Shown one piece after another: positions 1-50,568 of a stretch of 50,568 nt of DNA. The position numbers and the translations under genes are program-made. The notes under the pieces are model-generated. The model was not told where the DNA came from. It saw nothing but the letters and a program-made list of their open reading frames with translations, and searched no databases. Source of the stretch: an uncultured Lachnospiraceae bacterium (GTDB lineage Bacteria; Bacillota; Clostridia; Lachnospirales; Lachnospiraceae); contig CANREG010000017.1 in assembly GCA_947629565.1 (NCBI GenBank), forward strand, positions 1-50,568, read 5' to 3'. How positions within the stretch are numbered: position 1 is the first letter of the stretch; the number at the start of each line of letters is the position of its first letter.

Positions 1-274
1 GCACAAAGACCGCCTTTTCGTAATACCTCCGATACCGGATCAGGCAATACACAATTGCAAACGCAAAGACCGCAAGATAGCGAACCCAAGCATCAGAAAA
101 CGGCAGCTTTGCCATGAGGCTTACCACAAAAAACAGTGCCGCCGCAATCATGGCGCTCATTTCCCTCTTTGTGCGAAAAACAGCTTTCCACAACATCAAC
201 AGGAGCGCAGACTGAACCAGAACCATACAAAATTCCATTATTCTAATAAACATTTCATAATCAGCCTGTGTCAA
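1..274 (-). CDS. Partial N-terminus of a multi-pass membrane protein, probable sensor histidine kinase
   Basis: The reading frame starts at a TTG at 274 and is open to the window edge (91 codons visible). GGAGGG lies seven bases before the TTG. The start is two bases past the stop of the LytTR regulator, so the two are translationally linked. The visible part holds at least two hydrophobic stretches (about residues 17-30 and 42-52) and a third (about 64-76), with basic loops between. A membrane protein directly after a LytTR response regulator is normally the cognate histidine kinase of the AgrC/HPK10 class, but the kinase core lies outside the window. That identity is therefore inferred from context only. 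Confidence 0.6.
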   Translation of the reverse strand, partial: MTQADYEMFIRIMEFCMVLVQSALLLMLWKAVFRTKREMSAMIAAALFFVVSLMAKLPFSDAWVRYLAVFAFAIVYCLIRYRRYYEKAVFV

Positions 275-276
275 TG

Positions 277-1011
277 CTATCCCTCCGAAATATATTCCAT
301 ATATGCTTTCCTGAAATCAGGATATTTACGCTTTGAGAGCAGCGGCTTGTCGCCGTTCGCCATTGTCACCTCCGACCTGTTATACGCTTCCACATGGGAG
401 AGATTAATCAAATATCCCTTATGGATGCGGTAAAACTGTCCCGCAAGCTGCTTCTCCAATTCCCCGATTTTTGCGTAATATTCCACCTTTTCCGCTTTCA
501 GGGTAAGAATGACTTTGTGGCCATGGCTTTCCAGATAATAAATGTCATCAAACGGTATGACTCTTTTTTCGCCTCCCTGCGGCACGATCAACGCCTGTCT
601 GTCAGGCGCTTCTTTTTGCTTTTCCCGTTCCGCCGCAAGCTGCCTGACGGCACGCGCAAAGACCTGTGAGAATTTTTCTTCATTGATCGGCTTTAACAGG
701 TATTGAAACGCCCCGACATCAAAGGCGTCATACACATACTTTTCATATCCCGTCACAAAGATGATAACTGGCTGTCTTGCAAGCTCCATACTGCGGATCT
801 GTCCTGCAAGCCACATACCGTTTTTATCTTCATCTCCACTTGATTTCATCTCTATATCCAGAAACAACAGGTTATGTGCCACGCCCGCTGATAAATATTC
901 ATCAGCGGAAGCATACTCTGTAATCTGGCACTCTGTTCCCTGCTTCCTAATCAAACTGCAAATATATGTCCGGATGTTCTTTTCGTCATCGCAGACCGCA
1001 ACATCAATCAT
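277..1011 (-). CDS. LytTR-family response regulator (AgrA/ComE type)
   Basis: A 244-residue cytoplasmic transcription factor. The receiver domain (about 1-120) has the acidic pair Asp8/Asp9, the phospho-acceptor Asp52 in the LFLDIEM stretch, Thr87 and Lys107. A charged linker (about 125-138) leads to a LytTR DNA-binding domain (about 140-240) with the typical IHKGYLINL stretch near residue 196. LytTR regulators bind paired direct repeats about two helical turns apart, and such a pair lies upstream at 1078-1111, so autoregulation is likely. The gene is followed after two bases by a membrane protein that is probably its sensor kinase. The target genes cannot be told from this window. Confidence 0.92.
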   Translation of the reverse strand: MIDVAVCDDEKNIRTYICSLIRKQGTECQITEYASADEYLSAGVAHNLLFLDIEMKSSGDEDKNGMWLAGQIRSMELARQPVIIFVTGYEKYVYDAFDVGAFQYLLKPINEEKFSQVFARAVRQLAAEREKQKEAPDRQALIVPQGGEKRVIPFDDIYYLESHGHKVILTLKAEKVEYYAKIGELEKQLAGQFYRIHKGYLINLSHVEAYNRSEVTMANGDKPLLSKRKYPDFRKAYMEYISEG

Positions 1012-1077
1012 ACCTTACCTTCTTTCTGCTTTTGTTTTATATATCGGGGAAATTTGGCTTATTTTTGACAGGGATTA

Positions 1078-1111
1078 CGCAACTGGACATTTTTATAGCG
1101 CAACTGAACAT
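1078..1111 (-). promoter_or_regulatory. Direct repeat, candidate LytTR operator
   Basis: Two 13-bp copies, at 1078-1090 and 1099-1111, match at 12 of 13 positions and start exactly 21 bp apart. Read on the minus strand the core is CAGTTGCG. LytTR proteins such as AgrA and ComE bind two direct 9-10 bp repeats containing a GTT core at this kind of spacing. The repeat lies about 70-100 bp upstream of the LytTR regulator start, before an AT-rich stretch (1040-1046) that could hold a -10 box. Confidence 0.6.
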
Positions 1112-1140
1112 ACTTCATTATTTTGTTGTGAAAATTTCAA

Positions 1141-1179
1141 ACAAAAAAATAAAGCCCCCTGCCGGATTGCAGGAGGCCT
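1141..1179 (-). terminator. Rho-independent terminator of pgi
   Basis: The minus strand forms a 9-bp stem (GCCTCCTGC with GCAGGGGGC, one G-U pair) around a 6-base loop, followed by a run of T residues. It lies just past the pgi stop. Confidence 0.85.
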
Positions 1180-1195
1180 ATTCATCCATTCTTCT

Positions 1196-2557
1196 TTACT
1201 GCTTATTCATTCTGGCTAACAATTCTTTTCTCTGTTCCTCGTAGCCCGGCTTGCCAAGCAGCGCAAACATATTCTTCTTGTAGCTTTCCACACCCGGCTG
1301 GTTAAACGGATTAACGCCTAATACATAGCCGGACACGCCGCAGGCAAACTCGAAGAAATAGAACAGTTCGCCTAAGTTAAACTCGCTCATATACGGAAGG
1401 GTAATCATCAGGTTCGGAATCTCGCCGTCCACATGGGCAAGCACTGTACCGTTCATGGCCTGCTTGTTGATGTAGTCCACCGTCCGGCCTGCTAAATAGT
1501 TAAGGCCGTCTAAATCGTCATCTTCCTGCTCCATAATAATCTTCCGTCTCGGAGAACCGATATTAACTACAGTCTCGATATGGTTCTTGGTTCCGTCCTG
1601 GATAAACTGTCCTAAAGAATGTAAATCCGTAGTAAAGTCGCAGGCTGTTGGGTAAATTCCCTTGCCGTCCTTACCCTCTGACTCGCCAAAGAGCTGTTTC
1701 CACCACTCACCGATATAGTGAACGGACGGTGTATAGTTGGCAAGAATCTCCATAGTCTTGCCCTTCTCCCTTAAAATGTTTCTAAGCGCCGCATACTGTA
1801 AGGCGTCATTATGTTCAAAATCCGCCTCTAAGCACATCTGCCGCGCCGTAGCTGCGCCTACCATTAACTGCTTGATGTCCGCGCCGCTGACTGCTATCGG
1901 CAGCAGACCTACCGCAGTGAGAACAGAGAACCGTCCTCCCACATCATCCGGCACAACAAAGGTCTCGTAACCCTCCTCGTCGGCCAGCTTTTTAAGCGCG
2001 CCCTTCTCTTTATCGGTTGTTGCATAGATTCTCTTAGCCGCTTCCTTCTGCCCGTACTTCTCCACCAATAATTTCTTGAAAATACGGAACGCAATTGCCG
2101 GCTCCGTTGTGGTTCCGGACTTAGAGATAATATTGATAGAAAAATCCCTGTCTCCCACAACCTCTAACAAATGCTCCAGATAGGTAGAACTGATATTATT
2201 ACCACAGAAGTAAATCTCAGGAGTACCCTTTCTCATATCCTTATCAATCACATTATAAAAGGTATGACGCAATGCCTCAATAGCGGCTCTTGCTCCCAGG
2301 TAAGAACCGCCGATTCCGATTACAATCAGAATATCCGAATCTCCCTGAATCTTCTTTGCCGCCGCCTTTATTCTTGAAAACTCTTCCTTATCATAATTCA
2401 CAGGAAGGTCAATCCACCCAAGAAAATCATTCCCCTCACCGGTTCTGTCCAGCAAAGTCTTTTTTGCATCCAATACTCTCTCCTTCATGGCCGCAATATC
2501 TTCTTCTGACACCATGAACATCGCATTGCTATAGTCAAAACTAATACTCTCTGCCAT
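1196..2557 (-). CDS. pgi: Glucose-6-phosphate isomerase
   Basis: Interconverts glucose 6-phosphate and fructose 6-phosphate in glycolysis and gluconeogenesis; cytoplasmic. The 453-residue product has the SIS-domain fold and the family signature around [11 protein letters not shown], with the sugar-phosphate loop [10 protein letters not shown] before it. Length fits the short bacterial form (about 450). I chose the ATG at 2557, preceded by GGAGAG; the open frame runs 21 codons further upstream, but those would overlap the promoter at 2599-2627. A terminator follows at 1141-1179, so the gene is probably a single transcription unit. Confidence 0.96.
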
Positions 2558-2598
2558 ACTTCCGCTCTCCTTTGTTATGATATTTATCAATCCTTTAT

Positions 2599-2627
2599 AT
2601 TTTATCAAAATCATTATCAAATAGCAA
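2599..2627 (-). promoter_or_regulatory. pgi promoter
   Basis: On the minus strand TTGCTA (2622-2627) and TAAAAT (2599-2604) are separated by 17 bp. It lies about 40 bp upstream of the chosen pgi start, and its position supports that start over the longer frame. Confidence 0.7.
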
Positions 2628-2644
2628 TATTTTCAAAAAATATT

Positions 2645-3565
2645 TTACCTGATATTTTGTAATTCATAAAGACTGCCAAATTCATAGCCTTCCGCTTTTA
2701 AATTCTCAATCACCTGCTTTAGGGCGTCATGGTTTGCCAAAGATACATTGTGCATAAGGGGAATCGCCCCGGGATGGTGATATTTGGCAAAATGCTCCAC
2801 CACATGGGAGCTGGTGGGTTGATTGTTCACATCATAGTCTAAATACGCCATAGACCAGAAAATGGTGGTATATCCCAAATCCTTTGCCATCTGCAAGGTC
2901 CGCTCGCTGTACTCCCCCTTAGGCGGCCGGAAAAACAAATCCATTTCATAGCCCGTCGCCTCCTTCATATACTGCTCACAGGTAAGCAGCTCCTCCCTTT
3001 GCTGCGCTATGGTCTTTTCCGGCATACAGGGGTGTGTTACCGTATGGTTGCACACCAGATGTCCCTCCTCTTTCATCCGCTTCGTAAGCTCCACATTATC
3101 CCGGATAAAGGTCTGGGTGACAAAAAAAGCAGCGGTCACCTTTTCCTCCTTTAAGATGTCCAAGATGTCCGCCGTATATCCATTCTCGTATCCGCAGTCA
3201 AATGTAATATATATTCTTTTTTCCTCCACAGGCACCGTATAATATGCCTGATATGGCGTAATGTCAAAATCCTCCTGACAGCCGGATTTTTCGTGGGCGT
3301 CGTTGCGCTTAAACCACCAGCTATATAAGGTATTGCTTATGCTGTCATAATTGGTATTGTCCACAATCACCCGTTCCTTTTTTTCCGGTTTTTTCTCCTC
3401 CGTATCTGTTCCCGCGCTAGAACTCTGCTCCTGCCCGACGGCCGTCCCCTGTTCCGCTTTCCGGCTATTGTCTCCCTTTCCCAATAAACACCATAGAAGA
3501 AACGCAAGGATTGCCGCTGCAATCAGGACAGTGAAAATGATGCCCTTCTTATTTTCCTGTTTCAA
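2645..3565 (-). CDS. pdaA: PdaA-like polysaccharide deacetylase (delta-lactam-type de-N-acetylase)
   Basis: A 306-residue protein with one N-terminal membrane segment (about 9-28), a Ser/Glu-rich linker and a NodB-homology domain (about 115-300). Motif 1 reads TFDCGYENGYT (from 121) and motif 2 is the metal-binding HTVTH (174-178); RPP follows at 213. The GYENGYT ending is typical of PdaA, which removes the N-acetyl group from muramic acid during synthesis of muramic delta-lactam in the spore cortex. Most NodB enzymes have Asp at the second acidic position and B. subtilis PdaA, as I recall, has Asn; here it is Cys124. The partner enzyme, the CwlD amidase, is encoded at 33488. Specificity within the family is inferred. 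Confidence 0.88.
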   Translation of the reverse strand: MKQENKKGIIFTVLIAAAILAFLLWCLLGKGDNSRKAEQGTAVGQEQSSSAGTDTEEKKPEKKERVIVDNTNYDSISNTLYSWWFKRNDAHEKSGCQEDFDITPYQAYYTVPVEEKRIYITFDCGYENGYTADILDILKEEKVTAAFFVTQTFIRDNVELTKRMKEEGHLVCNHTVTHPCMPEKTIAQQREELLTCEQYMKEATGYEMDLFFRPPKGEYSERTLQMAKDLGYTTIFWSMAYLDYDVNNQPTSSHVVEHFAKYHHPGAIPLMHNVSLANHDALKQVIENLKAEGYEFGSLYELQNIR

Positions 3566-3579
3566 AAACTTCCTCCCGG

Positions 3580-4437
3580 TTATGCAAGAAAGCTTTGTAC
3601 AAATTCCTCTAACAGTTCAATCTCCGAATCTCCGGCAATACCCGCGCCCATTTCCTCCGCCGTCTGCTTTTCGCGGCTTGCGGCAATCTGCTTTTCGGTC
3701 TCCCTCTGGGCCTCCGCCTTTTCTCTGTCTTTTTTATTGCTCTCCATCTCCCGCAAAAGCCGCCGCAGCATTTCCATATCCTCATCGGATTCCTTGGCGG
3801 CAGGCGCTTCGCTTTCCTTTTCTTCCTGTAAAATTGCCTTTTTCAGATCCGGATTTCTTGCCGCGCCCTCCATAAACGCGCTTTCCATCTCCTCGTCTAA
3901 AATCTTTACCTCGTCCTTGGTACGGAGCAATCGGTTTGCCAGATAATTTTCCAGATAGTCTACCAGTTGAATCTGCATCTGCTGCTGCTTGCTTTTTACT
4001 CCAAATATATGAAAGAAAACAAACAAACATACCAAAACCACGCCATAGGAAAACAGGATTTCTATCTGGGACGCCATGGGCGTATGTACCGTATAGCCGT
4101 AAAACGCTTCTGCGCCCGCTAACAGCGTTACCAGTCCCGCCGCTAAAAACGGCGCCTTCTCCCATGCCGCATAGGAAAATCCCATAAATTTTAATTTCAA
4201 CAGATACTTGTCCACATAAGCGCCGGTATTCCTGACCTGATACCCCATATCATAAATGGTCTCAAACTGGTTCTTCAGATTCAGCATAATCTTCTTTTTC
4301 GTGGTCTTCATATTAGCGGAGGCGCGCACATAGCCCTTCAGCGACAAGACCATCATTGCCTGCAACAGCAGGCTTACCAGGCCAAACAACAGGATACTGC
4401 TCATACATTGGTGTTCCATGATAAATTCCGTAATCAT
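3580..4437 (-). CDS. Conserved membrane protein of unknown function with charged C-terminal tail
   Basis: I do not recognise the family. From the ATG at 4437 (preceded by GGAAGG) the product has about 285 residues. One membrane segment lies near residues 13-33 and two more near 95-115 and 125-145. The C-terminal half is strongly charged and helical, rich in Glu, Lys and Arg with a Gln/Lys/Ala coiled-coil-like stretch, and ends in an acidic and hydrophobic tip. It lies 14 bp upstream of the pdaA-like gene in the same direction, so the two are probably cotranscribed. An envelope role is plausible but unproven. A longer start at 4500 is possible but has no convincing ribosome site. Confidence 0.7.
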   Translation of the reverse strand: MITEFIMEHQCMSSILLFGLVSLLLQAMMVLSLKGYVRASANMKTTKKKIMLNLKNQFETIYDMGYQVRNTGAYVDKYLLKLKFMGFSYAAWEKAPFLAAGLVTLLAGAEAFYGYTVHTPMASQIEILFSYGVVLVCLFVFFHIFGVKSKQQQMQIQLVDYLENYLANRLLRTKDEVKILDEEMESAFMEGAARNPDLKKAILQEEKESEAPAAKESDEDMEMLRRLLREMESNKKDREKAEAQRETEKQIAASREKQTAEEMGAGIAGDSEIELLEEFVQSFLA

Positions 4438-4652
4438 AATTCTTCCTTCCCTACTGATCTTATTTTTCCACAAATGCAAAACCTCACAATTGTGGGACAT
4501 GCTTATCCTGCTTTTTAGTTTACAGAGACTTATGCATCAACTCAATACCACTTTATCGCAACTTTCCATCCATAAAATGAATAATTTACTAATTTTTGCC
4601 AAAAGCCTCTTTTGCTCGACAATTTTCTTACCGTCTCCCACATTCTCCTTTG

Positions 4653-4680
4653 TTGCAAATTACCTCTGCTATGATATAAT
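4653..4680 (+). promoter_or_regulatory. Promoter for the TSCPD-murG unit
   Basis: TTGCAA (4653-4658) and TATAAT (4675-4680) are 16 bp apart. The -10 box lies in a 20-bp sequence that is repeated exactly 90 bp downstream. Confidence 0.6.
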
Positions 4681-4782
4681 AAGAGCACTTAATGAGCGCG
4701 AAGCGCGAATTTAGTGCGAGTAATATCTGGCACCTTAGCGAGCAAGGCGAGCTTAGTTGACAGATATAATAAGAGCACTTAA
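4673..4782 (+). repeat. Exact 20-bp direct repeat flanking a 70-bp hairpin-forming insert
   Basis: The 20-bp sequence at 4673-4692 recurs exactly at 4763-4782. The 70 bases between (4693-4762) are rich in GCGC and GCGAGC words. A TAATATCTG stretch (4721-4729) can pair with the CAGATATA at 4761-4768. The layout looks like insertion of a small element with target duplication, or a local tandem duplication that copied the -10 box. A related inverted repeat lies at 16013-16051. Confidence 0.6.
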
Positions 4783-4810
4783 AAACAATTATCTAAGGGA
4801 GGATCGATTT

Positions 4811-5053
4811 ATGACATTTACGCCCCAGGGAGTCTGCTCCCAGAAAATTGATTTTGACATTGTAGACGGAAAGGTAACCCATGTGCAGTTTCTAGGCGGC
4901 TGCAACGGCAATACCCAGGGTGTTTCCCGACTGGTAGAGGGCATGGAAGTACACGACGCCATTTCCCGGTTAGAGGGAATCCAGTGCGGCTTCAAGGGAA
5001 CCTCCTGTCCGGACCAGCTTGCCAAAGCGTTAAAACAGGCGATTTCCCAGTAA
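4811..5053 (+). CDS. TSCPD-domain protein, TIGR03905-type
   Basis: An 80-residue cytoplasmic protein that reads through the family motif GTSCPDQLA (about 67-75) and a second conserved cysteine in the GGCNGN stretch (about 36-41). TSCPD domains also occur at the end of vitamin B12-dependent ribonucleotide reductases; small stand-alone members are common in Clostridia and their function is unknown. The conserved cysteines suggest metal or redox chemistry, which is inference. I chose the ATG at 4811 because GGGAGG lies eight bases before it. murG follows 42 bp downstream on the same strand, probably in one transcript. Confidence 0.88.
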   Translation: MTFTPQGVCSQKIDFDIVDGKVTHVQFLGGCNGNTQGVSRLVEGMEVHDAISRLEGIQCGFKGTSCPDQLAKALKQAISQ

Positions 5054-5095
5054 TGGAGACGCAATAACCAACCATGTTCAAAAAGGAGAAGACGC

Positions 5096-6160
5096 ATGAA
5101 GAAAATCGTACTTACCGGCGGGGGGACGGCAGGACATGTTACCCCCAATATTGCCTTGCTGCCCCGGCTTAAGGAGGCGGATTTTGAAGTCCACTACATC
5201 GGTTCCTATGAGGGAATTGAAAAGAAACTCATTGAAGATATGGGGATTCCCTATTACGGTATATCCTCCGGCAAGCTGAGAAGATATTTTGACGTGAAGA
5301 ATTTTTCCGACCCCTTCCGGGTGGTAAAAGGCTTCGGGGAAGCCAGCCGGATTCTCAAAAAAATCCAGCCGGACGTGGTATTTTCCAAAGGCGGTTTTGT
5401 GGCGGTTCCTGTAGTCCTCGCTGCGAAGAAGAACCATATTCCGGCCATTATCCACGAATCCGACATGACGCCCGGACTGGCGAATAAACTGTGTATTCCG
5501 GCAGCCTCCAAGGTCTGCTGTAATTTTAAGGAAACGTTCGAGCTGCTGCCGGAGGGAAAAGCCGTTCTCACAGGAACGCCAATCCGGAAGGAGCTTTTTG
5601 AGGGAAGCCGGACTAAGGCGGCAGAGTTCTGCGGACTTGACGCAGACAGACCGACCATATTAGTAATCGGCGGCAGCAGCGGAAGCGTTGTCATTAACAA
5701 CATTGTGCGGGAAAGCCTTGATGATATCCTTAAGAAATTCCAGCTTATCCATTTGTGCGGCAAGGGAAATTTAGACGAACGCCTGACGGGAAAGTCCGGC
5801 TATGTCCAGTTTGAATACATTTCAAAGGAGTTAAGGGATTTATTTGCCCTGTCCGATTTAGTCATTTCCAGAGCCGGAGCCAACGCCATCTGCGAGCTTT
5901 TGGCCCTTAAGAAACCGAATATTTTAATCCCCTTATCCAGGGCAGCCAGCCGGGGCGACCAGATTTTAAACGCCAAGTCCTTTAAGAAGAACGGCTTCAG
6001 CTATGTGATTGAGGAGGAGGAGTTAAGCACCGCCTCCCTGTTGAACGCCATCCGGGATGTATCCGCCCACAAGGAGGAATACATAAAGGCCATGGAAGAC
6101 AGCGAAATGTCCGATTCCATCGGAACCATTATGAACCTGATTTTGGAGCTGGCAAGCTGA
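5096..6160 (+). CDS. murG: UDP-N-acetylglucosamine:lipid I N-acetylglucosaminyltransferase
   Basis: Adds GlcNAc to lipid I to make lipid II, the peptidoglycan precursor, at the inner face of the membrane. The 354-residue product starts with the GGGTAGHVTPN loop that binds lipid I phosphates. HESDMTPGLANK follows in the N-terminal half, and the C-terminal domain holds the GGSSGS loop and the UDP-GlcNAc site around RAGANAICELLALKKPNILIP cut at its core. The gene stands alone with a TSCPD-domain gene and not in a division/cell-wall cluster, which is usual for this divergent clostridial MurG. AGGAG lies seven bases before the ATG. A related glycosyltransferase role cannot be wholly excluded. Confidence 0.9.
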   Translation: MKKIVLTGGGTAGHVTPNIALLPRLKEADFEVHYIGSYEGIEKKLIEDMGIPYYGISSGKLRRYFDVKNFSDPFRVVKGFGEASRILKKIQPDVVFSKGGFVAVPVVLAAKKNHIPAIIHESDMTPGLANKLCIPAASKVCCNFKETFELLPEGKAVLTGTPIRKELFEGSRTKAAEFCGLDADRPTILVIGGSSGSVVINNIVRESLDDILKKFQLIHLCGKGNLDERLTGKSGYVQFEYISKELRDLFALSDLVISRAGANAICELLALKKPNILIPLSRAASRGDQILNAKSFKKNGFSYVIEEEELSTASLLNAIRDVSAHKEEYIKAMEDSEMSDSIGTIMNLILELAS

Positions 6161-6189
6161 TTTATCCTGGCATACAATGCAAACAGACA

Positions 6190-6240
6190 AAAAAATGCCC
6201 CATATGCGAAATGCGAAAGCATCTCGCCATGGGGCATAAT
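6190..6240 (-). terminator. Strong nested-hairpin terminator
   Basis: The outer stem pairs ATGCCCCAT (6195-6203) with ATGGGGCAT (6229-6237) and an inner stem of GCGA and ATGC blocks closes on a four-base loop. On the minus strand a run of seven T residues follows, so it ends the gene at 6256-6768. It may also slow murG transcripts. Confidence 0.88.
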
Positions 6241-6255
6241 TCATTACGGTAAACA

Positions 6256-6768
6256 TTATTTTTCTGTCTGCATTCCTGTATACATCTGTGATAAAATATC
6301 TAATTTGATCTTGTCATTCTGATCCACATGAGAACCGTCTTTAATATTCATCAGTTTGCCATCTACATATGGAAGAATTTCAACATTTCTACCGCTAATC
6401 TTAAACTCCATTTTTACAGATGCACTGGTGGACAGTACTCCCTGATAATCAGCCCAGTCCTTAAGATTAATGCTGATTCCTCTTCCATAAAATACCACGC
6501 TTTTCTCTCCTGTTGTCTCGTCCTTGTTATATACCCAGCAAGGGTTTTTGGTGTTAGCCTCTAAAATTGTCTTGTAAGAAGCATTATTCAAATCTTTGTT
6601 GGTAAGTGACTGTACCTGAGTAATCATAGACTTTGCTTCGCTGTCAACCATTGGTTGAATAACAGACTTGACCACACTCTGAGGATATTCCGGCAACACA
6701 AAATATACACCGACACAAATGGCAGCTAAAACAACAATCCAAATTAATACTTTAACAAAACCCTTCAT
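6256..6768 (-). CDS. Membrane-anchored protein of unknown function
   Basis: A 170-residue protein with one N-terminal hydrophobic segment (about 5-24) and a soluble remainder that is probably outside the cell. I do not recognise the domain. The segment around residues 90-140 has alternating strand-like patterns and a single Cys (about 77). AGGAGG lies before the ATG. It is a single gene between murG (convergent) and the HD-domain gene, and ends in the strong terminator at 6190-6240. Confidence 0.7.
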   Translation of the reverse strand: MKGFVKVLIWIVVLAAICVGVYFVLPEYPQSVVKSVIQPMVDSEAKSMITQVQSLTNKDLNNASYKTILEANTKNPCWVYNKDETTGEKSVVFYGRGISINLKDWADYQGVLSTSASVKMEFKISGRNVEILPYVDGKLMNIKDGSHVDQNDKIKLDILSQMYTGMQTEK

Positions 6769-6832
6769 TTTTCATTCCTCCTATTTGCATTATTATTTTG
6801 ATTATAATTATGAACCATATTATTTATATATG

Positions 6833-7423
6833 CTAGAACAGTTCCTTTTCCAGCTGAAAAATAAACTCTTCCAAAAGCTTCATTCTCCGGCTGTATTCCA
6901 TTCTGGCCGCATCGGTCTTACATCTCCGAATCTTCGGCTTGTTCCCCCGGAAATAATTCTTAATCCGGTAGTACGCTTTCTTGTAATTGGCGTCCTCCTC
7001 GCAGGCTGTCGCCATGGAATCCCAGAGAACGCTGACCGTTCCCACCTCATCTAATAAATCCGCATCCATAACCACCTGACACTCGATGGATAAATCCGCT
7101 TCTGTATCCTTATCGTCATGAATTCGTATAATCTCGCCGATACGGGCAATCTTTTCCGGCTCCACGCCAATGCTGTCTAAATATTCCACAGCAATCTCAG
7201 CGCCGACTTCACCATGCTCTCTGCCCTCCTGCCAGCCAACATCATGCAGTAAGGCAGCCAAAGCAATAATATCCAGATCTCCGCCCACCTTAGCCTGCAG
7301 CTTAATGGCCCAGCGGTATACCCGCATGGTATGCTCAAACCGATCCCGAAATGGATAATTCGGCGGTCTGCCGTTATCTGAAATTTGCTTCTTTACAAAT
7401 TCAATAACATTTGCATAGTTCAT
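6833..7423 (-). CDS. HD-domain phosphohydrolase-like protein
   Basis: About 196 residues from the ATG at 7423, which has AGGGAG eight bases upstream; a start seven codons earlier is less likely. The metal-binding HD pattern is complete in outline: His31 in FEHTMR, the pair His60-Asp61 in ALLHDVG, and a later Asp in VVMDADLLDEVG. HD proteins of this size act on nucleotides or phosphoesters; the substrate here cannot be read from sequence. The C-terminal third is basic and helical. The gene lies directly downstream of the SRP RNA and could be transcribed by read-through from that strong promoter. Confidence 0.85.
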   Translation of the reverse strand: MNYANVIEFVKKQISDNGRPPNYPFRDRFEHTMRVYRWAIKLQAKVGGDLDIIALAALLHDVGWQEGREHGEVGAEIAVEYLDSIGVEPEKIARIGEIIRIHDDKDTEADLSIECQVVMDADLLDEVGTVSVLWDSMATACEEDANYKKAYYRIKNYFRGNKPKIRRCKTDAARMEYSRRMKLLEEFIFQLEKELF

Positions 7424-7460
7424 GCTTTCTGCTCCCTTTCTCATATGATATCTATAAAAT

Positions 7461-7722
7461 CCATGCAGTCTGCTTTGTGCATCCCCACCAACCGGTTACC
7501 ATGGCAGTTAGCTCGGCCCAGGCGCCCTCACGGCACATGAAAGCTCCTACTTAGTGCTGCTTCGTTCCCGACCTGACACGGTTCATAGGTATCCATTGCG
7601 CGAGACCCAAACGTCAACACCACTTACCATGGCCCGCACTAATGACAATACCCGAGGCAGACCAACACCCCTGCTATAGCGGATTGCAGGTGCAGGGTAC
7701 CGCTACCACCCCGGCTGCATGG
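7461..7722 (-). ncRNA. ffs: Signal recognition particle RNA, large Gram-positive type
   Basis: On the minus strand the domain IV tetraloop region reads GTCAGGTCGGGAACGAAGC, the Ffh-binding hairpin. The 5' Alu-like part contains GGTAGCGG and CTGCAATCCGC, as in clostridial large SRP RNAs. The ends CCATGCAG and CTGCATGG pair to close the molecule, which sets the limits at about 262 bases. A perfect promoter lies upstream at 7747-7775. The RNA forms the signal recognition particle with Ffh and targets membrane and secreted proteins. The exact mature ends are estimated. Confidence 0.92.
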
Positions 7723-7746
7723 AAAAATAAACGATTTATAACGGTT

Positions 7747-7775
7747 AGTATACATAATTTTTCGTATTCTGTCAA
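7747..7775 (-). promoter_or_regulatory. SRP RNA promoter
   Basis: TTGACA (7770-7775) and TATACT (7747-7752) with a 17-bp spacer, a near-perfect vegetative promoter, placed about 25 bp before the start of the SRP RNA. Confidence 0.88.
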
Positions 7776-7783
7776 CCGGCACC

Positions 7784-7807
7784 GGAGCCCTCCCGCTCCT
7801 TTTTTTA
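7784..7807 (+). terminator. Plus-strand hairpin with T run, purpose unclear
   Basis: GGAGC pairs with GCTCC around a six-base loop and is followed by seven T residues on the plus strand. No plus-strand gene precedes it. It sits between the response regulator stop and the SRP RNA promoter and could stop antisense transcription that comes out of the SRP gene. Confidence 0.5.
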
Positions 7808-7818
7808 TTGAAAACTGC

Positions 7819-8670
7819 CTATAAATCCTTAAGGATTTCCCGCAGAATCCGCTCTGCCTCTCCGTCGTCATAATCCTTGTTGCATTTCTGGGCGTCTAAG
7901 CACTTATCCTTAATCTTAATCGGCAGCGCATACCGCATTAAATCCTCAAATTTATCGTCCGCTTCCTCCACCTTAAAATGCTCCACATCATCCATTATCT
8001 GCAAAAGCTTGGTGTTTAATTCTCCCAGGCTGATTGGAAGCAGCTTGGATTCCGAACTTTCCATATTCTTCTGGTCAATCATCTGCAGGATTCGTTCCAC
8101 CATCCGCTGGGCGGTCTCATATTCCCCGTCCTTCATCTTTGCCCGGACGGCCTGAAGCCGTTTGGTTATATCCGTGTCTAACTGATAATTCAACGCCTCG
8201 TCTGTTTTATTATATGCCAGCTTATTATTTCCATTCTTAAAGCAGTTTACAATATCCTCAAGCCGCTGATAAAGCTCCTTTTCCTCCATGGGCAATGCGC
8301 CCCGCCGCTTTAAGGCGCTCTCAATCCGGCGGCGCAAATCCTCGCCGTCAAAAGGCTTCACGATATAATCCATGATTCCCAGCTTGGTTCCCTCTATAAC
8401 CGTCGCCCTGTCATGCTTTGCCGTCAGCATAATGACAGGAACCGTAATTCCGTTTTCATGCTCCCTGATCTGCTTTAATGTCTCGATTCCATCCATTACC
8501 GGCATCTGGATATCCAAAAGAATCAGGTCCACCTTCTCCTGATAAATCAGCTTAAGCGCCCTTCTTCCGGAATTAACCGGTATCACCTCATACTCATTTT
8601 TCAACTCCTGTTCAATGGTGGCAAGATTTACTACATTGTCGTCTATTGCCAGAATTTTCATCTTTCCCAT
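7819..8670 (-). CDS. Response regulator with a duplicated helical output module
   Basis: A 283-residue protein. The receiver domain (1-122) is complete: Asp10/Asp11, phospho-acceptor Asp53, Thr83 and Lys105. There is no DNA-binding domain. The rest holds two copies of a helical module, about 139-195 and 227-283, each with a D-x-V-x-x-F start and a D/E-rich A-E/Q-x-x-L/V end. The same module closes the hybrid kinase encoded just upstream (84 bp gap), whose last residues read DDEAEDLLRELL against DDGEAERILREIL here. Kinase and regulator are therefore a pair, and the module may serve protein-protein docking. AAGGAG lies seven bases before the ATG. Confidence 0.9.
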   Translation of the reverse strand: MGKMKILAIDDNVVNLATIEQELKNEYEVIPVNSGRRALKLIYQEKVDLILLDIQMPVMDGIETLKQIREHENGITVPVIMLTAKHDRATVIEGTKLGIMDYIVKPFDGEDLRRRIESALKRRGALPMEEKELYQRLEDIVNCFKNGNNKLAYNKTDEALNYQLDTDITKRLQAVRAKMKDGEYETAQRMVERILQMIDQKNMESSESKLLPISLGELNTKLLQIMDDVEHFKVEEADDKFEDLMRYALPIKIKDKCLDAQKCNKDYDDGEAERILREILKDL

Positions 8671-8754
8671 TGTGTTTCTCCTTCCTGTTTACCATAATAT
8701 TCTATGTATGCAGTAAATATTTATTATTAACTTCTCATGCTATGCCTGCGTCAG

Positions 8755-11598
8755 TCATTGCAGCAACTCCCTTAAAAGGTCCTCGGCTTCGTCGTCCTCG
8801 TAAAGCCGCAGCCGTTCCTGAATGACTAACAGCTTCTCCCTCAGCTCCTTCTCCAGTTCGTGGTTTAACAGCCACTCTATCCGTTCCTTGCCGTCCTTGG
8901 AATGGAAATGCTCTACCGCATCTAAGGCGTCTGCTATCGCCTTCCGAATCTCTTCCTGCTCCAAAGGCCCTTCCGTCTCTTCCGGATGCAACCTTTGCTC
9001 CTTTTCCCGCTGCTTATCCTGCATTTCCTTAATGCTCTGTAACAGCGTCTTGTATGCCTCTAACATGGCACCGTGGTTATTCTGAATATATTCCTCATTA
9101 TCTGCCGCCGCAGCCATCTCCAATAGGGCCGCCTGCTCGGACAAATCCTTTGCTCCTATATTGGCGGAGGCGCTCTTTAAAGCGTGAACCTCTATGCGGT
9201 AATTGTGATAATCCTGATTCTCATAAAGCTGTTCAATATACTCGGTCTTTCGCAGTCCGTCTATATAGAACAGTCCCAAAATCTCCACATACTGGTTCAA
9301 ATCGCCGGTATGCTTCTGCAACGCTTCCTTTACGTTCACGCCGGTAATGAAAATATCCGCCAGCTCTTCCACGCCGATATTCTCGGTTACGGTCTCGCCC
9401 TCAACGGGCTGCTTTTTCTTATCATCAATCCATTTTGATAATACCTTATGCATCGATAGTTTGTCTATAGGCTTTGCCACAAAATCCTGAAATCCGTTGG
9501 ATAAGAACATCTCTTTGATATCCTTCATCACATTGGCCGTCAGGGCAATGATTACCGGGGCCTTTCCGTTCTCCCCGCATTCCTCCCTGATAATCCGGGC
9601 TGTCTCCACCCCGTCCATCTCCGGCATCATATGGTCCATAAAAATGATATCAAACTTCTGCTCCCGTACCAGACGGATTGCCTCTAGTCCGCTTTCCGCC
9701 TCATGTATCTGACAGCCATAGCCTTTTATGACTCCCCGCACCACCTTCCGGTTAATCAGGTTGTCATCCACCACTAAAATACTGCTGTCCGGGGCGCTGA
9801 ACATCTTCAGCTCCTCCCGCTGCTCTAACGTCTCCGCGCCTGCCTCGGAAATCCCCCTGCCGTCAATTACCAGCTGGGGAAGCTTAACGGTAAAGGTACT
9901 GCCACGCCCCAAGGTACTGTCCACGCCGATGCTGCCGCCCATAAGCTCAATAATATTCTTGGCAACGGAAAGCCCTAGGCCGGTTCCCTCCACACTTCGG
10001 CTTTCGCTGGAATCCACCTGCTCAAAATTATAGAAAATGGTCTGTAAATCCTTTTCGGCAATGCCGATGCCCGTATCCTTAATCATATATTTTATCATGA
10101 ACTGGTCAGGCCCGGTATAATCCCCGTCCACGACCATGGTGATACGGCCTTCCTTGGTAAATTTCACCGCGTTGTCAAAAAGATTATAGAGCACCTGCCG
10201 GATTCTTCCCTCGTCTCCCCGAAGCACTGCCGGAAGGCTGTCGCTGATTCTGGCCTCAAAGGCAAGTCCCTTTTCCTCCGCCGCTATCGATATGCGGACG
10301 GAAATTTCGTCTAAGAATTTTTTCAGGCTGTAGTCCTTCTGCTCTAACTCCATCTTACCGGCTTCCACAGAGGAGATATCCCAGATATCGTTGAACATCT
10401 CCAAAAGCCGCCCGGAAGCCTCCTTGATGTCGCAGGCGTACTGGTAAACCTTACGCCCCAGACTCTCCTCTTTAATCAGCTCCGCAAAGCCCACAATGGC
10501 GTTCATCGGCGTTCTCATCTCATGGGACATGGCCGCCATGAACTCACTTTTTGCCTTGCTGGCCGCCTCCGCCTTTTCCCGCATCTCAATGCTTTCCATC
10601 ACCAGCCGTTTTCTCTGGGTAATGTCAAAAATCAGAATCACATACCCCAAAAGATGCCCTTTCTCATCATTGACTGACTCAATGTGCCCCTCAAAATGCC
10701 GGTCATCTAAGTCAAACTCCCGGTTCTCATCATCTACCATAATCTCTTCCGGGAAATTCCGAATCTTTGTGACCTTCTTGCCAATCATCCGCTTGTCCAA
10801 ATCATAGAAAATTTCTTCAATCGCAGGGTTGTACCCGGCAATTCTCTGCTCGTCATCCAAAAAGATCACGCCGTCCTCAATCTCGTGCAGAACCGTCTCC
10901 GCCGCTGCCCGGCTCAAGTCATAATTTCTTCGGCTCCAGACAAAAATTACCACCATGGAAAGCACAATGGCCAGAGTAGGGGGAACCACATCATAGTCCT
11001 TAAACTTCTGGCCCGCGCGCAGCAAAAGCGCTATAGCCGGAACTGCCGCCAACGCGACAAAGACGATATATAAGGTCTTCCGCCGCTGATAATACTCCTC
11101 TAAAAGAGAGCGGATCAGCACCCGTATGGACAAGCCAAACGGAACCAAAGCCCCTAACCAGACAAACATCCAGAACCCCCAGCCATAAGTAAATACATAA
11201 TGCGGGTGGTCGCCCTCCGTCACAAACTCCATAACCTTATAGAACATGTGATGATAATCGCAGGTCCATACCAGCAAAAGGGACAGCAAATCTACAACGC
11301 CTAATATCTGAAATATGTATCGGGGCTGCCTCTGGTTACAATACAGATAGATAAACTGACTGAAAAATAAGGGAATAAATACGGCGCCCAGATATTGAAG
11401 TTTAATGGCCACCAGCGCTTCTGCGGGCTCTTTTGACAGCACTTCAAAAAGGCTGCCGGAACTTTGCACCAGCACGCCAATCATATAGCAGACCATCATC
11501 TTCTGTACATTGCTGCCGTCCATATCTATAATCAAACCGATTGCGGCAAAGGTTAGCAGTATGCCTACAATCTGTATCCCCACAAATACACCGTACAA
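8755..11598 (-). CDS. Hybrid sensor histidine kinase (7TM-PAS-HisKA-HATPase-REC-Hpt)
   Basis: About 947 residues from a TTG at 11598. Seven or so membrane segments (about 6-221) resemble the 7TM histidine kinase input domain. A PAS-like domain (about 235-330) follows, then HisKA with His359 in MSHEMRTPMN, a HATPase with DTGIGI and GTGLGLS motifs, a receiver with Asp655, and an Hpt domain with His805 in HALKSASANIG. The C-terminus (892-947) is a helical module shared with the downstream response regulator. The frame is open to 11655, but a promoter occupies that stretch and AAGGAG lies before the TTG. It likely feeds a phosphorelay to the regulator at 7819. Confidence 0.93.
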   Translation of the reverse strand: MYGVFVGIQIVGILLTFAAIGLIIDMDGSNVQKMMVCYMIGVLVQSSGSLFEVLSKEPAEALVAIKLQYLGAVFIPLFFSQFIYLYCNQRQPRYIFQILGVVDLLSLLLVWTCDYHHMFYKVMEFVTEGDHPHYVFTYGWGFWMFVWLGALVPFGLSIRVLIRSLLEEYYQRRKTLYIVFVALAAVPAIALLLRAGQKFKDYDVVPPTLAIVLSMVVIFVWSRRNYDLSRAAAETVLHEIEDGVIFLDDEQRIAGYNPAIEEIFYDLDKRMIGKKVTKIRNFPEEIMVDDENREFDLDDRHFEGHIESVNDEKGHLLGYVILIFDITQRKRLVMESIEMREKAEAASKAKSEFMAAMSHEMRTPMNAIVGFAELIKEESLGRKVYQYACDIKEASGRLLEMFNDIWDISSVEAGKMELEQKDYSLKKFLDEISVRISIAAEEKGLAFEARISDSLPAVLRGDEGRIRQVLYNLFDNAVKFTKEGRITMVVDGDYTGPDQFMIKYMIKDTGIGIAEKDLQTIFYNFEQVDSSESRSVEGTGLGLSVAKNIIELMGGSIGVDSTLGRGSTFTVKLPQLVIDGRGISEAGAETLEQREELKMFSAPDSSILVVDDNLINRKVVRGVIKGYGCQIHEAESGLEAIRLVREQKFDIIFMDHMMPEMDGVETARIIREECGENGKAPVIIALTANVMKDIKEMFLSNGFQDFVAKPIDKLSMHKVLSKWIDDKKKQPVEGETVTENIGVEELADIFITGVNVKEALQKHTGDLNQYVEILGLFYIDGLRKTEYIEQLYENQDYHNYRIEVHALKSASANIGAKDLSEQAALLEMAAAADNEEYIQNNHGAMLEAYKTLLQSIKEMQDKQREKEQRLHPEETEGPLEQEEIRKAIADALDAVEHFHSKDGKERIEWLLNHELEKELREKLLVIQERLRLYEDDEAEDLLRELLQ

Positions 11599-11626
11599 TT
11601 CTTTTCTCCTTCGAAGCCTTTTTTGT

Positions 11627-11655
11627 AGTATATCATTTTTTCCATAGAAATACAA
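11627..11655 (-). promoter_or_regulatory. Promoter of the hybrid kinase gene
   Basis: TTGTAT (11650-11655) and TATACT (11627-11632) on the minus strand with a 17-bp spacer. It lies inside the upstream extension of the kinase frame and so argues for the TTG start at 11598. Confidence 0.72.
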
Positions 11656-11703
11656 AAAAATAATCGGGGCCCGTTTTTGTGCAATTTTAATAAATGAAAG
11701 CGA

Positions 11704-12165
11704 TTAGCCTTTCTCCCGGCGAAGGGTTTTAAAGAAATCCGAAAGCATTTCCGAGCACTCCTGTTCCAATACGCCGTTCACAAACTCCACCTGATGATTA
11801 AAGGCGGGAACCTGAAACAGATTCAGCACAGACCCGGCGCACCCGGCTTTTTTGTTCATGGCGCCCACCACCACCTTCGGTATCCGTGCCTGAACGATAG
11901 CGCCGGCGCACATCTGGCATGGCTCTAAGGTAATGTACATGGTACAATCCTCCAGCCGCCAGTCCCCCAGCTTTTTGGAGGCTTTTTCTATGGCGAGCAG
12001 CTCCGCATGGGCTAACGCCGTCTTCTTCGCGTTCCGCTTGTTGTAGCCTCTGGCAATAATCCGGTTTTCATATACAATTACGCAGCCAATCGGCACATCT
12101 CCGACAGCGGCTGCTTTTTTGGCCTGCTTAATCGCCTGTTTCATATACTTCTCATCATTGGTCAT
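11704..12165 (-). CDS. tadA: tRNA-specific adenosine deaminase
   Basis: Deaminates the wobble adenosine of tRNA-Arg(ACG) to inosine. The 153-residue product has the zinc and catalytic residues of the family: HAE at 53-55 and PCQMC with Cys83 and Cys86. The ATG at 12165 gives the usual length, with GGGAGAG seven bases upstream; the longer open frame to 12267 would overlap the divergent gene and is rejected. It is transcribed away from the acetyltransferase gene at 12280, with a 114-bp shared regulatory gap. Confidence 0.95.
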   Translation of the reverse strand: MTNDEKYMKQAIKQAKKAAAVGDVPIGCVIVYENRIIARGYNKRNAKKTALAHAELLAIEKASKKLGDWRLEDCTMYITLEPCQMCAGAIVQARIPKVVVGAMNKKAGCAGSVLNLFQVPAFNHQVEFVNGVLEQECSEMLSDFFKTLRREKG

Positions 12166-12279
12166 TGTACTTCTCTCCCGATTGATGTATGATACTAATA
12201 GCCCTTTTTGCATAAATGACAATGCACAGGGTAGTTTCATTATAAAATGACCGCATACGGATTGCAAGGAGAACAGGGT

Positions 12280-12831
12280 ATGTCATTTCAGCTTACAACA
12301 GACCGGCTGCTTTTACAGGTAGAGGATTCCTCAAAGGCGGAGCAGATTCTGGCTTTTTATGCCAGGAACCGCTCATGCTTTGAGCCGTTTGAGCCTACCA
12401 GACCGGATAATTTCTACACTCTGGCCTACCAGAAGGCCGCCGTACAATATGAATATTCGGAAATCATAAAAGGGAAAACGCTGCGTTACTATATCTATCT
12501 GAAAGATTCGCCGGACGCCATTATCGGCTCTCTGAACTTTTCCCGTATTGAGCACGATCCATTTTCCAGAGCGTCCTTAGGATATAAAATTGACGGGGAT
12601 CACCAGGGGCAGGGCTTCGCCGCCGAAGCCTGCCGGGCCGCAATCCCCGTCATGTTTTCCAATTATAAAATCCACCGGATCGAGGCCAGGGTATCTCCGG
12701 ACAACCTGCCCTCCATTAAACTGCTAGAGCGGCTTAACTTCCGGTTTGAAGGGCTGGAATATCAGAGTATAGAGGTTATGGGGAAATATAGGGACCATTT
12801 CCGCTACAGCCTTATCGAAGACCAGTGCTGA
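12280..12831 (+). CDS. GNAT-family N-acetyltransferase, RimJ/RimL-like
   Basis: A 183-residue acetyltransferase. The acetyl-CoA binding motif A reads GYKIDGDHQGQGFAAEA (about 110-126), followed by HRIEARVSPDNLPSIKLLERLNF, typical of RimJ/RimL-type enzymes that acetylate N-termini or small molecules; quoted here in shorter form as HRIEARVSPDN. The substrate is unknown. The ATG at 12280 has AAGGAG eight bases before it. Its 3' end overlaps the convergent gene at 12812-14155 by 20 bp. Confidence 0.88.
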   Translation: MSFQLTTDRLLLQVEDSSKAEQILAFYARNRSCFEPFEPTRPDNFYTLAYQKAAVQYEYSEIIKGKTLRYYIYLKDSPDAIIGSLNFSRIEHDPFSRASLGYKIDGDHQGQGFAAEACRAAIPVMFSNYKIHRIEARVSPDNLPSIKLLERLNFRFEGLEYQSIEVMGKYRDHFRYSLIEDQC

Positions 12832-14155
12832 TTTCCACAATCCAGTACCCAAACTCTCCGGTCTTAACGCCCACTTTTTTCACAGGAATAAACTGTTCAA
12901 AGCCGAACATATTGGCCAGATATTTCTCCCGGTTGGAAAATACGCCCGGCACCCCGATAATGGGACGCGCAGAACCGTCGTCGAACCGCATTTTTCCAAG
13001 CAGAAGATATTGGTACGTGTAATAACCATGGGTGAGAAAGCTGTTGACGCCTAATTTCCAGTTGCGCATATCCAGCTTGCCGATATCCTTCGGATGAATC
13101 CGCACGCACTGAAACAGCTCTGTCGCTCCATACATGGGCAGCTTGGGATATTCCGCTATCATTTTTTCAAAAGCGTCCAAATCGTCAAGCTGCGCCATTC
13201 TCTTTTTCTGATAAGGGCAGTTTTCACACTTCTCAAAGACGTCTTCCTTATCCGGCGCGCCAGCCGGAGCCTCCATGGCAAGCTCTCCGGCAGCTTCCAT
13301 ATCCGTTTTCTTTTCCGGCATGGATACCGGCGGTTTTTGACTTCCCGCCTTTTGCCCGTCGGTGGTTTCGCTCTTGCTGCTGTCTTCCTTTTGCACATCA
13401 ACGGTTCCGTTCCCGACGCTGTTCTCCCGCTTTGCTTCCCCGGCAGTCTCCGTATCCACTGCTTTTTCCGGCATGGATACCGGCGGCTCTTGGTCTCCCG
13501 CCTTTTGCCCGTTGGCGGTTTTGTTCCCGATGCTTTCCTCATTTTGCACATCAGCGGTTCCGTTCCCGACAGTTCCCTCCTTTTGCACATCTGCGGTTCT
13601 GTTCCCGACGCTGTTCTCCCACTTTGCTTCTCCGGCAATCGCCTCTCTGCCATGCGCTGCGCTTTCCCTGCCAAGGCTTCCCTCAACATATCTTACAGCC
13701 TCCGCCCGTCCGCTGCCTTCGGCAGACGCCGGGGCCACCTCACTTTTCTTCGGCTCCTTCCTAATCAGCTCATAATCCCTGCGGTCTTTATCCTTAAAAT
13801 CTCCGATATAGTAGTGGTTGTCATTATAGACTACCGCCACCCCGTCAAAGGTGTACAAGTCCCGTCCCGTATCAAAAAGCTGCTGCCACTCCGTCCTTGT
13901 CTGATAGGACAGCACGCCGCTCATGCTCTCAACGGTTCCGACCTTCACCGCCGATAAATGGTCCCCCGCCTCATGATAAAAATAAAGGGCGGCCTCCTTG
14001 TAGGGTAATCCCGGCGGCTCCTGAATATTAATGATAATCTTAACCCTGTCTCCCCGGATTTCCAGCTTGAGAAATCCTGCCGTGGCGCCCACATTGCCGT
14101 TGTGATACTGGTAAAAATATGTAATTTTCCTCTTATAGCTCTGCACTTGTCCCAT
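12812..14155 (-). CDS. Lachnospiraceae protein with conserved ends and a repeat linker (DUF6128-like C-terminus)
   Basis: A 447-residue protein with no obvious signal peptide. The N-terminal part (about 1-130) is a beta-rich domain starting with YKRKITYFYQYHNGN. The C-terminal part (about 310-447) contains a Cys pair (ENCPY region), aromatic-rich segments and GVPGVFSNREKYLANMFG, and resembles the DUF6128-type domain I associate with this family; that assignment is from memory. Between them lies a low-complexity linker made of degenerate GNGTADVQ and QKAG..PPVSMPEK units. The gene overlaps the convergent acetyltransferase gene by 20 bp at the 3' ends. Function unknown. Confidence 0.75.
   Translation of the reverse strand: MGQVQSYKRKITYFYQYHNGNVGATAGFLKLEIRGDRVKIIINIQEPPGLPYKEAALYFYHEAGDHLSAVKVGTVESMSGVLSYQTRTEWQQLFDTGRDLYTFDGVAVVYNDNHYYIGDFKDKDRRDYELIRKEPKKSEVAPASAEGSGRAEAVRYVEGSLGRESAAHGREAIAGEAKWENSVGNRTADVQKEGTVGNGTADVQNEESIGNKTANGQKAGDQEPPVSMPEKAVDTETAGEAKRENSVGNGTVDVQKEDSSKSETTDGQKAGSQKPPVSMPEKKTDMEAAGELAMEAPAGAPDKEDVFEKCENCPYQKKRMAQLDDLDAFEKMIAEYPKLPMYGATELFQCVRIHPKDIGKLDMRNWKLGVNSFLTHGYYTYQYLLLGKMRFDDGSARPIIGVPGVFSNREKYLANMFGFEQFIPVKKVGVKTGEFGYWIVEISTGLR
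13270..13660 (-). repeat. Degenerate in-frame repeats in the linker
   Basis: Two long units (around 13311-13440 and 13470-13640) share the order PPVSMPEK, AGEAK, ENSVGN, ADVQ in the encoded protein. The second unit contains additional short GN-T-A-D/N-x-Q copies. GC content and codon bias make several other frames appear open here, but these are shadows. Confidence 0.7.
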
Positions 14156-14244
14156 TCACACTCCTTTTATCTGGCTTTTTTAAATACATTGTATGCAGGA
14201 ATGGGACAGATTATGCCTGATTTCCCTTCGTTCGGGAAAAAAAA

Positions 14245-15102
14245 TCAGGACTTCAGCAGATTACTCAGCCGGGCAAACTGCTCTAAGGTCAGGCTTTCTC
14301 CCCGGACGCTAACGGGCAGATTCATTTCCGCTAACGCCTGCGCAATCTGCTCCTTGGTAACGGCAATTCCGCCGTTTACCAGACTGTTTTGTAAGGTCTT
14401 CCGCCGCTGGTTAAAGGAGGCCCGGATAAGAGAAAACATGAATTTTTCATCCTCCACCGAAACCGGCGGCTGCTGCCAGGCGTTGAGCCGGATTACCGCA
14501 GAGCCCACCTTCGGCCTTGGAATAAAACAATTCGGCGGCACATTGGCGGCAATATAAGTGTCCGCATAATACTGTACTGCCAGGGAAAGAGCGCCATACT
14601 CCTTTGTGCCGGGAGCCGCCTGCATCCGCCCGGCCACCTCCTTTTGCACCATGACCGTCATATTATAAAGCGGCACATGATTCTCAAAAAGGCCCATAAT
14701 AATAGGGGTGGTAATATAATAGGGCAGATTGGCTACCACTTTTATCGGCTTTCCGCCATTTTTCTCCTCTGCCAAAGCCCGGATATCCACCTTTAAAATA
14801 TCCTCGTTCATAATAGTGACATTATCATAACCCTGTAAGGTGTCCTGCAAAATGGGAATCAGCATCTTGTCAATCTCTACGGCGACTACCTCTCTTGCCG
14901 CCTCCGCCAGATATTGTGTCATGGTTCCGATACCGGGGCCAATCTCCAAAACGAAATCCTCTCCGGTTACTTCTGCGGCTGCAAGAATCTTATGTATCAC
15001 ATGGCCGTCAATCAGAAAATTCTGTCCGAATTTCTTCTGAAAGGCAAAATCATATTTTTTAATGGTCTCAATGGTGACCTGGGGATTGCTTAATTTTTCC
15101 AT
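14245..15102 (-). CDS. rsmA: 16S rRNA dimethyladenosine transferase
   Basis: Dimethylates A1518 and A1519 of 16S rRNA (KsgA). The 285-residue protein shows the family order: QKKFGQNFLID near residue 27, the SAM-binding loop LEIGPGIGTMT near 55, and NLPYYITTPI near 125 as motif IV. Length is standard. The gene starts nine bases past the stop of tatD, and the order tatD-rsmA is conserved in many Firmicutes; rnmV, which often lies between or beside them, is absent here. Confidence 0.96.
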   Translation of the reverse strand: MEKLSNPQVTIETIKKYDFAFQKKFGQNFLIDGHVIHKILAAAEVTGEDFVLEIGPGIGTMTQYLAEAAREVVAVEIDKMLIPILQDTLQGYDNVTIMNEDILKVDIRALAEEKNGGKPIKVVANLPYYITTPIIMGLFENHVPLYNMTVMVQKEVAGRMQAAPGTKEYGALSLAVQYYADTYIAANVPPNCFIPRPKVGSAVIRLNAWQQPPVSVEDEKFMFSLIRASFNQRRKTLQNSLVNGGIAVTKEQIAQALAEMNLPVSVRGESLTLEQFARLSNLLKS

Positions 15103-15111
15103 ACTTTCTCC

Positions 15112-15882
15112 TCAATCCAGACGATAAAGCCGTCTGGCGTTTTCAAAGGTAATCTCATAAATCTCAGATACCGGCAGATTCTTAATAGCCGCCAGTTCCT
15201 CCGCCACCCGGGACAGGTATAGGGAACAGTTCCGCTTTCCCCGGTAGGGTACGGGAGCCAGATAGGGCGCGTCCGTCTCCAACACAAGCTGCTCCATGGG
15301 AGCATAGGCGGCAACCTCCTTTAATTTTCTGGCATTTTTAAAGGTCAGCACCCCGCCGATTCCAATGTAATACCCCATATTGAGATACTCCCTCGCCATG
15401 TCTACGCCGTAGGAAAAACAGTGAATCACGCCTCCCCCTTCTCCCTTGTGTATCCCTTTCATTATATCCAATGTATCCTTCGCCGCCTCCCGGCTGTGAA
15501 TAACCACCGGCAGCCCTTGCGCCAAAGCCACCTCTAACTGTCTGGAAAACCAGTGTTTCTGTATCTCCTTATTGTCGCTGCCATAATGGTAATCAAGCCC
15601 AATCTCCCCGATGGCAACAATGTCCTTGTCTTGGGAAAGACCGGCAAGCTCCTCCATATCTTTTTCCTGTAGCTCTTCTATATCCGAAGGGTGTACCCCT
15701 ACCGTTCCATACAGGAAATCATAGTCCTTAATCCATTTGACAATCTGCCGGGAATTATCCATGGAGCATCCGATATTGACAATGGTCTCCACCCCTTCCC
15801 TGTGCATCTGCCCCAAAAGTGTTTCCCTCTCTCCGTCAAAAGCCTCATCATCATAATGGGCATGAGTATCAAATATTTTCAT
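15112..15882 (-). CDS. tatD: TatD-family metal-dependent deoxyribonuclease
   Basis: A 256-residue amidohydrolase-fold protein with metal ligands in DTHAHYDD (His7, His9), the EIGLDYHY glutamate, the HSREA histidine, the HCFS histidine and the ETDAPYLAP aspartate. TatD proteins act as 3'-5' exonucleases on DNA and RNA. I chose the ATG at 15882; the open frame extends to 15960 but a promoter (15932-15960) lies in that part. It is the first gene of a tatD-rsmA unit. Confidence 0.94.
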   Translation of the reverse strand: MKIFDTHAHYDDEAFDGERETLLGQMHREGVETIVNIGCSMDNSRQIVKWIKDYDFLYGTVGVHPSDIEELQEKDMEELAGLSQDKDIVAIGEIGLDYHYGSDNKEIQKHWFSRQLEVALAQGLPVVIHSREAAKDTLDIMKGIHKGEGGGVIHCFSYGVDMAREYLNMGYYIGIGGVLTFKNARKLKEVAAYAPMEQLVLETDAPYLAPVPYRGKRNCSLYLSRVAEELAAIKNLPVSEIYEITFENARRLYRLD

Positions 15883-15931
15883 TTTCTTCTTCTCCTGTCC
15901 TTCCTCTGCAGCGCATACGGCTATTGCCTGT

Positions 15932-15960
15932 AGTATACTATAAAAATTCTGATGGCACAA
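15932..15960 (-). promoter_or_regulatory. tatD-rsmA promoter
   Basis: TTGTGC (15955-15960) and TATACT (15932-15937) on the minus strand, 17 bp apart, about 50 bp before the tatD start. Confidence 0.7.
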
Positions 15961-15972
15961 TCATTTCAGCAA

Positions 15973-16001
15973 TAGACACCCCCCATAAAATGTGATATAA
16001 T
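15973..16001 (+). promoter_or_regulatory. Promoter of the lipoprotein gene
   Basis: TAGACA (15973-15978) and TATAAT (15996-16001) are 17 bp apart on the plus strand. It is divergent from the tatD promoter with 12 bp between the two -35 boxes. The leader to the ATG is about 115 bases and contains the inverted repeat at 16013-16051. Confidence 0.72.
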
Positions 16002-16012
16002 CACAATGCAAG

Positions 16013-16051
16013 TATATCTGTCGCTTTGACAGGCTTAGCTGACAGAATATA
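16013..16051 (+). repeat. Inverted repeat in a 5' leader
   Basis: TATATCTGTC (16013-16022) can pair with GACAGAATATA (16041-16051) with a one-base bulge. The loop holds a second GACAG (16027-16031) that could pair with the same CTGTC, giving two alternative hairpins. A similar pair of words lies at 4721-4768, also just downstream of a -10 box. Confidence 0.55.
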
Positions 16052-16124
16052 TATTGGGTATCAATGAAATATTACACATAATATTATCCCAACCGGTTAT
16101 CTTATATTGTAGGAGGGTACATTT

Positions 16125-16994
16125 ATGAAAAGTGCCATGAAGAAACTATCCGTGCTGCTTATTGTAAGCACAATGATTATTACCCTGACGGGCTGCGCCC
16201 TGTTTGACAGCAGAGCCAAGGTATATTCCCGTTATGCCACCAGTCTGTTAGACATTAACTATAAGAATATTTCCAAGGACTACATGACCTTAACCGGCGT
16301 GTCCCAAAGCGACGCCGAGGCCGTCTATGTAGCTAACATGGATTATCAGGCTCACAATCTGATGAGCTATTACGGGGTAAAGGAAGTGGACGACGGCACC
16401 ATTCTCTCCGAATTTTATTATCTGGCTCAGTCCATATTTGCCAACGCCAAATATGAGGTGGCTGATGTGGTGCATGATGATGAAAAAGACAGCTATGTGT
16501 TAGAACTGACCGTCTACCCCCTCGACACCTTAGAGACTACTTACGACCAGGTGGTGGCTTATATTGAAGGCTTTAACGCCAAAGTCGACGAGGGCGATTA
16601 CAACAATACGACAGAAGAAGATTACGAGGCGGAGTTTGCCGAGGGAATTATAGAGATTTTAAAGAGTACCGTGGATAACCCCGGCTATATGGATCCGGTT
16701 ACTTTAGAGATTCCTATCCAGCCCTCCGACGATTATTATTATATCTCTGACGAAGATTTCTTAAAGATTGACAAGGCCATGCTCTATATCCGGGAAAATC
16801 CGACAGCCGGAGAGGAAACTTCCGAGGACGGACAGCCCGCCGCAGAAGAAACTTCCGGAGAGGAAACCCCTGAAGGTGAGCAGCCTCCCGCAGAAGAAAC
16901 TTCCGAAGGCGAACAGCCCGCTGTAGAGGGAACCCCTGAAGGCGAACAACCCGCTGCAGAAGAAACTGCAGGAGAAGAACAACCCGCCGAATAA
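16125..16994 (+). CDS. Secreted lipoprotein with a Glu/Pro repeat tail
   Basis: A 289-residue protein with a lipoprotein signal peptide ending in the lipobox LTGC (Cys24), so it is probably attached to the outer face of the membrane. The body (about 30-220) is helical and acidic and of unknown function; it has no domain I can name. The C-terminal 60 residues are repeats of the type EGEQPAAEET, a likely extended spacer into the cell wall. AGGAGG lies nine bases before the ATG. A terminator follows at 17036. Confidence 0.82.
   Translation: MKSAMKKLSVLLIVSTMIITLTGCALFDSRAKVYSRYATSLLDINYKNISKDYMTLTGVSQSDAEAVYVANMDYQAHNLMSYYGVKEVDDGTILSEFYYLAQSIFANAKYEVADVVHDDEKDSYVLELTVYPLDTLETTYDQVVAYIEGFNAKVDEGDYNNTTEEDYEAEFAEGIIEILKSTVDNPGYMDPVTLEIPIQPSDDYYYISDEDFLKIDKAMLYIRENPTAGEETSEDGQPAAEETSGEETPEGEQPPAEETSEGEQPAVEGTPEGEQPAAEETAGEEQPAE
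16805..16992 (+). repeat. Coding minisatellite in the lipoprotein tail
   Basis: About five imperfect units of roughly 33-36 bp encode variants of EETSEGEQPAA. The copies differ mainly at third positions and in single-residue changes. Confidence 0.75.
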
Positions 16995-17035
16995 CAGAAA
17001 TAACATAACCGAAACTATAATACCATGCATTACAA

Positions 17036-17080
17036 AAGGAGCCTGCCATTCAACAAAGAATGGCTGACTCCTTTTTATTA
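17036..17080 (+). terminator. Terminator of the lipoprotein gene
   Basis: AAAGGAG pairs with CTCCTTT and an inner CCATTC pairs with GAATGG, followed by TTTTTATT on the plus strand. Confidence 0.85.
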
Positions 17081-17137
17081 TGCGCTCTGTTTCAAACGAT
17101 TACATTGCTTTACCTGTTGCGCTTTGCTCTGAAAATC

Positions 17138-19846
17138 CTATTTCTTCTTAATTTTCATTGTCTTCTTATAACCGGTGTTTCCCTTTAACTCCTTCTGATA
17201 ACCTTTTACGAGTTTCTTCGGTACCTTGATTACCGCTTTCTTGGAAATGCCCTTTACCGCATTGGCGGAAATATCAATAACGCTATTGGCATTGATTGTA
17301 ATACTCTTTAATTTCTTGCACCCGTAAAATGCATTTTTTCCTAATTTATCTATGCTTTTCGGCAAAACGATAGATGTCAATTTGGTACACTTACGAAACG
17401 CTGACGCGCCGATTATTTCTACGGATTTTCCCATTTTTATGCTCTTAACATTCTTACATCCGTAAAATGCATAATCTTCAATACTTGCAACATTGTTACC
17501 GATTACAACCGACTGCAACTTATTGTTTTTATAAAATGCTTTTTGCCCCACGGATGTTACTTTGTACGCCTTCCCTTCTGCGTCCACCGTACCCGGAATT
17601 ACCAGCTTCTTTAAATTTTTATCCGCAATTCCGGCAACCTCTACCTCCTCATCATCTGTAATGGTATAAATTAAATCGCCGCTAATCAAAGTATCGTCCT
17701 TATCATATACTGCCGGTGCACCGTCGCCGCCGGGAAGTATGTTGTAGCTCATCTGGACGCCGCCTTCATAATCCCCTATTCCTTGAATCACCACACAGGC
17801 CGTTCCAACCAAAATATTATTCTGATAGCTTACAACATAATCTACGTTCTCTGTCAAAACCTTTCCCTGCAAGGTCACTGTAACATGAGGTTTTTTCTCT
17901 GAACCGTCATAAGTAAAAATAGTTTCATCCAACGTTACCTGCGCCGATTCAATCGATATGCCGCGAATTGTATAAGCAGCGGTTGTCGTTCCCTTGTATA
18001 TACCCTTTCCTGTTATGATGACCGTTGCCTGTCCCGGATGAATATTATTCTGATAAACAGCGTCATAATCCGTTCCTTCCTTCAATGGATTTCCCTTATC
18101 GTCAGAAACAGTTATACTTGGGCGTTTTTCTGAACCGTCGTATACTATCTCATTATATTGCAGCTTGACTGTGTAAGAAGTAATATCCTTATATATCTTA
18201 AAGTCACCGGTTAATGTTCCCGTATAAATTCCTATGCCTGTCACCTTAACCGTTGCTGTCCCACACTCCGTATTGTTAGAATATTCTACTTCATAATCCC
18301 TTCCCTCGCATAAAATAATATCCTGTTCCGTTTGCCCATTGGAAAATTTGCAAGTTACCTGAATTTCCGGTTCAATTGCTTCTCCCGTATAAGCATAATA
18401 TTTTTCTATACCTGTCAATTCTCCCTTGCTTAGGTCAATCGGTTTTGACATATCTACATAATTATAATTATTTTTTTGACAGTAAAATATCTGGTCTTCG
18501 TTGCTACAACCTATCAAAAAATCTTTTCCCGACACCGCATCAAAAGCACCCTTACCAATATCATGTAAAGACGCCGGTAAGATTATTTGCGATGCACTAT
18601 GAGAAGAAAAGGCGCCATCTCCTATTTTCGTTAATCCATTAGATATTGTTATCCTTTCTAAACTAGAACATTCATTAAAAGCATAATCTCCTATTTCCGT
18701 TACCGTTTCAGGTATTGTTATTTCTTTCAAATTCTTGCATCCCGAAAAAGCACCGCTACCAATTATTCTTAATTCTTTCGGCAACATTATAGATTCTATT
18801 TCTTCACACCCAGCAAAGAAAAGGGTCCCTATCTCCGTTACTGTATCTGGTAGGACTATATTTTTCAATCCCGTACAACCCCAAAAGACCATATCTCCTA
18901 TTTCCGTTACCGTTTCAGGTATTGTTATTTCTTCCAAATTCCTGCAGTCAAAAAAGGCTTCGGTTCCTATTTTTTCTAATCCGTCCGGCAACGTTATAGA
19001 TTCTATTTTTCTACAACTAGCAAAGGCACAACTTCCTATTTCTGTTACTGTAGGTGGTATTGGTATATTTCCCAAACTCTCGCAACCGCTAAAGGCGTCC
19101 GCTCCTATTTTGGTTACTTCACCAAGTATTGTTATCTCCCTTAAACTCGTACACTTATCAAAGACATAATCTTCTATTTCTGTGACCTGCTTAGGTATTG
19201 TTATTTCTTCCAAATTCTTGCATCCTGCAAAAGCACTTCTACCAATTTTTTTTAATCCGTCCGGCAACGTTATAGATTCTATTTTTTCACAACCTCCAAA
19301 GGCATAATCTCCTATTTCTGTTACTGTAGGTGGTATTGGTATATTTCCCAAACTCTCGCAACCACCAAAGGCGCCCGCTCCTATTTTGGTTACTTCACCA
19401 AGTATTGTTATCTCCTTTAAACTCTCACAACTATAAAAGACATAATCTTCTATTTCTGTGACCTGCTTAGGTATTGTTATTTCTTCCAAATTCTTGCATC
19501 CCCAAAAAGCACTTCTACCAATTTTTTTTAATCCGTCCGGCAACGTTATAGATTCTATTTTTTCACAACCAGCAAAGGCACCACTTCCAACGCCACCATC
19601 TCCTATTTCTGTTATCCCTTCCTCAATAACTATCTTTTTAACAAGGCTTTTATAATCTTCCCAATTGCTCATTTGGCCTACTGTACCCTCCCCTGATACT
19701 GTCAGGGTTCCCGTTGTCTCATCAAAGTCATATGTACAGCCATTAATAGTCTCTACTTCCGCCGCCCTACATTTTCCTGCGTCTCCGCCGTACATAAGGA
19801 CGCCGACCAACAGCACTGTCAATAACAGTTTCAAATGTCTCCTCAT
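17138..19846 (-). CDS. BspA-like leucine-rich-repeat surface protein
   Basis: About 902 residues from the ATG at 19846, which has GGAGG nine bases upstream. A signal peptide (about 1-29) is followed by a WEDYK-type start and some seventeen LRR_5 units of 23 residues with the pattern VTEIGDYAFxGCxxLExITIP (about 60-465). Three beta-sandwich repeats (about 485-720), each starting near YDGSEKxPxITV and ending in GxGxYxGT, resemble MBG-type domains. A last group of LRR units (about 760-860) and a Lys-rich end close the protein, with no LPxTG motif. Such proteins are often adhesins; that role is inferred. The first LRR block contains a near-identical 276-bp duplication. Confidence 0.9.
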   Translation of the reverse strand: MRRHLKLLLTVLLVGVLMYGGDAGKCRAAEVETINGCTYDFDETTGTLTVSGEGTVGQMSNWEDYKSLVKKIVIEEGITEIGDGGVGSGAFAGCEKIESITLPDGLKKIGRSAFWGCKNLEEITIPKQVTEIEDYVFYSCESLKEITILGEVTKIGAGAFGGCESLGNIPIPPTVTEIGDYAFGGCEKIESITLPDGLKKIGRSAFAGCKNLEEITIPKQVTEIEDYVFDKCTSLREITILGEVTKIGADAFSGCESLGNIPIPPTVTEIGSCAFASCRKIESITLPDGLEKIGTEAFFDCRNLEEITIPETVTEIGDMVFWGCTGLKNIVLPDTVTEIGTLFFAGCEEIESIMLPKELRIIGSGAFSGCKNLKEITIPETVTEIGDYAFNECSSLERITISNGLTKIGDGAFSSHSASQIILPASLHDIGKGAFDAVSGKDFLIGCSNEDQIFYCQKNNYNYVDMSKPIDLSKGELTGIEKYYAYTGEAIEPEIQVTCKFSNGQTEQDIILCEGRDYEVEYSNNTECGTATVKVTGIGIYTGTLTGDFKIYKDITSYTVKLQYNEIVYDGSEKRPSITVSDDKGNPLKEGTDYDAVYQNNIHPGQATVIITGKGIYKGTTTAAYTIRGISIESAQVTLDETIFTYDGSEKKPHVTVTLQGKVLTENVDYVVSYQNNILVGTACVVIQGIGDYEGGVQMSYNILPGGDGAPAVYDKDDTLISGDLIYTITDDEEVEVAGIADKNLKKLVIPGTVDAEGKAYKVTSVGQKAFYKNNKLQSVVIGNNVASIEDYAFYGCKNVKSIKMGKSVEIIGASAFRKCTKLTSIVLPKSIDKLGKNAFYGCKKLKSITINANSVIDISANAVKGISKKAVIKVPKKLVKGYQKELKGNTGYKKTMKIKKK
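19000..19600 (-). repeat. 276-bp tandem duplication inside the LRR block
   Basis: Sequences around 19081 and 19357, and around 19165 and 19441, match almost base for base at an offset of exactly 276 bp, which equals four LRR units of 23 codons. The close match at silent positions points to a recent duplication or gene conversion. Confidence 0.8.
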
Positions 19847-19931
19847 ACTTACCAACCTCCTAATAAATAATAATTTAGCTTTGTTGTCTTTTGGCAACTG
19901 CATTGCTCCGGTTCTCAGACCATTTTGTATT

Positions 19932-19960
19932 ATTATACATAAACATATAGCAATTTGCAA
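19932..19960 (-). promoter_or_regulatory. Promoter of the LRR surface protein
   Basis: On the minus strand TTGCAA (19955-19960) and TATAAT (19932-19937) are 17 bp apart. The -35 hexamer is its own complement and could also serve a plus-strand promoter (a TATATA-type -10 near 19977-19982) for the XRE gene at 20036. Confidence 0.7.
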
Positions 19961-20035
19961 TACTATATATAGCATATATATACATTAACATTTATATAAA
20001 AATCGGCTAACTTTAGTATGAGGAGGTATTTATGA

Positions 20036-20374
20036 ATGAAAAAATCCTATAATAATTCCATTTCACAAAACATAAAAAAATACCGTCTGCTAAATAATAT
20101 GACACAGGAAGAGCTTGCCGGGCAATTATATTTAGATACCCAATACTATGCCCAGCTTGAGCGGGGAGAACGCAATTTTACCATAGAAAAAATCATTCAG
20201 ATTTGTAAACTTTTTAACATAGAAGTAAATGATATTATTGAAATCGATACGCAAGAGCACATTGACCAAACAGACCTTTTGGCCGAATTACAGCCAAAAC
20301 TCAACTCTCTCAGCCATTCTCAGTTAAAGGTATTAGAACGGTTCATAACAGAAATCATACCCTATATAAAATAA
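20036..20374 (+). CDS. XRE-family transcriptional regulator
   Basis: A 112-residue protein with an N-terminal helix-turn-helix (about 9-62): MTQEELAGQLYLDTQYYAQLERGERNF in outline, here cut to MTQEELAGQLYL. The C-terminal 45 residues form a helical extension of unknown role. The start is at 20036, nine bases after AGGAGG. A second ATG four bases earlier (20032) is better spaced but opens only a seven-codon frame that ends at 20052. The gene is divergent from the LRR surface protein and may control it, which is inference from position. Confidence 0.85.
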   Translation: MKKSYNNSISQNIKKYRLLNNMTQEELAGQLYLDTQYYAQLERGERNFTIEKIIQICKLFNIEVNDIIEIDTQEHIDQTDLLAELQPKLNSLSHSQLKVLERFITEIIPYIK

Positions 20375-20376
20375 CA

Positions 20377-21714
20377 TCACGGATTACAATTTTTACAGGG
20401 CTCATACCCTTCCGAAATCAATTCCTCCCTGGATTGACCGGACTTTTGTTTGTTTTTATCCGCCATTTTGGCAACAGAGGGACAATCCGGCAAATGGAAT
20501 TTTTTGGTGCCGGTATTTAAGATGTAGGTAACGGCGGCGCCGCTGCCGTTTGCGTCCGCTGCCACAGAAGAGCTTTCCGGGCTTGCAGCGCTCCCCACAG
20601 GCTCTCCCACTTTCCAGCTATCGGAAGGACTGGTATTAAAGGTAATCTGTTCCCCGTCGGACACAGCCACGATTGTACCCTGTTCATCGGTGCGGAACAC
20701 CTTTACTCCCATGGCGCGCAGACGGTTCAATACTGCCGCCCTGGGATGCCCATAGCTATTGCCCTCCCCGCAGCTAATCACACAGAACTCAGGGTTTACC
20801 GCCTCCAAAAAAGCCTCCGTATTGGCGGTATCCGCCCCGTGGTGGGATGCCTTATACACATCTGCCTGTAGCGGCAGGCCGCTTTGCAGCATATCCGCCT
20901 CCGCAGCCGTCTCCCCGTCCCCGGTGAACAGAAAATGACTGCCCCCAAAGGTAAGCCGCAGGGCGATTGAATAATCATTGGTATTGTCCCCATAATCCTT
21001 TTCGGTATCCGTCAACACCTGAAACTGAGCCTTCCCCAACTGAAAAATCTGCCCAAGCTCCGGCGTTAAGCTGCTCTGTCCCCGCTCCTCTATCGTCTCT
21101 AGCAATTCTTCACATGTCCGGGTATCCTTCTGTATCTCCGGCAGTAACACCAAATTGCAATCCGTCTTATATAACACCACATCCAATCCGCCGATATGGT
21201 CTGCGTCTGGGTGGGTTCCCACCGCATAATCCAAATGGTCTATATTCTGGCTTAACAGATAAGACCAGACGGCAGTTCCCTTGCTGTTATCGCCCGCATC
21301 AATCAGCATGGCGGAATCTCCCTGACGAATTACTATGGCGTCCCCCTGGCCCACATCCAGATAGTGTACCTCTAAGGTATCTCCCTGTAAATCAGCCGCC
21401 GGATTTTCCCCCTGCGAGCCGGCAGAATCCCCTTGCTCTGCGCCACTCCCGGAGACAGCATCTGCGCCCTTCCCGAATCCGGTCTCCGCATCTTCGCCGG
21501 AATCAGCCGCGCCCTTCCCAAATCCAGTTTCCGCATCTTCGCCGGAATCAGCCGCGCCCTTCCCGAATCCGGCCTCCGCATCCCCGCCGGAATATTCCTC
21601 TCCCCGGCTTTCAATAACTTCTCCGCCTTCCGTAGGCGCAGCAACCGTACACCCGAACAAACTGCATCCAAACAATATGCATAAAATGAGATACCATACC
21701 CGTCTTTTCATCAT
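20377..21714 (-). CDS. Lipoprotein with ComEC-type metallo-beta-lactamase fold and Cys-rich tail
   Basis: About 445 residues from the ATG at 21714. A signal peptide ends in a lipobox LFGC near residue 22. A Gly/Asp/Glu-rich linker contains three 15-residue repeats. The metallo-beta-lactamase domain (about 110-350) starts with LEVHYLDVGQGDAIVI and has the metal motif THPDADHIGG, later HHGADTANTE, as in the ComEC/Rec2 hydrolase domain. The last 50 residues hold DCPSV and CKNC, resembling Ada-type zinc-binding ends. The protein is probably extracellular and may degrade nucleic acids or phosphoesters; substrate unknown. It converges on the XRE gene with only two bases between the stops. Confidence 0.87.
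   Translation of the reverse strand: MMKRRVWYLILCILFGCSLFGCTVAAPTEGGEVIESRGEEYSGGDAEAGFGKGAADSGEDAETGFGKGAADSGEDAETGFGKGADAVSGSGAEQGDSAGSQGENPAADLQGDTLEVHYLDVGQGDAIVIRQGDSAMLIDAGDNSKGTAVWSYLLSQNIDHLDYAVGTHPDADHIGGLDVVLYKTDCNLVLLPEIQKDTRTCEELLETIEERGQSSLTPELGQIFQLGKAQFQVLTDTEKDYGDNTNDYSIALRLTFGGSHFLFTGDGETAAEADMLQSGLPLQADVYKASHHGADTANTEAFLEAVNPEFCVISCGEGNSYGHPRAAVLNRLRAMGVKVFRTDEQGTIVAVSDGEQITFNTSPSDSWKVGEPVGSAASPESSSVAADANGSGAAVTYILNTGTKKFHLPDCPSVAKMADKNKQKSGQSREELISEGYEPCKNCNP
21455..21600 (-). repeat. 45-bp coding tandem repeat
   Basis: Matching words start at 21466, 21511 and 21556, an exact 45-bp period, encoding GFGKGAADSGEDAET-type units in the linker of the lipoprotein. Confidence 0.85.
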
Positions 21715-21831
21715 TTCCGTCCCTTCCAATCGTCCTTGTAAAAACATTTCTGCAAACGTTTTTTTGCTTTTATGATATTTTATCAAATTCTGCATGACAA
21801 GAAAAGTTTTTTAAATTATGAGAAATAATGC

Positions 21832-21860
21832 TTGCCATTTCAACGAAAATATATTATAAT
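21832..21860 (+). promoter_or_regulatory. Promoter of the XRE gene at 21920
   Basis: TTGCCA (21832-21837) and TATAAT (21855-21860) with a 17-bp spacer. Confidence 0.78.
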
Positions 21861-21919
21861 ATAGCCATTAATATACGATTGTCTTATCCGGTATACTAGG
21901 CAAGATAGGAGGACTTACT

Positions 21920-22267
21920 ATGAACGAGTTAGATTTTCAGTTAATCGGCGCGAACATGAAACGCCTGAGAAATGAACGGGGAATTACCCAGGAACAGGTG
22001 GCGCAGGAATTAGGCTGCACCATTGGCTTTGTCAGCAATGTAGAGAACAACCGCGCTAAGCTCAACTTAAAGATGTTATCTTACTATTCCAAGATTTGCA
22101 ATGTAACTATCGACACCCTGCTGAATGTCGGCGAGGGCAGCACCAATCCGGACAAGCGGGATATCTTATTGAACGAAGAATTAATCCGGGTATTTCGTAC
22201 CTTCTCCTTTGATGAGCGGGAGAAGATTATTAAGACCTTGCAGCTTTGGCAGAAGGACGCCAAGTAA
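21920..22267 (+). CDS. XRE-family transcriptional regulator
   Basis: A 115-residue protein. The helix-turn-helix spans about 9-65, with ITQEQVAQELGCTIGFVSNVE as the helices (quoted to its core ITQEQVAQEL). The remaining 50 residues are helical and end in KTLQLWQKDAK. It reads as a small stand-alone regulator of the SinR-like size class. AGGAGG lies eight or nine bases before the ATG. It is transcribed alone between a consensus promoter and a strong terminator; no target can be named. Confidence 0.88.
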   Translation: MNELDFQLIGANMKRLRNERGITQEQVAQELGCTIGFVSNVENNRAKLNLKMLSYYSKICNVTIDTLLNVGEGSTNPDKRDILLNEELIRVFRTFSFDEREKIIKTLQLWQKDAK

Positions 22268-22301
22268 TTGGCGGACAATTTTTTGATTCCCTGACAGACA
22301 A

Positions 22302-22343
22302 CAACCTCCGGACTGTACATACAATCCGGAGGTTTGTTTTTTT
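22302..22343 (+). terminator. Terminator between XRE gene and atpC
   Basis: CAACCTCCGGA (22302-22312) pairs with TCCGGAGGTTTG (22325-22336) and is followed by seven T residues on the plus strand. The hairpin lies between two convergent genes and may also end the atp transcript. Confidence 0.9.
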
Positions 22344-22740
22344 ATATATGTTTCAGCCGCTGGCGGACCAGTGATCTCTTCAGTGCCAATTCTGCACGGT
22401 TCATATCAATTCCCGATCCCTCTTCAATCCGTCTTCTGGCGCGAATCTCCGCTTCCTTTGCCCGGTTGGCGTCAATCTCATCCGGCCATTCCACGCTCTC
22501 CGCCAATATGGTAACGGAATCCTGAAGAATCTCGATAAATCCCGACATCAGTGCGGCTTCCTTAATGGTATCATTTTCATGAATCCGCAGGATACCCGGT
22601 GCAATAATTGCTGTCAACGGAATATGATTCGGATAGATACCCATATCGCCCTCTGTGGTCGTAAATTCCAGAAAAGAGGATTCTCCCTCGTAGAATATAC
22701 GCTCCGGGGCAACGATCTTTAATTTCATACTATCTGCCAT
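22342..22740 (-). CDS. atpC: ATP synthase F1 epsilon subunit
   Basis: A 132-residue subunit of the central stalk. The N-terminal beta-sandwich (about 1-85) starts LKIVAPERIFYEG and carries GDMGIYPNHIPL, typical of the family; the C-terminal helical hairpin (about 90-132) includes AKEAEIRARRRIEEG. It is the last gene of the atp operon, 28 bp after atpD. Confidence 0.96.
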   Translation of the reverse strand: MADSMKLKIVAPERIFYEGESSFLEFTTTEGDMGIYPNHIPLTAIIAPGILRIHENDTIKEAALMSGFIEILQDSVTILAESVEWPDEIDANRAKEAEIRARRRIEEGSGIDMNRAELALKRSLVRQRLKHI

Positions 22741-22768
22741 GCGTACTCTCCTCAGCTCAACTACTTAA

Positions 22769-24190
<1,422 letters not shown>

Positions 24191-24251
24191 TTAGGCGGCT
24201 GCAAAGTGTCTCTCATCAGGTTAAGAAAAGTTTGCAATCACCCTTTGGTTA

Positions 24252-25109
24252 CTACGAGATTGCCTCTGCACCGGCGATAATCTCCGTCAGCTCCTGCGTA
24301 ATGGAACCCTGACGGGCCCGGTTATATTTCAGGGACAAATCTGCAATCATATCCTCCGCATTCTTGGTTGCGGAATCCATTGCCTGCATACGGGCGCCGT
24401 TCTCACTGGCAACTGCCTCCACAAATGCGCCGTAAATAATATTGTTCATATATTTCGGAATAATCATGTCCAATGCGTCGTCCGCCTCCGGCTCATAATT
24501 CATTGGCGTCAAAACATCAATCTCCACATCCTTCATGATTTCTTCCACATCAATAGGCAAAAGTTTAATTAATTTGGGCTCCTGCACCACAGTGTTCTTA
24601 AAATTCGTATATGCCAGATAGATTTCACCCACCTGTCCGTTTTCATAGCTGGCAAGCACATTCTTGCCAATATGAATGGCGTCTGCATATAAGGGATCGT
24701 TCATTACCTCCGAATAATCCTCTACAATGTGGTATCCCTTTCTGGAAAGCCCTTCCAGACCTTTTTTACCCAGTGCATAGATATCTGTATCCTCCGGCGT
24801 AAACTGCGCCGCCACCTCTTTTACAATGTTGTTATTGTATCCGCCGGCAAGGCCCCGGTTTGAGGTCAGCACTAAGACCGCCTTTCTTGCAGAACCGTTA
24901 TCCTTTAAATACCTGTGGTCTATCTTGCCGGTTCTGGCAAGAACGGAACAAATGGTGTCATACAACATGGTAAAATAAGGTTTATTGCTCTCTGCCCTGG
25001 CTTTTGCCTTCTGAAGTTTAACGGTAGAGACTAACTTCATCGCCTTGGTTATCTGACCGGTACTGGCAACGCTTTCTCTCCGTCTTTTTATATCTCTCAT
25101 GGAAGCCAC
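24252..25109 (-). CDS. atpG: ATP synthase F1 gamma subunit
   Basis: The rotating central shaft, 285 residues. The start is a GTG at 25109, with GAGGTG seven bases upstream. The N-terminal helix MRDIKRRRESVASTGQITKAM and the C-terminal SITQELTEIIAGAEAI are the family hallmarks (quoted at or under twenty residues elsewhere as SITQELTEI). It follows atpA after 34 bp. Confidence 0.97.
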   Translation of the reverse strand: MASMRDIKRRRESVASTGQITKAMKLVSTVKLQKAKARAESNKPYFTMLYDTICSVLARTGKIDHRYLKDNGSARKAVLVLTSNRGLAGGYNNNIVKEVAAQFTPEDTDIYALGKKGLEGLSRKGYHIVEDYSEVMNDPLYADAIHIGKNVLASYENGQVGEIYLAYTNFKNTVVQEPKLIKLLPIDVEEIMKDVEIDVLTPMNYEPEADDALDMIIPKYMNNIIYGAFVEAVASENGARMQAMDSATKNAEDMIADLSLKYNRARQGSITQELTEIIAGAEAIS

Positions 25110-25143
25110 GACATATCACCTCTTTCTATCTTTCCTGCACTAC

Positions 25144-26646
25144 TTATCGCTGATTCTTATAAGCGGTGATTGCCTCGTCTAACTGGCTCTCAATCTCGTC
25201 TGTCAATTTCTTCACTTCGCGAATCTTGCGGAAGATTTCCGGATACTGGGTATCCACAAACTCAAACAGACCCTTTTCAAAATCAAGGATTTCATCTACC
25301 GGCACATCTAACAGATACCGCTTGGTTGCCGCATAGATAATTACGACCTGCTGCTCTACCGGCATCGGCTTATATTGGGGCTGCTTTAACATTTCCTTAA
25401 TCCGCTCGCCCTGCGCCAAACGCTCCTTGGTATCTGCGTCCAACTCTGAACCAAACTGGGAAAAGGCTGCCAACTCCCTGTACTGGGCTAACTCTGTACG
25501 GATAGGCGCCGCAATCTTCTTCATGGCTCCAATCTGCGCCGCGCCACCCACACGCGATACGGAAAGACCTGCGTTAATCGCCGGACGGAAACCTGCGTTA
25601 AACATCTCTGTCTCCAGATAAATCTGACCGTCCGTAATGGAAATAACATTGGTCGGAATGTATGCGGATACATCTCCCGCCTGCGTTTCAATAATCGGCA
25701 GCGCCGTTAAGGAACCTCCGCCCAACTCGTCATTTAACTTTGCCGCGCGCTCCAACAGTCTGGAATGCAGATAGAATACATCACCGGGATATGCCTCACG
25801 TCCCGGCGGACGACGCAGCAGTAAAGAAAGGGTACGGTAAGCCGTTGCATGCTTGCTCAAATCATCATAGATAATCAGAACATCTTTTCCGCTTTCCATC
25901 CATTCCTCGCCAATCGCACATCCTGCATATGGCGCAATATACTGTAACGGTGCCAGCTCTGACGCTGTAGAAGCCACAACTGTGGTATAATCCATTGCCC
26001 CATACTCAGACAAGGACTTCACAATGTTGGCAACGGTAGACGCTTTCTGTCCGATTGCAACATAGATACAGTTCACGCCCTGTCCCTTCTGATTGATAAT
26101 GGTATCAATGGCGATGGCTGTCTTACCTGTCTGACGGTCACCGATAATTAACTCTCTCTGGCCCCTGCCGATTGGCACCATGGCGTCAATCGCCTTAATA
26201 CCGGTCTGCAACGGCGTATCTACAGATTTACGGGAAATAACACCGGACGCCACTCTCTCAATAGGCCTTGTCTTGTCGGACTGAATCGGCCCTTTTCCGT
26301 CGATGGGCTGTCCCAATGCATTGACGACACGACCAAGCATGGCGTCGCCAACCGGAACCTCAACCACCCGTCCGGTAGTCTTAACGGTATCTCCTTCGTT
26401 GATATTTTTATTTGCACCTAACAGTACGGCACCTACATTATCTTCCTCTAAGTTCATTACCATTCCGTAAACTTCACCCGGGAACTCTAACAATTCGCCC
26501 TGCATTGCCTTTTCCAGACCATGCACGCGGGCAATGCCGTCCGCTACCTGAATAACAGTACCAACTTCGGAGGTCTCTAATTCCTTAGAATAATTCTTAA
26601 TCTGCTCTTTAATCACAGAACTAATTTCTTCTGGTTTTAAATTCAT
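25144..26646 (-). CDS. atpA: ATP synthase F1 alpha subunit
   Basis: The non-catalytic nucleotide-binding subunit, 500 residues. Walker A is GDRQTGKTA (about 169-177), followed by [12 protein letters not shown], and the signature [14 protein letters not shown] lies near 365. Length and domain order are standard. The gene starts with ATG after AAGGTG and sits 70 bp after atpH. Confidence 0.98.
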
Positions 26647-26716
26647 AGAAAATTAGCACCTTCTCTCTGTTATATTTTCTTTGGCCGGCCTCATGCATAG
26701 AAGCGGCCTGTCTGCT

Positions 26717-27250
26717 TTACAGCAGAGATTTTGATAATTTCGCAATTTGTGTCTGTAAACTGCTGTCCACCACTGTATCAGCAATGCGGATTACCAGTCC
26801 GCCAATCAAACTGCTATCCACCCGATAGACTCCCTCTATCTCCTGATACTTTGTGGTCTCTAAAAGCTTTTGCTCTATTTTGTCTTTCTGCGCCTTGCTT
26901 AATTCTACTGCGGAAGAAATGTAGGCAACGCCAATGCCCTTTTCCTCCTTAATGGCAGAAATCACATAATCGAAAACCGGAATGAAGTCCTTCAAATGGC
27001 CCTTGTCAATCAACATAACCATAAGGCCCGTAATCTCATCCGATACCTTACCCTTATAGATATTCTCAATGACCTGAATCTTCTCTTCCTTTTCAATATT
27101 GGGATGGAGCAGCAGCTTTCCCAAAGCCTCATTTTCCAAAAATGTCTGCTTTACAAAAAGTACCTCTTCTAAAATGGCGTCCGGCTTGCCGCTTTCCATG
27201 GCCACCTCGAAAAGTGCACTTCCATAGGTTTTACTTACCTGCTTAGCCAT
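26717..27250 (-). CDS. atpH: ATP synthase F1 delta subunit
   Basis: A 177-residue peripheral stalk protein that joins the b subunits to F1. The start AKQVSKTYGSALFEVAM and the end VDSSLIGGLVIRIADTVVDS match the OSCP/delta family. The gene overlaps the end of atpF by 16 bp, which suggests translational coupling. Confidence 0.96.
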   Translation of the reverse strand: MAKQVSKTYGSALFEVAMESGKPDAILEEVLFVKQTFLENEALGKLLLHPNIEKEEKIQVIENIYKGKVSDEITGLMVMLIDKGHLKDFIPVFDYVISAIKEEKGIGVAYISSAVELSKAQKDKIEQKLLETTKYQEIEGVYRVDSSLIGGLVIRIADTVVDSSLQTQIAKLSKSLL

Positions 27251-27798
27251 GTACTACCACCCATTTCCTTCAAAGTATCTTCAATTAAAGCGTCCTGTTT
27301 GCTCTCATCAATCTGCTGCTCGATAATCTTCGCAGCCATAGCAGTTGCCACTCTTACAATCTCCTTGCGCATATCATCAGAAACCTTGCTCTTTTCCAGC
27401 TCAATTTCCTGATTGGCCCGGTTCAATATCCTTGCGGCCTCTGCATTTGCCTCTTCCACAATCTCCGCCTCCCGCTGCTGAGCCTTTTTGCGGGCTGCCG
27501 CTAATATTTCTTCTCTTTCTTTGTCGATGGATTTTAATTTCTCATCATACTCTGCCTTCATCGCCGCGGCGTCCTCTTTGTCCTTTGCCGCAGATTCGAT
27601 ATCGTTTTTAATCTTTTCCGTTCTGTTTTGCAGAACCTTCTTTACCGGTTCAAACAGAATATTAGAAAGGAAGAAGAAGAGGATAAATATCGCAATTGCC
27701 TGAATAATCACATCATTAATCAGCTGAGCATTTAATTCAAAAATATGGCTCTCGGTCAACAACATGGTCTGTCCGGCAAGTCCTAATATCGTGTTCAT
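27235..27798 (-). CDS. atpF: ATP synthase F0 b subunit
   Basis: A 187-residue stalk protein with one N-terminal membrane segment (about 28-48) and a long charged helix rich in Ala, Glu and Lys, as expected for the dimeric right-handed coiled coil. ATG at 27798 is chosen; a TTG at 27801 is better spaced from AGGAGG (eight bases) and may be used instead, adding one residue. It follows atpE after 43 bp. Confidence 0.95.
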   Translation of the reverse strand: MNTILGLAGQTMLLTESHIFELNAQLINDVIIQAIAIFILFFFLSNILFEPVKKVLQNRTEKIKNDIESAAKDKEDAAAMKAEYDEKLKSIDKEREEILAAARKKAQQREAEIVEEANAEAARILNRANQEIELEKSKVSDDMRKEIVRVATAMAAKIIEQQIDESKQDALIEDTLKEMGGSTWLSR

Positions 27799-27841
27799 CA
27801 AAGAGCTATCCTCCTTTCACCAAATTCTTATCCCACACTGA

Positions 27842-28144
<303 letters not shown>

Positions 28145-28188
28145 TCATAAAATGTTTGTTTGAAGATTTGCCTCTATATCATAAAATA

Positions 28189-28914
28189 TCAGCCTTCTAT
28201 TTTCTGGGTTACAAATACCATGGTCAACATTGAAAATACATAGGCCTGTATTGCTCCTGAAAACAGGTCGAAATACACATGCAGCGCCGCCGGAATACCC
28301 AGCTTGGCAAATATTGGCAGCAACCCATAATATAACGCCATCATTACCGTACCCGCCATGACATTACCGAAAAGACGCAATGACATGGAAACCGGCGTGG
28401 CAATCTCTCCGATTAAATTAATCGGGAACAGGAACCAAATCGGCTGGAACAAATCCGTAATCGCGCCGAATTTATTATACTTGATATTGTTATACTGAAT
28501 CATAACAAATGTAATCAGCGCCAGACTGAATGTGGTTCCGTAGTCCGCCGTTGGGGGCCTTAACCCGAACAGACCGGATATATTGGATAAAAGTACAAAC
28601 AAGAACAAGGTTCCAACATAGTTCATGTACTTCTTACCATGGGCGCCCATAGAAGAATTAACAAATCCATCCAAGGTCTCCACAATAAATTCCACAACAT
28701 TCTGAAAGCCTGTGGGTATCTCTTTGGCATGCATCATCTTATGCCTTGCCACTAAAGCAAAAATCATAATGGTTGCAATCACAAAGAACATACACACATG
28801 AGATGTTGTGATGTATACCGTCTGCCCCATAAACTTATAGCCCAGCAGATGATGAATGGAAAAATCCACTTCTTTATCCGCCGCCAACAGCATCGGTATC
28901 ATTCCATAACCCAT
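28189..28914 (-). CDS. atpB: ATP synthase F0 a subunit
   Basis: A 241-residue membrane protein that forms the ion channels of F0. The essential arginine is in SMSLRLFGNVMAG (near 180), and the last helices carry FDLFSGAIQAYVFSMLTMVF, as usual. The start is ambiguous between the ATG at 28914 and one four codons later; the first has AAGG-rich sequence before it. It follows the AtpI-like gene by 24 bp. Confidence 0.96.
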   Translation of the reverse strand: MGYGMIPMLLAADKEVDFSIHHLLGYKFMGQTVYITTSHVCMFFVIATIMIFALVARHKMMHAKEIPTGFQNVVEFIVETLDGFVNSSMGAHGKKYMNYVGTLFLFVLLSNISGLFGLRPPTADYGTTFSLALITFVMIQYNNIKYNKFGAITDLFQPIWFLFPINLIGEIATPVSMSLRLFGNVMAGTVMMALYYGLLPIFAKLGIPAALHVYFDLFSGAIQAYVFSMLTMVFVTQKIEG

Positions 28915-28938
28915 CCTTTCACCTTCCTTTCTGTAATT

Positions 28939-29334
28939 TTATTTAGTTGAAAAGCTTTCGGGATACAGCCGCTTTAAAAATACAGGTGCAATCAGCGCTC
29001 CCAGCTTAAGCCCCAAAAGTCCTAACACTATCGTAATAAAATTAAGCCATTCCACCGCCAGCCCCGCAATCATGGCAAGCAGCATAATAAACAGCCGGAT
29101 AAAGCTCTGCTTCCTGACATACTTCGCCGCCTGCTCCTGCGGCATGTCAAGCGCCTTATCCAGAGTCTTTGCCATATGAAAAATGAGAAAAACCGATATT
29201 ACCGTACCTGCCAGCAATCCGAGCGTATAAGATAAAAGATTCTCTGAAAAAAAGATTCCTATCACTTCTACCAACAGAGCATATACTCCTATCCCCAACA
29301 AAAAACCGGTCAATGTCTCCTTAACCTGTTTCAT
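28939..29334 (-). CDS. atpI: AtpI-like membrane protein, first gene of the atp operon
   Basis: A 131-residue protein with four predicted membrane segments (about 9-28, 33-52, 75-93 and 96-117). Its position directly before atpB and its size fit ATP synthase subunit I, which helps magnesium uptake or c-ring assembly in other bacteria. Sequence identity to known AtpI is weak by eye, so the name rests partly on position. The atp promoter at 29410-29438 lies about 75 bp upstream. Confidence 0.78.
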   Translation of the reverse strand: MKQVKETLTGFLLGIGVYALLVEVIGIFFSENLLSYTLGLLAGTVISVFLIFHMAKTLDKALDMPQEQAAKYVRKQSFIRLFIMLLAMIAGLAVEWLNFITIVLGLLGLKLGALIAPVFLKRLYPESFSTK

Positions 29335-29409
29335 ATGTTATACACCTCATTTAACAGTATAGCTATATCCAAATATTGTATTCCTTAACCGGAAAAACAC
29401 AACACATTT

Positions 29410-29438
29410 ATTATACTAATTTTTCCAGCATTTAGCAA
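29410..29438 (-). promoter_or_regulatory. Promoter of the atp operon
   Basis: TTGCTA (29433-29438) and TATAAT (29410-29415) on the minus strand, 17 bp apart, giving a leader of about 70 bases before the atpI-like gene. Confidence 0.8.
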
Positions 29439-29475
29439 GGAAACATTTGCTTTTTTTGTATCAATGAGCGAAGCC

Positions 29476-29697
29476 CTATTTCCCGTCTGTCTTATCCCGA
29501 AACAGACTTTTCTTCCCAAGAAACTTGCAGACGACATTATAGCAGGTCTTATATCCCCCCGCCACGCCTAATATAAGAAAAAAGACAAAGAGACTGGTAT
29601 GAAAATAAGCGTCAATGGCGTAGCCGATACCGCCGCAGATTAAGATTGCCGTCAGCATGGATATCGCAAGCTGACTGACTAAAGCCAACATTTTCAT
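29476..29697 (-). CDS. AtpZ/AtpI-family small membrane protein
   Basis: A 73-residue protein with two membrane segments (about 8-27 and 35-52) and a basic tail. The GGIGYAIDAYFHTS stretch and the FLILGVAGGYKTCYN stretch match the AtpZ/AtpI family found next to F-type ATP synthases. It lies 36 bp downstream of rpiB and upstream of the atp promoter, so it probably belongs to the rpiB transcript. Confidence 0.82.
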   Translation of the reverse strand: MKMLALVSQLAISMLTAILICGGIGYAIDAYFHTSLFVFFLILGVAGGYKTCYNVVCKFLGKKSLFRDKTDGK

Positions 29698-29733
29698 AAT
29701 ACAGTCCCTTTCATATTAAACATATCCCGTTTT

Positions 29734-30162
29734 CTAATCTTCTATCATGGCAATCCGCCGCACATGCCGCTCATCACCGGAAAACTCCGTATCTAAAAAG
29801 ATATCCACAATCTTAAGAGCCAGTCCCGGACCGATTACCCTTGCGCCCATAGCCAGCATGTTAGCGTCATTATGCTCTCTGGTTGCCGCTGCGCTGAAAC
29901 AGTCATGGCATAATGCCGCCCGGACGCCCTTTACCTTATTGGCTGCCATAGAGATTCCGATACCGGTACCGCAGATAATGATTCCTCGTTCACACTCGCC
30001 GGACGCCACCGCCTCCGCTGCCTTTTTCCCGTAAATCGGATAATCCACAGATTCCTCCGAATAACATCCAAAATCCTTATATTCCAATCCTCTCTCCTCT
30101 AAATGCGCTTTTACCTCCTGCATCAGAGAATATCCGCCATGGTCACAACCTAACGCTATCAT
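29734..30162 (-). CDS. rpiB: Ribose-5-phosphate isomerase B
   Basis: Interconverts ribose 5-phosphate and ribulose 5-phosphate in the pentose phosphate pathway. The 142-residue product starts MIALGCDHGGYSLM, carries GIIICGTGIGISMAANK with the active-site Cys, and CHDCFSAAATREHNDANM, all typical of RpiB/LacAB. It lies 15 bp after the Sua5-type gene, an arrangement common in Firmicutes next to the atp operon. Confidence 0.96.
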   Translation of the reverse strand: MIALGCDHGGYSLMQEVKAHLEERGLEYKDFGCYSEESVDYPIYGKKAAEAVASGECERGIIICGTGIGISMAANKVKGVRAALCHDCFSAAATREHNDANMLAMGARVIGPGLALKIVDIFLDTEFSGDERHVRRIAMIED

Positions 30163-30177
30163 TTGCTCTCCTGCCTT

Positions 30178-31287
30178 TCATACTTTGATTACTCTGTGTC
30201 CCGCTGCCTTTAACAGCCGGTTCATAATGGCGTAAGATACGCCCTCGCCCCGGAAGCTTTCCGCATAGATGTAATCCACATCCGCCTCGTCAAACTTCCG
30301 CAGGGCGGCATATAAGCCGGCGGCCACCGTTGCCTGGTTCTTCCGCTCTCCCACGCAGACCAAAATATCCGCTGCGCCTTCATAGCAGGAAAGCGTTTCT
30401 TTCGGCGCCATAATGCCGGTACGAAAACCCTGCCGCCGCTTTTCTTCCGCCAGTTCCCGGAGTTTATGAACTACCCGTTGCTGCTGATCATCCGTTGACA
30501 ATTCCACTAAAGTCAGCTCTCCCTTGGGGGCGTAATGGGTATATTTCATGCCCGGCGCCTTGGGCGGTACGCCCTCCATCGGCCTTTCCACTGCCGGATC
30601 ATATATGACTTTGCCGATAACGGCCTCTAACATTTCCTTTGTGATATATCCGGGCCGAAGTATGGCAGGAATTTCACCGGTCACATCAACTATGGTGGAT
30701 TCGATTCCGATTCCCACCGGTCCTCCATCTATAATATACCCAGCTTTTCCCATCATATCCTCTATGACATGAGCGGCAGTCGTAGGGGAAGGACGTCCGG
30801 AAATGTTGGCGCTTGGCGCCGCCACATACACGCCAGACTGCCGGATTAGGGCTAACGCCGCCGGATGAGCCGGCATCCGCAGGGCAACCGTCTTAAGTCC
30901 TCCGGTAGTATTGTCCGGCACGATTTCCCTCTTCGGCAACACCAGGGTAAGCGGACCGGGCCAGAAGCTTTCCGCCAGCAGGCGGGCCATATCATTGACA
31001 CAGGCAAGCCGGTCCATCGCCGCAACCTCTGCAATGTGCACAATCAAGGGATTATCCGAAGGTCTGCCCTTGGCAGCATAGATTTTTCCCGCTGCGTCTT
31101 CATTTAAGGCGTCTGCGCCCAGTCCATAGACCGTCTCTGTGGGAAAAGCCACCAGACCGCCCTCTCTCAGGCATTGTGCCGCGCCGCCCAACAAAGGTAC
31201 ATATGCCGCCTCCTCTGACATATGTACCTTTGTTACATCTACTATATTGGTTTGTATATCCCCTGATTCTTCCTGTTGTAAGCTCAT
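30178..31287 (-). CDS. L-threonylcarbamoyladenylate synthase, Sua5 type
   Basis: Makes threonylcarbamoyl-AMP from threonine, bicarbonate and ATP for the t6A37 modification of tRNAs. The 369-residue protein has the YrdC fold (about 25-235) with FPTETVYGLGADA and KGRPSDNPL, a linker, and the C-terminal Sua5 domain (about 255-369). The start at 31287 lies two bases past the stop of the protease gene and has only a weak ribosome site; an ATG 22 codons later (VHMSEE) is an alternative. rpiB follows. Confidence 0.94.
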   Translation of the reverse strand: MSLQQEESGDIQTNIVDVTKVHMSEEAAYVPLLGGAAQCLREGGLVAFPTETVYGLGADALNEDAAGKIYAAKGRPSDNPLIVHIAEVAAMDRLACVNDMARLLAESFWPGPLTLVLPKREIVPDNTTGGLKTVALRMPAHPAALALIRQSGVYVAAPSANISGRPSPTTAAHVIEDMMGKAGYIIDGGPVGIGIESTIVDVTGEIPAILRPGYITKEMLEAVIGKVIYDPAVERPMEGVPPKAPGMKYTHYAPKGELTLVELSTDDQQQRVVHKLRELAEEKRRQGFRTGIMAPKETLSCYEGAADILVCVGERKNQATVAAGLYAALRKFDEADVDYIYAESFRGEGVSYAIMNRLLKAAGHRVIKV

Positions 31288-31289
31288 AT

Positions 31290-33323
31290 CTACTTAACTT
31301 CCACGGATTTCACTGCCGTATAGCTCCCATATAATTTCTTTCCGTTTCTGGACACATACGGACACATCTTTACATAATAGGTTCCTTTTTTCAGCTTGCC
31401 CTTACTAAACCGGACGGTTCCCGACTTGGTAACTGTGCCAAGGGTTTTGAATTTGCCGTTTTCTTTATCGGAATAATAGATAACATACCCGCTGGCAGCA
31501 CTGTTCTTCTTCCACGTTACCGTTATCTTTTTCTTTCCGCCCTTTACTTTAAAATTCTTGACCTTAGAAGGTCCCACTGTCACCTTACAGCTTAAGGTTT
31601 TGGTCTTTTTGCCTGCGACAAATTTAGCTTTTATCGTAGCCGTTCCGTATGCCTTTGCTTTTATTTTTCCCTTATTGTTGACGGTTACAATCTTCTTGTT
31701 AGAAGATGACCAATTAACCTTTCTTTTCACTGAAGAAGGATTGATATTAAGGGTAAGCTTGGCGGAGCTTCCCTTGGAAATCCCTATATTCTTGGTGTTA
31801 AGCTTGTAGGTTGTCTTTTCACTGGTGTTATCTGTGTATGCCTTGATCCGGAAATTACTTACAAACCTCTGTTTAAGCAATTTCTGTACATCTGTACTTT
31901 CCCCCATGTCATACCATTTTCCATTGGAATATGTAAAACTCTGCCCGCTGTCCACCTTTGCTACAAACCGTACCCAGCCTGCCGCCAGAGTAGAATCCGC
32001 TCCAATCTGCAGAATCTGTCCATATCCCGCATTCAGGGTGAGCACAACAGAATACGTTTCCCCCGCTGCCAGGGTAATAGGCGTATTCAATACAATCCGG
32101 TTATAACCGGCATTCGTAAGTACCCCCGTCTGCGGAACATCAAGCATCTTCTTTCCCTTGGTGGGATTGCTGCTGCTGGTAACCCCGGTATACACCTGCA
32201 AGCTATAGTTTACATTGGTGGTCAGCACTTCCACACTGACAGCCTTTAATACCTCATTACAGCCCGCATTGGACCCCGCCACCTTAAACATATTGGCAAA
32301 AGTACCCATACCAGTCAACTGTAAGGCAGTTGCCGGATTCGCACTTCCGTCATACTGATAATTATTAGCTCCTGCCTGTGCTGCCGGAGCCATATCAAAA
32401 GCCACGATTTCCTGTAAACTCTTATCCTCATAGGAAACATAAAGATATCCGTTATCTCCCACCTGAGGACCATAGCTGTTCTTCACAATCCAGGCTCCCG
32501 CTGATACAGGTTTACAATTAGCATTAAAGTTATCAACCGGATAATTATCATCCCAGCCGACAATTGTCACGGCATGATTGCCATTTACCGTCGTACAGTT
32601 GTATGCTCCGTTCTCCTGGTTAAAATAATTTTTGTCCATATAGATTCCGGAAGCAACTGCGCCATAATCCATGACCGCCTGCTTTACCGTGTCCACACTA
32701 TAATTATAAAAATACGTATTCATTACCCGATAATCGCCCTTATAGCAATCCTGGGCCGGTAATGCCCGCGGAACATATTCTCCATTTGCATTATCCTCTC
32801 CGGCAGCCTCCCTGACAACCCCATTCCATGTATTTAAAGCCAGCGCCGTTCCATATAAGGTTCCGCCGTTCATATACCATATATTACCGGAATTAATATT
32901 GGCGTCTCCATCTGTGTATCCCACGGGATCCTTTACCCGGTTATAGAAAAAATAGGCCAAATGGTTTTCGGAAAGATTTACACTTTCATTCTCATAGCCT
33001 TTTTTAATCAGGTTGCTCTCCATAGCCGCAATACTTGCAAAAGCCCAACAGGTATTGGTGGCGCCCTGATCCTCTATACCCGCGGAAACCGTATGTCCCA
33101 CCCGGGGATCATAAGCCGGCGCAAAAACTGCGCCCCGTCTTGTTATTGTACTTCCTTTTCCGTCGGAAATTTCCACGCTGCTGGTTTCATTGTCAAAGAC
33201 AGGGTGTCCCTCAAATGTACCCGTCTGCTTTGCCCCTGCATGTGCTGTAACATTTCCGGCCATGCCGATTGCCAGACACAACAATAAAATCCTTCTTCTC
33301 CAGTTTCCCCATACCTTATTCAT
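31290..33323 (-). CDS. Secreted papain-like cysteine protease with lectin-like, BIG2 and FN3 domains
   Basis: About 677 residues. A signal peptide (about 1-30) precedes a C1A-type peptidase domain with the oxyanion Gln86, catalytic Cys92 in TCWAFAS, His in NHAVTIVGWDD (about 250) and Asn in VKNSYGP (about 283). A beta-rich lectin-like domain (about 320-490), a BIG2 Ig-like domain (about 500-585, with SSNKKIVTVNNKGKIKA) and an FN3-like domain (about 590-677) follow. It is probably a surface or secreted peptidase. ATG at 33323 or TTG at 33326 are both possible starts after GGAG. Two bases separate it from the Sua5 gene, an unexpected pairing. Confidence 0.9.
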   Translation of the reverse strand: MNKVWGNWRRRILLLCLAIGMAGNVTAHAGAKQTGTFEGHPVFDNETSSVEISDGKGSTITRRGAVFAPAYDPRVGHTVSAGIEDQGATNTCWAFASIAAMESNLIKKGYENESVNLSENHLAYFFYNRVKDPVGYTDGDANINSGNIWYMNGGTLYGTALALNTWNGVVREAAGEDNANGEYVPRALPAQDCYKGDYRVMNTYFYNYSVDTVKQAVMDYGAVASGIYMDKNYFNQENGAYNCTTVNGNHAVTIVGWDDNYPVDNFNANCKPVSAGAWIVKNSYGPQVGDNGYLYVSYEDKSLQEIVAFDMAPAAQAGANNYQYDGSANPATALQLTGMGTFANMFKVAGSNAGCNEVLKAVSVEVLTTNVNYSLQVYTGVTSSSNPTKGKKMLDVPQTGVLTNAGYNRIVLNTPITLAAGETYSVVLTLNAGYGQILQIGADSTLAAGWVRFVAKVDSGQSFTYSNGKWYDMGESTDVQKLLKQRFVSNFRIKAYTDNTSEKTTYKLNTKNIGISKGSSAKLTLNINPSSVKRKVNWSSSNKKIVTVNNKGKIKAKAYGTATIKAKFVAGKKTKTLSCKVTVGPSKVKNFKVKGGKKKITVTWKKNSAASGYVIYYSDKENGKFKTLGTVTKSGTVRFSKGKLKKGTYYVKMCPYVSRNGKKLYGSYTAVKSVEVK

Positions 33324-33379
33324 CAATACTCACATCTCCATTTCGCACTTCCATTGTTTGCGGTCACTTAACTGTTTTC

Positions 33380-33408
33380 ATCTTACCATGATTTTTCCTT
33401 ATTCGCAA
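33380..33408 (-). promoter_or_regulatory. Promoter of the cysteine protease gene
   Basis: TTGCGA (33403-33408) and TAAGAT (33380-33385) on the minus strand, 17 bp apart, about 57 bp before the start. Confidence 0.65.
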
Positions 33409-33487
33409 CATTTTCTAATCCTTAAGTCATACCGCCCTCCTTTTTTTCATACCCTAAAATAACAGGGGTTGTTACAGGATATTTTCA

Positions 33488-34162
33488 ATGAAACAGCGTT
33501 ATATGATATTTTTAAGTTTTCTGCTCTTTGCAGCAGCAGTTCTTGCTTTATATAACCGTTACGGACTGCCTGCTTTTTCCAGCACCCGCTCTCAAAAAGT
33601 CATTGTAATCGATGTGGGACACGGCGGTATGGACCCGGGCAAGGTCAGCGCCAACGGAATTGAAGAAAAAAATGTAAATCTCCAGATTGCGCTCTTTCTA
33701 AAAGAATATCTGACTGCTCAGGATTATACGGTTTACCTGACAAGAGAAACCGACTGCGGACTTTATGATGAAAATGTCTCTAAGAAGAAAACCTCCGACC
33801 TAAACAACCGGATTCGTTTTTTTAAGGAAAAAAATGCCGGCTTTGTGGTAAGCATCCACCAGAACAGCTATCCGGATACCAGACAGCACGGCGCCCAGAC
33901 CTTCTACTTTACCGGCAGCGAAACCGGAAAGGCCTTTGCGGAGACGGTACAGGAATCCCTGTTACAATTTGACGAGACTAACACAAGGCAGGCTAAAGCT
34001 TCCGGCACTTATTATCTGCTAAAACATTCATCGGTTCCTTCCATTATTATTGAATGTGGTTTTTTGTCCAATCCCGATGAAACCATGAAGCTTACGGACT
34101 CCAATTACCAGAAAGAGTTAGCTTATGCAATCAGCATAGGAATCTGCCGGTATGTCCGATAA
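33488..34162 (+). CDS. cwlD: N-acetylmuramoyl-L-alanine amidase, CwlD type
   Basis: A 224-residue zinc amidase with an N-terminal membrane segment (about 5-22). The Amidase_3 domain carries the zinc ligands His45 in DVGHGGMDPG, Glu60 in GIEEKNVNL, His in VSIHQNS (about 124) and the catalytic Glu in IIIECGFLSNPDE. In spore formers CwlD removes the stem peptide from muramic acid before PdaA forms the delta-lactam of the cortex; a PdaA-like enzyme is encoded at 2645. Length and the single anchor match CwlD. The ribosome site before the ATG is weak. Confidence 0.9.
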   Translation: MKQRYMIFLSFLLFAAAVLALYNRYGLPAFSSTRSQKVIVIDVGHGGMDPGKVSANGIEEKNVNLQIALFLKEYLTAQDYTVYLTRETDCGLYDENVSKKKTSDLNNRIRFFKEKNAGFVVSIHQNSYPDTRQHGAQTFYFTGSETGKAFAETVQESLLQFDETNTRQAKASGTYYLLKHSSVPSIIIECGFLSNPDETMKLTDSNYQKELAYAISIGICRYVR

Positions 34163-34238
34163 CGGCAAACAGGGTGCCCGGGAAACACAAACTGCTCCCG
34201 GATACACCCCTGCTCATACATAATGTCTATTACATTAT

Positions 34239-34361
34239 TTAATATCTTATTGGATTTCCCGTCCGAGACGGTACTCTAAATTTCATTTTATCTGTTGCAC
34301 TCTTTCCGTATTCGGTTGCATCGCCTCCTTTGTCAAAATTTTTCCTGACCGCTTCCTCCAT
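34239..34361 (-). pseudogene. Possible remnant: short frame with protein-like composition
   Basis: A 40-residue frame that starts MEEAVRKNFDKGG and ends SRTGNPIRY. The frame also reads through sensibly for about 14 codons upstream of the ATG (VLYITNAQ) before a stop, and there is no ribosome site at the ATG. The even mix of charged, polar and aromatic residues looks like the end of a real protein, so a decayed gene is the likeliest reading. I cannot name a family. Low confidence. Confidence 0.3.
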
Positions 34362-34796
34362 TTGTGCATTAGTGATGTATAACACGGAAGTATATGGTCT
34401 CTATATGGAAATTACAGAATTATGCATAATAGGGCAATCCGGATTTTGCTTTAAGCGAACTCTATTAAGAAATTCTACATAAACTATACTAAAGCAAATT
34501 TTGAAATGCAATTAAATTTCTATTAACTATTCTTATATTTTTTTGAACTTTTCGTGTCACGAATTTGTAAATTATGAAATCCGTGACAAACGAATGAAAT
34601 ATATTTCAAAAATATGAAATATATGACATAATTGGCAAAATCCGTTTCAAATTTATGTATTTTTTATGAAATACTTTACTTGTCCTAATTTTGTGATAAA
34701 CTATACATAGTGAATATTTCATAGTCAGCCATTTATAACTAATCATTTTTTCAAAGGAAAACGATATACTATTTGTAAGATATAATTGTTTTTCAT

Positions 34797-34825
34797 TTGC
34801 AATTACGATGAAAATGTGCTATTGT
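34797..34825 (+). promoter_or_regulatory. Possible mecA promoter overlapped by an inverted repeat
   Basis: TTGCAA (34797-34802) and TATTGT (34820-34825) with a 17-bp spacer, about 95 bp before mecA. The inverted repeat 34824-34864 begins at the -10 box. Confidence 0.45.
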
Positions 34826-34864
34826 GAATGACACAATTTTATAATTGTTATATTTAACATTCAC
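34824..34864 (+). repeat. Nested inverted repeat upstream of mecA
   Basis: GTGAATG (34824-34830) pairs with CATTCAC (34858-34864); inside, ACAATT (34833-34838) pairs with AATTGT (34843-34848). A further pair, AATAACA (34876-34882) and TGTTATT (34890-34896), lies between this and the ribosome site. These could be operators or leader hairpins. Confidence 0.6.
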
Positions 34865-34919
34865 GATTTTATTGTAATAACAATATATATGTTATTGTAT
34901 TTAATAAGGAGATGATTCT

Positions 34920-35759
34920 ATGAAGTTAGAACGACTAAGCGAGAATCAGATTCGCTGTACGCTGAACAAAGCCGATTTGCAGGACAGGGAATTACTTCTG
35001 AATGAATTAGCCTATGGAACCGACAAGGCAAAGGAGCTTTTTCGGGATATGATGGAACAGGCTGCGGATGAGCTTGGATTTGAGGTGAATGACATTCCGT
35101 TGATGATTGAAGCGATTCCCGTTTCACCGGACTGCTTGATTTTAATCATAACCAAGGTAGAAGATCCGGAGGAATTAGACACCCGCTTTTCCCGCTTTTC
35201 CAAATATACGGACATTGAGGTTTCCGATGACGATGCTGCGGCGGAAAGCGATGACGACGCCGACGAAGACAGCTTAGACCTGTTTAACAGCGCCGCCTCA
35301 TTGATGGAGACGATTTCTGACATTGTAGAGAATATCGAACAGGCTAAGAAGCAGTCCGAATCCAGCCAGAACTCCAACTTCATCCCGCTGTCTGCGGCAA
35401 TCCGGGAGAATGCTGCCAAAAAGAAGGCTGAGAAAGCAAAAGAGAAGAAAAAGGATAACAACACAGTGAACTACAGAGTATTCTCGTTCCAGAACATTAA
35501 CGATATCAGCAAGGCCGCTGTCATGGTAGCGCCGATTTATCAGGATGACAATTCTTTATATAAGAGTCCCTTTGACAATCACTATTACCTGATTGTGAAC
35601 CACCAGTCAGAGGACATGGAGAATTACCAGAGGGTATGTAACCTGTTAAGCGAGTACGGCACTAAGGTCAAAGCCAATTATGCCATGCCTTATTACTTCG
35701 CAGAGCATTTTAAGGTAATTATCAAAAAGGATGCGATTCAGACCTTAGCAAGTATTTAA
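34920..35759 (+). CDS. mecA: Adaptor protein MecA
   Basis: A 279-residue adaptor that delivers substrates to the ClpC unfoldase. The N-terminal domain (about 1-85) starts MKLERLSENQIRCTLNKADL, as in MecA. A long acidic then basic linker (about 105-180) precedes the C-terminal domain (about 185-279) that contacts ClpC, with VNYRVFSFQNINDI and VNHQSEDMENY. It is longer than B. subtilis MecA mainly in the linker. AAGGAG lies eight bases before the ATG, and a perfect terminator follows at 35806. Confidence 0.93.
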   Translation: MKLERLSENQIRCTLNKADLQDRELLLNELAYGTDKAKELFRDMMEQAADELGFEVNDIPLMIEAIPVSPDCLILIITKVEDPEELDTRFSRFSKYTDIEVSDDDAAAESDDDADEDSLDLFNSAASLMETISDIVENIEQAKKQSESSQNSNFIPLSAAIRENAAKKKAEKAKEKKKDNNTVNYRVFSFQNINDISKAAVMVAPIYQDDNSLYKSPFDNHYYLIVNHQSEDMENYQRVCNLLSEYGTKVKANYAMPYYFAEHFKVIIKKDAIQTLASI

Positions 35760-35805
35760 CAGACGGCTTATTCCGTCAAGCGGACAATGTAAGAATATAA
35801 TTTTT

Positions 35806-35840
35806 CTGCCGACAGGTATTCCTGTCGGCAGTTTTATTTC
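35806..35840 (+). terminator. mecA terminator
   Basis: CTGCCGACAGG (35806-35816) and CCTGTCGGCAG (35821-35831) form a perfect 11-bp stem with a four-base loop, followed by TTTTATTT. Confidence 0.95.
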
Positions 35841-35899
35841 TTCCAATATATTTTCCACTTTGTTTTTTGTTAAAATATGTTACCAATATCTGATATTTT

Positions 35900-36112
35900 C
35901 TATGCCTCTTTCTTGGCAAGATATCCGTTAATATCTGAAATCAGCGTATCCACGTCCATTCCATGAACCTGAGCCGCCTCCTCTAAGGTCTCCCCCTGAG
36001 CTGACGGGCATCCCGGACAATGCATGCCATGTGACATAAGAATTGCCGCATTACCCGGATCAATGGTAATGATTTCTCCGATTAACATATCTTTATTCAC
36101 TGTCTGTGCCAT
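35900..36112 (-). CDS. DUF1858 domain protein
   Basis: A 70-residue protein of the hybrid-cluster-protein-associated redox disulfide family. It has the conserved HGMHCPGC motif with Cys32 and Cys35, an N-terminal strand [10 protein letters not shown] and a C-terminal helix. Members are common in anaerobes, often fused or next to redox proteins; the exact role is unknown. AGGAGGG lies about eight bases before the ATG. It stands alone between mecA (convergent) and the CapA-like gene. Confidence 0.9.
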
Positions 36113-36259
36113 AGCTTATTCCCTCCTGATTTTCTGATTTGTAAAAATAGTATCTCCAAACGTAAATTATTATAATCAGTTTATACGGAAAATGCAACAG
36201 CCTATTCGGATTTTCTGCTTGTTTGCGGAAGGACTGCCTGTATTTAAAATCATCAGCGC

Positions 36260-37282
36260 TTACTTTAATTTTCCGTTTTTCCCGACCGAGGTGTGCATAC
36301 CGCTGCTTAACCGGTTAAGCTTATTAACCAGCCGGGATTTACGGCTCCCTTTTAACGGTATGGGCTGATAATTGTTCGTATACGACACAGATGATAAGGA
36401 ACAGGGAATTACCCTGGCGTCATTTTTCTTTTGCAGCTTCCCGTTTTTCACATAAAAGGTCTGCTGAAAAATCATGGTGTCCTTGTCATTCGGATTCATA
36501 TTTCCGCCAAAGCAGAAATTTCCCAGACTGTACACAATATACCTGCCTTTATATTTTTCAATCCCCTGCAGCACATGCGGATGATGTCCGAGCACCAGGT
36601 CCGCCCCCGCCTCAATGGCATAACGCCCCATAGTCTTTTGCTGGCCGGAGGGATAATAATCTTTCTCAATTCCCCAATGAAAGCTGACAACCACAATAGC
36701 CGCCTTCTTTTTCTTCGCCGCCCGTATGCCTTCCTTTACCTGCTGTTTCGACACGCCGCTTAACTGGCTGAACCCAAGAAATGCAATCCTGACGCCCTTA
36801 ACCTTCTTATAAGCAATGGTTCCAAAATGGCAGTAGGGAATCTTATTTTTCTTTAATACCGCTTTTGTATCTTCAAAGCCTTTTGTTCCAAAGTCTTTAC
36901 TGTGGTTATTGGCAAGGTTTACCACCTCTACCGAACCCTTTTTTAAAATATTTGCATAGGAAGCCGGTCCCTTGAAGGTAAATTTCTTGTCTGCCCGGCT
37001 GGTGGCATTGGTCAGTGTCCCCTCAAAATTTACAATGGTAACGTCATCTTTCTTAAATATCTTTTTTACCTTTTGCAGAAAATAAGTGGAGCCTTTTTTA
37101 TTGTAATAGGTATTAAAACTGTTGTTATAACGGGAATCAATGCCTAATGTACAGTCTCCCGCCGCACTGATGGTTACTTCAACCGTTTTGGGCTTCTTTT
37201 TGGCTGCTGCCTGCGCCGGCAGTTTGCCGCATATAACTGCCAGTAAAAAAAACATTATAATTACACCGATTCTTTTCCTCAT
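36260..37282 (-). CDS. CapA-family secreted protein (metallophosphatase-like)
   Basis: About 340 residues from the ATG at 37282, with AGGGAGA upstream. A signal peptide or anchor (about 1-26) precedes the PGA_cap domain: AAGDCTLGIDSRYNN, VNFEGTLTN, NLANNHSKDFG, VSFHWGIEKDY, LVLGHHPHVLQG and YSLGNFCFGG, in that order, as in CapA/PgsA proteins with a calcineurin-like fold. Relatives take part in poly-gamma-glutamate capsule synthesis, but no capBC genes are near, so a capsule role is not supported here. The C-terminal part is basic. Confidence 0.87.
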   Translation of the reverse strand: MRKRIGVIIMFFLLAVICGKLPAQAAAKKKPKTVEVTISAAGDCTLGIDSRYNNSFNTYYNKKGSTYFLQKVKKIFKKDDVTIVNFEGTLTNATSRADKKFTFKGPASYANILKKGSVEVVNLANNHSKDFGTKGFEDTKAVLKKNKIPYCHFGTIAYKKVKGVRIAFLGFSQLSGVSKQQVKEGIRAAKKKKAAIVVVSFHWGIEKDYYPSGQQKTMGRYAIEAGADLVLGHHPHVLQGIEKYKGRYIVYSLGNFCFGGNMNPNDKDTMIFQQTFYVKNGKLQKKNDARVIPCSLSSVSYTNNYQPIPLKGSRKSRLVNKLNRLSSGMHTSVGKNGKLK

Positions 37283-37303
37283 GATCCATTCTCTCCCTTT
37301 TCC

Positions 37304-37343
37304 CATAAGAAAAGACCACCGCTGATAATCTAACGGTGGTCTT
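37304..37343 (-). terminator. pckA terminator
   Basis: AAGACCACCG (37312-37321) pairs with CGGTGGTCTT (37334-37343); on the minus strand a T-rich stretch follows. Confidence 0.85.
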
Positions 37344-37387
37344 GTATCAACAGCTTAGATTCTGCCTGCCGCACTGACTATGTTATC

Positions 37388-39079
37388 TTACAGTGCATTT
37401 ACCAGCTTCTTAAGAGCTTCAACTGCCTCGTCCGGAAGCTTGTCATAACCGCCCTTGTCGGTAGCGAATTTCTCTACTGCATCTACACGGTTCTGCATAG
37501 CGTCTTTTAACTGCTTCTTATAGTCTGCATCATTTAAGTCCGGAGTAAAGCCTTCCCAATCCATAATTTCGATATCCTCAAACGGACCCCACTGCTTAAA
37601 CTCTGCTCTCTTTTCTACAATGGCCTCTAAGATACCTAAGGTATCAGAAGGCTGACATTTCTTGCCCATGAAGTCACCGGTGTTGATGATGTAGCAGTCT
37701 ACATTCTTCTCCTCCACTAACTTCTTGAACTTCTCATAATCGTTTACCAGCGGATAGGTTCTGAATGGGTTTGCATAAGGAACAATGCGAAGCGCATTCA
37801 TATCCGTACCGGCCTTTACACGCTCTGCGGTAGAGGTCTTGGTTGCCAGCGTTGCACCCATAACGGAAGCAAGGGCTGCGCCTTTTAATTTTACTACCGG
37901 CGGAATGGTCGGATCCTTCATAATCCAGAAAATTGCATTTACCGGAGAGTCAATCTTGTCTACCCGGTTCGGTGACCATAACTTGGACTTGATGGCGCGG
38001 CCGTTACCGTTACGGATATCCTCAGTAACTAACTGAATCTTGCCGTCCTCGTCCATGGTTGCAGAACAGTTCTGCACTGTCAGCAGATACTGGTTATCCG
38101 GACAGCCTGTCGGATAGTCTGCGGTCTTATCAAAATAAGTAGGCTCCAATGCAATGGAAGCACAGGTATCAGAGTTAATAATAAATGCGTCATCATGCAG
38201 CACCTTGATTGCCGGATACTTGCCGCCATGCTTTGCATGAGTAAGCGTTGACTTACCGGAGCCTGACAAGCCGTATACGGAAGCAACAAACTTAGAACCA
38301 TCCTCCAGCGTGTACTCCTTCTGTCCGCCATGACAGGAAGCATAACCGTTACGGTTTGCAATGGCCCAGGCCATAGTCAAGGTTCCTTTCTTATGCTCGC
38401 CAAAATATTTCATACCAAGGATTGCCGCACAGTTCTGATTGGTATCAAAATAGCACAGAGTAAGCGGATCGCTTAAGCAGCTATAGTCTACATCCGGGCT
38501 CTCCGTCGGCGTCCACTGCGGATCAGAGAAAATGTAGATATCCGGCTCTTTGCCATCGCCAACCGGCTTGGAATCCTTGTACATCTTAACATACTCATCT
38601 GACATATACTGGAAATTAAGCATCCAGTTATAAAGAAGGTTCTCTTCCCCTTCCGGAATCAGCAAATGTGCCTTTACCATAAACTCAGGATCCAGACCTA
38701 CAAAACAGGTTGCATGATATAATGTCTCCCAGCGTGTCTTGTAAATTGCATCCATAACTACCTTATCTAACTTGGTATCATCTACACCAGGCTCACCCTT
38801 AATCCGGCGGGCTGCTGCATAACGTCCGGTAACAGCGCCATCGTTAAATAACAATACCTTTGCATCTGCATCCAGACCAAATTCCTCACCGCGGTAAACC
38901 GGCATATCTGTTACGATGGTTCCCGGTGAATTCTTAGCAAGATTATAGGCTTCCTTCAGCGTATTAACCTTTACTACATTGTTGCCGTAAAAAGCGGCCT
39001 CAATAATAGAACGGGTCTTGGAAAAACCAACCTTACCAGCACCAATTTCGTCCAGTTTGTAATTTGCTTTTGTTGCCAT
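37388..39079 (-). CDS. pckA: Phosphoenolpyruvate carboxykinase (ATP)
   Basis: Interconverts oxaloacetate plus ATP with PEP plus CO2. In gut anaerobes it often runs in the carboxylating direction to form oxaloacetate. The 563-residue protein carries the kinase-1a loop GLSGSGKST (about 269-277), the metal region HDDAFIIN, and RTYPLVNDYEKF with the adenine-binding RT pair. It is longer than E. coli PckA (540) but typical for this subgroup. AGGAGG lies nine bases before the ATG. A perfect promoter (39173-39201) and a terminator frame it as a single unit. Confidence 0.97.
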   Translation of the reverse strand: MATKANYKLDEIGAGKVGFSKTRSIIEAAFYGNNVVKVNTLKEAYNLAKNSPGTIVTDMPVYRGEEFGLDADAKVLLFNDGAVTGRYAAARRIKGEPGVDDTKLDKVVMDAIYKTRWETLYHATCFVGLDPEFMVKAHLLIPEGEENLLYNWMLNFQYMSDEYVKMYKDSKPVGDGKEPDIYIFSDPQWTPTESPDVDYSCLSDPLTLCYFDTNQNCAAILGMKYFGEHKKGTLTMAWAIANRNGYASCHGGQKEYTLEDGSKFVASVYGLSGSGKSTLTHAKHGGKYPAIKVLHDDAFIINSDTCASIALEPTYFDKTADYPTGCPDNQYLLTVQNCSATMDEDGKIQLVTEDIRNGNGRAIKSKLWSPNRVDKIDSPVNAIFWIMKDPTIPPVVKLKGAALASVMGATLATKTSTAERVKAGTDMNALRIVPYANPFRTYPLVNDYEKFKKLVEEKNVDCYIINTGDFMGKKCQPSDTLGILEAIVEKRAEFKQWGPFEDIEIMDWEGFTPDLNDADYKKQLKDAMQNRVDAVEKFATDKGGYDKLPDEAVEALKKLVNAL

Positions 39080-39172
39080 GTGTTACATCCTCCTGTATTT
39101 ATTATTTTTCACATTCTTAAAATGTTGAAATACAATTCCCCATTGGCCTTCATAAAAATGCCAATCATCCCT

Positions 39173-39201
39173 AGTATATATTTCAAAATCTTTACTGTCA
39201 A
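39173..39201 (-). promoter_or_regulatory. pckA promoter
   Basis: TTGACA (39196-39201) and TATACT (39173-39178) with a 17-bp spacer on the minus strand. It lies just outside the left end of the large inverted repeat. Confidence 0.88.
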
Positions 39202-39210
39202 TAGCCGAAC

Positions 39211-39764
39211 ACAAAATTTGTAACGATTCTCCCCTATTTTGTTGTCCCCCCTTTCAGCGGATATCTTTCTATTATCCGCCTTTTTTTGTGACACCGCCGA
39301 GGGGAATCCTGTCCCTTCGTTCCTGCACTGGTTTCGGTTTTAAGAAATTTTGCGGCCCGCCCGTCCGGCATATTTATTTGCACATGCTCACGAAGAACTC
39401 GCACCGGGAAGGGGTGACTGGGAAACATCGAAAGCCCCTTTAAGAACGCCGGTACTTGCGGAGGACATGAAAATTATCGTTATCGGAAGTTTATATGTCC
39501 TCCGCTTAGTACCGCTGCGTTCTTAACAGAGCGCAAGCGTGGCTTAAGATGTTTTCCCAGCACCCCAAACCCGGTGCTCAGACACTTCTCCGCATGTGCA
39601 TTATGCCGGACGGGCGGGCCGCAAATTTCTAAAAAACCGCGTGTCAGGAACGAAGGGACAGGATTCCCCCTCGGCGGTAAGCCACGAATATTTTCCCGGA
39701 TAATAGAAAGATATCTGCTGAAAGGGGAAATCTGCCAAAAGGGAGAATCGTTACAAATTTGTGT
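39211..39764. repeat. Large imperfect inverted repeat (554 bp, arms about 270 bp)
   Basis: The arms pair in blocks over their whole length. The tips 39214-39233 and 39741-39760 match 20 of 20. Blocks 39251-39278 and 39697-39724 differ at one base; 39293-39325 and 39645-39678 differ by one inserted base; 39344-39372 and 39602-39629 differ by one inserted base; the centre pairs 39458-39468 with 39495-39505. No convincing gene lies inside: the open frames are mirror images on the two arms and lack ribosome sites. It is bounded by the pckA promoter and the abrB terminator. Confidence 0.92.
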
Positions 39765-39765
39765 A

Positions 39766-39808
39766 AGTAAAAAGCAGTCTCCCGTATGGGGAAACTGCTT
39801 TTTATTAT
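39766..39808 (-). terminator. Terminator of abrB, probably bidirectional
   Basis: AAAGCAGT-TCCC pairs with GGGA-ACTGCTTT around a four-base loop, with T runs on both strands. It separates abrB from the large inverted repeat. Confidence 0.85.
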
Positions 39809-39812
39809 GTCC

Positions 39813-40082
39813 TTATAGATTAGCATTTTCTGAAAATCCTGCCAGTCTCATCAATTCCTTAATAGTGTTCCTGCTTACCATCTTTCCCTGGTATTCCAGT
39901 AGGTCTTCCTTACTTCCTGTGAAAATATCTGCCGGTTCGTGTTTCCGCAATATAACTTTATCCTCATCCACAAATATTTCAACCGGATCCTTGATATCGA
40001 TGGATAAGCTCCTTCGCAGTTCGATAGGCAATGTTACTCTGCCAAGATTATCCAGATGTCTGACAATTCCTGTTGATTTCAT
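39813..40082 (-). CDS. AbrB-family transition-state-type regulator
   Basis: An 89-residue protein. The N-terminal swapped-hairpin DNA-binding domain (about 1-50) begins MKSTGIVRHLDNLGRVTLP, the AbrB/SpoVT pattern; the C-terminal half is a short tail with NTIKELMRLAGF. ATG at 40082 is chosen since AGGAG lies nine bases upstream; an ATG two codons earlier is too close to it. In B. subtilis abrB follows rsmI (yabC), and here rsmI lies about 700 bp away on the same strand, with an XRE gene between. Confidence 0.92.
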   Translation of the reverse strand: MKSTGIVRHLDNLGRVTLPIELRRSLSIDIKDPVEIFVDEDKVILRKHEPADIFTGSKEDLLEYQGKMVSRNTIKELMRLAGFSENANL

Positions 40083-40159
40083 AGACATCCTCTCCTTTTT
40101 CTATGGTATACCAGAATTGTGCATCATAGATTAGAATTAAACATCCCGTGGTTACCCTT

Positions 40160-40188
40160 AAAGTAGCATGAAATTCTTTTAAAGTCAA
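40160..40188 (-). promoter_or_regulatory. abrB-like gene promoter
   Basis: TTGACT (40183-40188) and TACTTT (40160-40165) with a 17-bp spacer. The 326-base gap 40083-40408 is otherwise AT-rich and holds no further recognised feature. Confidence 0.6.
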
Positions 40189-40408
40189 CGCATATATTAA
40201 AAATTTTAAATATTGTCATAATATGGAAATTTTCTTGTCAGAATGGACAATTGGTATTGTGTCTATTTTCGGGTATTTAAGTGTAACCCGTAATAAAACA
40301 ATATTTTTATTAAAATATGGATTATTGTATTAAAATACTTTTTCCATTTAACTCTCTGATAAAATAAATTTATAGTTACTTGTTGTTTGTTATTTAAGGA
40401 GGAATTGT

Positions 40409-40729
40409 ATGGATTACATATTATTGGGTTCCCGTATCCGGGAATCGAGAATTAACCGGCATGTCTCCCAACAACAAATGGCCCAAAAACTTAATTTTTC
40501 ACAGCAGCATATTTGTAATGTGGAACATGGCATGGCGCATCCCAGTCTGGATTTGCTTGTGGATATTTCCAATATTTTAAATGTTCCCTTAGACTATTTG
40601 CTACAGGACAGCCTGAAACGGAAAAATGCAGGAAACGGCGATAATATTTTATCTGATGTACAATATTTTCTCGACAATCAGGAATTAGAAATTCATATAC
40701 TACAAAAACTTCTTCAGGATATTTCATAA
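40409..40729 (+). CDS. XRE-family transcriptional regulator
   Basis: A 106-residue protein with a helix-turn-helix at about 7-62 (VSQQQMAQKLNFSQQHICNV) and a C-terminal helical tail after a basic linker (KRKNAGNGD). Divergent from the abrB-like gene and convergent with rsmI. AAGGAGG lies about seven bases before the ATG. It interrupts the otherwise conserved rsmI-abrB order, and its target is unknown. Confidence 0.87.
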   Translation: MDYILLGSRIRESRINRHVSQQQMAQKLNFSQQHICNVEHGMAHPSLDLLVDISNILNVPLDYLLQDSLKRKNAGNGDNILSDVQYFLDNQELEIHILQKLLQDIS

Positions 40730-40793
40730 TTTCCTATTATAAAAGCCTGTTTTTAATTTAAAATACCGGGACTTGTGCTGTCTCTCCTGTGTT

Positions 40794-41636
40794 TCACTGT
40801 TCCAACAGCGCCTGATAGATTTCGCGCTTTCCCACTCCCCGGTCTTTCGCCGCCTGTTTCATGGCCTCTTTCTTATCCATTCCCTGCTCCATATACCACT
40901 CCACATGTTCGGGGATACTCATGGAGAGCAGACCGCCAAGCGCCTCCTGCTTAACCGCCTGGGGATTCGCGCCTTCGATGACCAGAACAAACTCCCCCTT
41001 CGGCTCCTGCTGCTGATAATGCGCAATCGCTCCCGATAAGGTCGTGCGGAAATTTTCCTCATGTTTTTTCGTAAGCTCCCGGCACAGGGAAACCGGGCGG
41101 TCTCCTAAGGTATCGAAAAGCTCCTGCAATGTCTTTTTTAATCTGTGGGGCGCCTCGTAGAGAATAATGGTGCGGGTTTCCCTTTTGAGCTCCTCCAATA
41201 CCGCCGCCCTTTCCCTTTTATCATACGGAAGAAACGCCTCAAAGCAGAACCGTCCCGTCGGCCTGCCGGACAGGGTGAGCGCCGTAACAAAAGCGGAAGG
41301 TCCTGGCAGAGAGGTCACTTCGATTCCCGCCTCATGGCACTGCTTTACCAGCTCCTCCCCCGGGTCGGAAATCGCCGGCGTACCCGCGTCTGTAATCAAC
41401 GCCACATTAAGCCCCGCTTCCATTTTCTGTACCAGCGCCTTCGCCTTGTCGTACTTATTGTATTCGTGATAACTGGTCATGGGCGTTTTTATGTCAAAAT
41501 GATTCAACAGCTTTATGCTGTTTCTGGTGTCCTCCGCCGCAATCAAATCCGCTTCCCGCAGCACCCGCAGCACCCGCAGGGTGATATCCTCCAGATTGCC
41601 GATGGGCGTGGCGCAGATATATAACATGCCTGCCAT
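40794..41636 (-). CDS. rsmI: 16S rRNA (cytidine1402-2'-O)-methyltransferase
   Basis: Methylates the ribose of C1402 in the ribosomal decoding centre. The 280-residue protein starts MLYICATPIGNLEDITLR (after two residues), then AEDTRNSIKLLNHF and DAGTPAISDPG, the SAM-binding TP-methylase pattern, and ends with a small helical domain. It starts nine bases past the trmN6-like stop. In B. subtilis this is yabC, in the same gene order. Confidence 0.96.
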   Translation of the reverse strand: MAGMLYICATPIGNLEDITLRVLRVLREADLIAAEDTRNSIKLLNHFDIKTPMTSYHEYNKYDKAKALVQKMEAGLNVALITDAGTPAISDPGEELVKQCHEAGIEVTSLPGPSAFVTALTLSGRPTGRFCFEAFLPYDKRERAAVLEELKRETRTIILYEAPHRLKKTLQELFDTLGDRPVSLCRELTKKHEENFRTTLSGAIAHYQQQEPKGEFVLVIEGANPQAVKQEALGGLLSMSIPEHVEWYMEQGMDKKEAMKQAAKDRGVGKREIYQALLEQ

Positions 41637-41645
41637 AATCCTCTC

Positions 41646-42383
41646 CTATAAATACCGCTTTCCGTAAATGCGGAAAATCTCGTCGCTGTATATGCCCTTA
41701 TCCTGATAGACAATCAAGGGCGCCTCCACCGTTATACGGGGCCGTCCCCCCTTGGTTCCCTCAATCAGCACCATAGTGGGCTCCTTGTCCACATAGGGAT
41801 GCACCAGCCGCATCCGCTTCGGCTCAATATGATACTGCTTCATACACGCAAAAATCTCTGCCAGCCGGAAGGGCTTGTGAATCATAAAAAAGCTGCCTCC
41901 CTCCGGCAGCACATGAGCCGCCGCCCGGACCACATCCTCTAAGCAGAGCAGCACCTCGTGTCTGGCAATGGTCTTCGGCTCATGGAGATTGGTAAGTCCA
42001 TGATGTTCCGTCATATAGGGCGGATTCACCGTTACCACCTGAACCGACGCCGGGGCAAATCGCCCTGTAACCTCTTTTACATCTCCGCAGACAATCTCCA
42101 CCCGGTCCTCTAAATGGTTCATCTTGACGCTCCTACAGGCCATATCCGCATAATCCGGCTGTATCTCTAAACCGCAGAAGCTTTCGCCCTCTGTCTTTGC
42201 CGCCAGTAAAATGGGAATGACGCCGCCTCCGGTACAAAGGTCTAATACCCGCTGCCCTTTCCTGACTTTCGCAAAATCCGAAAGCAGAACGGCGTCCACA
42301 CCAAAACAGAAGCCTTTCGGCTTCTGAATAATCTGGTATCCCTTACATTGCAAATCGTCTATTCTCTCATCTTCTAATATCAT
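41646..42383 (-). CDS. tRNA1(Val) adenine-N6-methyltransferase-like protein (YabB family)
   Basis: A 245-residue class I methyltransferase. Motif I is VLDLCTGGGVIPILLAAK (about 45-62) and motif IV is VNPPYMT (about 133-139), the NPPY signature of N6-adenine methylation. By family and position it corresponds to B. subtilis yabB/trmN6, which modifies A37 of tRNA1-Val. It lies between rsmI and the ricT gene. Confidence 0.92.
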   Translation of the reverse strand: MILEDERIDDLQCKGYQIIQKPKGFCFGVDAVLLSDFAKVRKGQRVLDLCTGGGVIPILLAAKTEGESFCGLEIQPDYADMACRSVKMNHLEDRVEIVCGDVKEVTGRFAPASVQVVTVNPPYMTEHHGLTNLHEPKTIARHEVLLCLEDVVRAAAHVLPEGGSFFMIHKPFRLAEIFACMKQYHIEPKRMRLVHPYVDKEPTMVLIEGTKGGRPRITVEAPLIVYQDKGIYSDEIFRIYGKRYL

Positions 42384-42431
42384 CGCCTGTTCCTGCGTCC
42401 TGTTTTCCTTTCCTTCAGAACCCGTCTGCAG

Positions 42432-43340
42432 CTAGTCTATCTTAGAGCCGGACTCCTGTTTTTCCAAAGCCTCTAACGCCCTTAATTCTTCATCATCATT
42501 GGTCTTATCGTTCTTCCGGCGCTTCTTTGGCTTGAACTTTAATTCGTCTACCGTATATTCCCGAATCTCCTTATCGTCATTTTCCAGCTCCACAATAACC
42601 TTAACCTTCTGGCGGAGAACGCTGATACTGCTGACTTCTCCCTTGCAGCCGTCAATGGTCTTTACAAAATCGCCCACATTGGGCAGCTTTTCATTCAGGT
42701 ACTCATAGGTCTCCTGCTCATTTTTGAGACAGCACATCAGCCGCCCGCACACGCCGGAAATCTTGGACGGATTTAGGGAAAGATTCTGCTCCTTAGCCAT
42801 CTTAATCGATACCGGAACAAAGTCTGACAGATAACTATGACAGCAAAGCTCCCTTCCGCAGATACCGATTCCGCCCATAATCTTTGTCTCGTCCCGCACG
42901 CCAATCTGGCGAAGCTCGATTCTGGTCCGAAAGACTGCCGCTAAGTCCTTTACCAGCTCCCGGAAATCAATCCGCCCGTCCGCGGTAAAATAAAAGAGCA
43001 GCTTATTGTTGTCAAAGGTATACTCCACATCAATCAGCTTCATCTCCAGACCATGCTTGGCAATCTTTTCCAGACAAATCTTATAGGCGTCCTTGCATTT
43101 TTCCTTGTTCTCCTCATAATGCCTGTAATCCTGCTCTGTAGCCTTGCGGATAACCGGCTTAAGGGGAGAGGAAATCTCCTCGTCTTTAATCTGCCGTCTG
43201 CCTAACACGACCTTTCCAAATTCTACGCCCCTGGCGGTCTCCACGATAACCGCATCTCCGGTTTCCAATTCAATGCCGTTGGGGGCAAAAAAATATATCT
43301 TTCCGTTGGAACGGAAACGCACACCTATTACTTCTGTCAT
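42432..43340 (-). CDS. ricT: PSP1-domain protein RicT/YaaT
   Basis: A 302-residue protein with the PSP1 C-terminal domain (about 60-145) and a Cys-rich part, GICGRELCCHSYL and GVCGRLMCC, which in B. subtilis binds an iron-sulphur cluster in the RicAFT complex. That complex affects RNase Y activity, sporulation and biofilm formation. The C-terminal tail is charged. Its ATG overlaps the holB stop in an ATGA, so the two are translationally coupled. Confidence 0.94.
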   Translation of the reverse strand: MTEVIGVRFRSNGKIYFFAPNGIELETGDAVIVETARGVEFGKVVLGRRQIKDEEISSPLKPVIRKATEQDYRHYEENKEKCKDAYKICLEKIAKHGLEMKLIDVEYTFDNNKLLFYFTADGRIDFRELVKDLAAVFRTRIELRQIGVRDETKIMGGIGICGRELCCHSYLSDFVPVSIKMAKEQNLSLNPSKISGVCGRLMCCLKNEQETYEYLNEKLPNVGDFVKTIDGCKGEVSSISVLRQKVKVIVELENDDKEIREYTVDELKFKPKKRRKNDKTNDDEELRALEALEKQESGSKID

Positions 43341-44332
43341 TGTATATTCTCCTTTATTGTAAGCAGCATTAACTCCATGGCAATGTCAAAATTGACATTG
43401 GCCTCTAACCGGACCTTTAATTTGTCCAGCGCGGTGATAATCTCCTCCAATCCTTCATAGGAGGTATGGCTTGCCTGCTTTTTCATCACTGAAAATTCTT
43501 TTTTAAAAATAATCTTATTCGGTGAATTGGATATCTTCACCATCAGGATATCCCGAAACCACATGGTCATAATATCTATGTAATCCGTAATATCCAGCTT
43601 ATATTTTCCCATATTTTTTACGGCCTGGATAATATCTTCCATCTCCATATCCGGAATAGAGCGCAAAAGCCGTATGCTGTCCTCCCGAATCTCGTTGTAA
43701 TCGGGAGAAATGGCTAACCGTACTGCCTTTCCCAGATTTCCCTGTGCAAAATCCGTACAAAACCGGGCCTTGTCCTGGTCTACCTGTAAATTCGTCATCA
43801 GATAATCTATCATATCTAACGGCTCTACCGGCTTAAAATTCAGCACAATACACCGGCTCAGCACCGTCGGCAGAAACTTGTCCACATTGTTGGTGAGCAA
43901 CATAATAACCGCATATTCCGGCGGCTCTTCCAAAGTCTTAAGCAGCGCGTTTTGCGCCTGAGGCGTCATTAGCTGGGAATCCGGAACGATATATATCTTG
44001 TAGCGGCTGCTGTAAGGCTTTAAATCGATATCATTTACTATCTGGGTGCGGACCTCCTCCACAGAAAGGGTATTGGCTTTCTCATGCGTTACCCAGATAA
44101 TATCCGGCTGGTTACCGGATTCTGCCTGTAAGCAGGAATGGCATTTCCCACATGGATCCGGCTCTCCGGTCTCGCATTGCAGCGACTTTGCCACTACAGC
44201 CGCAAGCGTCTTCTTTCCCACTCCTTTTTCCCCGTTCAGAATATAGGCGTGGGATACCTTGCCAAGCTCAATGCTGCTCTTAAAATGCCGGACTATATCC
44301 TCATGCCCGATTATATCACTGTAATTTGCCAT
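43337..44332 (-). CDS. holB: DNA polymerase III delta-prime subunit
   Basis: Part of the clamp loader for replication. The 331-residue protein has an AAA+ fold with GEKGVGKKT (about 34-42), a four-Cys zinc module (C54, C60, C63 and C66 approximately, in DPCGKCHSC), and the sensor region NALLKTLEEPPEYAV. The length is standard. A 150-bp gap with a 42-bp tandem repeat separates it from yaaR upstream, while its 3' end overlaps ricT. Confidence 0.95.
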   Translation of the reverse strand: MANYSDIIGHEDIVRHFKSSIELGKVSHAYILNGEKGVGKKTLAAVVAKSLQCETGEPDPCGKCHSCLQAESGNQPDIIWVTHEKANTLSVEEVRTQIVNDIDLKPYSSRYKIYIVPDSQLMTPQAQNALLKTLEEPPEYAVIMLLTNNVDKFLPTVLSRCIVLNFKPVEPLDMIDYLMTNLQVDQDKARFCTDFAQGNLGKAVRLAISPDYNEIREDSIRLLRSIPDMEMEDIIQAVKNMGKYKLDITDYIDIMTMWFRDILMVKISNSPNKIIFKKEFSVMKKQASHTSYEGLEEIITALDKLKVRLEANVNFDIAMELMLLTIKENIQ

Positions 44333-44347
44333 ATACTCACCTCGTTT

Positions 44348-44471
44348 CCTCTTCTGCCTGTATATACCTGCGCTGTCTTATGCTCATTTCCTCTTCTACC
44401 CATATATACCTACGCTGTCTTACGCTCATTTCCTCTCCTGCCCGTATATGCCTGCGCTGTCCTGTGCTTAA
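44348..44471. repeat. Intergenic 42-bp tandem repeat, three copies
   Basis: Units start at 44348, 44390 and 44432, each 42 bp, with a few base differences between copies. The third copy is slightly truncated or diverged at its end. On the minus strand each unit contains GTATATAC-like and AGAGGAAATGAG words. It lies in the 150-bp gap between yaaR and holB, inside the presumed operon. Confidence 0.9.
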
Positions 44472-44482
44472 TCTCCAAGTGG

Positions 44483-44929
44483 TTAGGTGGAAATATCCAA
44501 AAGCATTCCCCGGATATCGTCAATCTTACCCAAAATGGCCAGATTATCCTTCTCATCTTTCAAAAGCTCCTGCGCTAATTCGTCTAAGGATTTGTCTACC
44601 TCCTTGACAATGCCATACACTCTGTGCCTTCCCCGCCGGTCTAAGAAATTCTCTCTGGAAAAAGCATGGGAATTAGCCGCCACTTCATTCATAAATTCCT
44701 TGACCAGACTGCGGTAACGCTTCATATCCCGGATATCCATGTGCTTGGCAATCTTACTGCCCTGCTCCTCGATATCCTTCATCAGGCCGGAAAGCTTTTC
44801 CTGTAACTCGCTGTTCTCTATATGGCTGACTAAGGTAAACTTAAAACTGTCATCTCCTTTGGGGGCCTGAGTCTGGGACTCTACCGGCGCCGCCCCTGTC
44901 ATCTGGTTTACTTTTAAATCCATACTCAT
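44483..44929 (-). CDS. yaaR: YaaR-family protein (DUF327)
   Basis: A 148-residue helical cytoplasmic protein. The stretches [20 protein letters not shown] and the [21 protein letters not shown] region (quoted here only by their cores [11 protein letters not shown] and HRVYGIV) identify the family. Function is unknown. It lies 12 bp after tmk. In B. subtilis darA (yaaQ) sits between tmk and yaaR; there is no room for it here. Confidence 0.92.
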
Positions 44930-44941
44930 GCTATCCCCTCC

Positions 44942-45568
44942 CTACTTCTGAAAAAAACGCTTTTCTACCTCACTGGTAATCATACTATGAATTTCCTCAA
45001 TTGGCAATGTGGCATCTACTGGAAAAATCCGCTCCGGATAAAGCTGGGCCAACTGGCGATAGCCCTCTACCACCCTTTTATGGAAGGTGAGGTCTTCTAA
45101 CTCCATACGGTCTAATTTTGTCTGGTGTTTTTTTCTCTTAAGCCCGGTCTCTGCATCTAAATCCATAAATATTGTAAGCTTCGGCGCCACGTCGCCCAAA
45201 GCATAGCCGTTCACCTCATAGACGGTCTCTACTCCAAGTCCTCTTCCAATGCCCTGATATACGGCGGAGGACTCCACAAACCGGTCACAGATTACCGCCT
45301 TGCCCTCCTCTAACGCCGGACGGATTACCTGATTAACCAGCTGCGCTCTTGCGGAGGCGTAGAGCAAAAGCTCCGTCATATGGCTCATCTCCTGATAATC
45401 CCGGTTCAGAATAATCTTCCGGATTGCCTCGCCAATCTCCGTTCCGCCCGGCTCTCTGGCAATGACAATATCAAATCCTCTGTTCTCCAGATATTTTTTC
45501 AGCAAATCAATCTGCGTCGTCTTTCCGGAACCGTCCGGTCCCTCCATTGTAATAAATATTCCTTCCAC
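44942..45568 (-). CDS. tmk: Thymidylate kinase
   Basis: Phosphorylates dTMP to dTDP. The 208-residue protein starts VEGIFITMEGPDGSGKTTQI (P-loop GPDGSGKT), has the DRF motif in VICDRFVESS and the lid region with basic residues. The GTG at 45568 is chosen because it gives the usual length and GGGGAT lies before it; the open frame runs 17 codons further, into the upstream gene. It begins four bases after the yaaO-like stop. Confidence 0.95.
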   Translation of the reverse strand: MEGIFITMEGPDGSGKTTQIDLLKKYLENRGFDIVIAREPGGTEIGEAIRKIILNRDYQEMSHMTELLLYASARAQLVNQVIRPALEEGKAVICDRFVESSAVYQGIGRGLGVETVYEVNGYALGDVAPKLTIFMDLDAETGLKRKKHQTKLDRMELEDLTFHKRVVEGYRQLAQLYPERIFPVDATLPIEEIHSMITSEVEKRFFQK

Positions 45569-45572
45569 GAAT

Positions 45573-47150
45573 CTATCCCCTATCCTTTTGTTTATCCCTG
45601 TCAAACAGCCTCTTTCCATAGGAACGCCATCTGCTTTCTCTCACCACGGAAATCTTATAGTCTCCGTTATCCCTCTTTGTCAATCCCTTTATCTGCTGTC
45701 CCTGCGCCAAAGCCTCCTGTATCGCCTGCAAAATATCCCTGCTGATTACTTCCCCCGGCGCCACAATGGGTATCTCCGGCGGAATCTGATAGAGGAAGGT
45801 ATGGCTTATTCTTCCCGCTGCCTCTTTTAACGGTATCTCTGAATACTGGCTTTCCCTTGCCTGGGCAATGCTCATTTTCTGCTCCGGAAGCCTTACATGA
45901 ACCGACGTCTCCCTGCTATTAGTATCGGCTGTTTGCGTCATTTCCCTTAGCTGTCCGTCTATAATCTCCAACGCCTGCCCTAAGGCTTCAAAGGCTTCCT
46001 TTGAATCCGCCAAAGAGGTCATGGCAATCACATAACTGCTTCCCGCCATCTCCATCTGCTGTCCGTATTCCTCCGCCAGCATACGCCCGAGCATAACTCC
46101 GGTAAAGGGCTGCTCCTCGCCGTCCCGTTCAATCACACAGCGGTCCACGGAAAATACCAGCTTGCCCGCATCATAGCTGCAACCGCCGAATTTTTTAAAA
46201 TCCTCCGGTCCCGCCAGATGTATGTGAGAAAGCTTTTCCCACCGCTTCCGGTACTCTGCCAAAAGCTCCTTATAAATGATAAACTGCCCGTCCCGCTCAT
46301 GATCCATCCGCTCTATGCACGCTTCGCTTGCCGCCATAAAGACATAGGAGGGCGATGAGCTTTGATAAACCGACAGATATTCCTCGAGACAATCCCTGTT
46401 CACCAGATTGCCTTTCCTATGCAGGATTGCGCACTGCGTCATGGCCGGTAAGGTCTTGTGGAGACTTTCTATGACAATGTCCGCCCCTATACGGATTGCC
46501 GGTTCCGGCACCTTTTTATAATCAATGGTGGAAATGGTCTCATTTACATTGGCCATATATTCAAAATGGGCGCCATGGGCCTCGTCTACAATCAACGGCA
46601 CCTTCTGTCGGTGGGTAATCTTTGCAATCTTTTCCACATCGCTGACGACTCCCTCATAGGTGGGAGATACCAAAACCACCGCTTTGGCGTCGGCGTGGTC
46701 TTTCAGCGCCTTCTTTATCCTGTCCGGTGATACGCCGCCAAACATATGGAGCTCTTCATTCCATTCCGGCAGAACATATACCGGCTTCAACCGTAACAAA
46801 AATATGGCGTGATATACGGACTTATGGCAGTTCCTCGCCACAATCACCGTATCCCCCCGGCTGCACACAGCAGAAATCGCAGCCAATATGCCGCAGGTGC
46901 TGCCGTTAATCAGATAATAGCTCTGGTCCGAACCGTAAATCTGCGCCGCCCGCTCAAACGCTTCTTTAATGATTCCCTCCGGGTGGTGGAAATCATCTAA
47001 CTGCGCTACCTCCGTCACATCAATGGAAAAGGGATTCTCCACAAGCTCCGGAAAGATTGTGTGAAACCGCCGCTTGTGCCCCGGCATATGCCAGGGATAG
47101 GCGCCTTCCGTATTATATGCCGTTAACCCGCCTAATATAGACTGCTCCAT
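45573..47150 (-). CDS. PLP-dependent Orn/Lys/Arg decarboxylase-family protein (YaaO-like)
   Basis: About 525 residues from the ATG at 47150. The fold-type I core includes PGHKRRF near the N-terminus, STCGILAAISA, VDEAHGAHFEY, and the PLP lysine in ESLHKTLPAMTQ. The C-terminal decarboxylase domain ends with QIPPEIPIVAPGEVI. The family contains lysine, arginine and ornithine decarboxylases; the substrate cannot be told. Position before tmk matches B. subtilis yaaO. The promoter at 47188-47216 lies inside the longer open frame and supports this start. Confidence 0.9.
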   Translation of the reverse strand: MEQSILGGLTAYNTEGAYPWHMPGHKRRFHTIFPELVENPFSIDVTEVAQLDDFHHPEGIIKEAFERAAQIYGSDQSYYLINGSTCGILAAISAVCSRGDTVIVARNCHKSVYHAIFLLRLKPVYVLPEWNEELHMFGGVSPDRIKKALKDHADAKAVVLVSPTYEGVVSDVEKIAKITHRQKVPLIVDEAHGAHFEYMANVNETISTIDYKKVPEPAIRIGADIVIESLHKTLPAMTQCAILHRKGNLVNRDCLEEYLSVYQSSSPSYVFMAASEACIERMDHERDGQFIIYKELLAEYRKRWEKLSHIHLAGPEDFKKFGGCSYDAGKLVFSVDRCVIERDGEEQPFTGVMLGRMLAEEYGQQMEMAGSSYVIAMTSLADSKEAFEALGQALEIIDGQLREMTQTADTNSRETSVHVRLPEQKMSIAQARESQYSEIPLKEAAGRISHTFLYQIPPEIPIVAPGEVISRDILQAIQEALAQGQQIKGLTKRDNGDYKISVVRESRWRSYGKRLFDRDKQKDRG

Positions 47151-47187
47151 AAACTGTGCCTTTCCATAAATGAATATAACCCAGTTT

Positions 47188-47216
47188 ATTATAGCAAAAT
47201 TGCGGGCAAATTGCAA
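47188..47216 (-). promoter_or_regulatory. Promoter of the yaaO-tmk-yaaR-holB unit
   Basis: TTGCAA (47211-47216) and TATAAT (47188-47193) with a 17-bp spacer on the minus strand, about 38 bp before the YaaO-like start. Confidence 0.75.
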
Positions 47217-47226
47217 AAAAATTTAG

Positions 47227-48099
47227 TCACAGCTGCTCCTTTAAGATATTCTTGTAGCCCTCCCCGAAAATCTCACTGGCGCTGGTGACAATCATAAACG
47301 CCTTCCTGTCCACCTGCCGGACAATCTCTGTAAGCTTCGGCGTCCCCCGCTTCTTAACCACGCACATAATAATCTGTTTTTCATCGTTGCTGTAGGCTCC
47401 CTTTCCCCTTAAAATGGTAGCCCCCGCCTCTAATTCCTCTAATATTCTTCCCAACATCTCCTGCGGTCTGCCGGACACGATATAGACAAGCCTCGCCTCG
47501 TCGCCTCCATACAGTATATAATCCATTACCCTTCCATGCAGCACCACGGCAATAAAGGCATACATGGCGATATTAAAATCCTTAAACACAAACCCGGACA
47601 ACGCCACAATCAATATGTCAATCGTAATGAAAAAAGTGCTTGTCTTAATCGCCGGATATTTTTTCCGCAATACCTTGATAATAATATCCATGCCGCCTGT
47701 CGTGGCACCAATCCACAGCACCAGACCGATTCCGGTTCCCACTAAAATACTGCCGGCAATGGCGGCAAGCAGCAGATTGTCCGTAACCGCCGGAAAATTG
47801 GCAAATACATTGGTAAACAGGGAATTTAATACAATGGCATAGAAGCTTAAGGCAATGAATTTTCCCCCAAATTTCCACCAGCCGAGAATGATAATGGGAA
47901 TATTTAACAGAAGATACCAGGTTCCCGTCTCCAACCCCAAAGAATGGCTGAGAATAACCGAAAGTCCCACAACGCCGCCCGGCGCAAGCTCATTGGGATC
48001 TAAGAATAATCCAATTCCCGCAGAATAGATAAAGGCGCCGACTGATATAACCAACAGTTTCTTTATCAGCCGGAGCACCCTGCTTTTTGATGTCTCCAT
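47227..48099 (-). CDS. YitT-family membrane protein
   Basis: A 290-residue protein with five or six membrane segments in the first 190 residues, in two related halves (LAPGGVVGLSVILSH and GATTGGMDIIIKVLRKK), and a cytoplasmic DUF2179 domain (about 205-290) with SEIFGEGYKN at the end. The family is widespread in Firmicutes; transport has been suggested but the substrate is not known. It is 10 bp upstream of the promoter of the yaaO-like gene and is probably its own transcript. Confidence 0.92.
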   Translation of the reverse strand: METSKSRVLRLIKKLLVISVGAFIYSAGIGLFLDPNELAPGGVVGLSVILSHSLGLETGTWYLLLNIPIIILGWWKFGGKFIALSFYAIVLNSLFTNVFANFPAVTDNLLLAAIAGSILVGTGIGLVLWIGATTGGMDIIIKVLRKKYPAIKTSTFFITIDILIVALSGFVFKDFNIAMYAFIAVVLHGRVMDYILYGGDEARLVYIVSGRPQEMLGRILEELEAGATILRGKGAYSNDEKQIIMCVVKKRGTPKLTEIVRQVDRKAFMIVTSASEIFGEGYKNILKEQL

Positions 48100-48169
48100 A
48101 GAACAACCTCCAAACCGTTTTTATATTAGTCTGTACCTTTTCTTTTTATTTATTAATATTTTCCCAAAT

Positions 48170-48215
48170 TAAGAAAAACGCTGAAACTCTGGTAAATCCA
48201 AAGCTTCAGCACTTT
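48170..48215 (-). terminator. tRNA-Cys terminator
   Basis: On the minus strand GCTGAAG and GTTTCAGC pair around a loop of about 15 bases, followed by GTTTTTC. It lies just past the tRNA. Confidence 0.7.
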
Positions 48216-48225
48216 TTCAAATAAG

Positions 48226-48296
48226 AGGCGCCAACCAGATTTGAACTGGTGATGAAGGTGTTGCAGACCTCTGCCTTACCACTTGGCTATGGCGCC
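48226..48296 (-). tRNA. tRNA-Cys (GCA)
   Basis: The 71-base sequence folds into a cloverleaf: acceptor GGCGCCA with TGGCGCC and discriminator T, D-loop with AGCCAAGTGGTAAGGC, anticodon GCA in CTGCAAC, and T-arm CCAGTTCAAATCTGG. CCA is not encoded. Confidence 0.97.
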
Positions 48297-48362
48297 ATAT
48301 TCATCTTATATAATATATGCGGGAATCTCCTATTCATTCCCCGGTCACCGACGACAAGAATC

Positions 48363-48391
48363 ATATTAGCATATTTCCCTTTATATTGCAA
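48363..48391 (-). promoter_or_regulatory. Promoter upstream of tRNA-Cys
   Basis: TTGCAA (48386-48391) and TAATAT (48363-48368) with a 17-bp spacer, about 60 bp before the mature tRNA. Confidence 0.6.
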
Positions 48392-48478
48392 GCATTTTTC
48401 CTTTTTTATATTACTTGTAAATTATCTTTTATTTGAAATATTCAACAAAGGTTATATGTATTTAACTGTAAACAAAAG

Positions 48479-48976
48479 TTATTTTATTCTTTTTATCCAG
48501 TTTTTCAAGGCAATATTATCCTGTTCCTTCAAATCATTTTGGTTAATATATAAATAGCGTCCTTTTAATATTATCCTATAAAAATCTTTTACTTCTTTTG
48601 CGCTTTTTATATTACTCGCTCTATAAAACTCCGTTTCATTTGCCGCCACAAAATGTACTTGTAATGAATCGTCTGAAAATTCAAGAACTACCTTTCCACA
48701 ATGATTACGTTTATTCATAATATAATATTGTAGATTTGCTGTTAATTTTACAAAATTATATCTAAAATAAGTCCAACATATTAACCAAAGCAAAAGTTTA
48801 ACTATAACGCCTAAATCCATGCTTTGTATCATCAATGCCAATAATACATTTAAACATAACAAAACCATACAAATCCAAAAACATATGCGGATATAAATCA
48901 ACGCCCATCTGCTTATATGTTCACAGCATTTCTCACAATACTGACGATTAAATTCCATTTCTATATTAAACTGCAT
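48479..48976 (-). CDS. Two-helix membrane protein, YcxB-like architecture
   Basis: A 165-residue protein with two membrane segments (about 27-48 and 54-75) and a C-terminal soluble part with alternating strands (VVLEFSDDSLQVHF, DFYRIILKGRYLYINQ). This is the layout of YcxB-type proteins, but I cannot confirm the family from sequence alone. Cys content is high in the first 75 residues. Base composition is clearly more AT-rich than in the housekeeping genes to the left, in common with the next two genes. Function unknown. Confidence 0.7.
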   Translation of the reverse strand: MQFNIEMEFNRQYCEKCCEHISRWALIYIRICFWICMVLLCLNVLLALMIQSMDLGVIVKLLLWLICWTYFRYNFVKLTANLQYYIMNKRNHCGKVVLEFSDDSLQVHFVAANETEFYRASNIKSAKEVKDFYRIILKGRYLYINQNDLKEQDNIALKNWIKRIK

Positions 48977-49013
48977 GATAATTTACCTTTTTTTATGATT
49001 CTCTTAGAAAGTA

Positions 49014-49490
49014 TCAAAGATCATTAGTTCTTGGCATAGTAGCATTAAATTCTATTGATACCTCTTTCAACACATCGTTTCCTGTTTCAATAACAATCTC
49101 TTTCCATTGCTGCTCTGTCCCTGCATATAAAACAGATTTAATAGAACTGCAGCCATTGAATGCGTTTTTTTGTATATGTATAACATTTACAGGTATATAT
49201 ACAGACTCAATCCATATATTTCCTTGAAATGCCCCTTCGCCAATATCTGTTATTTTCTCATACAGACATTCCCAGCCAGAATTTGACAATACTCTTGTTG
49301 TAGCATCAGGAATTGCCAAACAATTATATTTTGATATATTGTCGCTATCCCATATACCTGTGACAACTGTATTAGTAGTATCAAGTGCCATAGTGGCTAC
49401 TGTTTTATTTGCTGATATCTCACCATATCCATAGTAACATGCTATACATATTACAACAACCATACATATTAATATAATTACTTTTTTCAT
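49014..49490 (-). CDS. Small secreted BspA-like LRR protein
   Basis: About 158 residues from the ATG at 49490, with AGGAG eight bases upstream. A signal peptide or anchor (about 1-26) is followed by one complete and two partial LRR_5 units (ITDIGEGAFQGNIWIESVYIP and IHIQKNAFNGCSSIKSVLYAG in outline). It has far fewer repeats than the 902-residue LRR protein at 17138 and may be a decayed or minimal relative. AT-rich like its neighbours. Function unknown. Confidence 0.8.
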   Translation of the reverse strand: MKKVIILICMVVVICIACYYGYGEISANKTVATMALDTTNTVVTGIWDSDNISKYNCLAIPDATTRVLSNSGWECLYEKITDIGEGAFQGNIWIESVYIPVNVIHIQKNAFNGCSSIKSVLYAGTEQQWKEIVIETGNDVLKEVSIEFNATMPRTNDL

Positions 49491-49700
49491 TCCAACAACT
49501 CCTAAAAACATCAAATCTATATATTCCAAATCACTCGTACCACATCAATATAAACTATTTTAGGCATCCTATTATTCTAATTCATACAGCAAAGTAAAAA
49601 AGGCGGCTTCAGTCTTATAACAACTTAGCAACGCCCTCTCTACATCCTTTTCTTCTAAATAATACGCCTATCAAAACAAAAAATATTATAATAAGTTCAC

Positions 49701-50021
49701 TTAGTAGGTAATCTGCACCCCTGGTAAGCTTGTTATATATATATAAAATATATGCAATGTCGTAGATAATACTATTACTACTAATTGTGGCATTACTTTG
49801 TATTTTTTTCTAAACAAAAACGAAATAATTAAGCTCACCGCAAGCAATAAGAACCCCGGAATAGGCATAAAGTACATATTAAATCCGGCTCCAACTAATG
49901 AAATCAGAAAATTCCATAAACAAAATTTCTTTTTATTCTTCTTGTTTAATTCTCTGTTTGTGTCCTCATCATAAACATTTACATATTCTTCTTCATATAA
50001 TTTTTCGTCCACCCCTATCAT
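49701..50021 (-). CDS. Small membrane protein of unknown function
   Basis: About 106 residues. The N-terminal 35 are charged and cytoplasmic-like (acidic, then a run of Lys/Asn), followed by two or three hydrophobic segments (about 36-50, 55-70 and 80-98). The start is uncertain between ATGs at 50033 and 50021 and a GTG near 50012; GGGGG lies before the last two. The promoter at 50044-50072 precedes it. No family recognised. Confidence 0.6.
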   Translation of the reverse strand: MIGVDEKLYEEEYVNVYDEDTNRELNKKNKKKFCLWNFLISLVGAGFNMYFMPIPGFLLLAVSLIISFLFRKKYKVMPQLVVIVLSTTLHIFYIYITSLPGVQITY

Positions 50022-50043
50022 CCCCCATCTCAAAGCTTATAGT

Positions 50044-50072
50044 ATACTAACTCAATTATTACACCTTGTCAA
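50044..50072 (-). promoter_or_regulatory. Promoter of the small membrane protein gene
   Basis: TTGACA (50067-50072) and TAGTAT (50044-50049) with a 17-bp spacer; a better -10 hexamer, TATACT (50041-50046), would give a 20-bp spacer. Confidence 0.55.
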
Positions 50073-50183
50073 GAATTTCCTAGAGGGGCTGTGTAGTCAA
50101 GCATTAGTATGAGGTCTTGGTAAATGCATTTTCAGTGCATTCCGTAGATATGTTTGATATTTTTTAGCTTCTGATTTATTTAT

Positions 50184-50217
50184 AAAAAAATCCTGCAACA
50201 CTAATGCTACAGGATTT
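50184..50217 (-). terminator. tRNA-Asn terminator
   Basis: AAATCCTGTAGCA and TGTTGCAGGATTT pair on the minus strand around a short loop, followed by a T run. Confidence 0.88.
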
Positions 50218-50221
50218 TCAG

Positions 50222-50293
50222 CTCCCCGAGTAGGGCTCGAACCTACAACACCACGGTTAACAGCCGTGTGCTCTACCATTGAGCTATCAGGGA
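50222..50293 (-). tRNA. tRNA-Asn (GTT)
   Basis: The 72-base cloverleaf has acceptor TCCCTGA with TCGGGGA and discriminator G, D-loop TAGCTCAATGGTAGAGCA, anticodon GTT in CTGTTAACC, and T-arm GTAGGTTCGAGCCCTAC. CCA is not encoded. It follows the 23S rRNA by about 200 bp. Confidence 0.97.
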
Positions 50294-50490
50294 TTATGAT
50301 GGTATTTGTACCTTCAGAACTTCATACAAAAGAGAATATCAGGGGGAATGCCTGATCAAGTTTTTACAGCCTCTCTGCCAAACCGGTTTCTAAACTCATG
50401 CTGCGCTTCGCTTGCATTCGTTAAGGGTACCGGTATGGCTACGACTAAACTCGAACTTCGCTTACGCTCGTTCTCGTTAAGTTCTCTGCC

Positions 50491-50568
50491 GAAGTTAAGC
50501 CTTCGACCGATTAGTACCTGTCAGCTCCATGCGTTGCCGCACTTCCACCTCAGGCCTATCTACCTTGT
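50491..50568 (-). rRNA. 23S rRNA, 3' end (partial)
   Basis: The minus strand reads the conserved end of 23S rRNA, including AAGGTAGATAGGCCTGAGG, AGCTGACAGGTACTAAT and GGTCGAAGGCTTAAC. The rest lies beyond the window. The 3' limit is estimated from the final GGCTTAAC helix. No 5S rRNA follows before tRNA-Asn. Confidence 0.92.

What the first reader, a model, noticed from the sequence alone, without database searches (positions are those of the whole stretch)
39211..39764. A 554-bp near-palindromic element between abrB and pckA
Two arms of about 270 bp are inverted copies of each other with long exact or one-change blocks (20/20 at the tips, then 27/28, then about 33 and 28 with single-base indels), right to the centre near 39481. 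No transposase or credible protein is inside. A single transcript through it would fold into one very long double-stranded hairpin. It is insulated by the abrB terminator on one side and the pckA promoter on the other. Candidates are a non-autonomous mobile element, a large structured RNA, or a DNA-level structure. The indels and mismatches show the arms have diverged, so either it is old or the bulges are kept.
Basis: partly seen in the sequence, partly recalled or inferred. Interest (0 to 1): 0.78.

Follow-up and report, generated by a model that had tools for sequence, protein, structure and literature searches.

The report
Dispersed, self-inverting palindromic DNA element family
The 556-base palindrome is one copy of a large, apparently undescribed family of gene-free, hairpin-forming DNA elements scattered through many gut bacteria related to it, whose arms are kept complementary at the DNA level and which seem to flip over in place.

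Summary
The palindrome is real (39209-39764, 556 bp) and far beyond chance. At least 36 places in its own genome carry its core, a ~105-135-nt asymmetric hairpin (here 39421-39550) at the tip of a longer stem. The element is missing between pckA and abrB in the five relatives found to keep that gene order. A covariance model of the core hits 26 of 26 genomes of the genus and 65 of 150 genera sampled in the family (own included); in a 196-genome class sample all 5 hits are in the family. No Rfam family matches. Pairing is almost strictly Watson-Crick (G-U 1-2%, 0.6-1.5 times A-C), unlike an SRP RNA control (G-U 19%, 34 times A-C), so it is maintained as DNA. Orthologous copies show double changes in both arms and in-place inversions (6 of 15 sites), signatures of template switching between inverted repeats. 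Several short copies carry a module of near-constant length (93-109 nt) on stems specific to each site. Best reading: a non-autonomous, trans-mobilised hairpin DNA element. The enzyme is unknown; Y1 transposases show no association. Draft assemblies limit the inversion claim. A new variant of the repeated-palindrome kind.

The parts
39209..39764 (+). whole palindromic element (556 bp); orientation given by the asymmetric core
   Evidence: other copies in own genome
39209..39420 (+). left arm of the long stem
   Evidence: pairs with 39551-39764:
39421..39550 (+). conserved asymmetric core (model R1, 128.7 bits here)
39447..39457 (+). core motif CGCCGGTACTT, 5' strand
   Evidence: mostly invariant in alignments A1 and A2
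39458..39505 (+). variable apical hairpin (stem 39458-39468 / 39495-39505)
   Evidence: (I6)
39506..39519 (+). core motif TTAGTACCGCTGCG, 3' strand, with a two-base bulge (CT here; pyrimidine then T in the family)
39530..39539 (+). small side hairpin AGC-GCAA-GCG; loop fits GNRA in 109 of 111 distinct rows
39551..39764 (+). right arm of the long stem
39768..39804 (-). terminator-like hairpin between the AbrB-like gene and the element (neighbour, not part)
   Evidence: I5

Best explanation
The element is one copy of a family of gene-free, hairpin-forming DNA elements that, as far as sampled, is confined to one bacterial family (Lachnospiraceae by inference from named records). Shown: a conserved asymmetric core sits at the tip of stems; copies are dispersed, mostly between genes, and this one lies at a site that lacks it in five relatives; stem pairs change together as DNA pairs do; orthologous copies occur in both orientations (subject to the draft assemblies). 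Inferred: the core is recognised, probably as folded single-stranded DNA, by an enzyme supplied in trans that disperses it. Replication template switching between the arms (or other inter-arm conversion) re-matches the stems, inverts elements and possibly writes the site-specific outer stems from flanking DNA. Its value to the host is probably nil, apart from promoting inversions and rearrangements.
For: Dispersal: (26 of 26 genus genomes; own genome 36 listed places at 77 bits or more, list cut off there). Insertion: pckA and abrB adjacent without the core in 5 of 9 relatives that have this pckA. Range: 65 of 150 genera, own included; all 5 hits of 196 class genomes are in the family. DNA-level pairing: G-U 2.3% (long elements) and 1.2% (core), G-U/A-C 1.45 and 0.58, against 18.7% and 34 in SRP RNA. 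Recent changes between orthologues: 40 single differences between a Watson-Crick and an A-C pair, 28 between Watson-Crick and G-U, 17 between Watson-Crick and another mismatch, and 20 double Watson-Crick changes; 13 doubles against a shuffled mean of 0.25, maximum 3 in 2000, in nine same-orientation pairs. Inversions: 6 of 15 two-flank sites G000/G020; 3 of 4 clear long sites G002/G005. Site-specific stems on a constant module: own-stem pairing score median 12-13 against 2 between copies. Template switching is reported to homogenise inverted-repeat arms and invert the spacer (PMC8604942, abstract start seen in the listing).
Against: No mobilising enzyme found: no recurrent neighbour gene, no association with Y1 transposases. 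No consistent target-site duplication. No clean filled/empty pair at base resolution: relatives without the element at pckA-abrB are too diverged there, and the best polymorphic site is a truncated relic. Most sites are filled in both species of a pair, so recent movement was not caught. The genomes are fragmented drafts, so some flips and exchanges between copies could be assembly errors. The GNRA-type loop is a classic RNA motif, though d(GCGNRAGC)-type DNA hairpins are also very stable (recalled, no call).
Confidence: 0.65

Rival explanations
1. A family of large structured noncoding RNAs, each copy transcribed and folded, with the core as the functional RNA domain.
For: Loop of the side hairpin fits GNRA in 109 of 111 rows and 102 cells of the stems, nearly all in P2, are G-A oppositions; unpaired core positions are near-invariant; stable RNA fold.
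Against: G-U pairs are 1-2% of cells and 0.6-1.5 times as common as A-C, against 18.7% and 34 times in SRP RNA of the same genus; no clear preferred strand relative to neighbouring genes; no Rfam match above gathering score (relaxed searches of one copy and eight loci gave only chance-level hits). DNA-level correction could hide an RNA signal, so a function as RNA is not excluded.
Confidence: 0.15
2. A REP/REPIN- or IS200/IS605-type element mobilised as single-stranded DNA by a Y1 (HuH) transposase in trans.
For: Same overall logic: dispersed intergenic hairpins and, at some loci, inverted doublets of the core.
Against: Own genome (85% complete) has no Y1_Tnp match; Y1 is present in 35 of 65 core-positive and 52 of 85 core-negative genomes (overlap counted by hand). 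The element is much longer than a REP; a GTAG-type guide was not sought.
Confidence: 0.06
3. A conventional MITE: an internally deleted DNA transposon with terminal inverted repeats, moved by a DDE transposase, whose core is a passenger.
For: One long subfamily in G002/G005 has recurrent ends TTGCTGTTTA...TAAACAGCAA.
Against: No consistent target duplication in 10 copies; that end was found in G002 and G005 but not in G013 or G004, which carry the core; stems of short copies are site-specific. A transposase gene bounded by these ends was not searched for beyond the fetched loci.
Confidence: 0.08
4. A chance local inverted duplication.
For: None after the copy search.
Against: Dispersed homologous copies with conserved core; fold z-scores.
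Confidence: 0.005

Closest known systems
REP / BIME / REPIN elements with RAYT (TnpA-REP) transposases
   Same: Many intergenic palindromic copies per genome, hairpin-forming, non-autonomous, doublets in inverted orientation; likely mobilised by TnpA-REP (PMC6006769, passages).
   Different: Those are short hairpins (20-40 bp in the abstract of PMC3733652, listing) with a GTAG/GTGG tetranucleotide and a Y1 enzyme; this has a ~100-nt multi-loop core, arms up to about 280 bp in the window copy, and no Y1 association.
MRSC-65-2 motif (Narunsky et al. 2024, PMC11109978)
   Same: Single long stem with strong covariation, often dozens of copies per genome; its authors also say the structure may matter as DNA (passages).
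   Different: MRSC-65-2 is in diverse phyla, has a UYCCGG repeat and is in some instances near a transposase gene; this core has CGCCGGTACTT and a side hairpin, was found only in one family, and has no recurrent neighbour. Their figure and their other MRSC candidates (250 in Table 1) could not be inspected, so identity with one of those is not excluded.
Template-switch homogenisation and inversion of inverted repeats (PMC8604942, PMC8794818)
   Same: Arms made identical by DNA copying and spacer inverted (PMC8604942), hairpin stems created and maintained (PMC8794818); abstract starts and titles in the listing.
   Different: Described there for the yeast lineage and for RNA hairpins; here it would act on a dispersed bacterial element family with long stems.
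Palindrome-type MITEs in general (recalled)
   Same: Gene-free, inverted ends, dispersed.
   Different: No target duplication established, recurrent ends seen in one lineage only, conserved asymmetric core.

Membership tests
REP/REPIN | Y1 (RAYT) transposase in the genome | tested here: not met
   PF01797: no match in own draft genome; 35 of 65 core-positive against 52 of 85 core-negative genomes
[quoted passage not shown]
   Hairpin is far longer; the guide was not searched for
REP/REPIN | Many intergenic palindromic copies per genome | tested here: met
   (4 of 76 examined core places fell inside a crude ORF, 8 at a contig or locus edge)
MITE of a DDE transposon | Terminal inverted repeats shared by copies | tested here: inconclusive
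   Shared ends in the G002/G005 long subfamily; in the copies outer stems are site-specific
MITE of a DDE transposon | Target-site duplication of fixed length | tested here: inconclusive
   No consistent repeat in 10 listed copies; direct repeats at two G016 sites were read by eye only
Rfam / structured RNA | Match to a curated RNA family | tested here: not met
   (window); relaxed searches of one copy and eight loci
Rfam / structured RNA | RNA-type covariation with G-U pairs well above A-C | tested here: not met
   with SRP RNA as positive control
MRSC-65-2 | UYCCGG repeat within a single long stem, many phyla | tested here: inconclusive
   Core alignment shows CGCCGG at the conserved place, and hits stay in one family within the class sampled; the published figure was not seen and no search for UYCCGG was run
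Integron attC site | R/L boxes and integron-integrase context | not tested
   No recurrent neighbour gene in 81 loci

The most novel reading that the evidence does not exclude
A mobile single-strand DNA hairpin of about 100 nt that carries only its core from place to place and builds its own stem afresh from the flanking DNA at each new site by fold-back copying, then keeps that stem matched and flips within it. It would be a class of mobile element whose ends are written by the host locus, served by an unknown enzyme of this bacterial family.
Probability: 0.25. Interest if true: 0.87.

Novelty: new variant of a known kind. Interest (0 to 1): 0.64.

Why it matters
It is an abundant repeat in a large family of gut bacteria and seems to be unnamed (no Rfam release 15 match; not seen in the listings of eight paper searches). 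It offers a natural, replicated record of arm homogenisation and inversion at long palindromes in bacteria, which are usually thought unstable (recalled). It may seed genome rearrangements, and it is a caution that strong 'RNA covariation' can arise at the DNA level. The unknown mobilising enzyme is a defined target to look for.

Tried and rejected
Rfam at gathering and relaxed thresholds: nothing relevant. Recurrent neighbour genes within 2.5 kb of the core in the 81 loci (of those listed) that hold an exact core pattern: only ordinary genes; the largest cluster (8 loci) looks by eye like ABC-type ATPases. Y1 transposase association: none. Viral contigs: 0 matches to one core pattern. Orientation relative to neighbouring genes (crude ORF calls, 76 places in three sets): ++ 21, -- 27, -+ 13, +- 3, inside an ORF 4, edge 8; no clear bias. 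The window copy itself was mis-scored there because of a spurious ORF. Target-site duplications: inconclusive. Clean empty sites: L015's site is filled in G020 too, same orientation on the one flank examined; L369/L407 is a truncated relic; L375/L408 and L368/L409 gave no usable pair.

Corrected on re-reading: I first took the different apical hairpins at L126/L174 (also written in notebook entry 5) for an inversion. One is not the reverse complement of the other, so this is only a sequence difference and is not counted. I had also written that G-U is no commoner than A-C; in the long elements it is 1.45 times as common.

Papers: eight full-text searches, of which two returned nothing; no listed title or abstract start describes this element. 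Passages were read in PMC11109978 and PMC6006769, outline with abstract of PMC2267715; other papers were seen only as listings. Supplements could not be opened.

Counts of R1 matches per genome can include a weak reverse-strand echo of near-palindromic cores (seen), so the 59 matches in the own genome may overstate copies; the 36 places were counted by hand from the cut-off list.

Full report
1. The observation. No credible protein lies inside: ORFs wholly inside are 51, 58 and 64 aa. The neighbours are PEPCK and an AbrB/MazE-fold protein.

2. It is one of many. BLAST of the 554 bases against its own assembly (G000, 100 contigs, 85% complete) gave 41 matches, including itself, fragments and reverse echoes. 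The near relative G020 gave 41 on the same terms. In six other genomes of the genus only a stretch of some 35-45 bases (around query 294-331) matched, and this led to a conserved core. I aligned 24 cores from eight genomes, built covariance model R1 and searched: 26 of 26 genus genomes match, 1 to 78 matches each. In the own genome 36 distinct places are listed at 77 bits or more, where the list was cut off: 28 with core spans like this one (130-138 nt) and 8 with spans of 103-106 nt (hand count). In the family, 65 of 150 genomes, one per genus and own included, match. In the class, 5 of 196 match, all own or same family; one listed family member, G326, does not (both large searches used stricter filters that lose weak matches). 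The pattern scan of named genomes stopped at its limit with 115 stretches, 80 listed, labelled Lachnospiraceae, Eubacteriaceae, Clostridia, Clostridiales or Clostridiaceae, among them Eisenbergiella tayi and Eubacterium sp. MSJ-21, and two labelled Schwartzia and Selenomonadaceae. That the family is Lachnospiraceae is inferred from these labels and from contig C20 of G002 having the length of a contig of Lachnospiraceae SIG310 (258,966 bases). One core pattern has no match in viral contigs.

3. Insertion. pckA was found by DNA similarity in 11 of 26 genus genomes, counting G000 and G020. Of the nine others, five have the AbrB gene next to pckA within the fetched flank, with gaps of roughly 125 to 390 bases; none has the core there. 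In G000 and G020 the gap is about 737 bases and holds the element. So the element was most simply gained at this site in the G000/G020 lineage. The spacers are too diverged to show the exact point.

4. Anatomy. Core: a basal pair block P1; a stem P2; CGCCGGTACTT facing TTAGTACCGCTGCG with a two-base bulge; a variable apical hairpin; and a side hairpin whose loop fits GNRA in 109 of 111 distinct rows. Those rows come from 98 of the loci then held: 119 matches, three reverse-strand echoes dropped, 116 collapsed to 111. Unpaired positions are among the most conserved: TT 109 of 109 rows with letters, the bulge T 110 of 111, the A before the side hairpin 111 of 111, loop G 110, R 111 and A 110 of 111. 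In full-length G000/G020 copies the core sits in a palindrome with about 230-345 bases on either side of its centre. In short copies of G002, and in seven short copies of G000/G020, it is a module of 93-94 or 107-109 nt, between bounds I set by motif, on stems that differ from site to site but pair within each site. Own pairing score median 13 and 12 (minimum 9); between copies median 2 and 2 (maximum 9 and 7); identity of the module between copies median 0.84 and 0.87. Two of eight G002 copies did not fit the bounds and were dropped. Some loci hold two cores in inverted orientation.

5. DNA, not RNA, keeps the pairs. In 48 long copies (of 58 located, those aligning over 380 bases or more), 159 pairs: Watson-Crick 7184, G-U 174, A-C 120, other 126 cells. 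In the core, 111 rows, 22 pairs: 2154, 29, 50, 169. As control, SRP RNA of 24 genus genomes, 84 pairs: 1578, 374, 11, 40 (structures from RNAalifold for the long element and SRP, my model's for the core, whose alignment is fitted to it). Between orthologous G000/G020 copies (15 of 17 pairs; two were missing from the alignment) single differences pair Watson-Crick with A-C 40 times, with G-U 28 times and with another mismatch 17 times, and 20 pairs changed on both sides from one Watson-Crick pair to another. In the nine same-orientation pairs 13 such doubles were seen against a shuffled mean of 0.25, maximum 3. RNA selection should favour G-U intermediates; copying between arms should not.

6. 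Inversion and exchange. Of 24 G000 copies compared, 15 have both flanks matched to one G020 copy: 6 have the element inverted relative to the flanks and 9 do not. Two match on one flank only, three matched none of the G020 copies fetched, and four join flanks that belong to different copies in G020, as expected from recombination between copies. In G002/G005, the same flank is joined to opposite end types at three long sites (L119/L162, L120/L153, L123/L159; at the first and last the G005 contig ends inside the element, so one junction is visible) and to the same type at one (L118/L165). A fifth (L117/L150) is ambiguous because L117 has like ends on both sides. At L369/L407 the G020 copy lacks the core by motif search and its inner stem reads like the reverse complement of the other arm, as after an inversion and a deletion. 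Template switching is reported to homogenise repeat arms and invert the spacer (PMC8604942) and to create and maintain hairpins (PMC8794818); I saw abstract starts and titles only.

7. Results against or unexplained. Of twelve G002 sites, G005 has the core at eight, two run off a contig inside the element, and two lack it (L128/L147, L132/L168), so most copies are not recent arrivals. At L127/L156 both species have the core at the same place but with unrelated stems. At L128/L147 the coding flank is 99.5% identical yet the spacer is different and coreless in G005. No enzyme was found, nor a consistent target duplication. All comparisons rest on draft assemblies, many of whose contigs end in or near these repeats.

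8. Mechanism, in order of support. Shown: dispersal, presence at a site empty in relatives, DNA-type pair maintenance, both orientations at orthologous sites (with the assembly caveat). Inferred: dispersal by an enzyme in trans that recognises the folded core; template switching as the maintainer; stem writing at the insertion site. The last is the boldest and rests on the site-specific stems.

9. Comparison. It works like REP/REPIN elements (dispersed, palindromic, non-autonomous) but does not meet the Y1 test, so it is not filed there. It resembles the 'mobile/repeat sequence candidate' class of PMC11109978 (passages) but seems to differ from its published example in motif and range. I file it as a new variant of a known kind, with moderate-to-high interest.

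Noticed in passing
L042 1491-1593(-)/1772-1875(+); L035 1495-1609(-)/1731-1844(+); L182, L190, L192, L235: Some loci carry two cores in inverted orientation less than 300 bases apart, recalling REPIN doublets.
   Followed up: no
L082 (G021), in the stretch upstream of pckA; outer arms of L036, L040 and L134-L136 (G016): Another palindromic repeat with ends like AGGCAATTGCGAAAC, in G021 without the core and in G016 as the outer arms of core-bearing elements; possible 10-12-base direct repeats outside, read by eye.
   Followed up: no
L128 (G002) and L147 (G005), atpG-atpD spacer: A 200-base coding flank is 99.5% identical between species whose other tested flanks are 85-90% identical, but the spacer is wholly different: recent gene exchange or a replaced spacer.
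   Followed up: partly
L126 (G002) and L174 (G005); other short cores: The apical hairpin occurs in two forms, 5' TGAG facing 3' CGAA or the two swapped, even at one orthologous site; not a simple inversion.
   Followed up: no
L017, L024 (G000) against L063, L064 (G020); L011, L012 against L054, L058, L060: Flanks are exchanged between element copies, consistent with large inversions by recombination between copies, or with assembly chimeras.
   Followed up: partly
L248 and L217: Core matches in contigs labelled Selenomonadaceae and Schwartzia, outside the family: transfer or mis-binning.
   Followed up: no
window 7461-7722 (-), 48226-48296 (-), 50222-50293 (-), 50491-50568 (-): Large SRP RNA, two tRNAs and the end of a 23S rRNA gene in the window.
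   Followed up: no
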